Positions 1 through 64,000 of a stretch of DNA of 64,000 nucleotides are shown piece by piece. The DNA is from Roseateles sp. DAIF2 (lineage in GTDB: Bacteria; Pseudomonadota; Gammaproteobacteria; Burkholderiales; Burkholderiaceae_C): positions 1,984,001-2,048,000 of the forward strand of contig NZ_CP049919.1 in NCBI RefSeq assembly GCF_015624425.1. Reading direction: 5' to 3'. Each line of letters opens with the position of its first letter. Within the stretch, counting starts at the first letter, position 1. Both the position numbers and the translations under genes were made by a program. The notes beneath the pieces are model-generated. The model was not told where the DNA came from, did no database searches, and saw only the letters and a list, made by a program, of their open reading frames with translations.

Positions 1-613
1 TGCTGGCGTTGGCGAAGGAGGAGGCCAGGACCAGCTCGTTGATGTCGGCGCTGGACGAGGTCAGGTAGGCCATCTTCAGGCTGCTGCCGATCGAGCCTTG
101 CTGCTTGTAGTAGCCGGCGAAGTCGACATAGCTGCCCAGATAACCCTCGGTGCCGGCGGCCTGGGCCAGCTCGATGTTGGCAGCGCCGGTGCCGGCGGCG
201 ATGTCGCTGACGGCGAAGATGTTGGCGAAGTTGCCGACGGCGTCGTTGAATGCCTGGTTGGTGACGCCGTTGACGGGTTGGTTGGCGGCCACGGTGGTGA
301 AGGCGTTGATCTCACCGGGTTCGAAGCCGAAGCCGATCGGGTTGGCGGCGATCACGCTCCACTTGGTGTCGCTGCCACCGAAGGCCAGGAACTTGTTCCA
401 CTCGGCGCCTTGCACCGAGATGTTGAAGTTGCCGTTGGCCTGGAAGGCGGAAGCGGTGATGCCCAGGTCCTTGATGAAGGAGCCCTTGGCGTTGCTGGCG
501 ATGAACACCAGCTCGGACTCGCCGAACACGCCGTTCTGGCCGGTCTTGATCTCGGCGAAGGCCGAGCCGGTGGTGGCCAGCAGGGCGGCCAGGGCGATGG
601 TCTTGAATTGCAT
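1..613 (-). CDS. Secreted protein of unknown function, 3' end beyond window
   Basis: An open frame starts at the ATG at 611-613 and runs without a stop for about 204 codons to the window edge, so the C-terminus is missing. A GGAG ribosome-binding site lies 8 bases upstream. Residues 1-20 form a clear Sec signal peptide (MQFKT, hydrophobic core, cleavage after AFA). The mature part is rich in Ala, Asn, Phe and Gly with no cysteine, as is common in extracellular or sorting-signal proteins. Small secreted proteins of this look are often PEP-CTERM substrates in Burkholderiales, and an EpsA-like regulator lies just upstream, but the sorting signal, if any, is outside the window. I do not recognise the family. 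Confidence 0.7.
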   Translation of the reverse strand, partial: MQFKTIALAALLATTGSAFAEIKTGQNGVFGESELVFIASNAKGSFIKDLGITASAFQANGNFNISVQGAEWNKFLAFGGSDTKWSVIAANPIGFGFEPGEINAFTTVAANQPVNGVTNQAFNDAVGNFANIFAVSDIAAGTGAANIELAQAAGTEGYLGSYVDFAGYYKQQGSIGSSLKMAYLTSSSADINELVLASSFANAS

Positions 614-1174
614 ATGTGATCTCCGATCTATGAACTTGGCTGGGATGACTAATTGCTTGTTGCTTGATTGATAGATAGTCGAACGAAGCCCGCAGCGAAC
701 TCCCTCCCTCATCTATCCCTCGCTTCACCGCCTGGGCGGCCGCTGCCAGGGCGCAGCGGTGAATGCTGCGACTGGAGGCGGGCTTGGGCGTCGGGGGCGA
801 GTGCTGGGCAGCGCCCCCGGCTCTAAAGAACGACTGTTGTCATTTCGACAGGAGGACTTTCGCAGTCGACGGTGACAGGCGTTGGAGGCGCCGTGAAGGG
901 CTTTGCAGCCCTTTCGGACTATGACCCTAGGTCCAGCAGTTGACCGTTTGCCCCTCCTCGACGGTCTTGGCAAGTCAGTGTCTTGGTGTCTTTGGATATG
1001 TTGTTCACCACTTCGGTGATGAATGAACACTGCGAACCCGCTGGTCTGGCGCTTCGGGCCGCTGGCGGTGTTGCTTCTCCTCGTGGGCAGGAGCCCACTT
1101 CGTCGTCGCGCCTAGCCCGCGACCCGCCTCGCCAGCCCCTCGGGCTCGCCCAACTGCCGGATCTAGGGTGACCC
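614..1174. other. Gene-free stretch, possible structured leader
   Basis: No convincing gene is present; the short frames here have no ribosome-binding site and odd Arg/Pro-rich composition. Read on the minus strand, toward the secreted-protein gene, the stretch 841-970 is rich in inverted repeats. The clearest is an AAGGGCT/AGCCCTT hairpin at 896-913; others are GGTC/GACC and TGTC/GACA stems. Small unpaired motifs GGCAAAC, CGAAAG and GCAAAGCC occur in that order. This could be a structured 5' leader of the downstream gene. The 100 bases nearest that gene are AT-richer and probably hold its promoter, but I cannot assign -35 and -10 elements. Confidence 0.3.
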
Positions 1175-2023
1175 TCAGCGTTTAGGCGCCTCGAACAGCG
1201 CCAGGCCCGGCAACTGGTGGTGGTCCAGCAAGTTGAGCGTCATCGCGCAGGCCACGGCCTGGGCGCGGTTGCTGGCCCGGAGCTTGCGCAGGATCTTCTG
1301 CACATGGTTCTTCACCGTCAGCGCGCTGATGCCCAGACCCTCGCCGATCTGCTGGTTGCTCTTGCCTTCGCGCAGCCAGGCCAGGATCTGGCGTTCGCGT
1401 TCGGTGATGCCGGTGGGATGCGCGCCCCGCTGCGGCTGCATCGACGGCATGGGGCTGAGCTCATGCTCGAAGTTCTGCACGCGCTGCCAGGTCGCATGGA
1501 TATGCGGCAGCAACAGCTCCAGATGGCGGCATTGCGCCGGCGTGGCTTGAGCGCCGACGCGCGCGAACACGTAGAAGCCCTCGATCTCGCTGGGGCGCTG
1601 GGGCCGCGACAAGCCGTGCACCAGCATGTCGCCGACACCGGCGTCGATGAGCACCTGGGTGTCCGGCGAGACGCCGTCGTCGGGCGCCATGATGCCGGTG
1701 CTGACCGGCCGGCAGCGCGCCTGCAGCCAGACCAGCTGCAGCCGCTGCATCAGGGGGCTGGTGTTGCGGCTCAGCGCCGACAGCAAGGCATCGGGCAGCG
1801 GTACGGTGTTGAAGACATCGAACACCAGCTCGCGCGCCGCGCGCTTGTAGGCGCCGCAGATGGCCAGCTGATGCGGCAGCAGCGGCTGCAGATGGCTCTG
1901 CATCCAGACGAAGAACTGGTAGCGCCGCCGCACCTCCAGCGCCGAGTCCGCCGCCCGCATCAGGGCCTCGGCCTCCAGACTTCCTTTTGTCGTCAAGATG
2001 CCGCTCGGGTCAGGATTGCTCAT
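1175..2023 (-). CDS. epsA: LuxR-family regulator, EpsA-like (PEP-CTERM associated)
   Basis: The protein is 282 residues from the ATG at 2023. A longer frame upstream exists, but its extra residues look non-coding. The C-terminal part (about residues 205-262) is a typical GerE/LuxR helix-turn-helix, with TERERQILAWL and the recognition-helix sequence SALTVKNHVQKILRKL. The N-terminal part (RRRYQFFVWMQSHLQ, LLPHQLAICG) resembles EpsA, the transcriptional regulator associated with exosortase-B/PEP-CTERM loci in betaproteobacteria, and lacks a receiver Asp pocket. EpsA-type proteins are thought to control exopolysaccharide and sorting-system genes. The name rests on remembered family resemblance; LuxR-type DNA binding itself is secure. 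No exosortase gene is in the window. Confidence 0.7.
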   Translation of the reverse strand: MSNPDPSGILTTKGSLEAEALMRAADSALEVRRRYQFFVWMQSHLQPLLPHQLAICGAYKRAARELVFDVFNTVPLPDALLSALSRNTSPLMQRLQLVWLQARCRPVSTGIMAPDDGVSPDTQVLIDAGVGDMLVHGLSRPQRPSEIEGFYVFARVGAQATPAQCRHLELLLPHIHATWQRVQNFEHELSPMPSMQPQRGAHPTGITERERQILAWLREGKSNQQIGEGLGISALTVKNHVQKILRKLRASNRAQAVACAMTLNLLDHHQLPGLALFEAPKR

Positions 2024-2197
2024 GAAAACATGGATGCGGTTGAGAACAGGGCAGAGCGGGCCGGCAACCAAGCCATGTTGCCGGCCGCCGCTGCGAACGT
2101 TGCGCAATGTAAAGCGCGTGGATGACCCTGCGTTGAAGGAATTTGCGGGTCATGGACCGTTCGGCTCATGGGGCGCGGCCCGCCTGCGCCGGATGCC

Positions 2198-3964
2198 TCA
2201 TTCGGCGCGGATCGTGACCTCGCCGCTGCCTTCCAGCTGCACCGACAGCGCCTCGCCGGCGGCGTTCTTGCCCTGTAGATTGACGACCTCGAGCATCGAG
2301 ACCACACCGGCCGCGCCCGAGCGTACGCGCAGCGGCAGCGAGACCTGGCCCAGCGGCGGCAGCTCGAAGGGGAGGCTGCCGGTATTCGGTGCGTTGCCAG
2401 CCTCGTCCGGCGCGAACAGGCTCAGGTCGTAGCGCAGTTCGCCGCGCAGCAGATGCTTGGACTTGTTGTGCAACGACACCGACAGGGCTTCACCGATCTT
2501 GGCGCTGCCGCCGGTCTGGATCTCGACGCTCGGCTCCGCGTCGGCGCCGTACTCGCCGTCGGCCGCTTCGGGCGCTGGCGCCGCCGGATCGGCCGCCTCC
2601 GCTGCCGCTGCTGCGGTCGAGGCCGCGACAACGCCGCGCCGTAGGCGCAGGCTGGTCGCCGCCGGATCGGCGTCGCGCCCGCTGTGCAGCGTCAGCAGCG
2701 CGGCATCGGGCAAGGGCGCGGCCCGCTGCAGCCGGGGGGTGAGCAGCAGCACGATGTCGCCGCGGTTGCGTGTGTCCTCTGCGACGCCGAACAGGCGCCC
2801 CAGCAGCGGCAGGCGGGACAGGCCGGGCAGGCCGCGCGCCTGTGCGCGCTCGTCCTCGCCGATCATGCCGACCAGCAACTGGGTCTCGCCATCGCGCAGA
2901 CGCACCACGGTGCTGGTGCTGCGCTGGCCGATGCGGTAGGCCGTGGCCGGTGGATCGCCGGCGGAGCGAACCTCGCCCAGCAGATGCTTGAGATCCATGT
3001 CGAGCGAGATCACGATCTCGCCATCGGGCAGGACCTGCGCCTGCAACGCCAGTTTCAAGCCGACATCCTGGTAGCTGATGCTGGTTGTCAGGCCGATGTT
3101 GGGGCCGGCGATGCTGCTGAACACCGGCAGCTTGCTGCCCAGCACAAGGCTGGACTTGTCGCGGTTGCGCAGGCGCAGGCGCGGATTCGCGAGCAGGGTC
3201 GCGTACCGGCGATCGCTGCGCAGATGGGCCGCCAGCGCCGGGTTCGCGACGCTGCTGATCAGTTCGCGCCCCGATCCCCAGGGCATCTGGGTGGCGCCGC
3301 CGGGCAGGCCGCGCTGGATCGAGGCCGGCCAGTCGATGCCCAGTTCGCTGCCGAAGTCGCTCGACACCTCGATCAGCTCCAGCTCGACCGTCAGCTCGGC
3401 ATCGGGGCGGTCCACCCCGGCGACCAGGCGTTCGGCCAGGTCCACGGCCTCGGGCGTGTCGCGCATCACCACCAGGTTGAGGCGCTCATCGATCGCCAGG
3501 TCGCGGGTCTTGAGCATGTCGCGCAGCAGGGTCTGGACCTGCTTCGGGTCGGCGCTGTTCAGATAGAAGCTGCGGGTCTGCAGGTCCTGGTGTTCGCGTT
3601 TCTTGGCCGGGGTGGCCGGGTAGATCAACAGGGTGTTGGGTGTCAGCCATTTGCGCTCGAGCTGCTGCAGCTCCAGCAGCAGTCGCAGTGCCTCGTCGAC
3701 ATTGGCGTGGCGCAGCGACAGGGTCAGCCGGCTGTCGGTGCGGACGTCGCGATCGAAGGCGAAGTTCAGGCCACTGTGACGGGACAGGGTTTCGAACGCG
3801 GTGCTCAGCCGGGTGTCGCGGAAGTCCAGCGCCAAGCCCCTGGATGCTGGCTGGCTGGAAGTGGCCCCGATAGAGCCGGACATCAGCAGCAGCGCCGACG
3901 AGACCGCGAGAAGCTGTAGAGCCCGGCGGATGCCGCGGGGCAGCACGAGAAGTCTGGAGGGCAC
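2198..3964 (-). CDS. Secretin of type II/IV pilus-like secretion system (GspD/PilQ superfamily)
   Basis: Outer-membrane secretin of about 588 residues. After a signal peptide (RALQLLAVSSALLLMSG) come an STN domain (about residues 45-105), a NolW-type N domain (SFYLNSADPKQVQTLL), and the secretin core with the conserved VPLLG-like turn (LPGLSRLPLLGRLFG) followed by the IVLLLTPRL terminal strand. A long Ala-rich linker then leads to a beta-rich, cohesin-like C-terminal domain of about 120 residues. The start is uncertain: I chose the GTG at 3964, which gives a normal signal peptide; another GTG at 4045 is in frame and neither has a good ribosome-binding site. No other secretion-system gene is adjacent here; the rest may lie elsewhere or beyond the left edge. 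Confidence 0.8.
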   Translation of the reverse strand: MPSRLLVLPRGIRRALQLLAVSSALLLMSGSIGATSSQPASRGLALDFRDTRLSTAFETLSRHSGLNFAFDRDVRTDSRLTLSLRHANVDEALRLLLELQQLERKWLTPNTLLIYPATPAKKREHQDLQTRSFYLNSADPKQVQTLLRDMLKTRDLAIDERLNLVVMRDTPEAVDLAERLVAGVDRPDAELTVELELIEVSSDFGSELGIDWPASIQRGLPGGATQMPWGSGRELISSVANPALAAHLRSDRRYATLLANPRLRLRNRDKSSLVLGSKLPVFSSIAGPNIGLTTSISYQDVGLKLALQAQVLPDGEIVISLDMDLKHLLGEVRSAGDPPATAYRIGQRSTSTVVRLRDGETQLLVGMIGEDERAQARGLPGLSRLPLLGRLFGVAEDTRNRGDIVLLLTPRLQRAAPLPDAALLTLHSGRDADPAATSLRLRRGVVAASTAAAAAEAADPAAPAPEAADGEYGADAEPSVEIQTGGSAKIGEALSVSLHNKSKHLLRGELRYDLSLFAPDEAGNAPNTGSLPFELPPLGQVSLPLRVRSGAAGVVSMLEVVNLQGKNAAGEALSVQLEGSGEVTIRAE

Positions 3965-4126
3965 GGGCGGGCTGAGGGATGGATAGGTCGAGAGAGGAGG
4001 AGCGCTTCGCCGAAACGGGCCATCTTGGAGGCGGTCGGTGACCACGCGATGACGCGAGCGGGGCTTTTGGTCCCCTGACCGCCGGCTGTCATGCGCTGTT
4101 CACGACGGCGCAATAGGGTGTCGCCC

Positions 4127-5953
4127 ATGCTGACCCGACACCTTCCAACTGCCATGCGCTCCATCGCCCCCCGACTCGCTCCCACCCTGATCGCCGCGGC
4201 CAGCGCGGCGCTGCTCTGCGGAGCCTCCTCCGCGCCGCCGCGCGCAACGCAGGCGCCTGCGGCGTCGGCGGCCTTGGTGCGGGAGCTGGTCGTCAAGCTG
4301 GGCACGCCACAGCCGACTGCGGCCTTGCTGCGCGAGCAGGGCCTGCGCGAGGTGCGGCCGCTGGGCTCGGGCTGGTGGGTACTGGCCAGTCGGGACGCGC
4401 TCGATGCGTCGCAGCTGGAGCGTTTGTCGGCTGCGCTGCGCGCAGCGCCCGGGGTCGAGGCCGTGCTGGGCCAGGCACGCGAGCAGCGCGCGGCGGTGCC
4501 CAACGACACGCTGTTCGCCAGCGAGCAATGGTGGCTGGGCGATCCGGCTGCGACCGGCAGTGCCGGTCTGGCCGGCTTCACCAAGGCCTGGGACCTGAGC
4601 AAGGGCAGCACCAACCCGGTGATCGCGGTGCTGGACTCGGGCCTGACCGCCCATCCGGACCTGCAGGCCAACATGCTGCCGGGCTACAACTTCGTCAGCA
4701 AACCCGAGTACGCCAATAACGGCGTGGGCCGCAGCAATAGCGCCGACGATCCGGGTGACGCGTTGACCCAGGCCGAGTTCGATGCCAACCCGGCGCTATG
4801 GGATGGCTGCGTCGTCAACGCGAAGAGCAGCTGGCACGGCACCCTGGTGGCCGGCCAGCTCGGCGCGGTCACCAACAACGCCGCGGGCGTGTCCGGCATC
4901 AACTGGAATGCCCGTGTCCTGCCGGTGCGGGTGTCGGGCAAATGCGGTGCGGCGGTCGCCGACATGGTGGACGGCATGCGTTGGGCCGCAGGCCTGCCGG
5001 TGGCAGGCGTGCCGGCCAACCCGAACCCGGCCAAGATTCTCGTGATCGGCTTCGCCGGGCTCTACTCCTGCAATGTCAACGACGCCAATGCCGATGTGGC
5101 TGCGGCGGCCCGGCTCTATGGCGACACCATCACCGAGCTGCGTGGCCGCGGTGTGATGATCGTCGCGGCGGCCGGCAATCTGCGCAGCGCGGTCGGTCGG
5201 CCGGCCAGCTGTGCCGGCGTGTTCGGCGTGGCTGCGGTCAACCGCCAGGGCTTCAAGGCCTTCTATTCGAATTTCGGCAGCGAGGTGAAACTGGCCGCCA
5301 CCGGCGGCGATGCCGATAGTGGCAAGACCTGCGACAGCCTGCTGGCCGATGGCGGTGTCGTCTCGACCACCAACAAGGGGGCGGCCGCGCCGCAGGCCAG
5401 CGGCTGGGGCTATGGCGCCGTCAGCGGCAGCAGCTTCGCCGCGCCGCAGGTGGCCGGTACGGCCGCGCTGATGTGGGCGGCCAATCCGGCGCTGACCCTG
5501 GCCCAGGTCGAGGCGGGGCTGCAGATCAGCGCGCGCCCACATGCGGTGGCCGCGGCGTTGGGCGCTTGCAGCGCCGCCAACCCCAGCCGCTGCAGCTGCA
5601 GCACCAGCAGCTGCGGAGCCGGCCTGCTCGATGCTGAGCAGGCCCTGCGCTATGCCCAGGCGCCGACCAGCTACACCGCACCGACCCGCAGCCCGGCCAG
5701 CCTGAGCGGCAGCGCGCTGGACAGCTGCGGATCGTTGCAGGGCAGCAAGCCGCTGCCAACGCCGACGCCCACACCGACCCCGACTCCAACCCCCACGCCG
5801 ACGCCAACCCCGACTCCGACGCCGACACCCACCCCCGAAACCGGTGGTGGCGGTGGTGGGGGCGGAGCCGGTTCGCCGCTGTGGCTGCTGGCGCTGGCCC
5901 TGAGCATGGCGGGCCTGCGGCGCAAGGAAGAAGACGCCGTGTCGAAGTCCTGA
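4127..5953 (+). CDS. S8 (subtilisin-like) serine protease with GlyGly-CTERM sorting tail
   Basis: A secreted protease of 608 residues from the ATG at 4127, which has AGGGTG upstream; an ATG at 4091 is also in frame. A signal peptide is followed by a propeptide-like segment and the S8 domain with an intact catalytic triad: Asp170 (VLDSGLTAHPDL), His237 (SSWHGTLVAG) and Ser436 (SGSSFAAPQVAG). The C-terminus has a long Thr-Pro repeat linker, a Gly9 run, one membrane helix and an RRKEE tail. This is the GlyGly-CTERM layout, recognised by rhombosortase after type II secretion. The gene is divergent from the secretin gene, and the pair may be functionally linked. Confidence 0.88.
   Translation: MLTRHLPTAMRSIAPRLAPTLIAAASAALLCGASSAPPRATQAPAASAALVRELVVKLGTPQPTAALLREQGLREVRPLGSGWWVLASRDALDASQLERLSAALRAAPGVEAVLGQAREQRAAVPNDTLFASEQWWLGDPAATGSAGLAGFTKAWDLSKGSTNPVIAVLDSGLTAHPDLQANMLPGYNFVSKPEYANNGVGRSNSADDPGDALTQAEFDANPALWDGCVVNAKSSWHGTLVAGQLGAVTNNAAGVSGINWNARVLPVRVSGKCGAAVADMVDGMRWAAGLPVAGVPANPNPAKILVIGFAGLYSCNVNDANADVAAAARLYGDTITELRGRGVMIVAAAGNLRSAVGRPASCAGVFGVAAVNRQGFKAFYSNFGSEVKLAATGGDADSGKTCDSLLADGGVVSTTNKGAAAPQASGWGYGAVSGSSFAAPQVAGTAALMWAANPALTLAQVEAGLQISARPHAVAAALGACSAANPSRCSCSTSSCGAGLLDAEQALRYAQAPTSYTAPTRSPASLSGSALDSCGSLQGSKPLPTPTPTPTPTPTPTPTPTPTPTPTPTPETGGGGGGGGAGSPLWLLALALSMAGLRRKEEDAVSKS
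5757..5836 (+). repeat. Thr-Pro coding microsatellite
   Basis: A run of about 13 hexanucleotide units of the form ACNCCN encodes the Thr-Pro linker between the protease domain and the GlyGly-CTERM anchor. Such tracts readily change length by slippage in multiples of six bases, which would alter the spacer length without shifting the frame. Confidence 0.8.
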
Positions 5954-6099
5954 GCCGATGCCCTTCAAGTCGGGGTGCGGCGCATGAGCCGAATGGCTCT
6001 GCCGCGTCATGGCCGCGTCGCCCGTGCCTCGCATAGTGAGCTGCTTCAGGCCGTGTTGGGCGGCCCGACATCCCCACCATCACCAGGCAGGAGCTTTGC

Positions 6100-8274
6100 A
6101 TGAAGGGCATCAAACATCCGCGCAATGACCAGACGCTCAATCCGTCGGGCAATGTATCCATCCATACGGTCATCGATGCCGTCGACGACAGCCGCCGCCT
6201 GTTCGTCAAGGGCTCGGCCAGCGCCTCCGCGCTCGCCGCCGCCGGCGGCCTGACCCTGTCCGGCCTGAGCGCCACCGTCGAGGCCGCGCCGGTGCCGGCG
6301 TCGCTGGGTTTCCCGGGCATCGGCTTCGAGAACGTGCCGGCCTCGCTGGCGCCGGTGGCCGACCGCGTGCGCGTGCCGGCCGGCTATACCGCCGAGCTGT
6401 TCGTCGCCTGGGGCGACCCGATCGTGGCCGGCGGCACGGCCTTCGCGCCCGACGCCAGCAACAGCGCCGCCGAGCAGGCCCGCCAGTACGGCGCGCATAC
6501 CGACGGCATGGCCTTCATCCCCTTCACCGGCACCGATGGCAAGCCCAGCGCCGAACGCGGCCTGCTGTGCGCCAACAACGAGTACACCCACGAGGAAATC
6601 CTGCACGCCGACGGCCAGGCCAACTTCAGCATCGCCAAGGCCCGCAAGTCGCAGGCCGCCCATGGCGTGTCGGTGCTGGAAGCGCGCCGCCGCGACGGCA
6701 AGTGGAGCGTGGTGCGCAACTCGCCCTACGGCCGCCGCATCACCGCCAACACCCGCATGCGCGTCTCCGGCCCGGCCGCCGGCCATGCGCTGCTGAAGAC
6801 GGTCGAGTTCCAGATCGGCGAGCAGGGCAGCTTCGCGACCGGCCGCAGCAGCGACGGCTTCACCGCCTATGGCACCGTCAACAACTGCGCCAACGGCATC
6901 ACGCCCTGGGGCACCTATCTGACCTGCGAGGAGAACTGGAACGGTAACTTCGGCGCCAGCGCCGCGTTGCCCGCGACCGGCGCCAACGAGGCCGGCAAGC
7001 TCTACAACCGCTACGGCGTCGTGGCCGCCGGCTTCGGCTACCGCTGGCACGAGGTGGATCCGCGCTTCGACCTGGCCACCAACCCGAACGAAGCCAACCT
7101 GTTCGGCTGGGTGGTCGAGATCGATCCCTTCGATCCGAAGAGCGTGCCGGTCAAGCGCACCGCGCTGGGCCGCTTCAAGCATGAGAGCGCCCAGTACGTG
7201 GTCGACGACGAGGGCTATCTGGCCGTCTACATGGGCGACGACGAGCGCAACGAATACATCTACAAATTCGTCAGCGCCGCCAAGTTCAACCCCGGCAACC
7301 GCGCCGCCAACCGCGAGCTGCTGGACAGCGGCACGCTGTATGTTGCGCAGTTCGGCGCCGACCTGCGCGGCCGCTGGATCGCGCTGCTGCCCGGCACCCT
7401 GGGCGTCGATGGTGTCGCGCTGCGCGACAACCCGAACTTCGCCGGTGCGAACGATGCCGAGGTGCTGGCCAAGATCCTGATCAAGGCCCGCATGGCGGGC
7501 GATGCGGTCGGCGCGACGATGATGGACCGCCCGGAGTGGACCGGCGCGCGCCCGCGCATCGGCGGCTTCAAGAAGATCGAGATCTACTGCACGCTGACCA
7601 ACAACAACCGCCGCGGCAGCGCCACCCCGGCCAGCGCCAACAAGGCCGACGGCAGCACCACCGCCGCCAGCGCCCGCCCCGCGGTCGACGCCGCGAACCC
7701 GCGCGCCGACAACATCTACGGCCACATCATCCGCTGGCGCGAGGACGGCGACTCGGTACGCGCCACCGGCTTCGGCTGGGATCTGTTCGTGCAGGCCGGC
7801 GACACCCGCACCGCGAAGGCGCCCAAGCCCAGCAACGACTACAAGGGCAACATCGTCGACGCGCCCGATGGCGAGGCCGACTACGGCGCGCCGGACGGCC
7901 TGTGGTTCGATCCCTTCGGCCGCCTCTGGGTGCAGACCGACCAGGCCGGCGATGCCAGCGGCGACTGGAAGAACATCGGCGCCAACAGCATGGTCTGCGT
8001 CGACCCGAACAGCGGCACGACGCGCCGCTTCCTGACCGCACCGCCGAACGCCGAGGTGACCGGCATCACGATGAGCCCGGACGGCCGCGCGCTGTTCGTC
8101 GGCATCCAGCATCCGGGCGAGGGTGCACCGCCGCACAACCCCGAGCAGTTCTCGCGCTGGCCGGCCTCGCAATGGGGCACCGCCTCGGATGGCGTCACCG
8201 CGCTGCCCTTCGGCCGCCCGCGCTCCGCCGTCGTGGTGGTCACGAAGAACGACGGCGGCGTGATCGGCAGCTGA
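6100..8274 (+). CDS. phoX: PhoX-family (DUF839) phosphatase, Tat-exported
   Basis: A 724-residue protein with the length and layout of PhoX-type alkaline phosphatases, which hydrolyse phosphate monoesters in the periplasm using Fe and Ca. A twin-arginine signal sits near residues 28-60 (SRRLFVKGSASASALAA). Conserved-looking segments include CANNEYTHEE, TCEENWNGNF, GRFKHESAQYVVDDEGYLAVYMGDDE and the late DGLWFDPFGRLWVQTDQ loop. AGGAG lies before the ATG. No recognisable Pho box is seen upstream. The gene is followed by a strong terminator and then a PEP-CTERM gene. Confidence 0.88.
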   Translation: MKGIKHPRNDQTLNPSGNVSIHTVIDAVDDSRRLFVKGSASASALAAAGGLTLSGLSATVEAAPVPASLGFPGIGFENVPASLAPVADRVRVPAGYTAELFVAWGDPIVAGGTAFAPDASNSAAEQARQYGAHTDGMAFIPFTGTDGKPSAERGLLCANNEYTHEEILHADGQANFSIAKARKSQAAHGVSVLEARRRDGKWSVVRNSPYGRRITANTRMRVSGPAAGHALLKTVEFQIGEQGSFATGRSSDGFTAYGTVNNCANGITPWGTYLTCEENWNGNFGASAALPATGANEAGKLYNRYGVVAAGFGYRWHEVDPRFDLATNPNEANLFGWVVEIDPFDPKSVPVKRTALGRFKHESAQYVVDDEGYLAVYMGDDERNEYIYKFVSAAKFNPGNRAANRELLDSGTLYVAQFGADLRGRWIALLPGTLGVDGVALRDNPNFAGANDAEVLAKILIKARMAGDAVGATMMDRPEWTGARPRIGGFKKIEIYCTLTNNNRRGSATPASANKADGSTTAASARPAVDAANPRADNIYGHIIRWREDGDSVRATGFGWDLFVQAGDTRTAKAPKPSNDYKGNIVDAPDGEADYGAPDGLWFDPFGRLWVQTDQAGDASGDWKNIGANSMVCVDPNSGTTRRFLTAPPNAEVTGITMSPDGRALFVGIQHPGEGAPPHNPEQFSRWPASQWGTASDGVTALPFGRPRSAVVVVTKNDGGVIGS

Positions 8275-8310
8275 GGCAGCACGCCGGTCGCCGCAACGCA
8301 ATCGCAAGAC

Positions 8311-8335
8311 CGGGCCGCGCCGCGGCCCGCTTTTT
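8311..8335 (+). terminator. Rho-independent terminator after phoX
   Basis: An 8-bp GC stem (CGGGCCGC/GCGGCCCG) with a 3-base loop is followed by C and five T. It ends only about 2 bases before the AGGAG ribosome-binding site of the next gene. Confidence 0.8.
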
Positions 8336-8349
8336 CTAGGAGTGAATCG

Positions 8350-9039
8350 ATGAATCGCAGCATGATCAGCAAGACCCTGGGGGCCGCGGCCCTGCTGGCG
8401 CTGGGCGCCGCTACCGCCGCGCAGGCCGCCGCGGTGCATGACAACAGCGGCTTCGGCCCCAGCAAGGTGATCACCTTCAACGGCTACGACGGCCTGCTGA
8501 CCACCGGCGAGGTGGACGTGGGCACGGCCGAGATCGGCGTCGAGGTGAAGCTCACCGCTGGTCCCTATGCCGAGATCGGCGCCAACAACCGCGACCTGGG
8601 CGAGAACGGCGCCTGGACCGGCTTCGGCAGCGGCCCGGCGGTGGAAGGCCATTTCCTGGCCAGCAGCTTCACGGCCAAGCGCGGCGAGCTGGGCTTCAGC
8701 TTCACGACCGGCGTCAGCAGCGTCGGCGCCTACCTGAACCAGTTCCGCATCGCCGGCGTCAACAACAGCCTGACCCTGCTGGCCTACGACCAGTACGGCA
8801 ACACGCTGGAGAGCTTCAGCTACTCGATCAAGACCGGCTGGGACGGCTACGACGAGGGCAAGTTCCTGGGCTTCAGCCGCGCCAGCGCCGACATCTACGG
8901 CTTCGGCGTGGCCGGCAACAACATCGTGCTGGACAACCTGACCCTGGCCGTGCCGGAGCCCGAGAGCTATGCGCTGCTGCTGGCCGGTCTGGGCGTGCTG
9001 GGCCTGCTGAGCCGCCGCCGTCTGCAGCAGAAGGCCTGA
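8350..9039 (+). CDS. PEP-CTERM sorting-domain protein
   Basis: A 229-residue secreted protein. Residues 1-28 form a signal peptide (core AALLALGAATAAQA). The C-terminus carries the PEP-CTERM signal: VPEPESYALLLAGLGVLGLL followed by SRRRLQQK, meaning the PEP motif, a membrane helix and an Arg cluster. Exosortase is expected to cut here and release or anchor the protein at the surface. The mature domain is beta-rich and of unknown function. AGGAG precedes the ATG. It lies immediately after the phoX terminator, so expression needs read-through or a promoter near the end of phoX. Confidence 0.85.
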   Translation: MNRSMISKTLGAAALLALGAATAAQAAAVHDNSGFGPSKVITFNGYDGLLTTGEVDVGTAEIGVEVKLTAGPYAEIGANNRDLGENGAWTGFGSGPAVEGHFLASSFTAKRGELGFSFTTGVSSVGAYLNQFRIAGVNNSLTLLAYDQYGNTLESFSYSIKTGWDGYDEGKFLGFSRASADIYGFGVAGNNIVLDNLTLAVPEPESYALLLAGLGVLGLLSRRRLQQKA

Positions 9040-9060
9040 GGCCTTGATAGGGCTGGGGTT

Positions 9061-9387
9061 TCAGGCCTGCCAGACGCCCCAGCCCTGTTCGCGCAGGCCG
9101 ATCGCCAGCTCGACCTCCATGTCCCGCGCGCCGTCGTAGGGCATGGGGTTGTAGACCTCGTAAAGCTCCGGCAGCAGGCGCAGGCCGTAGCGCTGCACGA
9201 AGCGGTTCGCCTGGATGCCGGCCTTGTGCCGGTCGAAGCGCAGATCGGGATCGAGCCCGGTCATGCCCACATAGACGCAGGGCCGCGTGATGTCATGCCC
9301 GGGATTGGCCTTGCGGAACGCGGGCTCGTTCCACACCTGGTCGGACAGCAGTACGACGTAGACGTTGTGGTGGTGCTTGCGGCGCAT
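9061..9387 (-). CDS. Small GIY-YIG-like nuclease-family protein
   Basis: A 108-residue protein. The pattern YVVLL, then about 20 residues, then CVYVGMTGLDPDLRFDRHKAG, resembles a GIY-YIG fold in which the GIY part is degenerate and the YIG part is VYVG. An Arg (RFDRH) and a late Glu could match catalytic positions. Activity is uncertain because the first motif is not canonical. The ATG at 9387 overlaps the stop codon of the upstream transporter (ATGA), so the two are translationally coupled. I infer the family from motif order only. Confidence 0.6.
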   Translation of the reverse strand: MRRKHHHNVYVVLLSDQVWNEPAFRKANPGHDITRPCVYVGMTGLDPDLRFDRHKAGIQANRFVQRYGLRLLPELYEVYNPMPYDGARDMEVELAIGLREQGWGVWQA

Positions 9388-10457
9388 CAATGCTCGTGCG
9401 TATGGTGCGCGTCCGGCACATGCGCATGCGAATGCCGGATCGCCCGGTGCCGATGCGGATGGCTGTGCGGGCCGGCCGGCATCGGGTCATGCACATGGTC
9501 GTGGTGCCCGTCGTCGTGGGAATGGGCATGCTCATGCATCAGCTCATGGTGCTCATGTTCATGCTCGTGCGACTCGGCCAGATGGACCAGCACGCCGACC
9601 AACATCAGCGCGCCGCCCACGACCAATCCCCAACCGCCGGAACGGTCCCCCAGCGCGAAGGCCAGCGCCGCGCCGATGAAGGGCGCGAACGCGAACACCG
9701 AGCCGGTGCGGGCCGCACCGAAGGCGCGCTGGGCCAGCAGATAAAAGCGCAGGCTCAGGCCGTAGCCGGTGGCGCCGACCGCCACGAGGCCGAGCGCGGC
9801 ACCCGCTCCCGGCAGCGGCTCGCCGCTCAGCAGGGCCAGGCCGGCCGTCGCCGACACGCCCAGCAGGGCTTTGGCCAGCACGACCTGGGCCGGGTCGCGC
9901 TCGGCCAGCGCCCGCGACAGGGTGTTGTCCATGCCCCAGGCGGCGGTGGCCAGCATCACCGCCAGCAGGCCCCAGAGCTGGCCGCCGCCGGCCTGGCCCA
10001 GATCCAGCAGCAGGGTGATGCCGCCGGCCAGCAGCAAGAGCACCGCGCCCCAGACCCGGCGGTCCATGGTCTCGCCGTAGAGCTTCCAGGCCAGCAGCGC
10101 GGTGAACAGCGCCTCCAGGGTCAGCATCAGCGAGGCGCCGGTGGCGCTGCTGCGCTGCAGGCCCCAGGCCATCGCGACCGGGGCGATGACCGCGCCGAAG
10201 CCGGCCACGGCCAGCAGCCGCGGCAGGTCCGAGCGCAGCAGCCGCGCCTCCCGCTCCGCCGGCCGGCGCAGCAGGCCGCCGACCAGCGCGGCGCCGGCAT
10301 ACAGCAGGGCGGCGGTGCTGAACGGGCCCAGCGCCACGCCCAGCCGCTGGACCAGCGGCGTGCTGATGCCGAACAACGCGGCCGCCAGCAGGGCCAGCAG
10401 GCCGCCCTTGAGCGCGGGAAAGTGGGAGGCGTTGTGTTGGTCGCTGCTGCTAGCCAT
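9387..10457 (-). CDS. EamA/DMT-family transporter with histidine-rich tail
   Basis: A 356-residue inner-membrane protein with ten hydrophobic segments arranged as two EamA repeats, typical of drug/metabolite transporters that export small metabolites or amino acids. After the last helix (about residue 295) comes a cytosolic tail of about 62 residues with roughly 24 histidines in HEHEH, HSHPHRH and HAH patterns, unusual for the family and suggestive of zinc, nickel or cobalt binding. It overlaps the GIY-YIG-like gene by 4 bases. The substrate cannot be named. The tail could be a metal sensor, a metal buffer, or the mark of a metal exporter. Confidence 0.8.
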   Translation of the reverse strand: MASSSDQHNASHFPALKGGLLALLAAALFGISTPLVQRLGVALGPFSTAALLYAGAALVGGLLRRPAEREARLLRSDLPRLLAVAGFGAVIAPVAMAWGLQRSSATGASLMLTLEALFTALLAWKLYGETMDRRVWGAVLLLLAGGITLLLDLGQAGGGQLWGLLAVMLATAAWGMDNTLSRALAERDPAQVVLAKALLGVSATAGLALLSGEPLPGAGAALGLVAVGATGYGLSLRFYLLAQRAFGAARTGSVFAFAPFIGAALAFALGDRSGGWGLVVGGALMLVGVLVHLAESHEHEHEHHELMHEHAHSHDDGHHDHVHDPMPAGPHSHPHRHRAIRHSHAHVPDAHHTHEH

Positions 10458-10538
10458 CGATGCCTCGGCAGACGAGTGGCGCGCCGCGAGCAGGGGCCGG
10501 ATGCGTTCCGGGGCGCGGCGATCGCTTCACAGGGGAGA

Positions 10539-10612
10539 TGGAGCGGGTGATGGGAATCGAACCCACGTAGTCAGCTTGGGAAGCTGAAGTTCTACCATTG
10601 AACTACACCCGC
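10539..10612 (-). tRNA. tRNA-Gly (anticodon CCC)
   Basis: Read on the minus strand, the 74-base gene folds into a full cloverleaf: acceptor stem GCGGGTG/CACCCGC, D-arm GTTCAATGGTAGAAC, anticodon loop TTCCCAA with anticodon CCC, and T-arm GGGTTCGATTCCC. The CCA end is encoded (TCCA). It reads GGG glycine codons. It lies between the transporter and lipase genes, both also on the minus strand. Confidence 0.95.
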
Positions 10613-10634
10613 ATCGCGGCGCATTCTAGCCTTA

Positions 10635-11756
10635 TCACCCCGCGTGCCGCTCGCAGTCATGCACATGGATGCCCTCGGTCGGGTCCTGCGGCGCGGTCCA
10701 GGGTTGGGCGGCGAGGGCGGCGCGGGTGTCGGCCAGTCCGGCCTGGCGGCGCTGCTCGATGCTGGCGCGGCGGAAGTCCATGTCCTTGGTCTGGTCCTCG
10801 CCCGCCAGGCGCGGCGCCATCAGGCGCAGCACATGCATCTGGGTGCCGCAGCCCCAGGCGGTCAGCGCGCGCACCTCGGGGCTGCGGCGCTGCTCGGGGC
10901 CGAGGCGGCGGCCGAGCTCGCGGATGATGTGGCGCAACTGGTGGATCTGCTGCTGGCGCGCTAGATGGCTGTCGACGCGGCTGGCGTACTGGATGTCCTT
11001 CTGCCGGTTGCCGACCTCCCAGACGCTTTGCGGCTCGGGGCCGACCGGGTTCCACAGGTGCACCGAGAAGATGGTCGAGTCGCGCCGCGGCTGGTCGTCC
11101 AGCACGCATTCCAGCGGCGTGTTCGAGTAGATGCCGCCGTCCCAATAGGGCTCGCCGTCGATGCGCACCGCTGGGAAGGCCGGCGGCAGCGCGCCGGAGG
11201 CCAGGATGTGCTCGGGCAGCAGGGCGCCGTCGCGGCTGTCGAAATAGACCATCTCGCCGCGGCTGGCGCTGACGCAGCCGACCGTCAGGCGCGGCGTGGT
11301 GTTGTCACCGCCGGCCAGGCGCTCGAAGTCGAGCAGGCGCTCCAGGCTGGCGCGCAGCGGCGCGGTGTCGTACCAGGCGGCGCGCTCCGGGCCCAGCGGC
11401 GCATAGGGGCCGAGCAGGCTGGCCGGGCCGGGCTCGAAGAAGCCGGCGATGCCGCGCGTCAGGGTGCCCCAGTTGCTCAAGACCTGACCCCAGGGGTTGG
11501 CCGGGCCGTCCTGGGCGATCAGGTCCCAGAAGGCGCACAGGCGCTCGAGCCGGTGTTCCGGCGCATTGCCGGCGATCAGCGCGCCGTTGATCGCGCCGAT
11601 CGAGGTGCCGACCACCCAGTCCGGCTCCAGGCCGGCCTCGTGCAGCGCCTCATAGACGCCCAGCTGGTAGGCGCCCAGCGCGCCGCCGCCCTGCAGCACC
11701 AGCACGCGCTGCCCGGGCGGGGTGGATGAGGGGTGGTTCGATGCGGTGGTGGCCAT
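10635..11756 (-). CDS. Patatin-like phospholipase
   Basis: A 373-residue protein from the ATG at 11756; frames extending further upstream overlap the neighbouring gene and look like noise. It has the patatin hallmarks: the oxyanion-hole glycine loop QGGGALGAYQLG (residues 22-33), the nucleophile elbow GTSIG with Ser52, and the catalytic-dyad Asp206 in DGGIYSNTP. The C-terminal third matches the extra domain (DUF3734-like) seen in bacterial patatins of about this size. It is predicted to hydrolyse acyl esters in the cytoplasm or at the inner membrane; no signal peptide is seen. Confidence 0.88.
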   Translation of the reverse strand: MATTASNHPSSTPPGQRVLVLQGGGALGAYQLGVYEALHEAGLEPDWVVGTSIGAINGALIAGNAPEHRLERLCAFWDLIAQDGPANPWGQVLSNWGTLTRGIAGFFEPGPASLLGPYAPLGPERAAWYDTAPLRASLERLLDFERLAGGDNTTPRLTVGCVSASRGEMVYFDSRDGALLPEHILASGALPPAFPAVRIDGEPYWDGGIYSNTPLECVLDDQPRRDSTIFSVHLWNPVGPEPQSVWEVGNRQKDIQYASRVDSHLARQQQIHQLRHIIRELGRRLGPEQRRSPEVRALTAWGCGTQMHVLRLMAPRLAGEDQTKDMDFRRASIEQRRQAGLADTRAALAAQPWTAPQDPTEGIHVHDCERHAG

Positions 11757-11796
11757 GGGGGCGGAGCTTACCCGCTGGCCGGCCGCTTCAATCCCT

Positions 11797-13980
11797 TCAG
11801 GGCGGCGGGCCGTCGATGAACATCGAGGCCGAGAATTCGGGCGCGTCGGCCGGCACGCCGGCCGGCTTCTGGCCATCGGCCCAGGCCTGCAGCTGCTGCG
11901 CCGGCATCGCCTTGGCGAACAGGAAGCCCTGCAGCTCGTCGCAGTCCAGCGCCTGCAGGATGTCGCGCTGGCCGGCGGTCTCGACGCCCTCGGCCACCAC
12001 CGACAGGTCCAGCGCATGGGCCAGCTTGATCACCGCGTCGACCACCGCGCGGGCGTCCTGGTTGCTCTCCAGGTCCTGGATGAAGCTGCGGTCGATCTTC
12101 AGCTGGCGTGCCGGCAGCTGGCGCAGATAGGCGAGGCTCGAGTAGCCGGTGCCGAAGTCGTCGATCGACAGATAGACGCCGATGCGCGAGAGCTCGTCGA
12201 AGGCGCGCTGGGTGGCGCCGATGTCCTCCATCGCCACCGATTCGGTGATCTCGCACAGCAGCATCGAGGCGTCGATGCGGTTGCGGTTCAGCGCCGATTC
12301 GACCCGCTGGGCCAGGTCGGGCTGGCGCAGCTGGTGCACCGAGAGATTGATCGCGACGCGCATGCGCAGGCCCTGGTCGAACCAGGCACGCATCTGGCGG
12401 CAGGCCTCCTCGATGACCCAGCCGCCCAGCGCGTTGATCAGGCCGAAGCGCTCGGCCACCGGGATGAACACGGCCGGCGCCACCTCGCCCAGGCGCGGAT
12501 GCTGCCAGCGCAGCAGCGCCTCGACGCCGCGCAGCTGGCCGCGCCGGCTGTCGAACTTGGGCTGGTAATGCAGCGCCAGCTGGCCGAGCTGCAGCGCCTG
12601 GCGCAGATCGTTCTGCAGGCTCAGCTGCTCGCCGGCGCCGGCGTCCATATGGCTCTGGAACACCACATAGGTGTTGCCGCCGGTGCGCTTGGCCGCATAC
12701 ATCGCCGCGTCGGCGTTGCCCATCAGGCGCTCGGCCGGGCCATGCTCGGGATAGACCGCGATACCGACCGAGGCGCTGACATGCTGGGGCTTGTCGTCGA
12801 TGAGGATCGGCTGGGCCAGCGCCAGCACCAGGCGGTGCGCCAGCGCGGCGCAGGCGGCCACGTCGACCACATCCTCCAGCAGCAGCACGAACTCGTCGCC
12901 GCCCAGGCGCGCCACCGTGTCGCTGTCGCGCACCAGGGCCAGCAGGCGCCGGGCCACCTCCTTCAGCACCAGGTCGCCGGCCGCATGGCCCAGCGAATCG
13001 TTGACCGGCTTGAAGCCGTCCAGGTCGACGAACAGCAGTGCGACCCGCCGGCCCTTGCCCTCGCTGCCGCGTTCGCTGCGCGAGGGGAAGTTCTCCTCGA
13101 CGCGGCCGGCGCGCGCCAGCGCATGCTCGAGCCGGTCCTCCAGCAGCAGGCGGTTCGGCAGCTCGGTCAGCGGGTCCAGGAAGGCGCGGCGCTGCAGCTC
13201 CTGGTTGGCGTTCTGCAGCGAGGCGGCCAGCAGCGCGGTGCGGGTCTGCAGCCGCGCGTCCAGGATCGAGGTCAGCAGGGTCATGCCCAGCAGCGCGAAG
13301 GTGGCCAGCATCACGAACTGGCCCAGCTGCGCGCCGCCCAGCTGATCGGCGCTGAGGCACAGGCTGCCGCCCGGCACGTTGGCCGCGGCCATGCCGGCGT
13401 AATGCATGCCGCTGATCGCCAGCCCCATCACCAGCGCCGCCACGGCCTGGCAGGGGATGGCGCGGCGCGCGTCGACGCGGCGCAGCCAGAAGAAGATCAG
13501 CAGCGCCGCGGCCGAGGCGCCGACCGCGATCAGCGCCGAGAGCGCGACCCAGGTCCAGTTCCAGACGATGCCCGGCTGCAGCTCGATCGCCGCCATGCCG
13601 ATGTAGTGCATCGCGCAGATGCCCGCGCCCATCGCCAGCGCGCCGCCGGCCAGCCGGGCCGGGCCCAGGGTGCCGCCGGCCGCGATATGCAGGGCCAGGG
13701 CCGAGACGGCCACCGCGGCGACCCAGGACAGCAGGGTCAGCCCGGCGGTATAGCCCAGGGCCAGGGTCGGCAGGCTGTAGGCCAGCATGCCGACGAAATG
13801 CATCGACCAGATGCCCGAGCCCATCGCCAGCGAGCCGCCGATCCACCAGGCGCGCGCGGCCGAGCGTTCGTGGCTGCGCACCCGTTTCGTGAGATCGAGG
13901 GTCACATAGGACGCGAAGCCGGCGATCAGCACGGAGGCGGCCACGATCCAGAGGTCGTAGCTGGGGTTCAGGTAGGGCAT
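11797..13980 (-). CDS. MHYT-GGDEF-EAL c-di-GMP turnover protein
   Basis: A 727-residue inner-membrane protein. Residues 1-250 hold a seven-helix MHYT sensor with motifs MHFVGM, MHYIGM and MHYAGM, thought to bind copper and sense a diatomic gas or redox state. A GGDEF domain follows with an intact ARLGGDEF site and an RxxD inhibition motif five residues before it. The C-terminal EAL domain has GVEALLRW, NLS, EITES, DDFGTGYSS and KIDRSF motifs, so both synthesis and breakdown of c-di-GMP look possible. The ATG lies 7 bases after a FliA-type -10, which implies a leaderless transcript. Confidence 0.92.
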   Translation of the reverse strand: MPYLNPSYDLWIVAASVLIAGFASYVTLDLTKRVRSHERSAARAWWIGGSLAMGSGIWSMHFVGMLAYSLPTLALGYTAGLTLLSWVAAVAVSALALHIAAGGTLGPARLAGGALAMGAGICAMHYIGMAAIELQPGIVWNWTWVALSALIAVGASAAALLIFFWLRRVDARRAIPCQAVAALVMGLAISGMHYAGMAAANVPGGSLCLSADQLGGAQLGQFVMLATFALLGMTLLTSILDARLQTRTALLAASLQNANQELQRRAFLDPLTELPNRLLLEDRLEHALARAGRVEENFPSRSERGSEGKGRRVALLFVDLDGFKPVNDSLGHAAGDLVLKEVARRLLALVRDSDTVARLGGDEFVLLLEDVVDVAACAALAHRLVLALAQPILIDDKPQHVSASVGIAVYPEHGPAERLMGNADAAMYAAKRTGGNTYVVFQSHMDAGAGEQLSLQNDLRQALQLGQLALHYQPKFDSRRGQLRGVEALLRWQHPRLGEVAPAVFIPVAERFGLINALGGWVIEEACRQMRAWFDQGLRMRVAINLSVHQLRQPDLAQRVESALNRNRIDASMLLCEITESVAMEDIGATQRAFDELSRIGVYLSIDDFGTGYSSLAYLRQLPARQLKIDRSFIQDLESNQDARAVVDAVIKLAHALDLSVVAEGVETAGQRDILQALDCDELQGFLFAKAMPAQQLQAWADGQKPAGVPADAPEFSASMFIDGPPP

Positions 13981-13987
13981 TCGGTTT

Positions 13988-14014
13988 GTATCGGCGCGGG
14001 GCTGGGGTTCTTGA
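13988..14014 (-). promoter_or_regulatory. FliA (sigma-28) promoter of the MHYT-GGDEF-EAL gene
   Basis: On the minus strand TCAAGAAC, 11 bases, GCCGATAC. The -10 matches the GCCGATAA consensus in 7 of 8 positions, and the spacing is exact. The start codon begins 7 bases after the -10. Confidence 0.7.
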
Positions 14015-14036
14015 GCGAGTGTCTTACAGTCGGCCC

Positions 14037-16586
14037 ATGAGCAAGCAAGAAAACCCTCCCTCGGTGCTGTTGTTGGCCTGGCGCCAGCTGTGGCGCGACT
14101 GGCGTGCCGGCGAGCTGCGCCTCTTGGTGCTGGCGGTGGCGCTGGCGGTGGCGGCGCTGTGCGCGGTGGGTTTCCTGTCGGACCGGCTGGAGCAGGGCCT
14201 GAGGCGCGACGCGGCCCAGCTGCTGGGCGGGGACGCGGTGATCGCCAGCGACCAGGCCACGCCGGCGCCGCTGGTGGCGCTGGTGCGCAAGCAGGGCCTG
14301 GCCAGCGTCACCACGGTCAGCTTCCCCAGCATGGCGCGCGCGCCGGACGAGAAGGGCGGCGCGAGCCGGCTGGTGGCGGTGAAGGCGGTCGGCGCGGCCT
14401 ATCCGCTGCGCGGCCGGGTCGAGCTGAGCGACGGCCGCCAGGTCGGCGCGCCGGCGCGCGGCGAGGTCTGGCTGGATCCGGGCGTGCTGGACGCGTTGAA
14501 CCTGGTGCCGGGCGACGCGCTGCTCTTGGGCGACAGCCGACTGAAGATCGCCGGCGTGATCCGCAACGAGCCGGACCGCGGCGCCGGCTTCCTGGCCTTC
14601 GCGCCGCGCGTGATGCTGGCCGAGGCCGACCTGGCCGCCACCGGCCTGGTGCAGCCGGCCAGCCGGCTCAATTACCGGCTGGCGGTGGCCGGCGCGGCCC
14701 AGCAGGGCCGCGCGCTGCGCGAGTTCACCGAGCAGGCGCAGGCGCAGATCGACGGCGGGGCGTTTCGCGGCGTGCGGCTGGAGTCGCTGGAGGGCGGCCG
14801 GCCGGAGATGCGCCAGACCCTGGACCGAGCCGGCAAGTTCCTGAACCTGGTGGCGATGCTGTCGGCCCTGCTGGCCGCGGTGGCGGTGGCGCTGGCGGCG
14901 CGCGATTTCGCGGCGCGCCATCTGGACGACTGCGCGATGCTGCGCGTGCTGGGCCAGCCGCAGCGCCGCATCGCCTGGGCCTATGGTCTGGAGTTCGGCT
15001 TTGTCGGCCTGCTGGCCAGCCTGGCCGGCGTGGCGATCGGCTATGCGCTGCATTACGGCTTCGTCGCGCTGCTGGCCGGGCTGATCGAGGTGGCGCTGCC
15101 GGCGCCCAGCCTGTGGCCGCTGGGCCTGGGCGTGGGTCTGGGCATGTGTCTGCTGCTGGGCTTCGGTCTGCCGCCGGTGCTGCAGCTGGCCAGCGTGCCG
15201 GCGCTGCGCGTGATCCGGCGCGATCTGGGCACCCTGAAGGCCGGCTCGATCTCGGTGCTGGCGGCCGGCGTGCTGGGCTTCGCGGCGATCCTGGTGGCGC
15301 TGTCCAGCGACCCCAAGCTGGGCCTGATCGCGGCCGGCGGCTTCGGCGCGGCGCTGGCGCTGTTCGCGCTGCTGGCCTATGGCGCGGTGCTGCTGCTGCG
15401 CCGGCTGGTGCCGCTGTCCGTCAACGGCACGGTCGCCGCGCCGCGCTGGCTCTTGCTGGCGACGCGCCAGGTGGCGGCGCGGCCGGTGTTCGCGGTGGTG
15501 CAGGTGGCCTCGCTGGCGGTGGGCCTGCTGGCGCTGACCCTCTTGGTGCTGCTGCGCACCGACCTGATCGCCAGCTGGCGCGCGGCCAGCCCGGCCGATG
15601 CGCCGAACCGCTTCGTGATCAACATCCAGCCCGAGCAGGGCGAGGGCTTCCGCCGCGAGCTGGACCAGGCCGGCGTGCAGCGCTATGACTGGTACCCGAT
15701 GATCCGCGGCCGCCTGCTGGCGATCAATGGCCAGGCGGTCTCGCCCAAGCAGTTCGCCGAGGAGCGCTCGCAGCGCCTGGTGGAGCGCGAGTTCAACCTG
15801 AGCCACAGCGCCGAGCTGCCCGGCCACAACCAGCTGGTCGGCGGCAACTGGGTCGCCAACGAGCGCGAGGGCATGAGCGTCGAGGAGGGCCTGGCCAAGC
15901 AGCTGGGCCTGAAGCTGGGCGATCGGCTGCGCTTCGACATCGCCGGCACGCCGGTGGAGGCGCGCATCACCAGCCTGCGCAAGGTGGACTGGAGCTCGAT
16001 GCGGGTCAACTTCTTCGTGCTGTTCCCGCAGGCCGCGATGCCCGAGTTGCCGGCCACCTATATCTCGGCCTTCCGCGCGCCGGCGGCCGGCGCGGCCGCG
16101 CTGGACAAGCGCCTGAGCCATGAGTATCCGAACATCACCAATGTCGATGTGTCGGCGCAGATCGAACAGGTGCAGAAGGTGCTGGACCAGGTCATCCAGG
16201 CGGTGCAGTTCCTGTTCGCCTTCACCCTGGCGACCGGCCTGGTGGTGCTGCTCAGCGCGGTCAGCAGCACCCGCGAGGCGCGCACGCGCGAGTTCGGCCT
16301 GATGCGCGCGCTGGGCGCCGGCCGTGGTCTGCTGGCCCAGGTGCAGCGCGCCGAGCTGCTGGGCGTCGGCGCGCTGGCCGGCCTGCTGGCCGGCGGCGTG
16401 GCGCTGGTGATCTCCAGTGTGTTGGCCAAGCAGGTGTTCGACTTCGAATGGGGCGGCAGCCCCTGGGTGCCGCTGGCCAGCGCCGTGGCCGGCGCGCTGC
16501 TGGCGCAGGCCGCGGGCTGGTGGAGCCTGCGCGGGGTGCTGCAGCGCCCCGTCGTGGCTACGCTGAGAGAAGCCGACAACAACTGA
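14037..16586 (+). CDS. Large FtsX-like ABC transporter permease (YbbP family)
   Basis: An 849-residue inner-membrane protein with about ten helices and two FtsX modules: an N-terminal helix, a large periplasmic domain, three helices near residues 275-390, a second set near 400-530, another periplasmic domain, and a final FtsX block (FAFTLATGLVVLLSAVSSTREARTRE is typical of it). This is the YbbP arrangement; YbbP normally pairs with the ATPase YbbA in lipid or lysophospholipid handling. No ATPase gene adjoins it here. The ATG at 14037 was preferred over one at 13986, which would overlap the opposing promoter. Confidence 0.82.
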   Translation: MSKQENPPSVLLLAWRQLWRDWRAGELRLLVLAVALAVAALCAVGFLSDRLEQGLRRDAAQLLGGDAVIASDQATPAPLVALVRKQGLASVTTVSFPSMARAPDEKGGASRLVAVKAVGAAYPLRGRVELSDGRQVGAPARGEVWLDPGVLDALNLVPGDALLLGDSRLKIAGVIRNEPDRGAGFLAFAPRVMLAEADLAATGLVQPASRLNYRLAVAGAAQQGRALREFTEQAQAQIDGGAFRGVRLESLEGGRPEMRQTLDRAGKFLNLVAMLSALLAAVAVALAARDFAARHLDDCAMLRVLGQPQRRIAWAYGLEFGFVGLLASLAGVAIGYALHYGFVALLAGLIEVALPAPSLWPLGLGVGLGMCLLLGFGLPPVLQLASVPALRVIRRDLGTLKAGSISVLAAGVLGFAAILVALSSDPKLGLIAAGGFGAALALFALLAYGAVLLLRRLVPLSVNGTVAAPRWLLLATRQVAARPVFAVVQVASLAVGLLALTLLVLLRTDLIASWRAASPADAPNRFVINIQPEQGEGFRRELDQAGVQRYDWYPMIRGRLLAINGQAVSPKQFAEERSQRLVEREFNLSHSAELPGHNQLVGGNWVANEREGMSVEEGLAKQLGLKLGDRLRFDIAGTPVEARITSLRKVDWSSMRVNFFVLFPQAAMPELPATYISAFRAPAAGAAALDKRLSHEYPNITNVDVSAQIEQVQKVLDQVIQAVQFLFAFTLATGLVVLLSAVSSTREARTREFGLMRALGAGRGLLAQVQRAELLGVGALAGLLAGGVALVISSVLAKQVFDFEWGGSPWVPLASAVAGALLAQAAGWWSLRGVLQRPVVATLREADNN

Positions 16587-16629
16587 GTCCTGCAAGACCG
16601 GGAGCGCCGGCGGCGCGACACCTCCAGCG

Positions 16630-16700
16630 GAGCCCGGCGATCCGGCTTGGCCGGTCGCTCGGGCTCGCCCCCTTGAGGGGCCGGCGAAGCCGGTAGGGGG
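16630..16700. repeat. Intergenic palindromic repeat / bidirectional terminator
   Basis: Two nested hairpins lie between convergent genes. The first has GAGCCCG/CGGGCTC outer and CCGGC/GCCGG inner stems. The second has CCCCCT/AGGGGG outer and CCGGC-gaa-GCCGG inner stems. The location and symmetry fit a terminator working in both directions or a REP-like element. Confidence 0.55.
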
Positions 16701-16702
16701 TG

Positions 16703-18715
16703 TTAGAAGGTCTCCCAGTCGCCCTCGGCGGCCGCCGCGCGCGGGGCGGGTGCCGGAGCGCGCGGTGCCGGTGCCGCGGCGGCGGGCTTCGGTGCCGCGG
16801 CCGGGCGCGGGGCGGCCGCTGCGGCCTTGGGCGCCGATGCCGCCGCGGGCTTGTGCGCCGCCGTGCCGGCGGGCCGCGGTGCCAGGGCCGGTGCGGAGGC
16901 GCGCGGCGTCTCCTGGCCCAGGCGGAACACCGAGACGACCTCGTTGAGCTTGTGGGCCTGGTCCTTTAGGCTTTCGGCGGCGGCGGCCGACTCCTCGACC
17001 AGCGCGGCGTTCTGCTGCGTCATCTGGTCCAGCTGCACCACGGCGCCGTTGACCTGGCCGATGCCGTCGCTCTGCTCGGCGGCGGCGGCGGTGATCTCGC
17101 CGATGATGTCGGTCACGCGCTGCACGCTGGAGACGATCTCGTCCATCGAGGTGCCGGCCTCCTGCACCAGACGCGAGCCGGTCTCGACCTTGTCGACGCT
17201 GGCACCGATCAGGGTCTTGATCTCCTTGGCCGCCTCGGCGCTGCGCTGCGCCAGGCTGCGCACCTCGGAGGCGACGACCGCGAAACCGCGGCCCTGTTCG
17301 CCGGCGCGCGCGGCTTCCACCGCGGCGTTCAGCGCCAGGATGTTGGTCTGGAAGGCGATGCCGTCGATGGTGCCGATGATGTCGCTGATCTTCTTCGAGC
17401 TGGCGTTGATCTCGTCCATCGTCGCCACCACCTGGCCGACCACGGTACCACCCTTGGCGGCGGCGCTGGAGGCGCTGGAGGCCAGCTGGTTGGCGGTCTG
17501 CGCGGCGTCGGCGGTCTGGCGCACGGTGCCGGTCAGCTGCTCCATCGAGGAGGCGGCCTGCTGCAGATTGGATGCCGTCTGCTCGGTGCGCTGCGAGAGG
17601 TCCTGCGCGCCGATCGCGATCTCGCTGGAGGCGGTGGTGATCGAGCCGGTGGCGCTGCGCACGTCCAGCATGATGTGCTGGATCTTCTCGGCGAAGGTGT
17701 TGAAGGAGCGGGCGATGCGCGAAATCTCGTCCTGGCCGGCGACCGGCAGGCGCTGCGTCAGGTCGCCGCCGCCGGCGCTGATCTCGTCCAGCGCGGCGCG
17801 CACCTTGTCCAGGCCGCGCAGCATCGCGGTCACCAGGCCGGCGACCAGCAGGCCGGCCAGTGCCGCGACGATGACCAGGGCCACCAGCGAGGTGTTGACC
17901 AGGCTGGTCAGCGAGGCCAGGGCCTCGCCCTTGTCGGCCGCGGTGACCAGCACCCAGTCGGTGTCGGCGATCGCGGCGGCGCGCATCAGCACGGCCTGCT
18001 CGCCGACCTTGGCCTCGACCCAGCTGCCGCCGGCCTTCATGCTTTCCTCCAGCGCCTTGGCGTCGAACTGCGCGCTGAGCTCGGTGCTGGGCTTCATCGC
18101 CAGCGCGGCGTTCGGGTGCGCCAGGATCTTGCCCTGCTTGGTGACCAGGAAGGCCCAGCCGGCCGGGGTCGGCTTGATGGCCTTGACCGTCTCGACCACG
18201 CCGTCCAGGAACACGTCGGTGGCGACCACCGCGACATTGCTGCCGCCCTCTTTGACGCCCAGCGCGAAGGTCACGACCAGGCGCTTGGTGGCCGCGTCGG
18301 CATAGGGCTCGGTGATGATCGCGTTGCTGGCTCCGGCGGCCTGCTGGTACCAGGGGCGGGAAGTCGGGTCATAGCCCGGCGGCAGGTTCTGCGGCGTCGA
18401 GAAGGTGATGCGCTTGTCGGCATGGGCGACATAGGCGGTGTCGAGGCGGCCGGACTTGGCCGCCTGCAGCAGCATCGGGGCCGCCTCGGCGACCTTGGCC
18501 ACCGGGGTCAGCGCGCCGACGATGTCGCGCTGGCCGCGCACCCATTGGGCGATCGCGCCGGCATGGGCGGAGGCCAGGGCGTCCAGGCTGGACTGCACTT
18601 GGGCCTGGGTGTGCTTGCGCACGATCATGTAGTCGGCCACCGTGACCACGGCCAGGGCCACCACCACCGCCCCGACGCAGAAGGCAATCAAACGCGTCTT
18701 GATCGAATCGAACAT
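16703..18715 (-). CDS. Methyl-accepting chemotaxis protein, dCache sensor
   Basis: A 670-residue chemoreceptor from the ATG at 18715. An N-terminal helix, a periplasmic double-Cache region (about residues 35-270, with RPWYQQA and [18 protein letters not shown] typical of dCache_1), a second helix, HAMP, and the signalling domain with the hairpin tip [21 protein letters not shown] and [20 protein letters not shown]. After a long Ala/Pro linker it ends in GDWETF, the pentapeptide tether for CheR/CheB. dCache_1 receptors usually bind amino acids or other small organic ligands; the ligand here is unknown. It follows another MCP gene on the same strand. Confidence 0.92.
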
Positions 18716-18909
18716 GGTCCGCTCCTGAAGAAAAGCAAAAAAGGGGGCAGGGCCCTTGTCGACCCATCCCCCTCGTCTCGTCCGGCGCCGCGGCTGCGGC
18801 GCTCCTTGTTGATCGGGCCGCATCCGGCCCTTGTCCTGGGCCGCGCCGGCCGGGTGGTCCCGGCTCTGGTGGCGTCGGCCGCTGTTGTCAGCTTGAAATC
18901 ACTCGTTCG

Positions 18910-21015
18910 TCAGAAGGTCTCCCAGGCTCCGTCGTCCTGCGCGGGCGGCGGCGGTGCTGCTGCTGGCGCCTTGCGGGCGACCGGCGGGCTGTTCTTGGCG
19001 GCGGGCGGCCGCGCGGCGGCCGGTGCGGGTTTGGACGCGGGTGTCGGGGCTTTGGCCAGCGGCGCGGCGGCGCGCGGGGCCGGCGCCGCGTTCTGGCCGG
19101 CGGCCAGGCGGAACACCGCCACCGCCTCGACCAGGCGCTGGGCCTGGTCGCGCAGGCTCTCGGCCGCGGCGGCGGATTCCTCCACCAGCGCGGCGTTCTG
19201 CTGCGTCATCTGGTCCAGCTGCAGCACCGACTGGTTGACCTGGCCGATGCCGTCGCTCTGCTCGGCGGCGGCGGCGGTGATCTCGCCGATGATGTCCGAG
19301 ACCCGCTGCACGCTGGAGACGATCTCGTCCATCGAGCTGCCGGCCTCCTGCACCAGGCGCGAGCCGGTCTCGACCTTGTCGACACTGGCACCGATCAGGG
19401 TCTTGATCTCCTTGGCCGCCTCGGCGCTGCGCTGCGCCAGGCTGCGCACCTCGGAGGCCACGACCGCGAAGCCGCGGCCCTGCTCGCCGGCGCGCGCGGC
19501 TTCCACCGCGGCATTCAGCGCCAGGATGTTGGTTTGGAAGGCGATGCCGTCGATCACGCCGATGATGTCGTTGATCTTCTTCGAGCTGGTGTTGATCTCG
19601 TCCATCGTCGCGACCACCTGGCCGACCACGGTGCCGCCCTTGGCGGCGGCGCTGGAGGCGCTGGAGACCAGCTGGTTGGCGGTGCGGGCCGAGTCGGCGG
19701 TCTGCTTGACCGTGCTGGTCAGCTGTTCCATCGAGGAGGCGGCGATCTGCAGGTTGGACGCGGTCTGCTCGGTGCGCTGGCTCAGGTCCTGGTTGCCGGT
19801 GGCGATCTCGGTGCTGGCGGTGCCGATCGAATCGACCGAGTGGCGCACGGTGCCGATCATGTCGGCCAGCCGGGTGCGCATCGCCTCGGCATCGCGGGTC
19901 AGGGCGCCGATCTCGTCGTTGCGGCTGCTGTGCATCGCGGTGCTGAGGTCGCCCTGGGCGATGGCGCGCACGCCATCGCTCAAGGTGGCCAGCGGTTTCG
20001 CGACCCAGTTGCGCAGCAGCCAGGCCAGGCCGAAGCCGAGCGCGACGGTGGCGCCGCCCAGCAGCAGCCAGAAGGGCACCAGGGTGGCCCAATGCGAGGC
20101 CATCGCCTCGCCGCGCGAGACCTGGGCCACGACCCAATGGCCGGTCTTGGGGTTCTTGCGCACCACCGCGAAGTTGTCGCCGCGGCCATTGCCCAGCAGG
20201 TCGGGCGCGCTGCCGAGGTAGCCGTCCTCGCCGAGCTCGGCCAGCTGCTTGGCGAACTCCGGCGAGACCTCGCTGAGCAGCTTGCCCTTGGCGCTGGGAT
20301 GGGCGGCGAAACGGGCCTGGCTCAGGTCCTTGCCGACATTGAGCAGGTAGATGCCGCCGCTGTCGAAGAACTTGGACTCGGCCGCCATCTTGCCGATCGC
20401 GCCCTCGAAGGCGTCGAGGTCGAAGCCGATGAAGAGCAGGCCGACCAGCTTGCCGGCATCGTTCTTGATCGGCTCGTAATAGGTCATGTAGGCGCGGCCG
20501 AACAGCACCGCGCGGCCCGCGTAGGACTGGCCGGCGGAGACCGAGGCGTAGGCCGGATGCTGCTTGCCCAGCAGGGTGCCCATCGCGCGCTCGCCCTTGT
20601 CGTTCTTCAGCGAGGTGGTGATGCGCAGGAAGTCGTCGCCCTTGGCGGCGAACACCGTGGCCACGCCGCCGGTGGTGCCGGCGAACTTGTCCACCTGGGT
20701 GAAGTTGTCGTTCAGCTTGGGGCCCCAGTCGCGCAGCTCGCCGCTCGTCTCGTCCAGGGTGAAGGACGGGCCGAACTCCTGGCGGAAGCTGCCGAAGCTG
20801 CGCTGCACCAGGGTGCGCGAGGTGTCGTCCATCGCGTTCATCGCGTCGACGAGGGCTTGCGTTTTGTCGCCGACCCAGCTGAGCACACGTTCATGCGCGA
20901 CGCGGGTCAGCAGCACGCTGACGGCGCCGCTGATGAACAGCAGCGCGAGGGAGAGGGAGAGCACGCCGATCAGGGAGACACGGCGGGCGATCGATTGTGC
21001 GTTACCTGTTGCCAT
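18910..21015 (-). CDS. Methyl-accepting chemotaxis protein, Cache_3-Cache_2-type sensor
   Basis: A 701-residue chemoreceptor. The sensor region (about residues 40-310) resembles Cache_3-Cache_2 fusions, with [20 protein letters not shown] and GHWVVAQ segments. A second helix, HAMP and a signalling domain nearly identical to those of the flanking receptors follow. The C-terminus is GAWETF, again a CheR/CheB tether. A terminator between cheW and this gene means it has its own promoter within about 75 bases, where I see no FliA site. The ligand is unknown. Confidence 0.92.
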
Positions 21016-21047
21016 CGTGCGATCTGTGGATTTTTTGGCAAATGGGT

Positions 21048-21078
21048 AAAAAAAAGCCCGCCGGACCAGGGCGGGCTT
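21048..21078 (-). terminator. Rho-independent terminator of the che operon
   Basis: Read on the minus strand after cheW, a 7-bp GCCCGCC/GGCGGGC stem with a 7-base loop is followed by a run of T (AAAAAAAA on the plus strand at 21048-21055). Confidence 0.85.
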
Positions 21079-21090
21079 CGGGGAGGTCTG

Positions 21091-21627
21091 TCAGCCGATC
21101 ACGGAATCCATCAGGCCCATGTCGGCGCTGCTCATCAGGCCTTCGATGTCCATCAGGATCAGCATGCGTTCGCCGACGGCACCGATGCCGGTGATGAAGC
21201 TGGTGTCCACCGCGCTGGCGTTCAGCTCCGGTGCGGGACGGATCACGTCGCGGTTCAGCTCCAGCACGTCGGACACCGAGTCGACCACCGCGCCGACGAC
21301 GCGGTTGCGCACGTTCAGCACGATCACGACGGTGAAGCCGTTGTACTCGGCGCTGGGGCAGCCCAGCTTCAGGCGCAGGTCTACGATCGGCACGATCACG
21401 CCGCGCAGGTTGACGACGCCCTTGATGAACTCGGGCGCGTTGGCGATGCGGGTGGGCGGCTCGTAGGAACGGATCTCCTGCACCTTCAGGATGTCGATGC
21501 CGTATTCCTCGCTGCCGAGACGGAAGGTCAGGTACTCGCCGCTGGCAGGCCCTTGGCTCTGCACGGCCAATGCGCCGGCGCTGGGGTCACGGCGCACCAA
21601 CTGGGTCGCTTCGCTGATGGTTTCCAT
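21091..21627 (-). CDS. cheW: Chemotaxis adaptor CheW
   Basis: A 178-residue CheW with the SH3-like fold signatures [35 protein letters not shown] and [12 protein letters not shown]. It couples receptors to CheA in the polar array. It is the last gene of the operon cheZ-like, cheY, cheA, mcp, cheW and is followed by a strong terminator. The N-terminal 30 residues are a flexible extension beyond the core. Confidence 0.95.
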
Positions 21628-21680
21628 GGCTTACCTCGTTCTTGGGGTGGAACTATGTGATCGATCGGTTGGGGTGGACC

Positions 21681-23489
21681 TCAGAAGGTCTCCCAGTCGC
21701 CGTCGTTGGCGGTACTGGCCAGCACGGGCGATGGTTTCGCGAGGGCGGGCGGGCTGACCGGCTTGGCGGCCGGCTTCGTGGTGAGGCCCGCGGACTTGCT
21801 GGCGACCGGGCGGGGGGCGGCGGTCGTGGACTTCTTGGCCGCGGCGGCGGAGGCCGAGGCGGCGAGCGCGGCCGGCCGCGGGGCCGGAGCCGCGGCCACC
21901 GCGGGCAGGGTGTCGCCGCGATGGCTGCTGATGCGGAACTTGTCGACCGCCAGGGCCAGGCGCTCGGCCTGGTCCTTCAGGCTTTCGGCGGCGGCGGCGG
22001 ATTCCTCCACCAGCGCGGCGTTCTGCTGGGTCATCTGGTCGAGCTGGGTGACCGACTGGTTGACCTGGCCGATGCCGTCGCTCTGCTCGCTGGCGGCAGC
22101 GGTGATCTCGCCGATGATGTCGGTCACGCGCTGCACGCTGGCGACGATGTCGGTCATCGAGGTGCCGGCCTCCTGCACCAGACGGGCGCCGGTCTCGACA
22201 CGCTCGACGCTGGCGCCGATCAGGGTCTTGATCTCGCGCGCGGCCTCGGCCGAGCGCTGGGCCAGCGAGCGCACCTCGCCGGCCACCACCGCGAAGCCGC
22301 GGCCCTGCTCGCCGGCGCGCGCGGCCTCGACCGCCGCGTTCAGCGCCAGGATGTTGGTCTGGAAGGCGATGCCGTCGATGGTGCCGATGATGTCGCTGAT
22401 CTTCTTCGAGCTGGTGTTGATCTCGTCCATGGTCGAGACCACCTGGCTGACCACCTCACCGCCCTTGGCCGCGGCCGAGAAGGCGCTGGAGGCCAGCTGG
22501 TTGGCGGTGCGGGCCGAGTCGGCGGTCTGCTTGACCGTACCGGTCAGCTGCACCATCGAGGAGGCGGTCTGCTGCAGATTGCCAGCGGTCTGCTCGGTGC
22601 GGCTGGACAGGTCCTGGTTGCCGGTGGCGATCTCGACCGAGGCGGTGCGGATGCTGTCGGCCGAGGTGCGCAGCTGGCCGACCAGGCTCTGCAGCGAGCT
22701 CTGCATGTTCTGCAGCGAGCGCATCAGGTGCGAGGCCTCGTCCTGGCCTTCGACCACCTTGGCCGGCAGGGTCAGGTCGCCCTTGGCGATGGCCTCGGCC
22801 AGCACCTCGGCATCGGCCAGCGGGGCGCAGATGCTGTGCATGTTCAGCAGGGTCAGCGGCACCACGACGGCCGCGGCCAGCACCAGCACGACGATGAAGG
22901 CGCTCAGCACGCGGCCCTGGGTGGCCTCTGCACGCTGCTGCGCGGCGCCGCCCTCGGCTTCCAGCGCGGCGCGCAGCTCCTCGATCAGCTTCTCGGCGCC
23001 GGCGACATCGTCCTTGGCGCGCGTCAGCAGCTTGTCGGCCACCGCGGCGTTGTCATAGCCGCCGGCCTCCAGCTGGGCCAGCACCGGCTGGGCCTTGGCG
23101 GCATAGCCGTCCAGCAGGGCCAGGGCCTTGGTCATCAGGTTCTTGTCGCCCTCGCTCTCGCCACCGCGCATCTTCTTCGCGATGTCGGCGATGGTCTTGC
23201 GCGTGCCGTCCCACTTGGCATGCACTTCCTTGACCACCTCGGGCTTCTCGTAGTTGATGATCATGTCCTTCTCGAAGCGCCGCATCTCGCCCATGGCGTG
23301 CACCAGGCGGGTGACCTGGTTGGCTTCGACGACCGAACCTTCGGCGAACTGCTTGGTCTGGTCGCGCATCGAGTTCATGCCCAGCAGACCGACGCTGCCC
23401 ACGGCCAGCAGCAGCGTCAGCACCATCGCGATCGCGCCGATCATGCGCGTGCGGATGCTGAAGCGGCGGAGCAAGGCGCTCATATTCAT
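21681..23489 (-). CDS. Methyl-accepting chemotaxis protein with four-helix-bundle sensor
   Basis: A 602-residue chemoreceptor between cheA and cheW. A helix at residues 10-32, an all-helical periplasmic domain of about 160 residues ([15 protein letters not shown] fits a 4HB_MCP bundle), a second helix near 195-215, HAMP, and a signalling domain with [20 protein letters not shown]. The C-terminus is GDWETF, the CheR/CheB tether. Its place within the che operon suggests it is the housekeeping Tsr/Tar-like receptor. Compared with the other two receptors its adaptation regions differ slightly ([20 protein letters not shown]). Confidence 0.93.
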
Positions 23490-23512
23490 TGTGATTCCCT
23501 CTTCGTACTTCT

Positions 23513-25633
23513 TCAGTGACGCGAGCGGCGTACCAGGCTGCCCACGTCGAGGATCAGGGCGACGCGGCCGTCGCCCATGATGGTGGCGCCCGACACATCG
23601 GTCACCTTGCGGTAGTTGGCCTCCAGGTTCTTCACCACCACCTGCTGCTGGCCGAGCAATTCGTCCACCAGCATCGCGACGCGGCCGCCCTCGGCTTCCA
23701 CCACCACCATGATGGAGCTGACATGCTCGAAATCGAAACGCGGAACATTGAAAACCTGCTCCAATTCCACGACCGGCATGTATTCGTCGCGCACCTCGAC
23801 CACCCGGCCGGTGCCGGCGACGGTCTTGATGGTGCCGGCCTGGACCTGGAAGGACTCGACCACCGAGCTCAGCGGCAGGATGTAGACCTCCTCGCCGACG
23901 CCCACGCTCATGCCGTCCATGATGGCCAGGGTCAGTGGCAGACGCACCGAGACCTTCATGCCGTAGCCCTCGGCGGAGTCGATCTCCACCGTGCCGCCCA
24001 GCGAGGTGATGTTCTTCTTCACCACGTCCATGCCGACGCCGCGGCCCGACACGTCGGTCACCTGGTCGGCGGTGGAGAAGCCGGGCGCGAAGATCAGGCC
24101 CCAGACCTCCTGGTCGGTCATGCTGTCGGGCGCGTCGATACCTTTCTCGCGCGCCTTCTTGATCAGCTTCTCGCGGTTCAGGCCGCGGCCATCGTCGCGC
24201 ACCTCGATCACGATCGAGCCGCCCTGGTGGCTGGCCACCAGGGTGATCGTGCCCTGCTCGGGCTTGCCGCGGGCGACGCGGTCGGCGGGCAGCTCGATGC
24301 CATGGTCGCAGCTGTTGCGCACCAGGTGGGTCAGCGGGTCGGTGATCTTCTCGACCAGGCCCTTGTCCAGCTCGGTGGCCTCGCCCTGGGTGACCAGCTC
24401 GACCTTCTTGCCCAGCTTGGCGGCCAGGTCGCGCAGCATGCGCGGGAAGCGGTTGAACACCACCGACATCGGGATCATGCGGATCGACATCACCGATTCC
24501 TGCAGGTCCCGCGTGTTGCGCTCCAGATCGGCCAGGCCGGAGGCCAGCTGCTGATACAGGCCCGGATCCAGGTTGCGGCTGTTTTGCGCCAGCATCGCCT
24601 GGGTGATCACGAGTTCGCCGACCAGGTTGATCAGCTGATCGACCTTCTCGACCGAGACGCGCAGGGTGGACTGGTCCATGCCGGCGGCGGCCGGCTTGGC
24701 ATCGGCCTTGGCGGCGACCGGCTTGGCGGCCGTGGTCGCGACCGCGCCGGGCTTCGGCGCCTCGGCGGCCTGGGCCTTCAGCTCGGTGCTGGTGGCGCTC
24801 GGGATGCCGGGGGCGTCGTCGAAGAAGCCGTAGCCGGGATCCTTGTCCTCGGGCTCGGCCGGCGGCGCGCCGGGCGCGCCCTCGTGGAAGCCGAAGCCCG
24901 GGCCCAGCGGCAGCAGCTTGACCTGCTCGCGCGCGACGTGGAAGGTGAACAGGTCCAGCAGATCGTTGTCGGTGCTGCTGGTCAGCACCTTGAAGCGGCG
25001 CATGCCGTCGGCCGATTGGCCGGCGTCCAGCGGCTCGATGGTGCCGAGGTCGGTGATTTCCTTGAACAGCTCGACCAGGTTGTCGGCCAGGCTCAGGTCG
25101 GTCAGCGGGCCGACCTGCAGCTCCAGCAGGCGCGCGCCGGTCTTCAGCACGGGGGCCGGTGCGGCCGGGGCCGGCTTGGGCGCGGCCGGCGCGGCGGCCA
25201 CGACTTCCTTGCCCTCGACCAGGCCGCGGATGCTGTTCAGCAGGTCGCTGGTGTCGATGGGATCGGCGCCCGAGCCCTGGTGGCGGCCCAACTGGGCGCG
25301 CAGCGCGTCGCCGGACTGCAGCAGCACGTCCACCATCGCCGAGGTCGGCTGCAGCTCGTGGCGGCGCAGCTTGTCCAGCAGCGTCTCCATCTGGTGCGTC
25401 AGCTCGGCCACGTCGGAGAAGCCGAAGGTGGCGGCGCCGCCCTTGATCGAGTGGGCGCAGCGGAAGATCGCGTTCAGCTCCTCGTCGTCGGCGGCCTCGA
25501 CATTCACGTTCAGCAGCAGCTGCTCCATGTTGTCGAGGTTCTCGTTCGCCTCCTCGAAGAAGACTTGGTAAAACTGGCTCAGGTCGATGCCGGCACTGAG
25601 GCTGGCGCCTTCGGAGGTCATTTCTCCCATCAT
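23513..25633 (-). CDS. cheA: Chemotaxis histidine kinase CheA
   Basis: A 706-residue CheA. P1 carries the phosphorylated His61 in AHSIKGG; an Ala/Pro-rich linker and a P2-like region (CheY docking) follow; P3 dimerisation has [15 protein letters not shown]; the P4 kinase has the N box [21 protein letters not shown] and [13 protein letters not shown]; and P5 is a CheW-like regulatory domain ending in SLVRRSRH. It phosphorylates CheY from the next gene upstream. GAGGAG precedes tandem ATG codons. All catalytic boxes look intact. Confidence 0.96.
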
Positions 25634-25658
25634 TTCACTCCTCGTTGCGGCGCGGGAC

Positions 25659-26021
25659 TTAGCGGATCACTTTGCCGATGACCTCGATCAGCTTGGCCGG
25701 ATCGAAGGGTTTGACCAGCCAGCCGGTGGCGCCTGCGGCACGGCCTGCCTGCTTCATCTGATCGCTGGACTCGGTGGTCAGGATCAGGATCGGGGTGGTC
25801 TTGAATTTGGGGTTGTCGCGCAGCTTCTTGGTCAGGCTGATGCCGTCCATGCGCGGCATGTTCTGATCCGTCAGCACCAGGTCGAAATCGCGTGTGCCGG
25901 CCTTCTCCCAGGCGTCCTGCCCGTCCACGGCCTCCACCACATTGAACCCGGCGTTCTTGAGGGTGAAGGAGACCATCTGGCGCATCGAGGCCGAATCGTC
26001 CACAGCAAGAATTGAATGCAT
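25659..26021 (-). CDS. cheY: Chemotaxis response regulator CheY
   Basis: A 120-residue single receiver domain from the ATG at 26021. The acidic pocket is Asp8-Asp9, the phospho-acceptor is Asp52 in LVLTDQNMP, the switch Thr is in LILTTES, and Lys104 is in LVKPFD. Phosphorylated CheY binds FliM/FliN at the motor. It lies 25 bases upstream of cheA and 50 bases downstream of the CheZ-like gene. An ATG 21 bases further upstream is less likely. Confidence 0.94.
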   Translation of the reverse strand: MHSILAVDDSASMRQMVSFTLKNAGFNVVEAVDGQDAWEKAGTRDFDLVLTDQNMPRMDGISLTKKLRDNPKFKTTPILILTTESSDQMKQAGRAAGATGWLVKPFDPAKLIEVIGKVIR

Positions 26022-26070
26022 CGCTCTCTCTCCGGATAACAAGCTGATATCGGTTGATCTTGAGTTTTCT

Positions 26071-26526
26071 TTAGAACAGTTCGATGGACCCTGCGTCCAT
26101 CTCGTCCTGCGTCACGGGATTGGGTCGCAGCGGCGCGATCTCGACGACGGCCTCGCCGTCCTCGTCGTCGCCGAAGGTGTCGCGCGCCAGCTGGTCCGAG
26201 CAGTTGCGCAGGCGCTGGCTGGTATGGGCGATCAGCTGCGTGGCCATGTCCTGGAACTGCAGCGCGGTGATCGCCCCGGCGATGTTCTCCATCACCGCGT
26301 GCAGGATGGTGCTGTCGCCGCCGCTTTCGGCGGCCTGGCGCAGCAGGGTCTGGATCTGCGTCGAGGCGCTGTAGAAATGGGCCGAGAGCGCCTCGCCGGC
26401 ATCGTCCAGCAGGCGCTGCAGACGCTCCAGGTCGTTGGTCACCGTCATCAGGTGATCCTGCAGCTCGGCGGCGGCCAGCAGGGGGAGCATGCCCGGCTCG
26501 GCAGGGGAGGTGGGGTCTTCGTTCAT
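26071..26526 (-). CDS. CheZ-like CheY-P phosphatase (short)
   Basis: A 151-residue helical protein that heads the che operon. It is shorter than enterobacterial CheZ (about 214 residues), but near its middle has the motif ALQFQDMATQL, which matches the CheZ catalytic signature FQDxxxQ (Asp93 and Gln97 here, corresponding to Asp143 and Gln147 in E. coli). Two long helices frame it, as in the CheZ four-helix bundle. The C-terminus (MDAGSIELF) could be a CheY-binding tail. The function is inferred from motif and context, and overall similarity is low. Confidence 0.65.
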   Translation of the reverse strand: MNEDPTSPAEPGMLPLLAAAELQDHLMTVTNDLERLQRLLDDAGEALSAHFYSASTQIQTLLRQAAESGGDSTILHAVMENIAGAITALQFQDMATQLIAHTSQRLRNCSDQLARDTFGDDEDGEAVVEIAPLRPNPVTQDEMDAGSIELF

Positions 26527-26720
26527 TGCGATCGTCGCTCCATGCTTTTTTATGTCCTCACCTGGCGCGCATGGCGCGGGCCGGCCTGTCGGCCGGGACA
26601 TAACCATGCGTGGGTGGAATCTTCGGCATTTCTTGCAAGCATGTCGACTGGACAAACGGCCCGAAGCAGGCCTTTTTCTCGGGTATTTGGCGGCGCGGAC
26701 CCGAATCCAGCGCATTCATA

Positions 26721-26734
26721 AGGGGTTAACCCCT
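26721..26734. promoter_or_regulatory. Perfect palindrome in divergent control region
   Basis: AGGGGTTAACCCCT is a perfect 14-bp palindrome, followed at 26741 by another GGGGTTT half-site. It lies between the divergent che operon and the sensor-kinase gene and could be an operator. No other role is visible. Confidence 0.35.
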
Positions 26735-26819
26735 CATTGTGGGGTTTCCCGCCCGACCGGCAATCCGTGGCGGACGGGGTGCCGTGAGTTGTTGCACATT
26801 CTTGGCATACTCCGGCCCC

Positions 26820-27959
26820 ATGACGATTTCAAGCGCTGATCGCCGATTGCGCGTATTGCATGTCGAGGATTCGGAACTCGACCACCAGCTGATACTGGCC
26901 CAATTGCGGCGCGCCGGCCTGGAGCTCGAGGTCGAGCGGGTCGATACCCTGGCCGAGGTGGCGCGCGCGCTGACCGAACCCTGGGACGCCATCATTTCCG
27001 ACTACAACCTGCCGGGGTTTTCCGGGCTGGTGGTGCTGGACATGCTGAAGGACAGCCGGCGGGTGATTCCCTTCGTGCTGGTCTCCGGCGAGATCGGCGA
27101 GGACACCGCGGTGGCGGCGATGCGCACCGGCGCCTCCGACTATCTGCTGAAGAACAACCTGGCGCGGCTGGCGCCGGCGCTGCTGCATGCGATCGAGGCC
27201 AGCGAGACCCAGCGCGCGCGCGCGGAGGCGGATCGCGAGCTGCTGAAGTCCAAGCAGCGCCTGCATGAGCTGGCCGGCCATCTGCAGACCAGCGTCGAGA
27301 TGGAGCGGGCGGCGATCGCGCGCGAGATCCACGACGATGTCGGCGGTTCCTTGACCGCGATCAAGTTCGACCTGGCCTGGATCGCCCGCCATGCGCAGGA
27401 CGATGCGGTGCGCCAGCGCGTGCAGTCGGCGCTGGAGACGGTCAGCCAGGCGATCGAGGCCAGCCAGCGCATCATGCACAACCTGCGCCCGGCCATCCTG
27501 GAGCAGGGCCTGGTGGCCGCGGTGCAATGGATGAGCATGCGCTTCGAGCGCCGCACCGGCATCGCCACCAGCATGCGCACCAGCCATGAGCAGATCCAGC
27601 TGCCGCCCGGCGTGCCGCTGGTCGCGTACCGCACTGCGCAGGAGGCGCTTACCAATGTTTCCAAGCACGCGAATGCCAGCAAGGTTGATATCGAACTGAG
27701 CGTGGACTCGGGCGTGCTGACCCTGGAGGTCAGCGACAATGGCGGCGGGCTGTCGCCGGGCGATCTGGCCAAGGCGCGCTCCTTCGGCATCCGCGGCCTG
27801 CACGAGCGGGCCGCCACCGTGGGCGGATGGGTGGACCTGTCCAGCAGCAGCCGCGGCACCAGCCTGATCCTGTCGGTCCCGCTGGAGGCCGGCGGCGCGC
27901 CCGACGACGGTGAGGACGGACCCGCGACCCATGATCCTTCTGCCTGGGGCAGTGCATGA
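26820..27959 (+). CDS. Hybrid sensor kinase: receiver plus NarL-type histidine kinase
   Basis: A 379-residue cytoplasmic protein. Residues 8-125 form a receiver domain (HVEDSE, Asp61 in IISDYNLPG, LLKNNL). Residues 155-240 are a HisKA_3 dimerisation domain with His171 in AIAREIHDDVGGSL. The C-terminal HATPase has NVSKHANAS, DNGGG and FGIRGLHERA. There is no membrane segment, so it probably takes its signal from another kinase acting on the receiver. It overlaps the response-regulator gene by 4 bases. No clear ribosome-binding site precedes the ATG; a CATACT -10-like box lies only about 11 bases upstream. Confidence 0.9.
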   Translation: MTISSADRRLRVLHVEDSELDHQLILAQLRRAGLELEVERVDTLAEVARALTEPWDAIISDYNLPGFSGLVVLDMLKDSRRVIPFVLVSGEIGEDTAVAAMRTGASDYLLKNNLARLAPALLHAIEASETQRARAEADRELLKSKQRLHELAGHLQTSVEMERAAIAREIHDDVGGSLTAIKFDLAWIARHAQDDAVRQRVQSALETVSQAIEASQRIMHNLRPAILEQGLVAAVQWMSMRFERRTGIATSMRTSHEQIQLPPGVPLVAYRTAQEALTNVSKHANASKVDIELSVDSGVLTLEVSDNGGGLSPGDLAKARSFGIRGLHERAATVGGWVDLSSSSRGTSLILSVPLEAGGAPDDGEDGPATHDPSAWGSA

Positions 27960-28597
27960 TTAAAGTGATTCTCTGCGACGACCACGCGCTGATACGGCGT
28001 GGCATCCGCGACACGCTGTCGGATGCGCCCGACATCGAGGTGATCGGCGAGGCCGGCGACTATGGCGAGCTGCGCAGCCTGATGCGCCAGCCGGGCAAGG
28101 ACTGCGACGTGCTGGTGCTGGACATCAACATGCCCGGCCGCAGCGGCCTGGACGTGCTGCATGTGCTGAAGGACGAGGGCGCGGCCACCAAGGTGCTGAT
28201 CGTCTCGATGTACCCGGAGGACCAGTACGCGATCCGCGCGCTGAAGGCGGGCGCCTTCGGCTATGTCAACAAGGGCGGCGACCCGCAGCTGCTGGTCACC
28301 GCGGTGCGCACGGTGGCCCAGGGCCGCAAATATGTGACGCCCGAGATCGCGCAGATGCTGGTCGAGAGCCTGACCGCGCCGGCCACCGAGCAGGCGCACC
28401 AGAAGCTCTCGGACCGTGAGCTGCAGACCCTGGTGATGATCGCCTCCGGCAAGCGTCTGTCCGACATCGCCGAGGAACTGACCCTGAGCCCCAAGACCGT
28501 CAGCGTCTATCGCGCCCGCGTGCTGGAGAAGCTGAGCCTGTCCAACAATTCCGAGCTGACGGTCTACGCCATCCGCAACGGCCTGGTGGAGAGCTGA
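27956..28597 (+). CDS. NarL/FixJ-family response regulator
   Basis: A 213-residue regulator: receiver domain with Asp8-Asp9, Asp56 in LVLDINMPG, and a Lys in YVNKGG; and a LuxR-type helix-turn-helix (LSDRELQTLVMIASGKRLSDIA, LSPKTVSVYRARVLEKL). It is translationally coupled to the hybrid kinase through ATGA, so the two form one phosphorelay. The target genes are not evident; the downstream ABC transporter operon is one candidate. Confidence 0.92.
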   Translation: MIKVILCDDHALIRRGIRDTLSDAPDIEVIGEAGDYGELRSLMRQPGKDCDVLVLDINMPGRSGLDVLHVLKDEGAATKVLIVSMYPEDQYAIRALKAGAFGYVNKGGDPQLLVTAVRTVAQGRKYVTPEIAQMLVESLTAPATEQAHQKLSDRELQTLVMIASGKRLSDIAEELTLSPKTVSVYRARVLEKLSLSNNSELTVYAIRNGLVES

Positions 28598-28635
28598 CCC
28601 CCGCTATCCGTCCCCCGCTGCCTGCCACTCACGAT

Positions 28636-28668
28636 CGCCAGCCGCCGTTCATCGCACGGTGGCTGGCG
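28636..28668 (+). terminator. Strong hairpin after the two-component pair
   Basis: A 13-bp stem CGCCAGCCGCCGT/ACGGTGGCTGGCG (one G-U pair) with a 7-base loop and no T-run. It is probably a terminator or an mRNA-stabilising hairpin. Confidence 0.5.
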
Positions 28669-28689
28669 TGAAACCGGGCGCCGCCCACA

Positions 28690-29970
28690 ATGCGGCCCCG
28701 CGTCACCCACCATAGTGAAAGAGAGAGGTCTGTCATCGACACCGCCCTGTTGAAAGAGTTGCGTATCGACGGCCAGCAGCGCGAGGACCATGGCGGCATG
28801 CCGCGCTGGGTCTGGGGCCTGCTGGCGAGCCTGCTCGCCCTGTCCCTGCTGGCCGGCGCCGGCTGGTGGTGGTGGCAGCGCAGCGCCACGCCCGAGGTGC
28901 AGGTGGCCGCGGCCCAGGCGCGCGGCAGCGGCGGCGCCAGCGCCGCGGTGCTGCAGGCCACCGGTTATGTGACGGCGCGGCGCTCCGCCACCGTCTCGAC
29001 CCAGATCACCGGCACCCTGACCGAGGTGCTGTTCGAGGAGGGCGACCGCATCGCCAAGGGCCAGGTGCTGGCGCGCCTGGAGGACAAGGCGCTGCGCGCG
29101 GCGCTGGGCACCGCCCAGGCCAGCGCCAAGAGTGCCCAGGCCCAGGTCGTCGCGGCCCAGGCCCAGCTGGCCCAGGCCCAGTCCGACCTGCGGCGCCAGG
29201 ACGAGCTGGCCGCCAGCGGCATGAGCCCGCGCCAGCTGCAGGAGCAGGCCCGCACCGCGGTCAGCAGCCTGGCCGCCCAGCTGGAGGCGCGCCGCCGCGA
29301 GGCCGAGGCCGCGCAGTCCCAGGTGGCCCAGGCGCAAGTGAACTTCGACTACACGGTGGTGCGCGCGCCCTTTGCCGGCGTGGTCACGGCCAAGGCGGCC
29401 CAGGTCGGCGAGATCGTCTCGCCGCTGTCGGCCGGTGGCGGTTTCACCCGTACCGGCGTCGGCACCATCGTCGACATGGACTCGCTGGAGGTCGGCGTCG
29501 ACGTCAACGAGGCCTATATCGGCCAGGTCCGCGCCGAGATGCCGGCCGAGGCCGTGCTGGATGCCTACCCGGACTGGAAGATCCCGGCCCATGTGATCGC
29601 GGTCGTGCCCTCGGCCGATCGCGGCAAGGCCACGGTCAAGGTGCGGGTCGCGCTGCAGCAGAAGGACGGCCGTGTCGTGCCCGACATGGGCGTGCGCGTG
29701 TCCTTCCTGTCCGGCAAGCCGGACGCGAGCCAGGCCGCGGCCCCGGCGCCCGGCGTGCTGGTACCGAAGGCGGCGCTGGCCCAGCGCGGCGGCGCCAGCG
29801 TGGTGTTCGTGCTGGACGGCGAGCGCGTGGCCCAGCGCGAGATCAGGACCGGCACGCCGCTGGGCGAGCAGGCCGTGATCCTGGAGGGCGTGAAGGCCGG
29901 CGAGAAGCTGGTGCTCGCGCCGCCCGAATCCTTGCGCGACGGCGCCGCGGTGCGCCTCGCCACCCCCTGA
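28690..29970 (+). CDS. Membrane-fusion protein of MacA/HlyD type
   Basis: About 426 residues if the ATG at 28690 is used. One N-terminal membrane helix (VWGLLASLLALSLLAGAGW) anchors a periplasmic adaptor with lipoyl halves (ATVSTQITGTLTEVLFEEGDRI and VVRAPFAGVVTAKAAQVGE), a coiled-coil hairpin rich in Ala, Gln and Arg, and beta-barrel and membrane-proximal parts. It joins the ABC permeases encoded downstream to an outer-membrane channel. The start is doubtful: no ribosome-binding site precedes 28690, whereas AGAGAGAGG lies 6 bases before an in-frame ATC codon at 28735. Confidence 0.88.
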   Translation: MRPRVTHHSERERSVIDTALLKELRIDGQQREDHGGMPRWVWGLLASLLALSLLAGAGWWWWQRSATPEVQVAAAQARGSGGASAAVLQATGYVTARRSATVSTQITGTLTEVLFEEGDRIAKGQVLARLEDKALRAALGTAQASAKSAQAQVVAAQAQLAQAQSDLRRQDELAASGMSPRQLQEQARTAVSSLAAQLEARRREAEAAQSQVAQAQVNFDYTVVRAPFAGVVTAKAAQVGEIVSPLSAGGGFTRTGVGTIVDMDSLEVGVDVNEAYIGQVRAEMPAEAVLDAYPDWKIPAHVIAVVPSADRGKATVKVRVALQQKDGRVVPDMGVRVSFLSGKPDASQAAAPAPGVLVPKAALAQRGGASVVFVLDGERVAQREIRTGTPLGEQAVILEGVKAGEKLVLAPPESLRDGAAVRLATP

Positions 29971-30012
29971 TCCCGAACCGCATCCCAAAGTCCGACTTCC
30001 GGAGGAGACGAC

Positions 30013-30702
<690 letters not shown>

Positions 30703-30715
30703 GCGGGAGGCCGGC

Positions 30716-31885
30716 ATGAAATACCTGCATCTGATCTGGGCGGCGCTGTTCCGGCGCAAGGGGCGCACCCTGCTGACCCTGGTGTCCATCATCACCGCCT
30801 TCCTGCTGTTCGGCCTGCTGGACGCGGTGCGCACCTCCTTCGACCAGGCCGGCCAGAGCGCCAACGGCGCCTCGCGGCTGCAGACCGGCTCGCGCCTGTC
30901 CTTCATCCAGACCCTGCCGATGGCGCTGACGAACCGCATCGCGCAGGTGGACGGCGTCAAGTCGGTCACCTATGCGAACTGGTTCGGTGGCGCCTACCAG
31001 GACCCGCACAACCAGGTCTTCAGCTTCGCGGTCGCGCCCAACTACCTGGACATCTATCCGGAGATGGAGGTCAGCGCCCAGGCCCGCCAGGCCTTCGCCG
31101 CCACCCGCATCGGCGCGCTGGTCGGCGAGGGCCTGGCCAAGCGCTTCAACTGGAAGGTCGGCGACAAGGTGCCGCTGCAGTCCACCATCTTCCCGGACCG
31201 CAGCGGCAGCAAGAACTGGCAGTTCGAGATCGTCGGCCTGATCCATGCGAAGGACAAGAAGTCCGGCGGCTTCTACGACCAGATGTTCCTGCTGAACTGG
31301 AAGTACTTCGACGACACCACGCCCTACAACCAAGGCCAGGTCGGCTGGTACGTGACCCGCGTCACCGACGCCAACCAGGCGGACCGCGTGGCCAAGGCGA
31401 TCGATGCGCTGTCGGGCAACTCCGACCATGAGACCCGCACCCAGACCGAGCAGGCGGCGATGGCCTCCTGGATGAAGCAGGTGGCGGACATCGGCCTGAT
31501 CGTCGGCTCCATCATGGGCGCGGTGTTCTTCACCCTGCTGCTGCTGACCGGCAACACGATGATGCAGGCGGTGCGCGAGCGCACCGGCGAGATCGCGGTG
31601 CTGAAGACCATCGGCTTCTCCGGCCGCAGCGTGCTGGCGATGGTGCTGGCCGAATCGGTGCTGCTCTTGGTGCTGGGCGGCGTGATCGGCCTGGGCCTGG
31701 CCAGCGTGATCGGGCCGGCCGTCGGTGCCGGCAGCGGTGGGGCGCTGAACCTGCCCGCCGCGGGCCTGGCCAGCTGGGCCAGCGGCCTGGGGCTGATGCT
31801 GCTGTTCGGCCTGATCGTCGGCGCGCTGCCGGCGCTGAACGCGATGCGGCTCAACATCACCGATGCCTTGGCCGGGAGGGCCTGA
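30716..31885 (+). CDS. FtsX-like ABC permease, subunit 1
   Basis: A 389-residue MacB-type permease: N-terminal helix near residues 15-40, a periplasmic MacB-PCD domain of about 220 residues, then three C-terminal helices (IMGAVFFTLLLLTGNTMM, VLAMVLAESVLLLVLGGVIGL and a last one near 355-375). AGGCCGG precedes the ATG. It ends 2 bases before the second permease; the two differ clearly in sequence, so a heterodimer is likely. Confidence 0.9.
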   Translation: MKYLHLIWAALFRRKGRTLLTLVSIITAFLLFGLLDAVRTSFDQAGQSANGASRLQTGSRLSFIQTLPMALTNRIAQVDGVKSVTYANWFGGAYQDPHNQVFSFAVAPNYLDIYPEMEVSAQARQAFAATRIGALVGEGLAKRFNWKVGDKVPLQSTIFPDRSGSKNWQFEIVGLIHAKDKKSGGFYDQMFLLNWKYFDDTTPYNQGQVGWYVTRVTDANQADRVAKAIDALSGNSDHETRTQTEQAAMASWMKQVADIGLIVGSIMGAVFFTLLLLTGNTMMQAVRERTGEIAVLKTIGFSGRSVLAMVLAESVLLLVLGGVIGLGLASVIGPAVGAGSGGALNLPAAGLASWASGLGLMLLFGLIVGALPALNAMRLNITDALAGRA

Positions 31886-31887
31886 GC

Positions 31888-33207
31888 ATGAAGAACGCAC
31901 TGAAGAAGATCGGCCTGTTCCTGTTCCTGGTCCTCGTGCTGGTGGCCTGGGTGATGCTGCCCTGGGTCGGCGCGCTGGCGCTGGCTGCGCTGCTGGCGCT
32001 GTGGCTGCTGCTGAGCCGGCGCGGCGGGCAGGCCCGCTCGGTGGCCGGCGTCGGCATCAGCACCCTGCCGCAGCGGCTGGGGTCCTCGGCGGTGATCGTG
32101 GTCGGCATCGCCGGCGTGGTCGGCGTGCTGGTGGCGCTGCTGGCGATGGCCGAGGGCTATGCCGAGACCCTGCGCAAGTCCGGCAGCGAGGACACCGCGA
32201 TCGTGCTGCGCGGCGCCTCGGCGGCCGAGGTGGCCTCGGTGATGAGCCGCGAGGACATCACCCAGATCGCCCAGGCCGTGGGCGTGGCCCGCAATGCCAA
32301 GGGCGAGCCGCTGGCCTCGGCCGAGACCGTGGTGGCCGCGAACCTGCCGATCCGGGGCACGACCACGGACGAGGAGGGCAGCGTGCAGGTGCGCGGCGTC
32401 GGCGACGAGGCCTTCGCGGTGCGGCCGCAGGTCAAGATCGTCGAGGGCCGCCGCTTCCAGCCGGGCCTGCGCGAGCTGATCGTCGGCAAGGGCGCGGCGC
32501 GGCAGTTCGCCGGCCTGGTGCCGGGTCAGGAGATCCGCCTGGGCAGCCAGAAATGGGTGGTGGCCGGCGTGTTCAGCTCCGGCGACGCGATGGAGTCCGA
32601 GATCTGGGGCGACGCCGCGGTGGTGGCCGAAACCTACCGGCGCGGCAGCAGCCGCAACTCGGTCACGGTGCGCCTCACCGACGCCAAGGCCTTCGAGGGC
32701 TTCAAGGCCGCGCTGGCCGCGAACCCGCAGCTGAAGGTGGACGTCAGCACCACCCTGGCCTTCTTCGCCAAGCAGTCCGAGAGCGTGACCAAGGTGCTGC
32801 GCATCATCGGCATCGTGGTCGGCGCGATCATGGCGATCGGCGCGGTGTTCGGCGCGCTCAACACCATGTTCGCGGCGGTCGCGACCCGCGCCCGCGAGAT
32901 CGCCACCCTGCGCGCGATCGGTTTCACCGGGCTGCCGGTGGTGGTGGCGGTGATGCTGGAGACCATGCTGCTGGCGCTGCTGGGCGGCCTGATCGGTGCG
33001 GCGGCGGCCTATCTGCTGTTCAACGGCCATGCCGCCTCGACGATGGCCGCGGGCTCGGTCGGCAAGCTCAGCTTCGAGCTGCGCGTCTCGGCCGGGCTGC
33101 TCTGGGAGGGCCAGAAATGGGCCCTGGCGATCGGCTTCATCGGCGGCCTGTTCCCGGCGGTGCGCGCCGCCAGCCAGCCGGTCACGACGGCGCTGCGCGA
33201 ACTTTGA
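31888..33207 (+). CDS. FtsX-like ABC permease, subunit 2
   Basis: A 439-residue permease with two N-terminal hydrophobic stretches, a helix near residues 68-90, a periplasmic domain, and a terminal FtsX block of three helices (IIGIVVGAIMAIGAVFGALN, VVVAVMLETMLLALLGGLIG and LAIGFIGGLFPAVRAA). It completes an adaptor-ATPase-permease-permease set of the MacAB class, which exports peptides, lipids or macrolide-like compounds. The substrate is unknown. No outer-membrane TolC-like gene is adjacent. Confidence 0.9.
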   Translation: MKNALKKIGLFLFLVLVLVAWVMLPWVGALALAALLALWLLLSRRGGQARSVAGVGISTLPQRLGSSAVIVVGIAGVVGVLVALLAMAEGYAETLRKSGSEDTAIVLRGASAAEVASVMSREDITQIAQAVGVARNAKGEPLASAETVVAANLPIRGTTTDEEGSVQVRGVGDEAFAVRPQVKIVEGRRFQPGLRELIVGKGAARQFAGLVPGQEIRLGSQKWVVAGVFSSGDAMESEIWGDAAVVAETYRRGSSRNSVTVRLTDAKAFEGFKAALAANPQLKVDVSTTLAFFAKQSESVTKVLRIIGIVVGAIMAIGAVFGALNTMFAAVATRAREIATLRAIGFTGLPVVVAVMLETMLLALLGGLIGAAAAYLLFNGHAASTMAAGSVGKLSFELRVSAGLLWEGQKWALAIGFIGGLFPAVRAASQPVTTALREL

Positions 33208-33228
33208 GTCCCCGGGGTGCCGGCCCCC

Positions 33229-33255
33229 TCAAGCCGGCCCGCGATGCGCCGATAA
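33229..33255 (+). promoter_or_regulatory. FliA (sigma-28) promoter of the YfiN-TonB-YfiR operon
   Basis: TCAAGCCG, 11 bases, GCCGATAA. The -10 is a perfect consensus match and the -35 shares TCAAG with other sites in this window. The ATG begins 7 bases after the -10. Confidence 0.7.
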
Positions 33256-33262
33256 AGCGCAG

Positions 33263-34564
33263 ATGAGGGAACGAGAAGCGAGCACCGCGAGTCCTGAGGT
33301 GGGGACGGCCCGTGGGCGCGCGCCCGGGCGCTCGCTGGTGCAGCGCCTGACCGCGCTGAACCTCACGGTGCTGACCGGGACCCTGCTGCTGACCCTGGGC
33401 CTGATCGCCGGCGCCTCCTGGCTGGGCGCGCGCGAACGCCAGGCCCAGGCCGCCGAGCAGGCCGCCCGCGTGCTGGCGCAAAGCCTGGTGCCAATGCTGG
33501 TGTTCGAGGACCAGGCAGCCGCCGCGACCGAGCTGGCGGCCTTCGCGCGCCGGGCCGAGCTGCGCGAGCTGCGCCTGCTGGACGGGCGCGGCCGGCCCTT
33601 CGCGCAATGGCCGCTCGAGGGCGCGTCGACGACGGCGCTGCCGGACGAACCGGGCCGCGACATCGCGGACGGCGAGATCCAGGTGCTGGCGCCGCTGCTG
33701 CACAAGGGCGAGCCGGTCGGGCGCCTCTTCCTGCGCGAGAGCCTGGCCGAGCTGGAGCAGGGCCTGCTGCGCCTGGCCGGGCTCGCCGCGCTGCTGGCGC
33801 TGCTGGCCATCGTGCTGGCCGCGCGGGTGCTGCGCGCGGTGCAGCGCCGCGCGCTGGCGCCGATCGTCGAGCTGGCGGCGTTGGCCGAGCAGGTGGCGCA
33901 GGACCACAACTACGGCCGGCGCGCGCCGGTGCGACGGCCCGACGAGGTGGGGCGGCTCAGCGAGCGCTTCAACGAGATGCTGAGCCGCATCGAGTCGGCC
34001 CAGGAGGGCCTGAACCAGCGCCTGCGCCAGGAGCAGGCGACCGGCCAGCAGCTGCAGCAGCTGGCCCATCACGACCGCCTGACCGGCCTGCCGAACCGGC
34101 TGGCCTTCGAGGGCGCGCTGGCCACGCTGATCGAGCAGAGCCTGGCGCGACGGCAGCTGATGGGCCTGATCTTCATCGACCTGGACAATTTCAAGCTGGT
34201 CAACGATGGCCATGGCCATGAGGCCGGCGACGAGGTGCTGCGCGAGGTGGCGCGGCGCATGAGCGCGGTGCTGCGCGGCCGCGACCGGCTGTGCCGGCTG
34301 GGCGGCGACGAGTTCGCGCTGCTGCTGCCCGAGCTGCCCGATGTCGCCGCCGCCGAGGCGCTGGCGCCGCGCCTGATCGCCGCGGTGCGCGAGCCGATGT
34401 GGGTGAGCGGCGCGCTGATGCCGGTGGGCGCGACCCTGGGCCTGGCCTTCTGCCCCGGCGATGCCGACACGCCGGCGGCCCTGCTGGCGCGCGCCGATGC
34501 CGCGATGTACGCGGCCAAGCGCGCCGGCAAGAATTGCTACCGGAGGGCCGGCGATGAGGGCTAG
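33263..34564 (+). CDS. YfiN-like diguanylate cyclase (CHASE8-HAMP-GGDEF)
   Basis: A 433-residue inner-membrane enzyme with the YfiN/TpbB architecture: helix at about 30-52, a small periplasmic CHASE8-like domain (about 55-155), second helix, HAMP (about 190-245), short coiled coil and GGDEF. The active site LGGDEFAL is intact (GGDEF at 347-351) and RGRD five residues before it forms a product-inhibition site. It makes c-di-GMP from GTP. In Pseudomonas, YfiN is held inactive by the periplasmic YfiR; a YfiR-like gene is third in this operon. It overlaps the receptor gene by 11 bases. Confidence 0.88.
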   Translation: MREREASTASPEVGTARGRAPGRSLVQRLTALNLTVLTGTLLLTLGLIAGASWLGARERQAQAAEQAARVLAQSLVPMLVFEDQAAAATELAAFARRAELRELRLLDGRGRPFAQWPLEGASTTALPDEPGRDIADGEIQVLAPLLHKGEPVGRLFLRESLAELEQGLLRLAGLAALLALLAIVLAARVLRAVQRRALAPIVELAALAEQVAQDHNYGRRAPVRRPDEVGRLSERFNEMLSRIESAQEGLNQRLRQEQATGQQLQQLAHHDRLTGLPNRLAFEGALATLIEQSLARRQLMGLIFIDLDNFKLVNDGHGHEAGDEVLREVARRMSAVLRGRDRLCRLGGDEFALLLPELPDVAAAEALAPRLIAAVREPMWVSGALMPVGATLGLAFCPGDADTPAALLARADAAMYAAKRAGKNCYRRAGDEG

Positions 34565-36515
34565 GGCCTATTGCATCGGCCTGTCGCTGCTGGCAGCGGC
34601 CGCGGCCCGCGCCGGGGACCCGCCCAGCCTGGAGGAGCTGCTGCAGAAGAACCTGGACCAGCCCTCGCGCCAGGTCGAGGTCAGCAGCGCCTCGCGCTTC
34701 GCGCAGAGCGCGGCCCAGGCCCCGGCCGTGACCTATGTGCTGACGGCGCAGGACATCACCCATCTGGGCCTGCGCAGCCTGGCCGACGTGCTGCGCAGCC
34801 TGCCCGGCCTCTATGTCAGCAGCGACAGCCAGTTCAGCTTCGTCTCGGCGCGCGGCCTGGGCCGGGCCGGCGAGTACAACTCGCGCCTGCTGGTGTTGCT
34901 GGACGGCATGCGCCTGAACGAGAACATCCTGGATGCGGCCCAGGTCGGGCGCGACGGGGTGGTGGACATCGCGCTGATCGAGCGGGTCGAGTTCACGCCC
35001 GGCCCCGGTGCCTCGGTCTATGGCAACAACGCCTTCTTCGGCGTGATCCATATCGTCACCAAGCGCGCCGACCGGCTGCAGGGCCTGCAGCTGCGCTACA
35101 GCCAGGCCTCCAGCTCCGAGCGCAATGCCTCGCTGACCCTGGGCCGGCGCGGCGACAGCGGGAGCGAGGCCTGGCTGAGCCTGTCGGGCTTCGAGCAGCA
35201 TCGCATGCACGAGGTGGTGCCGCCACCGCCGTCGGCGCTGGCGGCGCGCTTTCGCGAGCTGGACCATGACCGCGGCGCGCGGCTGCAGGCCGGGCTGTCC
35301 TGGCGCGGCGTCAATCTGCGCCTGGGCAGCAGCGAGCGCCTGCGCGGCCTGCCGGTGCCGGTCTCGCCGCTGCAGCCGGACCGGCTGGAACCGGCGCGCG
35401 ACCTGACCCGCAGCCATTTCGCCCAGCTGAGCCTGGAGCGCAGCCTGAACGAGGACTGGGACCTCTATGCGGCCGGCGCGCTGCAGCGCTCGCTCTACCG
35501 CAGCAGTTCGCCCTATGTGGCCGACGAGGCCTTGAATCAGCTGGCGATCTATCGCAACCAGTTCCTCGGCCGCTGGGGCCAGTTGCACCTGCGCCTGGGC
35601 TACCAGGGCCTGGACGGGCATTACCTGAGCCTGGGCCTGGAGCATCAGCACGACGCGGCGCAGCACATCTGGGTCGGCACCCTGGGCCAGCGGCCGCAGG
35701 TCGATCGCGACGGCAGCGACCGCCGCCTGGGCCTGTTCATCCAGGACGAATGGCGACCGGCGCCGCGCCATACCCTGGTGCTGGGCCTGCGCCATGACCG
35801 CAGCGACACCGCCGGCAGCAGCCTGAACCCGCGCCTGGCCTGGGTCTGGAGCCCGGCGGCCGAGACCGGGTTGAAGCTGCTCTACGGCAGCGCCTACCGC
35901 GGCGCCAATCGCAGCGAGATCGGCCTCAACGAGGAGCAGGGCGTGGCGGCGCCGCGCGCCGAGCAGGTGCGCAGCCTGGAGCTGGCGCTGGACCAGGGCC
36001 TGCGCGAGCATTGGCGGCTGCGCGCCTCGCTGTACCTGAGCCGCATCAGCGGGTTGATCCGGCTCAGCCCTGAGAACCCGGTCTTCGAGAACAGCGCGCG
36101 GCTGCTGAGCCGCGGCATCGAACTGGGTCTGGACGGGCGTTGGGCCGGTGGTGCCGAGCTGTCGGTCAGCCTGAGCCTGAACCATCATCGCAGCGACGCC
36201 GCCACCGACCGGCTGAACACCCAGCCGCGCGGCCTGCTGAAGCTGCATGCCAGCCGGCCGCTCGGGCCGCTGCGCCTGTCCGGCCAATGGCTGGCCGCCA
36301 GTGGGCGGCGCGTGCTGGGCGAACGCCAGGGCGGCTATGGCCTCGTCAATCTGCAGCTGCTGTGGCAGGCCGATGCCCGCAGCGAGCTGGCCCTGGGCCT
36401 GTACAACGCCGGCGACAAGCGCGTCGCCGAGTTCACCCAAGCCGGCAGCCTGCTGCCGCTGCGCCAGGAGGGTCGGGTCTTGCGCCTGAGCCTGAGCCGG
36501 CGCTTCGGATCATGA
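34554..36515 (+). CDS. TonB-dependent outer-membrane receptor
   Basis: A 653-residue receptor from the ATG at 34554 with CGGAGGG upstream. Signal peptide (residues 1-18), a VEVSSASRF segment resembling the usual start of the plug, plug domain (about 50-170: LADVLRSLPGLYV, LLVLLDGMRLNE, IERVEFTPGPGASVYGNNAFFGVI), and a 22-strand barrel ending in LSLSRRFGS. Its place between a YfiN-like cyclase and a YfiR-like inhibitor suggests it senses or imports a ligand that feeds into c-di-GMP control rather than serving ordinary iron uptake. The substrate is unknown. Confidence 0.9.
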   Translation: MRARAYCIGLSLLAAAAARAGDPPSLEELLQKNLDQPSRQVEVSSASRFAQSAAQAPAVTYVLTAQDITHLGLRSLADVLRSLPGLYVSSDSQFSFVSARGLGRAGEYNSRLLVLLDGMRLNENILDAAQVGRDGVVDIALIERVEFTPGPGASVYGNNAFFGVIHIVTKRADRLQGLQLRYSQASSSERNASLTLGRRGDSGSEAWLSLSGFEQHRMHEVVPPPPSALAARFRELDHDRGARLQAGLSWRGVNLRLGSSERLRGLPVPVSPLQPDRLEPARDLTRSHFAQLSLERSLNEDWDLYAAGALQRSLYRSSSPYVADEALNQLAIYRNQFLGRWGQLHLRLGYQGLDGHYLSLGLEHQHDAAQHIWVGTLGQRPQVDRDGSDRRLGLFIQDEWRPAPRHTLVLGLRHDRSDTAGSSLNPRLAWVWSPAAETGLKLLYGSAYRGANRSEIGLNEEQGVAAPRAEQVRSLELALDQGLREHWRLRASLYLSRISGLIRLSPENPVFENSARLLSRGIELGLDGRWAGGAELSVSLSLNHHRSDAATDRLNTQPRGLLKLHASRPLGPLRLSGQWLAASGRRVLGERQGGYGLVNLQLLWQADARSELALGLYNAGDKRVAEFTQAGSLLPLRQEGRVLRLSLSRRFGS

Positions 36516-37033
36516 GGCGCAAGGCTTCATCCTGGTGGCTTGTCTGGCTGCTGCTGGCGCCGGCCGCCGCTGCGGCCGAGCCGCTGCCGGAGGAGGCGCG
36601 GCTGAAGGCCGCCTTCATCTACCGCTTCGCCCAGTTCACCGACTGGCCGCCGCCGCCGCTGCGCGGCTTCGTGCTGTGCCTGGCCGGGGCCTCGCCGGAG
36701 CTGGCCAGCGCGTTGCGCGAGCAGGCCCAGCGGCCCTGGGGCGGCTTCACGCCGGAGCTGCAGCTGCCCGAGCGGCCCGAGCAGGCGCGCCATTGCCAGC
36801 TGCTGGTGCTGGGCGGGCTGACGCGCGACGAGCTGCGCCGCTGGGTGCAGGCGCTGGGTGCCAGCCCGGTGCTGCTGGTGGCCGACAGCCCCGAGGCCTT
36901 CCGCGCCGGGGCCGACATCGGCCTGATCCAGGAGCCGAACAGCCTGGCCTTTCGCGTCAACCTGAGCGAGAGCCGGCGCCGCGGCCTGGTGCTGAGTTCG
37001 CAGATGCTGAAGCTGGCGCGCGAGGTCAGGTAA
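36512..37033 (+). CDS. YfiR-like periplasmic inhibitor (DUF4154)
   Basis: A 173-residue protein with a signal peptide (WWLVWLLLAPAAAAAE). The mature part starts with EEARLKAAFIYRFAQFTDWP, the hallmark of YfiR/DUF4154 proteins, and ends with AFRVNLSESRRRGLVLSSQMLKLA, also typical. YfiR binds the periplasmic domain of YfiN and blocks its cyclase activity. Two mature cysteines are seen (LCLAGA and HCQLL) and could form a disulphide. The start overlaps the receptor stop (ATGA), so the three genes are tightly coupled. The 3' end overlaps fliR on the other strand by 8 bases. Confidence 0.88.
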   Translation: MRRKASSWWLVWLLLAPAAAAAEPLPEEARLKAAFIYRFAQFTDWPPPPLRGFVLCLAGASPELASALREQAQRPWGGFTPELQLPERPEQARHCQLLVLGGLTRDELRRWVQALGASPVLLVADSPEAFRAGADIGLIQEPNSLAFRVNLSESRRRGLVLSSQMLKLAREVR

Positions 37034-37790
37034 AGGCCGCCAGCAGCCGCTCCAGCGCCACCATGAAGGGCGTCTGCATCAGCGGCAGGGTCGCGACCAT
37101 GCCGACCAGGCCGATGCTGACGGTCAGCGGGAAGCCGACCGAGAACACATTGATCTGCGGCGCGACGCGCGAGATCACGCCCAGCACCAGATTCACGAAC
37201 ATCAGCATCGTGATCAGCGGCAGCGCGATCCACAGGCCGATGCGGAAGATCTCGGCGCCCCAGGTCTGAGGCTGCGCCGCGCGCAGGAAGGCGAAGGGCT
37301 CCTGGCCGACCGGGAAGGCGTGGAAACTCTGCACCAGCGCGTTGATCAGCAGCAGATGGCCGTTGATCGCGATGAAGAGGAAGGCCACCATCGAGCCGAA
37401 GAAGCGCGCGCTGGCCGTGCCCTGGCTGCCGGTCGCGGGGTCGAAGAAACCGGCGAAGTTCAAACCCATCTGCAGCCCGATCAGCTCGCCGGCGAATTCC
37501 AGCGAGGCGAACACCAGGCGCACCGCGAAGCCCATCGCCAGCCCGATCAACAGCTGCTGCGCCAGCAGCAGGAGCAGCAGCGGCGGCGAATCCAGCGGCA
37601 CCACCGGCATCGCCGGCAGCGAGGGCTGGGCCGCCAGCGCGATGAAGATCGCCAGCCCGACGCGCACCCGCATCGGCACATTGCGCTGGCTGAAGATCGG
37701 CATGCCGGCGAACAGCGCCAGGATGCGCACCGTCGGCCACAGCAGCGGCGTCAACCACTGCAGCAGCTGGGCCTCCGTGAAGGAAAACAC
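37026..37790 (-). CDS. fliR: Flagellar export gate protein FliR
   Basis: A 254-residue inner-membrane protein of the flagellar type III export gate, with hydrophobic segments throughout and typical motifs RVGLAIFIALA, GFAVRLVFASLEFAGELIG and GLNFAGFFDPATG. It is the last gene of the fliF-to-fliR run. It shares one base with the stop of fliQ. Confidence 0.95.
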   Translation of the reverse strand: MFSFTEAQLLQWLTPLLWPTVRILALFAGMPIFSQRNVPMRVRVGLAIFIALAAQPSLPAMPVVPLDSPPLLLLLLAQQLLIGLAMGFAVRLVFASLEFAGELIGLQMGLNFAGFFDPATGSQGTASARFFGSMVAFLFIAINGHLLLINALVQSFHAFPVGQEPFAFLRAAQPQTWGAEIFRIGLWIALPLITMLMFVNLVLGVISRVAPQINVFSVGFPLTVSIGLVGMVATLPLMQTPFMVALERLLAAFT

Positions 37791-38059
37791 TAGCCCACGA
37801 CCTGAGGAATGGTCTGCAAGGTGCGCTGGATGTACTCGACCAGGGTGGTCACCATCCAGGGCCCGGCCACTGCCAGCACCAGCACCGCGGCGACCACCTT
37901 GGGCACGAAGGACAGGGTGGCCTCGTTGATCTGGGTCGCGGCCTGGAACACGCTGACCAGCACGCCGACCGCCAGCACGACGATCAGGATCGGGGCGGCC
38001 ACCATCAGCAGCATGTACAGGCCCTGCTGGCCGAAGGTGAAGACTTGTTGGGCATCCAT
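37790..38059 (-). CDS. fliQ: Flagellar export gate protein FliQ
   Basis: An 89-residue protein with two membrane helices, the usual size for FliQ; QATTQINE-like QAATQINEATLSFVPK is diagnostic. The ATG at 38059 was chosen over an in-frame upstream codon that would overlap fliP. It assembles with FliP and FliR into the export pore. Confidence 0.95.
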   Translation of the reverse strand: MDAQQVFTFGQQGLYMLLMVAAPILIVVLAVGVLVSVFQAATQINEATLSFVPKVVAAVLVLAVAGPWMVTTLVEYIQRTLQTIPQVVG

Positions 38060-38075
38060 CGGATCGCTTCCTCTT

Positions 38076-38891
38076 CTATTGGGCGAAGCTGGCGGCCAGC
38101 GAACCCAGCAGCAGGTTCCAGCCATCGGCCAGCACGAACAGCATCAGCTTGAAGGGCAGGGCCACCAGCACCGGCGACAGCATCATCATCCCCAGGCTCA
38201 TCAGCACGCTGGAGACGATCATGTCGATCACCAGGAAGGGGATGAAGATCAGGAAGGCGATCTGGAAGGCCGACTTCAGCTCACTGGTGACGAAGGCCGG
38301 CACCAGCACGCGAAAGGGCACGGCCTCCGGCTTGACCTCGCCTTCCAGCTTGGCCAGGCGCGAGAACAGCGCGACATCGGACTGGCGGGTCTGCTTCAGC
38401 ATGAAGCCGCGCATCGGCACCTCGGCGCGCTTGAGCGCCTCGTCGAAGCCGATCTGGCCGGTGGAGTAGGGCTGCCAGGCCTCGGCATAGACCTTGTCCA
38501 GGGTGGGGCTCATCACGAAGAAGGTCAGGAACAGGGACAGGCCGATGATCACCTGGTTCGGCGGCGCGGCCTGAGTGCCCAGCGCCTGGCGCATCAGCGA
38601 CAGCACGATCACGATGCGGGTGAAGCCCGTCATCATCAGCAGCACCGCGGGCAGGAAGCCCAGCGCGGTGAAGAACAGCAGGGTCTGGATCGGCACCGAG
38701 TAGCTGCTGCCACCGGCGCCCTGGCCGATGATCAGCGGCAGGCTGGCCGGCGCGCCGGCCTGCTGCGCTAAAGCGCCGAAAGAAACGGCCGACAACACCG
38801 ACAGGGCCAGGCCTTGAGCGACGCGGCGCGAAGGCGCGAACGAAGACAACTCAAGGCGCACGATGCTGGTCCTCCGCGCCACCACCGCCAT
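38076..38891 (-). CDS. fliP: Flagellar export gate protein FliP
   Basis: A 271-residue protein with a cleavable signal peptide (core [15 protein letters not shown]) followed by the FliP family domain: [54 protein letters not shown] and the final [13 protein letters not shown]. The start overlaps fliO by 41 bases. FliP pentamers form the core of the export gate. Confidence 0.96.
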
Positions 38892-39222
38892 CCTTGCGCA
38901 GCTTGGCTCTGAGCAGTTGGGCGAAGGCCGGTACCGCCAGCGGTGCCGCGGCCGTGCCTTCGGGCTGCGGCGGCATCACATGCAGGGTGCTGATCTGCTG
39001 GGCGGTGACGCCCAGCACCAGCCAGCGGCGGTCCTCGCCCTGGCCGACCTCGACGGTCAGCAGGCGCTGGTTGGGCGCGATCTGCAGCATCGCGACGGTG
39101 CGCATCTGGCCCTGGGCGCCGGCGCCGCCCAGCGGGGTGCGCTTGAGCAGCCACAGCAGGGCCGGGATCAACGCCAGGATGGCGACGAACCAGAGAAGGG
39201 GCAGGAGGTTGTTATTGCTCAT
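38851..39222 (-). CDS. fliO: Flagellar assembly protein FliO
   Basis: A 123-residue protein from the ATG at 39222: one N-terminal membrane helix ([21 protein letters not shown]) and a cytoplasmic domain with the FliO pattern [16 protein letters not shown] and RWLVLGVT. FliO acts as a chaperone for FliP complex formation. The gene is poorly conserved between species, so the call also rests on its place between fliN and fliP. Confidence 0.88.
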
Positions 39223-39290
39223 GGCCCGGCCATTCTGGGCCGGGCAGGGGGAGGGCAATCGCCGGTGAAAGCGGCGATTTCCGTCTCAGG

Positions 39291-39728
39291 TCAGGCCTTC
39301 GAGAGGCGGCGCATGCGCTCCGAGGGCGTGACGATGTCGGTCAGGCGGATGCCGAACTTGTCGTTCACCACCACCACCTCGCCCTGGGCGATCAGGTAGC
39401 CGTTGACCAGCACGTCCATCGGCTCGCCGGCCAGCGCATCCAGCTCCACCACCGAGCCCTGGGCCAGCTGCAGGATGTTCTTGATCGGGATGCGGGTGCG
39501 GCCCAGTTCCACGGTCAGCTGGACCGGGATGTCCAGGATCATGTTGATGTCGCTGCCCGGCGCATTGCTGGGCGTCGGCGTGAAGTTCGCGAAGCTGGCG
39601 GGGGCCACCTGCTCGGCCGCGCTCTGCACTTCCTCGGCCACCTCGGCGGGTTTGGCTTCGGCCAGCGCCGCGGCCCATTCGGCCGCCATCGCGTCCTGTT
39701 CGTCTTGAGATGGGGTGTCAGGTGACAT
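39291..39728 (-). CDS. fliN: Flagellar motor switch protein FliN
   Basis: A 145-residue C-ring protein. The first 65 residues are an acidic Ala-rich extension; the C-terminal SpoA domain has LDIPVQLTVELGRTRIPIKNILQLAQGSVVEL and DKFGIRLTDIV. The ATG at 39728 overlaps the end of fliM by 11 bases. It forms the lower C-ring with FliM and docks FliH and CheY-P. Confidence 0.95.
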   Translation of the reverse strand: MSPDTPSQDEQDAMAAEWAAALAEAKPAEVAEEVQSAAEQVAPASFANFTPTPSNAPGSDINMILDIPVQLTVELGRTRIPIKNILQLAQGSVVELDALAGEPMDVLVNGYLIAQGEVVVVNDKFGIRLTDIVTPSERMRRLSKA

Positions 39729-40722
39729 CACGGGCTCCCAGCCAGCCCGCATCGGGGGCGGTCAGCATCTTGTCTACTTTCAGGGCGTACTTGCCGTTCG
39801 AGGTGCCGTAATGGCAGTCGAACACCGGCACGCCATCGATCTTGGCCTTGATCACTTGTTCCAGATCCAGCTCGATGAAATCACCGGGCTTGAAGGCCAG
39901 CAGCTGCTCGACGGTGGCCGGGGCATGGCCCAGCTCGGCCACGATCTCGACCTCGGCGGCCTGGATCTGGTGCTTCAGCAGGTTGACCCAGCGGCGGTCC
40001 GGCTCGGTGGAATCGCCCACCGTGGTCGAGTAGAGCACGTCGCGGATCGGCTCCAGGGTCGAGTACGGAATGCAGAAATACACCGTGCCGCTGGTCTCGC
40101 CGATCTCCAGGGTGAAGCTGGTCGAGACGACGATCTCGCTGGGCGTGGCGATATTGGCGAACTGGGGCTGCATCTCCGAGCGCTGGTAGTCCAGCTCCAG
40201 CGGATAGACGCCCTTCCAGGCCTTCTGGTATTCGGTCGTGATCACCTCGACCAGGCGCAGGATCACGCGCTGCTCGGTGGCGGAGAAATCGCGGCCCTCG
40301 ATGCGGGCGTGGAACTTGCCGATGCCGCCGAACAGCGAATCGATCACCGCGAACACCAGGGTCGGGTCGCAGACGATCAGCCCGGAGCCGCGCAGCGGCT
40401 TGACCGAGACGATGTTGAAGTTGGTCGGCACCACGATCTCGCGCAGGAAGGCCGAGTACTTCTGCACCTTGATGCCGCCGATCGCGACCTCGGGGCTCTT
40501 GCGGATGAAGTTGAACAGCCCGACGCGGATATTGCGTGCGAAACGCTCGTTGATGATCTCCATCGTGGGCATGCGCCCACGCACGATGCGTTCCTGGCTC
40601 GCCAGGTTGTAGTCGCGTATGCCCCCGACCTGCTCCTCTTCCGCCTCGAGCTTCTGGCTCTCGCCGGTTATGCCTTGCAGCAGGGCATCGACTTCGTCTT
40701 GCGAAAGGATCTGCTGGTTCAT
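39718..40722 (-). CDS. fliM: Flagellar motor switch protein FliM
   Basis: A 334-residue FliM. The N-terminus holds the CheY-P binding peptide (ILSQDEVDALLQGI), the middle is a CheC-like domain with NVR-type motifs (RIVRGRMPTMEIINERFARN), and the C-terminus is a SpoA domain. It overlaps fliL by 4 bases (ATGA). CheY-P binding here switches motor direction. Confidence 0.96.
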   Translation of the reverse strand: MNQQILSQDEVDALLQGITGESQKLEAEEEQVGGIRDYNLASQERIVRGRMPTMEIINERFARNIRVGLFNFIRKSPEVAIGGIKVQKYSAFLREIVVPTNFNIVSVKPLRGSGLIVCDPTLVFAVIDSLFGGIGKFHARIEGRDFSATEQRVILRLVEVITTEYQKAWKGVYPLELDYQRSEMQPQFANIATPSEIVVSTSFTLEIGETSGTVYFCIPYSTLEPIRDVLYSTTVGDSTEPDRRWVNLLKHQIQAAEVEIVAELGHAPATVEQLLAFKPGDFIELDLEQVIKAKIDGVPVFDCHYGTSNGKYALKVDKMLTAPDAGWLGARDVT

Positions 40723-41297
40723 TGCACGATGAAGCTGGAGAACAGCACATTGGTGACCGGGCTCTGGACCTGGCGGCGCTTTTTCTTCTTCTTTTTCGGC
40801 GCGTCGCTGGCCTCGTCCTCATCCTCGTCGTCGAGCTCGATGCCCATCGGGCGCACCGACTCGCGCATGATCTCGCGCGCCAGCTTTTCCTTGCCCTCAC
40901 GCGACAGCAGCTCGGCCGAGGTCTTGTAGGACAGCACCATCAGCACATTGCTGCGGATCGCCGGCATGTACGCCTTCAGCTGCTCGGCGAACTTGGCGTC
41001 CACCACCTCCAGAGTCACGCCGACCTGGGCGAAGCGGTCCACTTCCTTGTCGGCGAGGTTGACCGTGAAGGGGTCCAGCGGCACGAACACCGGCGGCGTG
41101 CCGGGCTTGGCCGCGGCATGGCTGACCGGCGCCTCGGCATGGCCGTCCTCGCCGTCCTCGCTCGCCGGCTTCTTCTTCAACAGCAGCAGGGCCGCGCCGC
41201 CGCCCAGCACCAGCAGCAGGACGACCACCAGGATGATGACGAGCTTCTTCTTGCCCCCGCCCGCGGGGGCCGCATCCGAAGCGGCGGCTGTTGCCAT
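40719..41297 (-). CDS. fliL: Flagellar basal-body protein FliL
   Basis: A 192-residue inner-membrane protein: short cytoplasmic N-terminus, one helix (LVIILVVVLLLVLGGGAALLLL), periplasmic linker and FliL domain (FVPLDPFTVNLADKE, FAQVGVTLEV, IRSNVLMVLSYKTSAEL). Near the C-terminus is an unusual acidic-then-basic insert (DDEDEDEASD followed by KKKKKKRR). FliL rings support the stator units. It begins the fliLMNOPQR part of the cluster. Confidence 0.94.
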   Translation of the reverse strand: MATAAASDAAPAGGGKKKLVIILVVVLLLVLGGGAALLLLKKKPASEDGEDGHAEAPVSHAAAKPGTPPVFVPLDPFTVNLADKEVDRFAQVGVTLEVVDAKFAEQLKAYMPAIRSNVLMVLSYKTSAELLSREGKEKLAREIMRESVRPMGIELDDEDEDEASDAPKKKKKKRRQVQSPVTNVLFSSFIVQ

Positions 41298-41425
41298 AAA
41301 GGGACTCCTTGATCAGCGGGCGGTCGGGCGCAGCATCGTCGCGCACGCACCGCCAATGCCTGCCATTATTGGGAATTCCGGCCCGTCCCAAGCATAGAAA
41401 AGCCGCGGATAAGCGTCCATGTTTC

Positions 41426-42850
41426 TCAGGCGTAAAGGTCCACGACGCCGCGGGCACGCGGTGCGGGCCGAGCGGCGGCCGCGGCCGGCTGGCCGAGCGG
41501 GTCGTTGGCCTCGGCGCCGGCGTTGTTGCGGCGGCCCGAGTTCGAGCCGTCGCCGGCCTGCGGCTGCTGCTGTTGAGCGTCGCGCGGCTGCTGGAACACG
41601 CCGCCGCCGGACAGGGTCAGGCCGTTCTCGCGCAGCGCGCTGGCCAGTTCGGGCAGGCCGCGCTCCAGCACCGCGCGGGTATCGGCCTGCTCGCTGTGGA
41701 AGGAGATCTGGGCCTGCTGGCCGTCGACCACGATCTGGATCTGCACCGGCCCCATCTCGGCCGGGTTGAGGTGCAGTTCGGCCTGCTGCACGCCATCGGC
41801 CGCCAGCACGCTGATGCGGGCCGCCATCTCGGGCGCGAACTCGGGGCTGTAGAGCGGCTGGGCCAGTTCCACCGCGCGCGGTGTCGGCGGCGCGCCGTTG
41901 TTGCCGTTCTCGGCGATCGCACCGGCGTGCCGCGCGGCCAGCAGGGCCTCGGCACCCTGCGGCAGGGTGGGCGTGGCCTGCTGGGCCTGTTCCAGCCGGG
42001 CTGCAAAGCTGTCCGCGCCGACAGCCGTCGCCGCCGCCTTGCCGCTGGCCGCGTCGGCCGGCGTTTCGCCCGCCTTGCGCGGGGAGGCTGCGGTGGCGCG
42101 CGCATCGGCCTTGTCGGCGGGCGCGGGGCTAGCGGCGGGATTCTTGCCGTCCAGCGCCACCGGGCCGGCGCGGCCGGTCGCGGCCGGATCGGCGGCGGCC
42201 GTTGTTGCATCTTCTGGCGTGGCGGCGGGAGCGCGGGCATCACCGGCGGCCTGCGGCAGCAGGCGGGCGTCCGGTGCGGGCGTCGGGCTCGTGGTCTGGG
42301 CCGGGTCGGCCGAGGCGGTGGCCGGCGGCAGCCAGGCGGCGGTCTCGGTCGTCGTCTCGGCGCTCACCGGCGGCTTGGCGGCATCGGTGCTGGCGGGCGA
42401 TGGCGTGGCCGCGTCGCCGTCGGCCGCGGCCTTCTTGCGGCCAGCTTCGCTGCGGCCAGCATCCGCCGCCACTTCGCCGGTGCGGGCCGGTGCGGCCTCG
42501 GCCGTCTTGGTCTTTGTAGCGCCGTCCTGGGCCTTGGCGCCGGGCTGCTGCGCGGACGCATTGGGGCGCGCAGCGGGCGGGCGCTGCGGCTGGACGACGG
42601 CGCGCGGCGGCGGGCTGTCCGGCTGCTGCGCGGGGGGCTGCTGGGGCGTCGCGGCCTTGGGCGGCTGGGCCGGTGCGGCGGGCGGCGTTGGCGGTGTTTG
42701 CGGCGGTGCCGCGACGACGTTGTCGCGCAGCAGGGCCGAGAAGCTGGGCAGGCCGCTGGGTTCGGGCAGGCCGCCGGCCGGGCCGCCGGGCAGGGGATTG
42801 CCGCGCTTGGCGAGGCCGGAGAGCAGGGTGTTGGCGGAGAGGCTGGTCAT
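41426..42850 (-). CDS. fliK: Flagellar hook-length control protein FliK
   Basis: A 474-residue protein, very rich in Ala, Pro and Thr over residues 30-300, as expected of the extended ruler region. The conserved C-terminal domain (about 345-440) has ELHLNPAEMGPVQIQIVVDGQQAQISFHSE and LERGLPELASALRENGLTLSGG. It is secreted and triggers the export switch from hook to filament substrates. A gap of about 130 bases follows before fliL. Confidence 0.94.
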   Translation of the reverse strand: MTSLSANTLLSGLAKRGNPLPGGPAGGLPEPSGLPSFSALLRDNVVAAPPQTPPTPPAAPAQPPKAATPQQPPAQQPDSPPPRAVVQPQRPPAARPNASAQQPGAKAQDGATKTKTAEAAPARTGEVAADAGRSEAGRKKAAADGDAATPSPASTDAAKPPVSAETTTETAAWLPPATASADPAQTTSPTPAPDARLLPQAAGDARAPAATPEDATTAAADPAATGRAGPVALDGKNPAASPAPADKADARATAASPRKAGETPADAASGKAAATAVGADSFAARLEQAQQATPTLPQGAEALLAARHAGAIAENGNNGAPPTPRAVELAQPLYSPEFAPEMAARISVLAADGVQQAELHLNPAEMGPVQIQIVVDGQQAQISFHSEQADTRAVLERGLPELASALRENGLTLSGGGVFQQPRDAQQQQPQAGDGSNSGRRNNAGAEANDPLGQPAAAAARPAPRARGVVDLYA

Positions 42851-42872
42851 GGCGGGGCGGACCTGGGGCGCT

Positions 42873-43334
42873 TCAGGCGCTGACGCGCATGAAAGGGTTC
42901 ATCTGGGCCAGCGCGGCGCGGGCGGCCTGTTCGTCGGTGACCTTCTGCTCGCGGCGCAGCGCGCTGCGCAGCAGCTCATGCTGGCGGCGCTCCAGCAGCT
43001 TGCGCACCGAGGCGACGCGCAGCTCCAGCTCCTTCAGCACCGCGCGGGCGCGCTCGACGCGCTGGTCGGCGAAGCGGCTGACCGAACCCTGCTGGTCGAT
43101 CGCCTGGTCCAGGCGCTGACCGAAGTTCTGGTAATGGCCGACGATGTCGATGGTGGTGCGCTGCGTGAACTGCTGCGTCCAGCGCTGCTGGTACTGATGT
43201 CGGTACTCGCCCAACTGGTCGGCCTGGGCGCGCGCGGCGTCGGCCTGGCGTTGCAGCTCCTGCAGCTGCGACAGGGCGGTGTCGCGCTCGGCCTCGGCGC
43301 GCTCCAGCAGGATGGTCAGGGCTTGGGTGCTCAT
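42873..43334 (-). CDS. fliJ: Flagellar export chaperone FliJ
   Basis: A 153-residue, almost fully helical protein that folds as a long coiled coil (heptads through LLERAEAERDTALSQLQELQRQ and QRTTIDIVGHYQNFGQRLDQA), typical of FliJ. It activates the FliI ATPase and escorts chaperones. The position between fliI and fliK confirms it. Confidence 0.92.
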   Translation of the reverse strand: MSTQALTILLERAEAERDTALSQLQELQRQADAARAQADQLGEYRHQYQQRWTQQFTQRTTIDIVGHYQNFGQRLDQAIDQQGSVSRFADQRVERARAVLKELELRVASVRKLLERRQHELLRSALRREQKVTDEQAARAALAQMNPFMRVSA

Positions 43335-43356
43335 GAGGGGGCTCTCCGTAATTCGC

Positions 43357-43383
43357 TTATCGGCCGATTTCAGGAATGATTGA
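43357..43383 (-). promoter_or_regulatory. FliA-type promoter before fliJ-fliK
   Basis: On the minus strand TCAATCAT, 11 bases, GCCGATAA (perfect -10). It overlaps the 3' end of fliI and ends 22 bases before the fliJ ATG. The -35 keeps only TCAA of the TCAAG pattern, so this is less certain than the others. Confidence 0.45.
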
Positions 43384-44794
43384 CCACCGCGCTCAGCTGG
43401 CCGACGCTGGCCTCCAGGGTCGCGGGGGTATGCATGTCCTGTTGCAGCAGGCGGTTCATGTCGGTGTGCAGGCGCACGGCCAGGTCCAGTTCATGGTCAT
43501 GGCCGCTCTGGTAGGCGCCGAGCTGGATCAGGTCGCGCGCCTTGTTGTACTTGGCGAGGAGCTGGCGGAAACGCCGCGCCGACTCCAGATGGCCCTGCGG
43601 CGCGACATTGCTCATCACCCGCGAGATCGAGCGCTCGATGTCGATCGCCGGGTAATGGCCGGCCTCGGCCAGCTCGCGCGACAGCACGATATGGCCATCG
43701 AGAATCCCGCGCGCCGCGTCGGCGATCGGGTCCTGCTGGTCGTCGCCCTCGCTCAGCACGGTGTAGAAGGCGGTGATCGAACCCTCGCCGGCCAGGCCGT
43801 TGCCGCTGCGCTCGACCAGTTGGGGCAGCTTGGCGAAGCAGCTGGGCGGATAGCCCTTGGTGGCCGGCGGCTCGCCGATCGCCAGCGCGATCTCGCGCTG
43901 AGCCATCGCGTAGCGGGTCAGCGAATCCATCAGCAGCAGCACATGCTGGCCCTTGTCGCGGAAATGCTCGGCGATCGCGGTGGCGTAGGTCGCGCCCTGC
44001 ATGCGCACCAGCGGCGGCGCATCGGCCGGCGCGGCCACGACGACCGAGCGCTGGATGCCTTCCTCGCCGAGGATGTCCTCGATGAATTCCTTGACCTCGC
44101 GGCCGCGCTCGCCGATCAGGCCGACCACGATCACGTCGGCCTGGGTGTAGCGGGCCATCATGCCCAGCAGCACCGATTTGCCGACGCCGGTGCCGGCGAA
44201 CAGGCCCAGGCGCTGGCCGCGGCCGACGGTCAGCATCGCGTTGATCGAGCGCACGCCGGTGTCCAGCGGGGTGCGCACCGGATCGCGGTCCATCGCATTG
44301 ATCGGGCGGCGGATCATCGGCTCGTCGTGCACGCCCTCCAGCGGGCCGCGGCGGTCGATCGGGTGGCCATGCGAATCGACCACACGGCCCAGCAGACCGT
44401 CGCCCATCGGCAGGCGCAGGCCGCGGTCCTCGTCGCGGCGCCAGGGATGTTGCGGCTTGCCCAGCTGCGGCGCGCGCGGCGGCGTGAAGCGCGGCAGCAC
44501 CAGGGCGCCGCTGGCCAGGCCGGTGACCTCGTCGGTCGGCATCAGGTAGGCGCGGTCGCCGGAGAAGCCGACCACCTCGGCCTTGACCGGCGGGCTGCCG
44601 CGGCGCGAGCTGTTGCCGACGCGCGGTGCATGGATCTCGCAGACCGAGCCGACCGGCACCTTGACGCCGGTGGCCTCCAGCACCAGGCCGGCGACGCGCA
44701 CCAGCTTGCCCTGCGACTCCAGCGCCACCGGTGTGGCGGCGAAGGCCTGCAGGTCGTCCAGGTAGCGGGTCCAGCGTTCGCGGCGGCTTTCCAT
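43370..44794 (-). CDS. fliI: Flagellar export ATPase FliI
   Basis: A 474-residue F1-beta-like ATPase from the ATG at 44794. Walker [12 protein letters not shown], the catalytic Glu in [13 protein letters not shown], and Walker [18 protein letters not shown] are all present. It energises export of flagellar subunits with FliH and FliJ. It follows fliH after 5 bases. Confidence 0.97.
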
Positions 44795-44799
44795 GTTGC

Positions 44800-45582
44800 T
44801 CAGGCCTCCGGCTCGTTGTCGGCGCCGGCGCGGCGGTCCTGCCACAGCGACTGCTGGCCCATCGCGGTCGTGACCTGTTGCCAGCGCGCGGCGATCGTCG
44901 CGTCGACGCTGCCGATGTCGGACTCGACCTTGCAGCCGCCGCGCGGCACCTCGGGGTCGGGCAGCACCTGGGCCTCGCGCGCCTTCATCTCCTCGCCGGC
45001 GCCGTCCAGCACCAGCGGCAGGTCGGCCGGGTTGACGCGCACGCGGACATGGCGGGCCGACAGCTGCAGCGCCTCGACCGCGTCATGCGCGACCCGGGCG
45101 ATCACCTCGGGGCGCTGCTCCAGCTCGCTGCGCACGACCTGGCGCGCCAGCTCGACCGCCATGCTGGCCAGCGCCTGGCTCATCTGTTCTTCCAGTTCGC
45201 GGAACTCGGTGTCGAAGCTCTGCACCAGACCGCCCAGCTGGGCGCTCATCTGCTGGGCGAAGCTCTTCTTGAAGGCATCCAGCGCGGCCATGCCGTCGCG
45301 GTAGCCGTCCTGGTAGCCGGACTGGCGGGCGGCATGCAGCAGCTCGTCGATCTGCGGCTCGGGCGCGGCGGCCACTTCGGGCTCGGGGGCCGGCGGGGCG
45401 GGCGGGGCCGGCGCGAAGATCGGCGGGCGCCGGTCGGGCGCGCCGTGCAGGGCGTCGGGGCTCCAGGCGGCGAAGTCGGACAGCTCCTCGCGCGGAATGA
45501 AGCGGCTGTAGGTGCCGCGGCGCTCCTCGCCGGTGCGGCGCTCCGGCGGCGGGACCTGGCGGGGGGGGGGACGGTTGGCCAT
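44800..45582 (-). CDS. fliH: Flagellar export regulator FliH
   Basis: A 260-residue protein with a Pro-rich N-terminus, a helical centre ([17 protein letters not shown], GxxxG-like) and a conserved C-terminal domain ([50 protein letters not shown]). It tethers FliI to the C-ring. Codons 5-8 contain a run of ten C (G on the plus strand, 45561-45570), which encodes the start of the Pro-rich stretch and is a potential slippage site. Confidence 0.94.
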
Positions 45583-45597
45583 CGCGCTGCTTCAGCC

Positions 45598-46593
45598 TCA
45601 GAGGAACTGGTCGTCGCCGCCGCCGGCCAGCATGATCTGACCCTCGTCGACCAGGCGGCGCACGATCTTGAGCATTTCCTTCTGCTCGCTCTCGACCTCG
45701 GACAGGCGCACCGGGCCGCGCGACTCCAGGTCCTCGCGCAGGGTCTCGGCGGCGCGGCTGGACATGTTGCGGAAGACCTTCTCGCGCAGCTCGGGGCCGG
45801 CGCCCTTGAGGGCCACGACCAGCGATTCGCTCTGCACCTCCTTGAGCACGGCCTGGATGCCGCGGTCGTCGATCTTCTCCAGATCCTCGAAGGTGAACAT
45901 GTTGTCCATGATCTTCTGGGCCAGGTCGGCATCGGCCTCGCGGATGTAGTCCAGCACCGAGGCCTCGACCGAGGAGCCCATCATGTTGATGATCTCGGCC
46001 GCGGTCTTGACGCCGCCCAGGTTCGACTTCTTCATGCGCTCGCCGCCGGCCAGCACCTGGCTCATCACCTCGTTGAGGTCCTTCAGCGCCATCGGCTGGA
46101 TGCCGTCCAGGGTGGCGATGCGGATCAGCACCTCGTTGCGCTGGCGTTCGGTGAAGACCTTCAGCACCGAGCTGGTCTGGTCGAAGTCCAGGTGCGACAG
46201 GATGGCCGCGATGATCTGCGGGTGCTCGTTGCGCAGCAGCTCGGCCACCGAGTTGGCGTCCATCCACTTCAGGCTCTCGATGCTGGAGACATCACCGCCC
46301 TGCAGGATGCGGTCCAGCAGCAGGTTGGCCTTGTCGTCGCCCAGGGCCTTGCGCAGCACGTTGCGCACATACTCGTCGGTGTCGTTGACCAGCATGCTCT
46401 GGGTCTCGGCCACCGCATCGAAGCGGGTCAGCACCGCCTCGACGCGCTCGCGCGGGATCACCTTCAGCTTGGCGATGGTTTCGCCGAGCTTCTGCACTTC
46501 CTTGGGCTGCAGGTGCTTGAAGACCTCGGAGGCCTCTTCCTCGCCCAGCGACATCAGCAGGATGGCCGCGTCTTCTACGCCTTGGTCGTCCAT
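45598..46593 (-). CDS. fliG: Flagellar motor switch protein FliG
   Basis: A 331-residue FliG with N, middle and C domains. The middle domain has the EHPQIIAAILSHL motif for FliM contact. The C-terminal torque helix carries charged residues that meet the stator (MFTFEDLEKIDDRGIQAVLKEV; MSSRAAETLREDLESRGPVRLSEVE). All domains look intact. It lies 27 bases downstream of fliF. Confidence 0.97.
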   Translation of the reverse strand: MDDQGVEDAAILLMSLGEEEASEVFKHLQPKEVQKLGETIAKLKVIPRERVEAVLTRFDAVAETQSMLVNDTDEYVRNVLRKALGDDKANLLLDRILQGGDVSSIESLKWMDANSVAELLRNEHPQIIAAILSHLDFDQTSSVLKVFTERQRNEVLIRIATLDGIQPMALKDLNEVMSQVLAGGERMKKSNLGGVKTAAEIINMMGSSVEASVLDYIREADADLAQKIMDNMFTFEDLEKIDDRGIQAVLKEVQSESLVVALKGAGPELREKVFRNMSSRAAETLREDLESRGPVRLSEVESEQKEMLKIVRRLVDEGQIMLAGGGDDQFL

Positions 46594-46620
46594 GGTCCGG
46601 TATTCCTTTGTCGTCCCGCG

Positions 46621-48303
46621 TCAGGCCGGCAGCTCTTCGCCGTGGATCCAGCTGCGCATGATGTTGGCCACCGCGACCGGGTTTTCCTTGGCCAGTTGGC
46701 GGGCGCGCTCCAGCTTGTCGTTGGAGACCGGGGCCTCCAGGGCCGGCAGCCCGCCGCCGCCCGGCAGTTCGTGGGCGTCGTCGACCACCGCGTCGAGCTG
46801 GTTCGCCGCATCGGCTTCCGGCTCGGCCGGGCGGGCCGCGCGGATCGCCGGGCGCACCAGGCCGAACACCGCGATCAGGGCCACCAGCACCAGGGCCAGC
46901 GGCACGGCGGCGGTGCGCAGCAGATCCAGCAGCCAGGGCTGCTTCCACAGCGGCACGTCGACCTCGGCCGGTTTGTCGTTGACGAAGGGGGCGCTCAGCA
47001 CCTTGATCGAATCGCCGCGGTCCTGGCTGTAGCCCAGGGCCTCGCGCACCAGCTCGGTCAGCTTGCTCAGCTCCTCGGCCGAGACCGGCTGGCTGTTCGT
47101 CTTGCCCTTGGCATCGGTGACGCTGCGGTGGTTCACCACCACCGCGGCGTTCAGGCGGCGCACCGTGCCGGTGGCGTTGCGCGTGACGCGCACGGTCTTG
47201 TCCAGCTCGTAGTTGGTGACGTTCTCGCGGCGCGTGCTCTGCTGGCCGGCCGTGGCGCCCTGCGCGGGCTGCAGCGCCTGGGCCTGGCCGTTGATCGGCG
47301 CGGTGGCGGGCACCGGCGGCTGGTTGGTGGCGGCGCCGGGCACGCCGGTGGGCAGCTGCGGCGTGGCGTTGATCGCCTCCTGGCTCTGCGCGCTGCGCAC
47401 CGAGGCCTGGGCGTTGGCGCCCTGGTTGGGCTTGTATTCCTCGGCGGTGGATTCGACCTGGGAGAAGTCCAGGTCGGCGGTGACGGTGGCGCGCAGATTG
47501 TCGCGGCCGACCACCGGCTCCAACAGCTCGTAGATGCGCTTGTGCAGGTTCGCCTCGATCTGCTGCTTGTACTGCAGCTGCTGGCTGTCCAGGCCGTTGC
47601 TGTTGTCGTTGTTGTTGGAGAGCAGGGCGCCGGTGCTGTCCAGCACGCTGACGGCCTTGGGGCTGAGCTCGGGCACCGAGGCCGAGACCAGGTGCACGAT
47701 GCCGGCGACCTGGGCGCGGTCCAGGGTGCGGCCGCCGCGCAGGGTCAGCATCACCGAGGCGCTGGGCTTTTGCTGCTCGCGGAAGAAGCCGTTCTGCTGC
47801 GGCATTGCCAGATGCACGCGGGCGTCGGCCACATCGGCCAGCGCGGTGATGGTGCGGGTCAGCTCGCCTTCCAGGCCGCGCTGGAAGTTCAGGCGTTCGT
47901 TGAACTGGGTCTGGCCGATCGAGGTCTTGTCCATCAGCTCGAAGCCGACGGTGCTGCCCTTGGGCAGGCCGGCCGACGCCAGCTTCATGCGCACGTCGTA
48001 GACCTGGTTGGACGGCACCAGGATCGTGCCGCCCGGCTCGTGGCGGTAGGGCACGTTCATCTGCGCCAACTGGGCGATCACCGCGCCGCCGTCCTTGTCG
48101 GACAGGCCGGTGAAGACCGGGCGATAGTCGCCCTGCGAGGAGTAGAGGGTGATCGCCAGCACCACGCCGGCCAGGGTCGCCAGGCCCAGGCCCAGGCCGA
48201 CCTTGCTGCGCGTCGGCAGGGCCGCCAGGCGCTGGGCGAAACCGGCGGGCTGCGCGGGTTCGGCCAGGGCGGCGGGGGCGGGGGTAGCGAGGGCGTTGTC
48301 CAT
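46621..48303 (-). CDS. fliF: Flagellar MS-ring protein FliF
   Basis: A 560-residue MS-ring protein with membrane helices near residues 35-55 and 450-475, ring-building motifs (YRHEPGGTILVPSNQVYDVRMKLASAGLP, RARVHL-like DARVHLAMP), and the C-terminal FliG-binding tail (NIMRSWIHGEEL). It is the first gene of the long minus-strand operon and is divergent from fliE. Confidence 0.97.
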   Translation of the reverse strand: MDNALATPAPAALAEPAQPAGFAQRLAALPTRSKVGLGLGLATLAGVVLAITLYSSQGDYRPVFTGLSDKDGGAVIAQLAQMNVPYRHEPGGTILVPSNQVYDVRMKLASAGLPKGSTVGFELMDKTSIGQTQFNERLNFQRGLEGELTRTITALADVADARVHLAMPQQNGFFREQQKPSASVMLTLRGGRTLDRAQVAGIVHLVSASVPELSPKAVSVLDSTGALLSNNNDNSNGLDSQQLQYKQQIEANLHKRIYELLEPVVGRDNLRATVTADLDFSQVESTAEEYKPNQGANAQASVRSAQSQEAINATPQLPTGVPGAATNQPPVPATAPINGQAQALQPAQGATAGQQSTRRENVTNYELDKTVRVTRNATGTVRRLNAAVVVNHRSVTDAKGKTNSQPVSAEELSKLTELVREALGYSQDRGDSIKVLSAPFVNDKPAEVDVPLWKQPWLLDLLRTAAVPLALVLVALIAVFGLVRPAIRAARPAEPEADAANQLDAVVDDAHELPGGGGLPALEAPVSNDKLERARQLAKENPVAVANIMRSWIHGEELPA

Positions 48304-48385
48304 GAGGCCGGTCGGTCTGTGTGCGGTTTGTCACGGAGCACCTGGACGGTGTTCCGATGTCTGCAATTATTCGGATTCGGCCCCC

Positions 48386-48412
48386 TCAAGAAAGCCGGAA
48401 ACAGGCCGATGA
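48386..48412 (+). promoter_or_regulatory. FliA-type promoter of fliE
   Basis: TCAAGAAA, 11 bases, GCCGATGA, 70 bases upstream of the fliE ATG. Seven of eight -10 positions match. The bases just before (CGGCCCCCTCAAG) are identical to those at the promoter at 33229. Confidence 0.6.
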
Positions 48413-48482
48413 ACCGAGCGCAGTTCCCCCCATTGGCGCGAGCGTTCCTGCTTAGGATTCATCCCATCGCAGAACGACCGCC

Positions 48483-48806
48483 ATGGACCTCAAGCTCAAA
48501 CCCTTCGACTTCGCGCAGGCCGCCGCACGGGCGGGCCTGGCCACCAATGGCCAGCCGCTCGCGAAGCCCAAGGCGGTCGGCGGCGCCAGCTTCGGCGACG
48601 CGATGGCGCAGGCGATGAAGGGGGTCAGCGCGCAGCAGAACGAGGCCTCCCGGCTGCAGCGCGAGGTCCAGCTGGACAACCCCAATGTCAGCCTGGAAGA
48701 GACGATGGTGGCGATGCAGAAGGCCCAGGTCGGCTTTCAGGCCACCCTGCAGGTGCGCAACCGCCTGGTCTCGGCGTATTCCGAGATCATGAATATGCAA
48801 GTCTGA
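48483..48806 (+). CDS. fliE: Flagellar hook-basal body protein FliE
   Basis: A 107-residue protein with the FliE pattern: SFGDAMAQAMKGVSAQQNEASRLQREVQ, then MVAMQKAQVGFQATLQVRNRLVSAYSEIMNMQV at the C-terminus. It joins the MS ring to the proximal rod. It stands alone on the plus strand, opposite fliF. Confidence 0.95.
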   Translation: MDLKLKPFDFAQAAARAGLATNGQPLAKPKAVGGASFGDAMAQAMKGVSAQQNEASRLQREVQLDNPNVSLEETMVAMQKAQVGFQATLQVRNRLVSAYSEIMNMQV

Positions 48807-48850
48807 CCAAGACCGCCCCCTGTGGCCATCGCGCGCACTAGGCCAACCGA

Positions 48851-49573
48851 TCAGCTTTTCTTCAGCAGGCGCTGACGCTTCTGCGTCTGGTCGATGTAGA
48901 GCTGCAGCGCGCGTTCGGCGCCGTGGGGCAGTTGGGAAAAGGCACAGCCCAGGCGCAGGCCGTCGTTTGACTCACTCAGGTGCTGCAGGCGCAGCTCAGC
49001 CTGGAAATGGTTGTCGCGATCCAGCTCGATGCGCGCGCCGGCCAGCAGCTGGCCCGGGGCGGGGTGGGGCAGATCGGGTGGCAGGCGCATCGCCAGGCCG
49101 CTGACGCTCAGGTCCAGCACGCGCAGCTGCAGGGCCATATCGGGGAAGTCGGGATGCTGCAGCAGCACGCGCGGAAACAGCGCGCCCAGCGGCTGCACGC
49201 GGAAGGCCTGACGGCGCTGGAAGCGGAACAGCCGGTCGGGCCAGGGCGCGCGCAGGGTGCTCAAGGTCGGGCCCTGCACCAGCACCAGCGGCGCCAGCTC
49301 GAACTCCAGGCGGATCTGGTCCAGATAGGCCACCGCCATCACCTCCGGGCTGTCCAGCAGCGGCTGCAGCTGGGCCGGGCCGCCCAGCGCCTCCAGGCCC
49401 AGCGCCTGCTGGGCCGGGTCCAGGTTCCAGAGCCGGGTGGCGAGCGTGTCGCCCCGTGGGGTGCTCAGCTGCAGATCGATCTGCCGCGCCAGCAGCTGGC
49501 GCAGCCAGGACTCGATCTCGGTCTCGGTCTCGACGCGGAAGTCGTCGAGCCGCGGTTCAATCGTCGTGGTCAT
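48851..49573 (-). CDS. ycgR: YcgR-type c-di-GMP flagellar brake
   Basis: A 240-residue protein with an N-terminal YcgR domain and a C-terminal PilZ domain. The c-di-GMP binding signature RRQAFR (RxxxR) and DLSVSGLAMR (DxSxxG) are both present. YcgR with bound c-di-GMP slows or biases the motor. It is the third gene after fliS and fliT, all downstream of a FliA promoter, and makes a direct target for the two c-di-GMP synthases in this window. Confidence 0.88.
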   Translation of the reverse strand: MTTTIEPRLDDFRVETETEIESWLRQLLARQIDLQLSTPRGDTLATRLWNLDPAQQALGLEALGGPAQLQPLLDSPEVMAVAYLDQIRLEFELAPLVLVQGPTLSTLRAPWPDRLFRFQRRQAFRVQPLGALFPRVLLQHPDFPDMALQLRVLDLSVSGLAMRLPPDLPHPAPGQLLAGARIELDRDNHFQAELRLQHLSESNDGLRLGCAFSQLPHGAERALQLYIDQTQKRQRLLKKS

Positions 49574-49612
49574 GCGGGGCAGGTGCCCGACCGAGGCCGG
49601 GCGGCGATGGCG

Positions 49613-49912
49613 TCAATGCACCATTTTGCTCTTGCCGGTCAGCACCTGGTCCAGATCTTCCAGCCAGGGTTCGGCCAGATGGCGGATCTCGGCGTCGTTC
49701 AGCAGGATGCGCTGCATGATGCGGGTCTTCAGCTGGGTCTCCTCGGGCGCCAGCTGGTCGCGCGAGGCGGCATGCTTGAGCTGGGAGATCAGCAGCACGC
49801 AGGCCCCTTCGAGCTTGACCACTTCATCCCAGTTGCCGGACCGGGCGGCGCTGAGCATGTCGGCGCTGGCTTGCTCGATGGCTTCGTAGTAGCTCAGGAG
49901 GTGGGTGTTCAT
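49613..49912 (-). CDS. fliT: Flagellar chaperone FliT-like protein
   Basis: A 99-residue helical protein (SYYEAIEQASADMLSAARSGNWDEVVKLE is the FliT/FlgN-like helix pattern with a central Trp-Asp). FliT guards FliD before export and in enterics also inhibits FlhDC. The call depends partly on context, between fliS and ycgR. The ATG at 49912 gives the normal length. Confidence 0.8.
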   Translation of the reverse strand: MNTHLLSYYEAIEQASADMLSAARSGNWDEVVKLEGACVLLISQLKHAASRDQLAPEETQLKTRIMQRILLNDAEIRHLAEPWLEDLDQVLTGKSKMVH

Positions 49913-49959
49913 GGGACGGTCCGCTAGCAAATCGTGAGGGGTGGTGGGCGCTGCCGGCA

Positions 49960-50403
49960 TCAGGCGGCGCGCTGCGACAGGGGGGCGGCCTCGGCCCGCT
50001 CGCCGATCAGGGTCCAGGCCTCGCGTACCGGGGCCAGCAGGCGCTGGCATTCCTCGATGGCGGCGCCGTCGCCGTGCAGGTTGGCATGGGTCAGACGCAT
50101 GCACATATAGGCGTAGAGATCGCGCAGATCGCCGGCCAGCTGGCCGCTGTCCAGGTTCAGCGCGGCCTTCAGGCCTTCGTCCAGGATGCGCACGGCGCGG
50201 TTCAGGGCGCGGTTCTTCAGCTCGGTATTGCGGGCCTCGATGGCGCCGCGGGCCTGGCTCATCGCGTCGGCCAGGCCGTCGAACAGCATCGCGACCAGGC
50301 GGTGCGGGCTGGCGTTCAGCACATCGGTCTCGACGCCCACTCGGCTGTACATGGCGCTGCCGCGGTGGGTGCGCGATGCGAAGGGGGATGCGTTGCCGTA
50401 CAT
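49960..50403 (-). CDS. fliS: Flagellin chaperone FliS
   Basis: A 147-residue FliS with the signature Y-x-x-V-G-V-E-T (YSRVGVETDVLNASPHRLVAMLFDGL) and the helix LRDLYAYMCMRLTHANL. It binds the flagellin C-terminus and prevents early polymerisation. It heads the fliS-fliT-ycgR operon. Confidence 0.94.
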   Translation of the reverse strand: MYGNASPFASRTHRGSAMYSRVGVETDVLNASPHRLVAMLFDGLADAMSQARGAIEARNTELKNRALNRAVRILDEGLKAALNLDSGQLAGDLRDLYAYMCMRLTHANLHGDGAAIEECQRLLAPVREAWTLIGERAEAAPLSQRAA

Positions 50404-50438
50404 GTTCTTCCGTTCCGGTGGGGGCCTTGTTGAATGAT

Positions 50439-50465
50439 TTTTCGGCCACCCGGGCGGGAACTTGA
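50439..50465 (-). promoter_or_regulatory. FliA promoter of fliS-fliT-ycgR
   Basis: On the minus strand TCAAGTTC, 11 bases, GCCGAAAA, 35 bases before the fliS ATG. The -35 is the closest to consensus in the window. Confidence 0.65.
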
Positions 50466-50499
50466 GTGTCTGGAACGCAGACAGACGGCTTATCTGTGA

Positions 50500-50531
50500 A
50501 GAAATGCAAACGCCCGGGCGGGCCGGGCGTT
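50500..50531 (-). terminator. Terminator of fliD
   Basis: Read on the minus strand, a 9-bp stem AACGCCCGG/CCGGGCGTT with a 5-base loop is followed by TTTGCATTTC. It separates fliD from fliS. Confidence 0.7.
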
Positions 50532-50554
50532 CGGGTGGGGCGAAATGCGCTGGT

Positions 50555-51991
50555 TCAGCGCAGCAGCTGCATCTGCTGGGAGACGTAGGCCGACAGGTTG
50601 TTCATCTTGCCCATGGTCTTGTCCAGCGCGGTGTACTGGGCGCGCAGGCGCTTTTCCTTCTGCGCCAGGCGGTCCTCCAGCGCGTCCTCGCGTTTGCCGT
50701 TGGAGGTGATGCTGTCGCGCAGGCCCTTCTGCCGGTTGCTGATGCGGCCGTCGACGCCCAGGGCCTGGTCGGCGAAGCGGCGCACGCGCTGGGCGAAGCC
50801 GTCGTTGTCCGGGTTGGCGCTGTCCAGCCCCATGAAGAAGTTCTTCAGGTCGCCCAGGTTGCCCAGGGCCTTGTCGAGCTTGGTGGCGTTGACCTTCAGG
50901 GTGCCGTCGGAGCCGGGGTCCAGGCCGATGTCGGCCAGGCGGCCGCCCAGGGTGCCGGCCAGGGTGGTGCCGCCGGCCATCAGGCCGCGCAGCTGGCCTT
51001 GCACGCCGACCACGGTGGAGTCGCCCTGCAGCGCGCCGGCGCTCTTGCTGGCCTGGTCGTACTTGGTGTTCTCGCGCAGCAGCGAGATCACGCTGTTGTA
51101 GGCGGTGGCGAACTCGTTGACCGTCTTCTTCAGCGTTTCCTTGTCCTGCGCCAGGGTCAGGGTGACGTCGGCCGTGGTGGGCTTGAGCAGGGTGATGTTC
51201 AGGCCGTCGATCGCATCCTTGAGCTGATTGCTCTCGGACACGATGGGCAGGCCGTTCAGGGTGGCCTCGGCATTGCCGGCAGCCTGGCTGCGGGTCATCG
51301 AGGCGACGCCGGCGCTGGGGTCGAAGGCCAGCGCGGACAGGCCCTGGTCATCGGCATTGCCGCCATCGGCATCGTTGACCGTGACGCGGAAGCCGTTGCT
51401 CTCGCCGGTCTCGGCCGAGCGCATCACCAGGCGGGCGCCGGAGGCGTCGTTGACAATGGAGGCGACGACGCCGGCCTTGGCGCTGTTGATCTTGTCGCGG
51501 ATCTGGGTCAGGCTGTCCTCGCCCGGGGCGATGTTGATCGTGAGCGCGGTGCTGCCGGACTTGGGCGTGAAGCCGGTCTGGTCGGTGGTCCACTTGCCCA
51601 GCTCGATCGTCAGCGAGCCGCTGCCGACGGTGGCGGGCGCGATCGGCAGCGGTCGGCTGGAGATCGACTGCGAGGTGGCCAGCTTGCCGACCGACACGGT
51701 GGTGCTGCCGGCGGTGTTGCTGGTCGTGCCGGCCGTCACCTGCACGCTGGCGGCGTCGGTGGAGGTGGCGACGCTGGCGGCCCAGGAGTCGATATTGGTC
51801 AGCTTGGCCGCGGCGTCGCGCAGGGCCGAGATAGCGCTCTGGATCTTGCCGTAGGCCGAGAGCTGGGTCTGCAGGCCTTCGGTGCGCTTTTGCAGCTGCG
51901 TGATCGGCGTGCGCTCCGCATTCATCAGGCCCTGGATCAGCGATTCATAGTTGGTATTGTTGCCAATACCGAGTTGGGTGATAGCTGCCAT
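50555..51991 (-). CDS. fliD: Filament cap protein FliD
   Basis: A 478-residue cap protein. Conserved N-terminal coiled-coil (SLIQGLMNAERTPITQLQKR), central variable domains, and C-terminal helices (RVRRFADQALGVDGRISNRQKGL, QMQLLR end). It caps the filament and folds incoming flagellin. It has its own FliA promoter and terminator. Confidence 0.95.
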   Translation of the reverse strand: MAAITQLGIGNNTNYESLIQGLMNAERTPITQLQKRTEGLQTQLSAYGKIQSAISALRDAAAKLTNIDSWAASVATSTDAASVQVTAGTTSNTAGSTTVSVGKLATSQSISSRPLPIAPATVGSGSLTIELGKWTTDQTGFTPKSGSTALTINIAPGEDSLTQIRDKINSAKAGVVASIVNDASGARLVMRSAETGESNGFRVTVNDADGGNADDQGLSALAFDPSAGVASMTRSQAAGNAEATLNGLPIVSESNQLKDAIDGLNITLLKPTTADVTLTLAQDKETLKKTVNEFATAYNSVISLLRENTKYDQASKSAGALQGDSTVVGVQGQLRGLMAGGTTLAGTLGGRLADIGLDPGSDGTLKVNATKLDKALGNLGDLKNFFMGLDSANPDNDGFAQRVRRFADQALGVDGRISNRQKGLRDSITSNGKREDALEDRLAQKEKRLRAQYTALDKTMGKMNNLSAYVSQQMQLLR

Positions 51992-52035
51992 GGGGAAACT
52001 CCATAACCCCCGCTAACCGGAGGTGGCTTTCGACT

Positions 52036-52062
52036 CTATCGGCCGATTCTGCAGGAACTGAA
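52036..52062 (-). promoter_or_regulatory. FliA promoter of fliD
   Basis: On the minus strand TTCAGTTC, 11 bases, GCCGATAG, 44 bases before the fliD ATG. The -10 matches 7 of 8 positions and is embedded in the palindrome ATCGGCCGAT. Confidence 0.6.
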
Positions 52063-52122
52063 GGCCGGCGCGCATGTCACAGCGGGCCGGCCCTGCGAAA
52101 GATGTCGCGTGTTGCGCCGCCG

Positions 52123-52980
52123 TCAACCGCCACGCAGCAGCGACAGCACTTGTTGCGGCAGCTGGTTGGCCTGGGCCACCATCGCATTGCCGGCCTGCTG
52201 CAGGATCTGCGCTCGACTCAGGTTGGAGGTCTCGCTGGCGTAGTCGGCATCCATGATGCGGCTGCGCGCGGCGCTCTGGTTCTCCACCGAGATCTGCAGG
52301 TTGGCGATCACCGCCTCGAAGCGGTTCTGCGAGGCGCCGAGCACGGCGCGTTGCGAGCTGACGGTGTTGATCGCGGTGTCGATATTGTCGATCACCGCCT
52401 TCAGCGTGTTCGGATCCGAGTTGGCATCGATGACCGAGACGGTCGGATCGGTGACCGCGATGATCGCCGGGTCCTGGGTCATGTCGACCGTGACCACGTC
52501 GATCGTGTCGTTGGTGGTCGTGTTCGGGCCGACCTGGAAGGTCTGCGGCGTCGCCGCATCGGCACCCAGGATGGTCTTGCCGTTGAAGGTGGTGCCGCCG
52601 ATCACGCGGTTGATTTCGTTGGCCAGCTCGCGGAACTCCTGGCCGAGCGAGACGCGGTCGGCGCTGGTGTTGGTCGCGTTGCGAGCCTGTACCGCGAGTT
52701 CACGCATGCGCTGCAGGGTGTCGCCCACCTTGCCCAGCGCGCCTTCCGCTGTCTGGGCCAGCGAGATGCCGTCGTTGGCGTTGCGGATCGCGACGTTCAT
52801 GCCGCGCACCTGGGCGTTCATGCGTTCGGCGATCGCCAGGCCGGCGGCATCATCCTTGGCGGAGTTGACGCGCAGACCGGAGGAGAGCCGCTGCATCGCA
52901 ACGCCCAGCGAAGACTGCGACGAGTTCAGATTGCGCTGCGCATTCAGCGAGGCAATATTGGTATTGATGGTCTGGGGCAT
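52123..52980 (-). CDS. fliC: Flagellin (paralogue 3)
   Basis: A 285-residue flagellin made almost only of the D0 and D1 domains (N-terminal INTNIASLNAQRNL, LSSGLRVNSAKDDAAGLAIA; C-terminal ENQSAARSRIMDADYASET, NQLPQQVLSLLRGG), with a short variable centre at about 150-205. It is the most divergent of the three paralogues: it has an extra GG at the end, PQTINT instead of PAIINT, and a Thr/Asp/Pro-rich centre. CAGGAG precedes the ATG. No convincing FliA site is found upstream. Confidence 0.95.
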   Translation of the reverse strand: MPQTINTNIASLNAQRNLNSSQSSLGVAMQRLSSGLRVNSAKDDAAGLAIAERMNAQVRGMNVAIRNANDGISLAQTAEGALGKVGDTLQRMRELAVQARNATNTSADRVSLGQEFRELANEINRVIGGTTFNGKTILGADAATPQTFQVGPNTTTNDTIDVVTVDMTQDPAIIAVTDPTVSVIDANSDPNTLKAVIDNIDTAINTVSSQRAVLGASQNRFEAVIANLQISVENQSAARSRIMDADYASETSNLSRAQILQQAGNAMVAQANQLPQQVLSLLRGG

Positions 52981-53084
52981 TTCAGCACTCCTGCAGTTGC
53001 GTTCAGTCCCGGCCTGATCTTAAAAACCTGTCTCAGTCTCAGGCCGGGGTCCTCGGCGCTCCATGCGCATGAAGGACTGGCCCT

Positions 53085-53119
53085 GTCCGGGTCCGGGCGC
53101 GTTTTCACGAACCCGATGG
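53085..53119 (-). promoter_or_regulatory. Flagellin leader element, weak copy (paralogue 3)
   Basis: On the minus strand CCATCGGGTT, then a hairpin with stem CGTG/CGCG and loop AAAA, then GGACCCGG. It resembles the leaders of the other two flagellin genes but is less well conserved. Confidence 0.35.
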
Positions 53120-53179
53120 AGCGAATTCTGCGAGTGCTGTGTCGTTTCAAAAGCCCGATTAAGCCGTCAAACCACGGCC

Positions 53180-53217
53180 AAAAAGAAAGAGTCGGGCCTT
53201 GCTGCTGAAGGCCCGAC
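53180..53217 (-). terminator. Terminator of flagellin paralogue 2
   Basis: Read on the minus strand, a perfect 10-bp stem GTCGGGCCTT/AAGGCCCGAC with a 7-base loop is followed by TCTTTCTTTTT. Confidence 0.88.
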
Positions 53218-53250
53218 GCGGGGATGGCGCGAGGCGCGCCACCGACTCGC

Positions 53251-54108
53251 TTACTGCAGCAGACGCAGGACCTGCTGGGGTGCCTGGTTGGCCTGCGAGA
53301 TCATCGCGGTGCCGGCCTGCTGCAGGATCTGCGCTCGACTCAGGTTGGCGGTTTCGCTGGCGAAGTCGGCATCCATGATGCGGCTGCGTGCGGCGCTCTG
53401 GTTCTCCACCGAAACCTGCAGGTTCGAGATCACCGCCTCGAAGCGATTCTGCGAGGCACCCAGGGTGGCGCGTTCGCCGTTGACCGTGTTCAGGGCCGTG
53501 TCGATGTTGTCGATCACGGTCGCGATCGCGGTGGCGTCGCCATTCAGGTCGGCGCGGCCGGTGCCCTGGTTGTCGGTGCCGGCCACCGCGATGATGTCGG
53601 CGCTGGTCGTCATATTGGTGGTCAGCACGTCCACCACGTCATTGGCGGTCGTGTTGGCGCCGACCTGGAAGGTCTGGGTGCCGGCATCGGTGGCCAGGAT
53701 GGATTTGCCGTTGAAGGTGGTGCCGCCCAGCACGCGCTGGATTTCCTTGGCCAGCTCGCCGAACTCCTTGTCCAGCGAGGTCTTGTCGGCGGTCGTGTTG
53801 GTGGCGTTGCGGGCCTGCACGGCCAGCTCACGCATGCGCTGCAGTGCATCGCTGACCTTGCCCATCGCGCCTTCGGCGGTCTGGGCCAGCGAGATGCCGT
53901 CGTTGGCATTGCGCACGGCGACATTCATGCCGCGCACCTGGGCTTGCATGCGCTCGGCGATGGACAGACCGGCGGCGTCATCCTTGGAGGAGTTGACGCG
54001 CAGGCCGGAGGACAGGCGTTGCATCGAGGTGCTCAGCGACAACTGCGAGGTCGACGTGTTGCGCTGCGCGTTCATCGACGCGATGTTGGTATTGATGATG
54101 GCGGGCAT
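53251..54108 (-). CDS. fliC: Flagellin (paralogue 2)
   Basis: A 285-residue flagellin, very close to paralogue 1 in the D0/D1 regions (PAIINTNIASMNAQRN, RMRELAVQARNATNTTADK, GASQNRFEAVISNLQVSVENQ). The variable centre is only about 50 residues, so the outer D2/D3 domains are missing. AAAGGA lies before the ATG. It has its own FliA promoter, leader hairpin and terminator, so it is a separate unit. Confidence 0.96.
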   Translation of the reverse strand: MPAIINTNIASMNAQRNTSTSQLSLSTSMQRLSSGLRVNSSKDDAAGLSIAERMQAQVRGMNVAVRNANDGISLAQTAEGAMGKVSDALQRMRELAVQARNATNTTADKTSLDKEFGELAKEIQRVLGGTTFNGKSILATDAGTQTFQVGANTTANDVVDVLTTNMTTSADIIAVAGTDNQGTGRADLNGDATAIATVIDNIDTALNTVNGERATLGASQNRFEAVISNLQVSVENQSAARSRIMDADFASETANLSRAQILQQAGTAMISQANQAPQQVLRLLQ

Positions 54109-54231
54109 GGCTCAATCCTTTCGGTGTCAGTCAGAGAACTTCCGGCGCTTGTCCGGAACTGTCCGGTACTTGCGGTTCGATAACCGTCCGACTCTCGAGT
54201 GAGGCCCGCTGTTGCGGCATCACGTCGGTCG

Positions 54232-54270
54232 ACCGGACCACGCAGTCCTTTGATTGTTTGGACCCGTTGG
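54232..54270 (-). promoter_or_regulatory. Flagellin leader element (paralogue 2)
   Basis: On the minus strand CCAACGGGTC begins 5 bases after the -10, at about +1. A GTCC/GGAC stem with an A-rich loop and then CGTGGTCCGGT follow. Both end motifs are identical to those in the leader of paralogue 1. Confidence 0.55.
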
Positions 54271-54275
54271 ATGTG

Positions 54276-54302
54276 TTATCGACGACACCAGGATTGACTT
54301 GA
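54276..54302 (-). promoter_or_regulatory. FliA promoter of flagellin paralogue 2
   Basis: On the minus strand TCAAGTCA, 11 bases, GTCGATAA (7 of 8 positions of the -10). Confidence 0.65.
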
Positions 54303-54330
54303 GCCCTTGCTGCGATCGCTTACACAAGAT

Positions 54331-54352
54331 GCGCCGCCCCGTGGGGCGGCGC
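54331..54352 (-). terminator. Hairpin after flagellin paralogue 1
   Basis: A perfect inverted repeat GCGCCGCCCC/GGGGCGGCGC separated by GT, about 80 bases past the stop codon. No T-run follows; it is probably a terminator or mRNA 3'-end stabiliser. Confidence 0.55.
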
Positions 54353-54431
54353 TCAAGTGACTTGAGCTGGCGGACTGACTAGATCCGCCTCTGCCGTGGT
54401 ACTTGTCAGGGCCAGCTCGGCTGGCCCAGGC

Positions 54432-55289
54432 TCATCGAAGAAGCGAGAGGACTTGTTGCGGGATCTGGTTGGCCTGGGCGATCATCGCGTTGCCGGCCTG
54501 CTGCAGGATCTGCGATCGGCTCAGGTTCGCGGTTTCCATCGCGAAGTCGGCATCCATGATCCGGCTGCGCGCGGCGCTCTGGTTCTCCACCGAGACCTGC
54601 AGGTTCGCGATCACCGCCTCGAAGCGGTTCTGCGAGGCACCCAAGGTCGCGCGTTCGCCGTTGACCGTGTTGATCGCCGTGTCGATGTTGTTGATCACGG
54701 TGGCGATCGCGGTGGCGTCGCCGGTCAGGTCGGCGCGGCCCGCGCCCTGGTTGTCGGTGCCAGCGACGGTCGTGATGTCGCTGTTGGTGGTCATGTTGGT
54801 CGTTTGCACGTCCACCTGGTCATTGCTGCTGGTGTTGGCACCGACCTGGAAGGTCTGGGTGCCGGCGTCGGTGGCCAGCACGGTCTTGCCGTTGAAGGTG
54901 GTGCCGCCCAGCACGCGCTGGATCTCCTTGGCCAGCTCGCCGAACTCCTTGTCCAGCGAGGTCTTGTCGGCGGTGGTGTTGGTGGCGTTGCGGGCCTGCA
55001 CGGCCAGCTCACGCATGCGCTGCAGCGAATCGCTGACCTTGCCCAGCGCGCCTTCGGCGGTCTGCGCCAGCGAGATGCCGTCGTTGGAGTTGCGCACGGC
55101 GACGTTCATGCCGCGCACCTGGGCCTGCATGCGTTCGGCGATCGCCAGACCGGCGGAGTCGTCCTTCGCCGAGTTGACGCGCAGGCCCGAGGACAGGCGC
55201 TGCATCGAGACGGCCAGGGCCGACTGCGACTGGGTGGTGTTGCGCTGCGCATTCAGCGAAGCGATGTTGGTATTGATGATGGCGGGCAT
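54432..55289 (-). CDS. fliC: Flagellin (paralogue 1)
   Basis: A 285-residue short flagellin with intact D0 and D1 domains: PAIINTNIASLNAQRNT, LSSGLRVNSAKDDSAGLAIA, RMRELAVQARNATNTTADK, and the C-terminal RIMDADFAMETANLSRSQI and QIPQQVLSLLR. The centre (about 155-200) is rich in Thr, Asn and Asp, giving many Ser/Thr sites for O-glycosylation by the transferases encoded nearby. TAGGAG precedes the ATG. It is nearest to the glycosylation genes. Confidence 0.96.
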   Translation of the reverse strand: MPAIINTNIASLNAQRNTTQSQSALAVSMQRLSSGLRVNSAKDDSAGLAIAERMQAQVRGMNVAVRNSNDGISLAQTAEGALGKVSDSLQRMRELAVQARNATNTTADKTSLDKEFGELAKEIQRVLGGTTFNGKTVLATDAGTQTFQVGANTSSNDQVDVQTTNMTTNSDITTVAGTDNQGAGRADLTGDATAIATVINNIDTAINTVNGERATLGASQNRFEAVIANLQVSVENQSAARSRIMDADFAMETANLSRSQILQQAGNAMIAQANQIPQQVLSLLR

Positions 55290-55475
55290 GACGCGCTCCT
55301 ATTTCAGCTACAAAGACTCCCGGCATAGCGCCGACGTGCTTCGGAATCGCCTCTTGCGAGGCTTCCGTGATGTCGGCCATACCCGAGGCGGGTACTTGCC
55401 GGCATCGCCCGGCGCTAGTCAACCGTGCAGCCCTGCGTCCCTTCTTGAATGGGGCGCCCAACTTGCGGCCTCCTA

Positions 55476-55508
55476 ACCGGACCACGTGTCTGTTTCCAGA
55501 CCCGTTGG
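55476..55508 (-). promoter_or_regulatory. Flagellin leader element (paralogue 1)
   Basis: On the minus strand CCAACGGGTC, overlapped by a hairpin GTCTG-GAAA-CAGAC (55488-55501) and followed by CGTGGTCCGGT. It starts 6 bases after the -10, so it lies at the predicted 5' end of the mRNA. Confidence 0.55.
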
Positions 55509-55514
55509 AAAGGG

Positions 55515-55541
55515 TATCGGACAAGCAGCGCTAGAACTTAA
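55515..55541 (-). promoter_or_regulatory. FliA-type promoter of flagellin paralogue 1
   Basis: On the minus strand TTAAGTTC, 11 bases, GTCCGATA. The CCGATA core of the -10 is present but shifted by one base relative to the other sites. Confidence 0.55.
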
Positions 55542-55952
55542 GCGCTGTTTGTCAAGAGGCTCAATCTGTTGAAAAACACCGCTTGTCTGGTCTTGTTGAT
55601 CGGATCGAGCGGTGTGGGGCTGCAAGTGGCTGCTGGGTGTGGCGTAGTTCCTTGGTTGGGGTAGCTGAAACAGGGCGGGGCTGCCGGAGCGAGGCAGTGC
55701 GGCCCTGAGATGGTTTTCGGCCCGGCGGCGGCACCACAGGTCTGGAGAAGCGGCATCAAGGCGGCGCTTTTCCGGCGAGCGGGGCGGGGTGCCCGCCCTA
55801 AAGTTCGCTGCACCATCGCCGATACGCGCGCTCACGCGCCTTGATTCATCCAGTCGGCGCTGGCGGTCGCGGCCTTGATTTGGCCATCGCCGCGATCCTT
55901 TCATCATCAATAGCGCTCGCGATGCGGGTGCGGCCAAGCCGAGGAGTAACCC

Positions 55953-56450
55953 GTGGAGATGCCCATGCACGCAAGACCGCAAGCTGGCCTGGAGGCCGCC
56001 CTGGCGCCGGTCGGCGCCGAGATCTCGATGGAGGCCAAGGCCCTGCTGGCCGAGGCCCGCAACGCCGCGTTCGCCGAGGCGGCGCAGGGCCGGCTGGGCC
56101 GGGGCCTGAGCATGCTGCACGACGCGCTCGAGCTGCAGCCGATGAATCATGACCTGCTGAGCGATCTGGCGGCGCTGTCGCTGGCCGCCGGCGAGCTGGC
56201 CCAGGCGCAGGACTATGCCCAGCAGGCGCTGGCCCAGCAGCCCGACCATGGTCCCAGCCTCTACACCCTGGGCTTCGCGCTGTCGGGCCTGGGCCGCTTG
56301 CGCCGCGCGCGCGAGGTGCTGATCCGTCTGGGCGCGGGTGCGCCGCAGGACAGCCTGGTGGCCGAGGCGCCGGAGCTGCGCCCGCTGGTGCGCGTCGAGC
56401 TGGCGCGCGTCGAGGGCGTGCTCGCCGGCGCGGCCCGCGGCGCCGAGTAA
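55953..56450 (+). CDS. Small TPR-like protein of the flagellin-modification cluster
   Basis: A 165-residue protein starting at GTG 55953 with GAGGAG 6 bases upstream. Residues 30-130 form two to three TPR-like helical repeats (LSMLHDALELQPMNHDLLSDLAALSLAAGELAQAQDYAQQALAQQPDH). It has no catalytic motif or signal peptide. It lies 13 bases before the glycosyltransferase-methyltransferase gene and is probably an accessory protein of that complex. The exact role is unknown. Confidence 0.75.
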   Translation: MEMPMHARPQAGLEAALAPVGAEISMEAKALLAEARNAAFAEAAQGRLGRGLSMLHDALELQPMNHDLLSDLAALSLAAGELAQAQDYAQQALAQQPDHGPSLYTLGFALSGLGRLRRAREVLIRLGAGAPQDSLVAEAPELRPLVRVELARVEGVLAGAARGAE

Positions 56451-56463
56451 GGCGCGCCGGCCG

Positions 56464-57966
56464 ATGAGCAGCCCGCCCGCCATCCATCTGTGCATCGTCC
56501 AGCCGCTGGGCTATGTGCATGCCCTGGGATTTCTCGACCAGGCCCGCTACTACCGCTACCAGCTGCGTCGGCTGGGGGCGGAGGTCAGCATGGCCAAGAA
56601 CCGGCTGCGCCACGATGCGGTGAACCTGGTGTTCGGCGCCCATCTGGGCTTCGATGCCGAGCTGCGCCGCCGCCATGCCTGCATCTTCGTCAACCTGGAG
56701 CAGCTGGGGGAGGGCGGTGCCCGCGTCGACCCGAGCTATCTGGCGCTGCTGCGCCAGTCCGCGGTGGCCGACTACGATGCCGACAATCTGGCCGCCTATG
56801 CGGCGGTGCCCGAGGAGGTGCCGCTGCTGCCGCTGCTGCATGCGCCCTATCTGGCCGACGCCGCGGTGCCCGCGCTGGAGGACCGACCGATCGACCTGCT
56901 GTTCTTCGGCAGCATGAATGACCGGCGCCGCGCGCTGCTGGCGCGCATCGAGGCCCAGGGGGTGACGGTGTCGCAGTTCGACGGCCCGATCTACGGCCCG
57001 GAGCGCGATGCCTTCATCGGCCAGGCCAAGGCGGTCTACAACGCGCATTTCTATGCCAGCAGCCGCTTCGAGCAGGCGCGCGTCTCGCATTGCCTGTCGC
57101 TGGGCACGCCGGTGGTGGCCGAACGCGGCCCCGCGACCCAGCCGCATCCGGCCTTCGAGGACGCGGTGCACTGGGTGCGCGACGAGGAGCTGGAGCGCTT
57201 CTTCGCCACCCGCTTCGGCACGCCGGAATTCTTTGCCGAAAGCCGCGCCCAGCTGCAGCGTTTCATCGCGGCCGATCCGCTGGAGCATTACGCCGATCTG
57301 CTGGCCTTCGCCAGCGGCTACGGCAAGGCCCATGGCCAGCAGCGGCCGCAGGAGGCCTGGCGGCCGCAGCGCCTGAACCTCGGCTCGGGCAAGGACTACA
57401 AGCCCGGCTGGCTGAATCTCGACGTGGTCGCGCATACCCAGCCCGATCTGCTGCTCGATCTCGGGCGCCCGGTCGAGCTGCCGCTGCGCCTGTCCAGCCC
57501 GCTGGCCGGCGAGGTGCTGCTGGAGGAAGGGCAATGCGCGCGCATCTATGCCAACAATGTGCTGGAGCATGTGCCGGACCTGCCCTGCCTGATGGGCAAT
57601 CTGCTGCGCCTGCTGCAGGACGGCGGCGAGCTGGAGATCGAGGTGCCCTACGAGCGCGCGCTGACCGCCTGGCAGGACCCGACCCATGTGCGCGCGATGA
57701 ACGAGAACTCCTGGCGCTACTACACCGACTGGTTCTGGTACCTGGGCTGGTTCAACCACCGCTTCGAGGTCGCCGAGTCGACCTGGCTCAACGACCGGGT
57801 CCAGCCCTGCGACAAGGCGCAGGCCGCCTTCATGCGCATGCGCCTGCGCAAGATCTTTACTTCCGCGCATGAGCGCACCGTGGCCCGCACCATGCGGGCC
57901 GACTTCGGCGAGCTGCCGGACGACTGGGTGGATGCGCTGCCCGCGATCCGGCAGGCCGCCGCCTAG
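56464..57966 (+). CDS. Fused glycosyltransferase-like / SAM methyltransferase protein
   Basis: A 500-residue two-domain protein. The N-terminal 290 residues resemble a GT-B glycosyltransferase (LLFFGSMNDRRRALLARIEAQG; a donor-site-like stretch with RFEQARVSHCLSLGTPVVAERG). The C-terminal part (about 300-480) is a class I SAM methyltransferase with LNLGSGKDYKPGWLNLDV as the SAM motif and YANNVLEHVPDL as motif II/III. Such fusions occur in polysaccharide and flagellin glycan loci, where a sugar is added and then O-methylated. It lies between flagellin and flhDC genes; the acceptor is inferred from that. Confidence 0.75.
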   Translation: MSSPPAIHLCIVQPLGYVHALGFLDQARYYRYQLRRLGAEVSMAKNRLRHDAVNLVFGAHLGFDAELRRRHACIFVNLEQLGEGGARVDPSYLALLRQSAVADYDADNLAAYAAVPEEVPLLPLLHAPYLADAAVPALEDRPIDLLFFGSMNDRRRALLARIEAQGVTVSQFDGPIYGPERDAFIGQAKAVYNAHFYASSRFEQARVSHCLSLGTPVVAERGPATQPHPAFEDAVHWVRDEELERFFATRFGTPEFFAESRAQLQRFIAADPLEHYADLLAFASGYGKAHGQQRPQEAWRPQRLNLGSGKDYKPGWLNLDVVAHTQPDLLLDLGRPVELPLRLSSPLAGEVLLEEGQCARIYANNVLEHVPDLPCLMGNLLRLLQDGGELEIEVPYERALTAWQDPTHVRAMNENSWRYYTDWFWYLGWFNHRFEVAESTWLNDRVQPCDKAQAAFMRMRLRKIFTSAHERTVARTMRADFGELPDDWVDALPAIRQAAA

Positions 57967-57984
57967 CCAACAGCTGTCGTCCCG

Positions 57985-59913
57985 ATGCCCAAGCCCAGCA
58001 CCGCGAAATCCTCCTCGTCCACGCCGGCCCTGCTGCTGAAGCGGGCCCAGTCCCTGCTGGAGCAGCGCCAGTGGGACGGGGCCAGCAAGCTGCTGAACCA
58101 GGTGCTGGCGCAGCAGCCGAGCGACTGCGGCCTGTGGATGACCCTGGCCCGCGCGCAGCGCGCCGCCGGGCATGCGCGCCCCTGGCTGCAGGCAGCCGAG
58201 CGGGCGATGCAGCACGCCAACACCGACGAGCTGGCCCAGCAGGCCACCCTGCTGGCAGTGCAGGCCGCGATGGTGCTGAACGATGCGGAGCTGGCGCTGC
58301 GTCTGGCCACCACCCTGGCCGAGCCGCTGCGCGCCAACCAGCCCGACCTGCTGAAGCAGATGGGCGCGGCCTTCAATATGCTGGCGCGGCCGCAGGACGC
58401 GGTGCAGCCGCTGATGCAGGCGCTGACGCAGAAGTTCGACGACCGCGATGCCTATCTGGAGCTGGGCTTCGCGCTGAACGCGCTGCAGCTCTATGCCGAG
58501 GCGGCGGAATGCTTTCGCACCGTCTGCGTGCTCTATCCCGAGCATCTGGGCGCGCAGGCCTATCTGATCCACCTGGAGCAGCGCGCCTGCCGCTGGGCCG
58601 AGCATGAGCAGCGCTGCGAGGCCCTGTTCACCGCCCAGCGCGAGGCGGTGCAGCTGAAGAACTACAGCCCGCCCTTCGTGCTGGTGGCGCTGCCGCATCA
58701 TCCGGCCCAGATGCTGGAGGCGGCGCGCCTGGCCGCGCGCCATATCTGCCGCAATATGAAGCCGCTGCCGGCGCCGCCGCGCAAGCCGGCCGGCCGGCGT
58801 CTGCATATCGGCTATCTGTCCAACGATTTCCTCTCGCACGCCACTGCGACCCTGATCACCCAGGTGCTGGAAAGCCATGACCGCGAGCGCTTCGAGATCA
58901 GCCTGCTGTCGCACAGCAATGACGACGGCTCGGCGCTGCGCCAGCGCCTGACCCAGGCCTGCGACCGTTTCGAGGAGATGGGCGCGCTGAGCCTGGCCGA
59001 CATGGCCAAGCGCATCCGCGAGCTGGGCGTCGACATCCTGATCGATCTGAAGGGCCATACCGCCGGCAGCCGCATGGCTGCGCTGGCCTACCGGCCCGCG
59101 CCGGTGCAGGTGGCCTGGCTGGGTTTCCCCGGCACCTGCGGCATGGACGAGGTGGACTACATCATCGGCGACCCGATCGTCACGCCGCTGGAACACGCGG
59201 CCTGGTACAGCGAGAAGATCGCGCAGATGCCGCATTGCTATCAGCCCAATGACGGCCTGCGCCTGCGCCCCGAGCCGGCCTCGCGCGCCGAGCTGGGCCT
59301 GCCGGAAGAGGCGCTGGTGCTGCTCAGCGCCAACCAGGTCTACAAGCTCAATCCGGCGCTGTTTGACGTCTGGATGGAGATCCTGCGGCGCCTGCCGCAG
59401 GCCGTGCTGTGGCAGCTCAGCGGCGGCGATGCGCCGGACGCCGAGCTGCGCGGCGAGGTGCAGCGCCGCGGCATCGATCCGGCGCGGCTGATCTGCATGC
59501 CCAAGGTCGGCCTGAACGCGCATCTGCAGCGCCTGGGCGCAGCCGATCTGGCGCTTGACAGCTGGCCCTGCAATGGCCACACGACCACCAGCGATGCGCT
59601 GTGGGCCGGCGTGCCGGTCGTCGCGATGCAGGGCGAGGCCTTCGCCGGTCGCGTCTCGGCCAGCCTGCTGAACGCGGTGGGCCTGCCCGAGCTGGTCTGC
59701 ACCCGCGCCGAGGACTATGTGGAGCAGGTCTGCCGCCTAGCCGCGGACCCGCAGCGCCGCGCGGCGCTGCGCCAGCACTTGCTGGCCGCTCGCGACGGCT
59801 CGCGCCTGTTCGATGCGCCGGGCTTCGCCCGCGATCTTGAGCGCCTGTACGAGCGCATGTGGGCCCGCCACAACGCCGGCCGCTCGCCCATCGCCTTGCC
59901 CGCCCAGGCCTGA
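57985..59913 (+). CDS. GT41 (OGT/SPINDLY-type) O-linked GlcNAc transferase
   Basis: A 642-residue protein: TPR-like helices over residues 10-215, then a GT41 catalytic region (about 270-625) with HIGYLSNDFLSHAT, DILIDLKGHTAGSRM, APVQVAWLGFPGTCGM, DYIIGDPIVTP, YKLNPALFDVWMEIL, and DSWPCNGHTTTSDALWAGVP, all typical of bacterial OGT homologues. It is predicted to transfer GlcNAc or a related sugar to Ser/Thr of a protein. Location next to flagellin and flagellar regulator genes makes flagellin the likely substrate. Confidence 0.88.
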   Translation: MPKPSTAKSSSSTPALLLKRAQSLLEQRQWDGASKLLNQVLAQQPSDCGLWMTLARAQRAAGHARPWLQAAERAMQHANTDELAQQATLLAVQAAMVLNDAELALRLATTLAEPLRANQPDLLKQMGAAFNMLARPQDAVQPLMQALTQKFDDRDAYLELGFALNALQLYAEAAECFRTVCVLYPEHLGAQAYLIHLEQRACRWAEHEQRCEALFTAQREAVQLKNYSPPFVLVALPHHPAQMLEAARLAARHICRNMKPLPAPPRKPAGRRLHIGYLSNDFLSHATATLITQVLESHDRERFEISLLSHSNDDGSALRQRLTQACDRFEEMGALSLADMAKRIRELGVDILIDLKGHTAGSRMAALAYRPAPVQVAWLGFPGTCGMDEVDYIIGDPIVTPLEHAAWYSEKIAQMPHCYQPNDGLRLRPEPASRAELGLPEEALVLLSANQVYKLNPALFDVWMEILRRLPQAVLWQLSGGDAPDAELRGEVQRRGIDPARLICMPKVGLNAHLQRLGAADLALDSWPCNGHTTTSDALWAGVPVVAMQGEAFAGRVSASLLNAVGLPELVCTRAEDYVEQVCRLAADPQRRAALRQHLLAARDGSRLFDAPGFARDLERLYERMWARHNAGRSPIALPAQA

Positions 59914-60081
59914 GGGCCAGGCCCCGCCTACGGGGCGACCGGGACGGGTTTGTCAGGCAATTTCCTACAAGGCGGGCGGGTGGAGGAGACGCAAAGGACG
60001 GATTTGGGCTGATGTTTGGGGCTTGTTCGGATCTTCACAATGCGAAGCACACCGCAACGAATGAAGACCAGGAGCGCCAAG

Positions 60082-60405
60082 ATGAACGCAGACCAAATCC
60101 TTGCCGAGATCCGCGAAGCGAACCTGTCGTACCTGATGCTGGCGCAGAGCCTGATCCGCGCCGACCGCGAACAGGCGCTGTACCGTCTGGGCATCTCCGA
60201 AGACACCGCGACCCTGATCGCGACCTTGTCGCCGGCCCAGATGATGAAGATCGCCTCGGGCAACACCCTGCTGTGCCGCTTCCGCATGGATGACGACCTG
60301 GTGTGGGGCCTGCTGACCAGCCACGGCAAGACCGCGGCCAACGACCATGTGTCGCGTCTGCACGCCTCGATCCTGATGGCCGGCCGTCACGCCGAAGCTG
60401 CCTGA
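60082..60405 (+). CDS. flhD: Flagellar master regulator subunit FlhD (copy 1)
   Basis: A 107-residue FlhD with the features seen in enterobacterial FlhD: all-helical, Cys65 in NTLLCRF (the inter-subunit disulphide residue), and the ISEDTATLIATLSPAQMMKIAS segment. AGGAG lies before the ATG at 60082. FlhD4C2 activates basal-body and fliA genes with sigma-70. The gene lies inside a perfect duplication, so an identical second copy is present at 62212. Confidence 0.96.
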   Translation: MNADQILAEIREANLSYLMLAQSLIRADREQALYRLGISEDTATLIATLSPAQMMKIASGNTLLCRFRMDDDLVWGLLTSHGKTAANDHVSRLHASILMAGRHAEAA

Positions 60406-60439
60406 TCCCCCGTACAAGAGCCAGAGCCGGAGACCGACC

Positions 60440-60976
60440 ATGCGCCAAAAGAGCATCCTGACCGAAGCCCGCCAGATCGAACGTGCGGTGATCCTGATCA
60501 ATCTGGGGGCGCGGCTGCAAGTGCTGGAGTCGGAGACGGACCTGAGCTACGAGCGGCTGCTGCGCCTGTACAAGGAAGTGTCGGGCAAGAGCCCGAGCAA
60601 GGGCCAACTGCCGTTCTCGACGGACTGGTTCATGACCTGGCAGCCGAACATCCACGCGAGCCTGTTCCTGAACATCCACGAGTACCTGAACAAGGCGGCG
60701 GAGCTCGACGAGATCGACACCGTGATCAAGGCCTACCAGCTGTACCAGGAGCAGACGACGGCGCAGGGGCTGGAGCAGCTGTTGAGCGTGACGCGGGCCT
60801 GGCGCCTGGTGAAGTTCATCGACAACGGCATGCTGACGATGACCAAGTGCAGCAAGTGCGGTGGTCACTTCGTGACGCACCCGCACGAGATCGCGCGCCA
60901 CTATGTGTGCGGGCTGTGCAACCCGCCCGCGCGTGCCGGCAAGGGCCGTGCCGCCGGCGGCATCCAGATGCACTGA
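60440..60976 (+). CDS. flhC: Flagellar master regulator subunit FlhC (copy 1)
   Basis: A 178-residue FlhC. The zinc site is complete: Cys137, Cys140, Cys157 and Cys160, the same residue numbers as in E. coli. TRAWRLVKFI and DWFMTWQPNIHASLF are typical of FlhC. It follows flhD after 34 bases. Its codon use (more GAG/CAG with GCGGCTG-type runs) is similar to flhD and slightly unlike the flanking glycosyltransferase genes. Confidence 0.96.
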   Translation: MRQKSILTEARQIERAVILINLGARLQVLESETDLSYERLLRLYKEVSGKSPSKGQLPFSTDWFMTWQPNIHASLFLNIHEYLNKAAELDEIDTVIKAYQLYQEQTTAQGLEQLLSVTRAWRLVKFIDNGMLTMTKCSKCGGHFVTHPHEIARHYVCGLCNPPARAGKGRAAGGIQMH

Positions 60977-61000
60977 GCCCAAGGCCAGGAGGGCAGGGCG

Positions 61001-62032
61001 ATGGCCCAGCGCATCTCGTTGGTGGTGATCGCGCGCGACGAGGCCGCGCGTATCGGGCGGCTGCTGGACAGCGTCGCCCCCTGGGTCGACGCGATGCTGG
61101 TGCTGGACACCGGCTCGCGTGACGACACGCCCCGCATTGCCGCCGCCCATGGCGCGCGGGTCGAGCATTTCGCCTGGTGCGACGACTTCTCCGCGGCGCG
61201 CAACCGCGCGCTGGAACTGGCCGCGGCCGACTGGCACCTGGTGCTGGACGCCGACGAATGGCTGCTCGACGGCGGCCCGGCGCTGCGGGCGCTGCGCCAG
61301 ATGGCCCCCGACTTTGCCGGCAGCATCGCGCTGCGGGACCATTTCGATGGTGGCACCTCGCAGGGCCGCCTGCTGCGCGTGCTGCCCGGTTTCGTGCGCT
61401 ATGCCGGCCGCATCCACGAGCAGCCGCAGCACCAGCTGCCGCAGCGCGCGCTGGACCTGACGATCGGCCATGATGGCTATCTGAACGAGCGCCTGGCGGC
61501 CAAGCGCGGCCGCAACGAGGCCCTGCTGCGCGCCGACCTGGCGCAGCGGCCCGACGACGCCTATCTCTGGTACCAGCTGGGCAAGGACGCCTATGTCTAT
61601 GAGGACTATGCGCAGGCCGAGGCCGCCTTCGAGCGTGCCGCTGGACTGCCGCATCCGGACGGCGGCTGGTGGCTGGATCTGATGGCGCGGCGCCTGTTCG
61701 CGCTGAAATCCCTGAAGCGCCATGCCGACGCACTGGCGCTGGCCGAGCCGGAGCTGCAGCGCTGCGGCGAGTCGCCGGACTTCTTCTTCGCGCTGGGCGA
61801 CCTGCTGCTGGACTTCGCGGCCGACACACCGGCCCAGGCCGAGGCCCTGGTGCCGATGATCGAGGAGGCCTGGCAGCGCTGCCTGCTGCTGGGCGAGCGC
61901 CCGGAGCTGTCCGGCGCGGTGGCCGGCCGAGGCAGCCATCTGGCGGCGCATAACCTGGCCCTGCTGATGGAGGCCACCGGCCGCGCCGAGCGCGCCGCCG
62001 CGCTGCGCCAGGCCTACCCGGCCCCGGTGTGA
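61001..62032 (+). CDS. Family-2 glycosyltransferase with TPR-like tail
   Basis: A 343-residue GT-A enzyme. N-terminus ISLVVIARDEAARIGRLLDS, then LVLDTGSRDDT, ARNRALELA and the metal-binding motif LVLDADEW, all characteristic of GT2 enzymes of the WaaE/SunS type. The C-terminal half has TPR-like helices (LWYQLGKDAYVYEDYAQAEAAFERAAG). CCAGGAGGGCAGGGCG provides a strong ribosome-binding site. It sits between two identical flhDC copies, 25 bases after the first, so it is probably co-transcribed with flhDC. The likely role is glycan assembly on flagellin. Confidence 0.85.
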   Translation: MAQRISLVVIARDEAARIGRLLDSVAPWVDAMLVLDTGSRDDTPRIAAAHGARVEHFAWCDDFSAARNRALELAAADWHLVLDADEWLLDGGPALRALRQMAPDFAGSIALRDHFDGGTSQGRLLRVLPGFVRYAGRIHEQPQHQLPQRALDLTIGHDGYLNERLAAKRGRNEALLRADLAQRPDDAYLWYQLGKDAYVYEDYAQAEAAFERAAGLPHPDGGWWLDLMARRLFALKSLKRHADALALAEPELQRCGESPDFFFALGDLLLDFAADTPAQAEALVPMIEEAWQRCLLLGERPELSGAVAGRGSHLAAHNLALLMEATGRAERAAALRQAYPAPV

Positions 62033-62211
62033 CATCCGACACGCTCGCCCGGGAGGGCGGGGTGGTGCGGGTGACAGCGTTGTCAGGCAATTTCCTACAA
62101 GGCGGGCGGGTGGAGGAGACGCAAAGGACGGATTTGGGCTGATGTTTGGGGCTTGTTCGGATCTTCACAATGCGAAGCACACCGCAACGAATGAAGACCA
62201 GGAGCGCCAAG

Positions 62212-62535
62212 ATGAACGCAGACCAAATCCTTGCCGAGATCCGCGAAGCGAACCTGTCGTACCTGATGCTGGCGCAGAGCCTGATCCGCGCCGACCGCGA
62301 ACAGGCGCTGTACCGTCTGGGCATCTCCGAAGACACCGCGACCCTGATCGCGACCTTGTCGCCGGCCCAGATGATGAAGATCGCCTCGGGCAACACCCTG
62401 CTGTGCCGCTTCCGCATGGATGACGACCTGGTGTGGGGCCTGCTGACCAGCCACGGCAAGACCGCGGCCAACGACCATGTGTCGCGTCTGCACGCCTCGA
62501 TCCTGATGGCCGGCCGTCACGCCGAAGCTGCCTGA
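62212..62535 (+). CDS. flhD: FlhD (copy 2, identical)
   Basis: The protein and nucleotide sequence are the same as copy 1, including the upstream 132 bases, so both copies should be expressed and regulated alike unless read-through differs. Upstream lies the GT2 gene rather than the GT41 gene, separated by a CGCCC/GGGCG hairpin. Confidence 0.95.
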   Translation: MNADQILAEIREANLSYLMLAQSLIRADREQALYRLGISEDTATLIATLSPAQMMKIASGNTLLCRFRMDDDLVWGLLTSHGKTAANDHVSRLHASILMAGRHAEAA

Positions 62536-62569
62536 TCCCCCGTACAAGAGCCAGAGCCGGAGACCGACC

Positions 62570-63106
62570 ATGCGCCAAAAGAGCATCCTGACCGAAGCCC
62601 GCCAGATCGAACGTGCGGTGATCCTGATCAATCTGGGGGCGCGGCTGCAAGTGCTGGAGTCGGAGACGGACCTGAGCTACGAGCGGCTGCTGCGCCTGTA
62701 CAAGGAAGTGTCGGGCAAGAGCCCGAGCAAGGGCCAACTGCCGTTCTCGACGGACTGGTTCATGACCTGGCAGCCGAACATCCACGCGAGCCTGTTCCTG
62801 AACATCCACGAGTACCTGAACAAGGCGGCGGAGCTCGACGAGATCGACACCGTGATCAAGGCCTACCAGCTGTACCAGGAGCAGACGACGGCGCAGGGGC
62901 TGGAGCAGCTGTTGAGCGTGACGCGGGCCTGGCGCCTGGTGAAGTTCATCGACAACGGCATGCTGACGATGACCAAGTGCAGCAAGTGCGGTGGTCACTT
63001 CGTGACGCACCCGCACGAGATCGCGCGCCACTATGTGTGCGGGCTGTGCAACCCGCCCGCGCGTGCCGGCAAGGGCCGTGCCGCCGGCGGCATCCAGATG
63101 CACTGA
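62570..63106 (+). CDS. flhC: FlhC (copy 2, identical)
   Basis: Identical to copy 1, with all four zinc cysteines. The absence of any substitution, even at third codon positions or in the spacer, points to a very recent duplication or continuing gene conversion. It is followed directly by a membrane-anchored methyltransferase gene. Confidence 0.95.
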   Translation: MRQKSILTEARQIERAVILINLGARLQVLESETDLSYERLLRLYKEVSGKSPSKGQLPFSTDWFMTWQPNIHASLFLNIHEYLNKAAELDEIDTVIKAYQLYQEQTTAQGLEQLLSVTRAWRLVKFIDNGMLTMTKCSKCGGHFVTHPHEIARHYVCGLCNPPARAGKGRAAGGIQMH

Positions 63107-63119
63107 GCACTGCACGCCC

Positions 63120-63842
63120 TTGAGCCTGCTTCTGACCTGGCCGCTGCCCGCGCTGTTCAGCTGGGGCGCGGCCTGGCTGCTTTTCATGGGCCTGACGCCG
63201 CCCCTGGGTGCGCTGCCGGCGCTGCTGCTGGCGGCCCTGGCGGGCCTGGCCTTAAGCCTGCTGCAGACGCAGCGCTGGCGCCGGCTGATCGTCGCGGCCG
63301 GCTTCCCGGCCTCGCTGCTGGCCAGCGGCCTGGGCGCGGCGCTGCCGGCCTGGGTCTGGCTGCTGCCGCTGGCTCTGCTGGCCCTGGCCTATCCGCAGCG
63401 CAGCTGGCGCGACGCCCCGCTGTTTCCGACCCCGGCCGGCGCGCTGGACGAGCTGGCCGCGATCGCCCCGCTGCCCGAGGGTGCGCCGGTGCTGGACGCC
63501 GGCTGCGGCCTCGGCCATGGCCTGCGCGCGCTGCGCCGCGCCTACCCGCGGGCGAGGCTGGAGGGCGTCGAATGGAGCCCGCTGCTGGCGCGGCTGGCCG
63601 CCTGGTCCTGCCCCTGGGCGCGGGTCTGGCGCGGCGACATGTGGGCGGCGGACTGGCGCGCCTACCGCATGGTCTATCTGTTCCAGCGCCCGGAGTCGAT
63701 GCCGCAGGCGCTGGCCAAGGCGCGCGCCGAGCTGGGCTCCGGCTGCTGGCTGGTCAGCCTGGACTTCGAACTGGAGGGCTGCGAGCCGCTGACCCGACTG
63801 CCGGCAGGACGTCACGAGCTGTGGGTCTACCGCTGGCCCTGA
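63120..63842 (+). CDS. Membrane-anchored class I SAM methyltransferase-like protein
   Basis: About 240 residues from a TTG at 63120; the frame runs back into flhC, and the first internal ATG is at 63186. Three hydrophobic segments (LLLTWPLPALFSWGAAWLLF; ALPALLLAALAGLALSLL; a third near 65-95) precede a methyltransferase domain with VLDAGCGLGHGLRAL (SAM motif I) and LEGVEWSPLLA (motif II). It ends with the short HELWVYRW. There is no ribosome-binding site before the TTG, and the border of the duplicated segment lies 11 bases upstream, so the native start may have been lost. A role near motA and flhDC suggests lipid or glycan modification, but that is inference. Confidence 0.7.
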   Translation: MSLLLTWPLPALFSWGAAWLLFMGLTPPLGALPALLLAALAGLALSLLQTQRWRRLIVAAGFPASLLASGLGAALPAWVWLLPLALLALAYPQRSWRDAPLFPTPAGALDELAAIAPLPEGAPVLDAGCGLGHGLRALRRAYPRARLEGVEWSPLLARLAAWSCPWARVWRGDMWAADWRAYRMVYLFQRPESMPQALAKARAELGSGCWLVSLDFELEGCEPLTRLPAGRHELWVYRWP

Positions 63843-63905
63843 GGCCAAAAGCGCGGCAATCGCCCCGGACTTGCGCTTATTGCGCCGCGGTGCAGCAAGA
63901 CATAC

Positions 63906-63932
63906 TCAAGGCAGGGCGCTAGTCGCCGATAT
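63906..63932 (+). promoter_or_regulatory. FliA promoter at window end, probably of motA
   Basis: TCAAGGCA, 11 bases, GCCGATAT. An ATG followed by T begins at 63997, 64 bases after the -10; motA commonly starts with ATG-TT and often follows flhDC in Burkholderiales. The gene itself is outside the window, so the name is a guess. Confidence 0.6.
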
Positions 63933-64000
63933 GGCTAGGAACTGGGAGGGTAGGTTGTCGCTGCCCGCCGGCTCTGCATAACAACGGAAACGCTGCATGT

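Follow-up and report, generated by a model that had tools for sequence, protein, structure and literature searches.

In Roseateles sp. DAIF2 two complete flhDC operons flank a glycosyltransferase gene. The window, i.e. the whole stretch of 64,000 nucleotides that was analysed, contains a maximal exact direct repeat (59950-60978 and 62080-63108) of 1,029 bp, with an offset of 2,130 and no mismatches. This bears out the preliminary description, in which the flhD leader, flhD and flhC were said to occur twice without differences. Each copy consists of 132 bp 5' of flhD, flhD, a 34-bp spacer, flhC and 2 bp past the stop codon, and identity ends abruptly at both edges. The 1,101 bp separating the copies carry the glycosyltransferase gene (61001-62032). 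The genome is a single contig of 6,010,585 bp (6.01 Mb), and a search of the whole of it at E ≤ 0.001 gave exactly two FlhC matches, both belonging to the pair. The locus has the following features:

57985..59913, + strand: TPR/GT41 glycosyltransferase, left flank (PF13844)
59950..60978, + strand: repeat copy 1 (operator-like dyad, leader, flhD1, flhC1), exact 1,029-bp repeat
59950..59970, + strand: 21-bp interrupted dyad TTGTCAGG-N5-TCCTACAA, putative operator 5' of flhD1, exact
60082..60405, + strand: flhD copy 1, 107 aa (PF05247, NF002783)
60440..60976, + strand: flhC copy 1, 178 aa (PF05280, NF009365)
61001..62032, + strand: intervening glycosyltransferase family 2 (GT2) gene, 343 aa (PF00535)
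62080..63108, + strand: repeat copy 2 (operator-like dyad, leader, flhD2, flhC2), exact 1,029-bp repeat
62080..62100, + strand: the same 21-bp dyad, putative operator 5' of flhD2, exact
62212..62535, + strand: flhD copy 2, identical to copy 1
62570..63106, + strand: flhC copy 2, identical to copy 1
63120..63842, + strand: methyltransferase-like (MT) gene, right flank (weak PF13489/PF13649, below cut-off)

FlhD (PF05247, 138 bits) and FlhC (PF05280, 285 bits) also score above the cut-offs of their NCBIfam equivalogs, and the two families are encoded side by side with flhD first, as in a flhDC operon. The FlhC translation holds two CxxC pairs, CSKC and CGLC, which we take to be the zinc site. 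FlhD and FlhC form the FlhD4C2 complex. Judging by the protein families and by the neighbouring motA, motB, flhB, flhA and flagellin genes, FlhDC of the window would activate flagellar promoters as FlhD4C2. motA and motB, assigned by Pfam, come after the MT gene, past the end of the window. The MT gene itself probably starts at TTG 63120; its longest frame runs from 63033.

The 21-bp dyad presumably resembles LuxR/NarL-type half-sites. In a search of its own genome the two flhDC sites were found at zero mismatches and no others within two, and the three sites with three mismatches are at control level. A dyad of this kind lies 5' of 106 of 108 flhDC copies. In the set of 108 upstream regions at least one genome is counted double (L079 and L112), and because the pattern was shaped on those same regions, the figure is a description and no independent test. 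A scan of 59850-63300 for sigma-70-type promoters found none.

Enterics and many Burkholderiales have a single flhDC operon, with the same two protein families and gene order as here, whereas the window has two complete copies around a glycosyltransferase gene. We compared 21 two-copy loci of Roseateles, Mitsuaria, Paucibacter and Pelomonas kin. Seven loci (L082, L084, L099, L100, L109, L133 and L138) were left out before counting as repeats of loci carrying G handles, and their pair measurements are the same as those of their counterparts. The order flhDC - GT2 - flhDC - MT - motAB is found at 19 of the 21 loci, window included; a GT2 homologue lies between the copies in 19 and MT follows copy 2 in 20. 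The duplicates thus occupy matching positions across species, which is the synteny expected of a concerted pair, and since the pair recurs at this position in many related species, the duplication is old. GT2, MT, MotA and MotB diverge between species as orthologues do.

A recent tandem duplication in the strain or species, which the preliminary description had offered as one option, would readily account for 1,029 bp of perfect identity that includes non-coding DNA. However, the same arrangement with homologous intervening and flanking genes is present at 18 of the 20 other two-copy loci, in several genera, the congener G001 holds its own different identical pair, and in G001 and G060 the identical core lies between diverged homologous edges. 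Unless the shared synteny arose by convergence, it contradicts a recent duplication, which we rejected as very improbable. Still less probable is an assembly artefact in which one real copy was entered twice. Such errors typically arise at exact repeats, but here the copies are separated by a gene-bearing segment, the genome is one contig and the same order is found again in other assemblies, and assembly error was rejected on these grounds. Some relatives' assemblies break inside flhC instead: those of R. koreensis and PBB2 have 112 and 127 identical bases, respectively, at the contig end. In G002, of the same genus, flhC is interrupted by two contig ends, which do not overlap, and GT2 has no match at E ≤ 1e-40; this genome would fit a collapsed repeat but is no more than compatible with one. 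Such pairs can drop out of an assembly, since the contigs of several relatives break inside flhC.

Some relatives have a single flhDC at the locus next to remnants of the arrangement. GT2 is retained with one flhDC in L124, to the left of GT2 only, and in L105, to the right of it only; in L092 and L098 GT2 plus one flhDC copy is absent from the locus. It had been remarked beforehand that a second copy usually diverges or disappears, and a search of related genomes for single versus double flhDC had been suggested. Both states occur, and the pairs of three Paucibacter genomes have diverged (dS 0.61-0.75).

Silent sites show how alike the copies are kept. None of 205 synonymous sites differs within the window pair, as expected under homogenisation, and within-genome synonymous differences number 0 in G001, 0 in G060 and 1 in G136. 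Between the window and G001, whose own pair is also identical, there are 60 synonymous differences (dS 0.37), and dS between species is 0.3-0.5 among the five genomes with near-identical pairs. All 42 copies have open frames with a pooled pN/pS of 0.077; across the relatives, both flhDC copies are under purifying selection in their coding sequence. Such selection would be in line with an explanation in which there is no conversion and strong selection on RNA or codons alone keeps the identity. Synonymous sites nevertheless change between species while none has changed within the window, G001 or G060; codon-level selection is contradicted by this silent divergence and was rejected, with almost no chance left to it.

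In 12 of the 21 two-copy genomes, the window among them, the two paralogues resemble each other more than either resembles a copy from another of these genomes, and in the tree the copies of these 12 likewise pair up. This is above the at least five species demanded for concerted evolution in PMC6053082, our count being based on identity and tree and not on the pipeline of that paper. In 9 of the 21 genomes paralogue identity is not above orthologue identity, and homogenisation is therefore neither constant nor universal. Under the AU test, a single clade made up of the copy-1 rows from the five genomes with near-identical pairs is rejected (p 7.6e-11), a value that rests on G136 and G230, with the three exactly identical pairs, window included, left free. 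Pairing the Paucibacter B2R-40 copies with each other is rejected too (p 2.7e-6). Near-identical genomes and B2R-40 show opposite patterns at the same loci.

The position of the differences is informative as well. All 16 differences of the G001 pair are confined to the outer 51 alignment columns, with none in the 1,095 that follow; in G060 all 23 are in the outer 71 columns, followed by 1,070 without any. In both genomes diverged but homologous edges flank a perfectly identical core. A coding-only, gap-free run test found clustered differences (the observed run was reached in no more than 20 of 2,000 shuffles) in 9 of 17 testable pairs, with three more under 5%; note that uneven constraint can cluster differences too. 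In 5 of the 17 pairs coding differences are not clustered (shuffles of 2,000: PaucibacterKBW04 846, B2R-40 558, R. oligotrophus 312, G009 231, P. oligotrophus 175). An earlier test counted gap columns and so makes clustering look too strong where the spacer has indels; the coding-only test is weaker. Recurrent loss and re-duplication, where a lost copy is replaced by a fresh insertion at the same place in each lineage, agrees with the several forms of single-flhDC relatives (L124, L105, L092, L098). It requires, however, the same breakpoints every time, from near the dyad to the flhC stop and between GT2 and MT, and the diverged homologous edges in G001 and G060 are older than the identical core. 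We consider it unlikely.

Our comparisons make it very probable that an old duplication was followed by concerted evolution through gene conversion, both copies being under purifying selection. Gene conversion had been among the options named beforehand and is strongly supported by silent sites, tree, mosaics, AU tests and paralogue-versus-orthologue identity. The duplication would have set a complete flhDC operon (dyad, upstream region, leader, flhD, flhC) on either side of GT2, and synteny supports placing it in an ancestor of the Roseateles/Mitsuaria/Paucibacter/Pelomonas group. Homologous recombination between the direct repeats would then repeatedly overwrite one copy while GT2 is kept, a process that we infer from strong sequence support. 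In the window genome the last conversion event or events were probably recent and spanned the whole homologous unit. Taken alone, the window records only a recent event; the age of the duplication comes from relatives. Tandem flagellin genes in the same window are only 78-88% identical. Proximity by itself is thus not enough to homogenise genes here, and the homogenised state of flhDC must be put down to selection or chance. The copies are probably kept alike because FlhD and FlhC from both loci would enter one shared FlhD4C2 pool: equal copies may then double the number of templates under common control, and complexes that mix diverged subunits would be avoided. The two equal copies are presumably retained for dosage or for FlhD4C2 co-assembly; dosage selection for two flhDC copies is possible.

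We found no report of a natural homogenised flhDC pair in the literature searched, subscription journals being largely outside its coverage. Duplicate tuf genes undergo gene conversion (PMC5485169; tuf is also in Table 1 of PMC6053082). As is proposed for the window pair, they are two near-identical protein genes on one chromosome kept alike by recombination (PMC5485169); tuf encodes a translation factor, whereas the window pair is a two-gene operon for a transcription activator plus its upstream region, 2.1 kb apart around an unrelated gene. Recurrent concerted evolution in prokaryotes was described for 26 genes whose paralogues, as in the flhDC pair, resemble each other more than they do their orthologues; this had to hold in at least five species and was assessed with the help of synteny. 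Of these genes, 22 code for components of stable complexes, and electron transfer flavoprotein genes are a Burkholderiales case (PMC6053082). In the available part of that paper flhD and flhC are absent from Tables 1-2, "flh" is absent from the main text and, unlike the flhDC pair, none of the genes is identified as coding for a transcription activator. Erwinia amylovora also has more than one flhD per genome (flhD1/flhC1 and flhD3), but these bear different numbers and have far-apart locus tags (EAMY_2099/2100, EAMY_2655) beside other numbered flagellar genes, and the parts available describe no homogenisation (PMC5561584, PMC5683332). AcaCD of the IncA/C plasmid and FlhDC-SGI1 likewise give a cell two FlhDC-type activators; unlike those of the window, they lie on a plasmid and a genomic island, control those elements and are treated as different regulators (PMC4605294, PMC7826253). 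An engineered E. coli carries two flhDC copies on one chromosome, the second being laboratory-built under lacUV5 and not natural (PMC3595227). Laribacter is without flhDC (PMC3180692).

Enzymes, structural proteins and a translation factor make up most of the long-lasting concerted genes that Tables 1-2 of PMC6053082 give for prokaryotes; here the concerted process would act on a master switch plus its upstream region. Relatives provide a natural series: pairs that are identical, pairs whose proteins are similar but whose upstream regions differ, pairs that have diverged, and loci that lack one copy or the other. With this series, dosage can be tested against paralogue interference for a transcription activator. 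We tentatively suggest that the homogenised pair may have lasted through a multi-genus radiation because both loci feed one hetero-hexamer: conversion would keep the proteins interchangeable, while upstream regions that diverge, e.g. in the Mitsuaria group, would give two differently controlled inputs to one activator. Such a pair might have arisen more than once, linked in the Roseateles group and unlinked in Aquabacterium kin. The unlinked second flhDC of Aquabacterium kin shows one event that appears comparable to homogenisation. The far flhDC of G035 has a neighbour common to other far loci, but by sequence it groups in the motAB-side clade, together with the motAB-side flhDC of the same genome and the one of A. 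commune (100/100). Over 917 bp the two copies of G035 are 96.3% identical.

The two flhDC operons of the window form an exact direct repeat of 1,029 bp (59950-60978 and 62080-63108; offset 2,130; 0 mismatches), and the coordinates and lack of differences claimed for it in the preliminary description are correct. Each unit begins with 132 bp upstream of flhD, followed by flhD itself, a spacer of 34 bp and flhC. Between the copies lies a family-2 glycosyltransferase gene (GT2). FlhC was matched twice in the genome, a single contig of 6,010,585 bp, both times at the repeat copies. The surrounding genes are the following:

52123-55289, minus strand: three tandem flagellin genes with Pfam flagellin domains, upstream of flhDC
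from 56338: methyltransferase-domain gene, between the flagellins and flhDC
from 57985: TPR/GT41 glycosyltransferase, between the flagellins and flhDC
downstream of copy 2: methyltransferase-like gene (MT)
downstream of MT, past the window end: motA, motB, flhB and flhA
downstream, past the window end: SRP54-type GTPase gene, probably flhF
downstream, past the window end: sigma-70-family gene, probably fliA

With flagellin, motA/motB and flhB/flhA as neighbours, the flhDC operons belong to a flagellar region. The glycosyltransferase and methyltransferase-domain genes at 56338-62032 resemble a flagellin-modification set, and the glycosyltransferases near flhDC may have a part in this process.

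Within a genome, the flhDC copies are kept alike. No synonymous site differs between copy 1 and copy 2 in the window (0/205), its congener G001 or the family genome G060, and one does in G136; dS between copies is 0.03-0.40 in 14 further pairs and 0.61-0.75 in three Paucibacter. From 0/205, the rule of three gives an estimated within-pair dS below ~0.015 in the window. Between the window and G001, flhDC shows 60 synonymous changes (dS 0.37), comparable to motA (0.36) and motB (0.41). Silent divergence between the two genomes together with zero difference within each pair means that each has homogenised its pair after the split. A 57-row nucleotide tree places a genome's two copies together as a pair for 12 of the 21 genomes, and in the same 12 the paralogues are closest by identity; in the three Paucibacter genomes copies group by position, and in the Mitsuaria group partly so. 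The AU test rejects a single clade of the copy-1 rows of the five near-identical genomes (p 7.6e-11, resting on G136 and G230, as the three exactly identical pairs were left unconstrained). It also rejects one clade comprising every copy-1 row from six Paucibacter-group genomes (p 0.00017) and the two Paucibacter B2R-40 copies as a pair (p 2.7e-6). The window's three flagellin genes serve as a local control: they stand in tandem, share 78-88% nucleotide identity and are not homogenised, so closeness alone is not enough to homogenise genes here.

The preliminary description considered a recent duplication possible, but the duplication is old. In 19 of the 21 two-copy loci the copies are separated by a GT2 homologue. 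The other two are G009, with copies 284 bp apart and GT2 absent between them, and G380, with a GT41-type gene between the copies and GT2 after copy 2. Copy 2 is followed by MT and motA in 20/21 loci, the contig of G380 stopping too early to show this. Trees of GT2 and of MT-MotA-MotB, built by a quick method with SH-aLRT support only, place the window beside its congener. Single flhDC, counted within the retrieved locus stretch so that a further copy elsewhere in the genome is possible, adjoins motAB in Rhizobacter and Piscinibacter. Two single-flhDC loci have kept GT2, to the right (L124) or left (L105) of flhDC, and by gene order look like loss of one copy. At the locus of Paucibacter PLA-PC-4 and Burkholderiales C2, which are sister to the window's genus in the flank-gene tree (SH-aLRT 95), GT2 is missing and the order is flhDC-MT, the remnant expected from recombination between direct repeats. 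Since this order also occurs outside that clade (L093), we only infer the GT2-loss step.

Among 399 family genomes, FlhC matched at E<=1e-30 in 283, and at least two matches were found in 25 (hand count from the search table). In 13 of these, window included, the copies are <5 kb apart on the same contig. In the remaining 12, the copies lie on different contigs or at contig ends, or on one contig at a great distance (32 kb in G070, 1.18 Mb in G184), or the matches seem to come from a single broken gene (G353). In the latter, flhC lies in two overlapping frames (G353:C11:736067-736595), a probable frameshift or sequencing error. The 21 distinct two-copy loci are the window, 12 loci from these genomes and 8 named records; from the scan of the named genome collection the best 78 loci were used, and seven repeats of other loci were removed before counting. 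Assemblies of relatives break within flhC at contig ends (L074/L075 of G002, L079, L104, L108, L200/L201). Contig ends of L079, L104 and L108 have 112-127 identical bases in common with another flhDC copy; those of L200 and L201 agree at 99.5% over 195 bp, as do the contig ends of G265. Where flhDC repeats are exact, assemblies may collapse or lose them, so that the two-copy counts are perhaps too low.

The distribution of differences within pairs is informative. The 16 differences of G001 are confined to the 51 outer columns of the repeat unit, and the following 1,095 columns are identical; in G060 all 23 fall in the outer 71 columns, followed by 1,070 identical ones. G380 has 22 differences upstream, then 970 identical columns and 7 differences near the 3' end. 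A perfectly identical core with diverged homologous edges is what one expects of conversion, not of fresh duplication. R. terrae and the Mitsuaria group have few differences in mid-flhC and more in flhD, the spacer and the upstream region. A first run test included gap columns and was repeated on the coding sequence only. Among the 17 pairs with enough differences (the window pair, with zero, falls outside), 9 were clustered at <=20 of 2,000 shuffles and 3 more at <100. Five showed no clustering (KBW04 846, B2R-40 558, R. oligotrophus 312, G009 231 and P. oligotrophus 175 of 2,000). Mosaics are present in about half of the testable pairs.

A second system is found in Aquabacterium kin. In G035 (Aquabacterium) and in G184, which has the same genus code, one flhDC adjoins motAB and another lies away from it. 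One frame next to the far G035 copy (L192) recurs with 80-93% identity at seven further far loci, including that of G184. Aquabacterium kin with an flhDC away from motAB and a shared neighbour are L192, L080, L119, L128, L132, L143, L152 and L158. The far copy of G184 groups with other far copies (96/94). The far copy of G035 belongs by sequence to the motAB-side clade, where it forms a trio (100/100) with the motAB-side copies of G035 itself and of A. commune; within the trio these two are the closer pair (93/79). Between the two G035 copies, identity is 96.3% over 917 bp. This pattern fits a conversion event in an ancestor of G035, acting across loci that are not linked. Comparison of other pairs (G029, G070, G103, G142, G218, G270 and G274, with G234 left out) gave ~73-96% in flhDC stretches.

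Both copies are under purifying selection. All 42 have an ATG start and no stop across 107 + 178 codons, pN/pS is 0.077 pooled over 21 pairs and 0.054 in the three diverged Paucibacter pairs, and in the latter eight residues consistently set copy 1 apart from copy 2. The second flhDC copy is therefore no relic. Conversion, presumably RecA-dependent, probably keeps the copies alike, and they may be equally expressed with products entering one common FlhD4C2 pool. Our best guess for their retention is a mix of dosage, as proposed earlier, and avoidance of mixed complexes. The nearest known cases are tuf gene conversion (PMC5485169) and the 26 prokaryotic genes surveyed for concerted evolution in PMC6053082, whose tables do not contain flhDC. 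In the sources consulted for a duplicated or second flhDC we found numbered flhD/flhC genes in Erwinia, FlhDC-family activators on mobile elements and an engineered second flhDC in E. coli.

Upstream of flhD (<=320 nt), 106/108 regions carry a 21-bp dyad, TTGTAGGA-N5-CCTGACAA or its reverse complement, with <=4 mismatches allowed; in shuffled regions the rate is 1.6%. The regions counted are also those on which the pattern was shaped. The dyad's positions in the window are:

59950-59970: dyad of copy 1, the repeat starting at its first base
62080-62100: dyad of copy 2, likewise

Sites within 2 mismatches occur in this genome only at the two flhDC copies. The dyad is likely the operator of some regulator. 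Its orientation in both window copies is the rarer one (15/106), unlike in G001, and it was therefore probably homogenised together with the operon.
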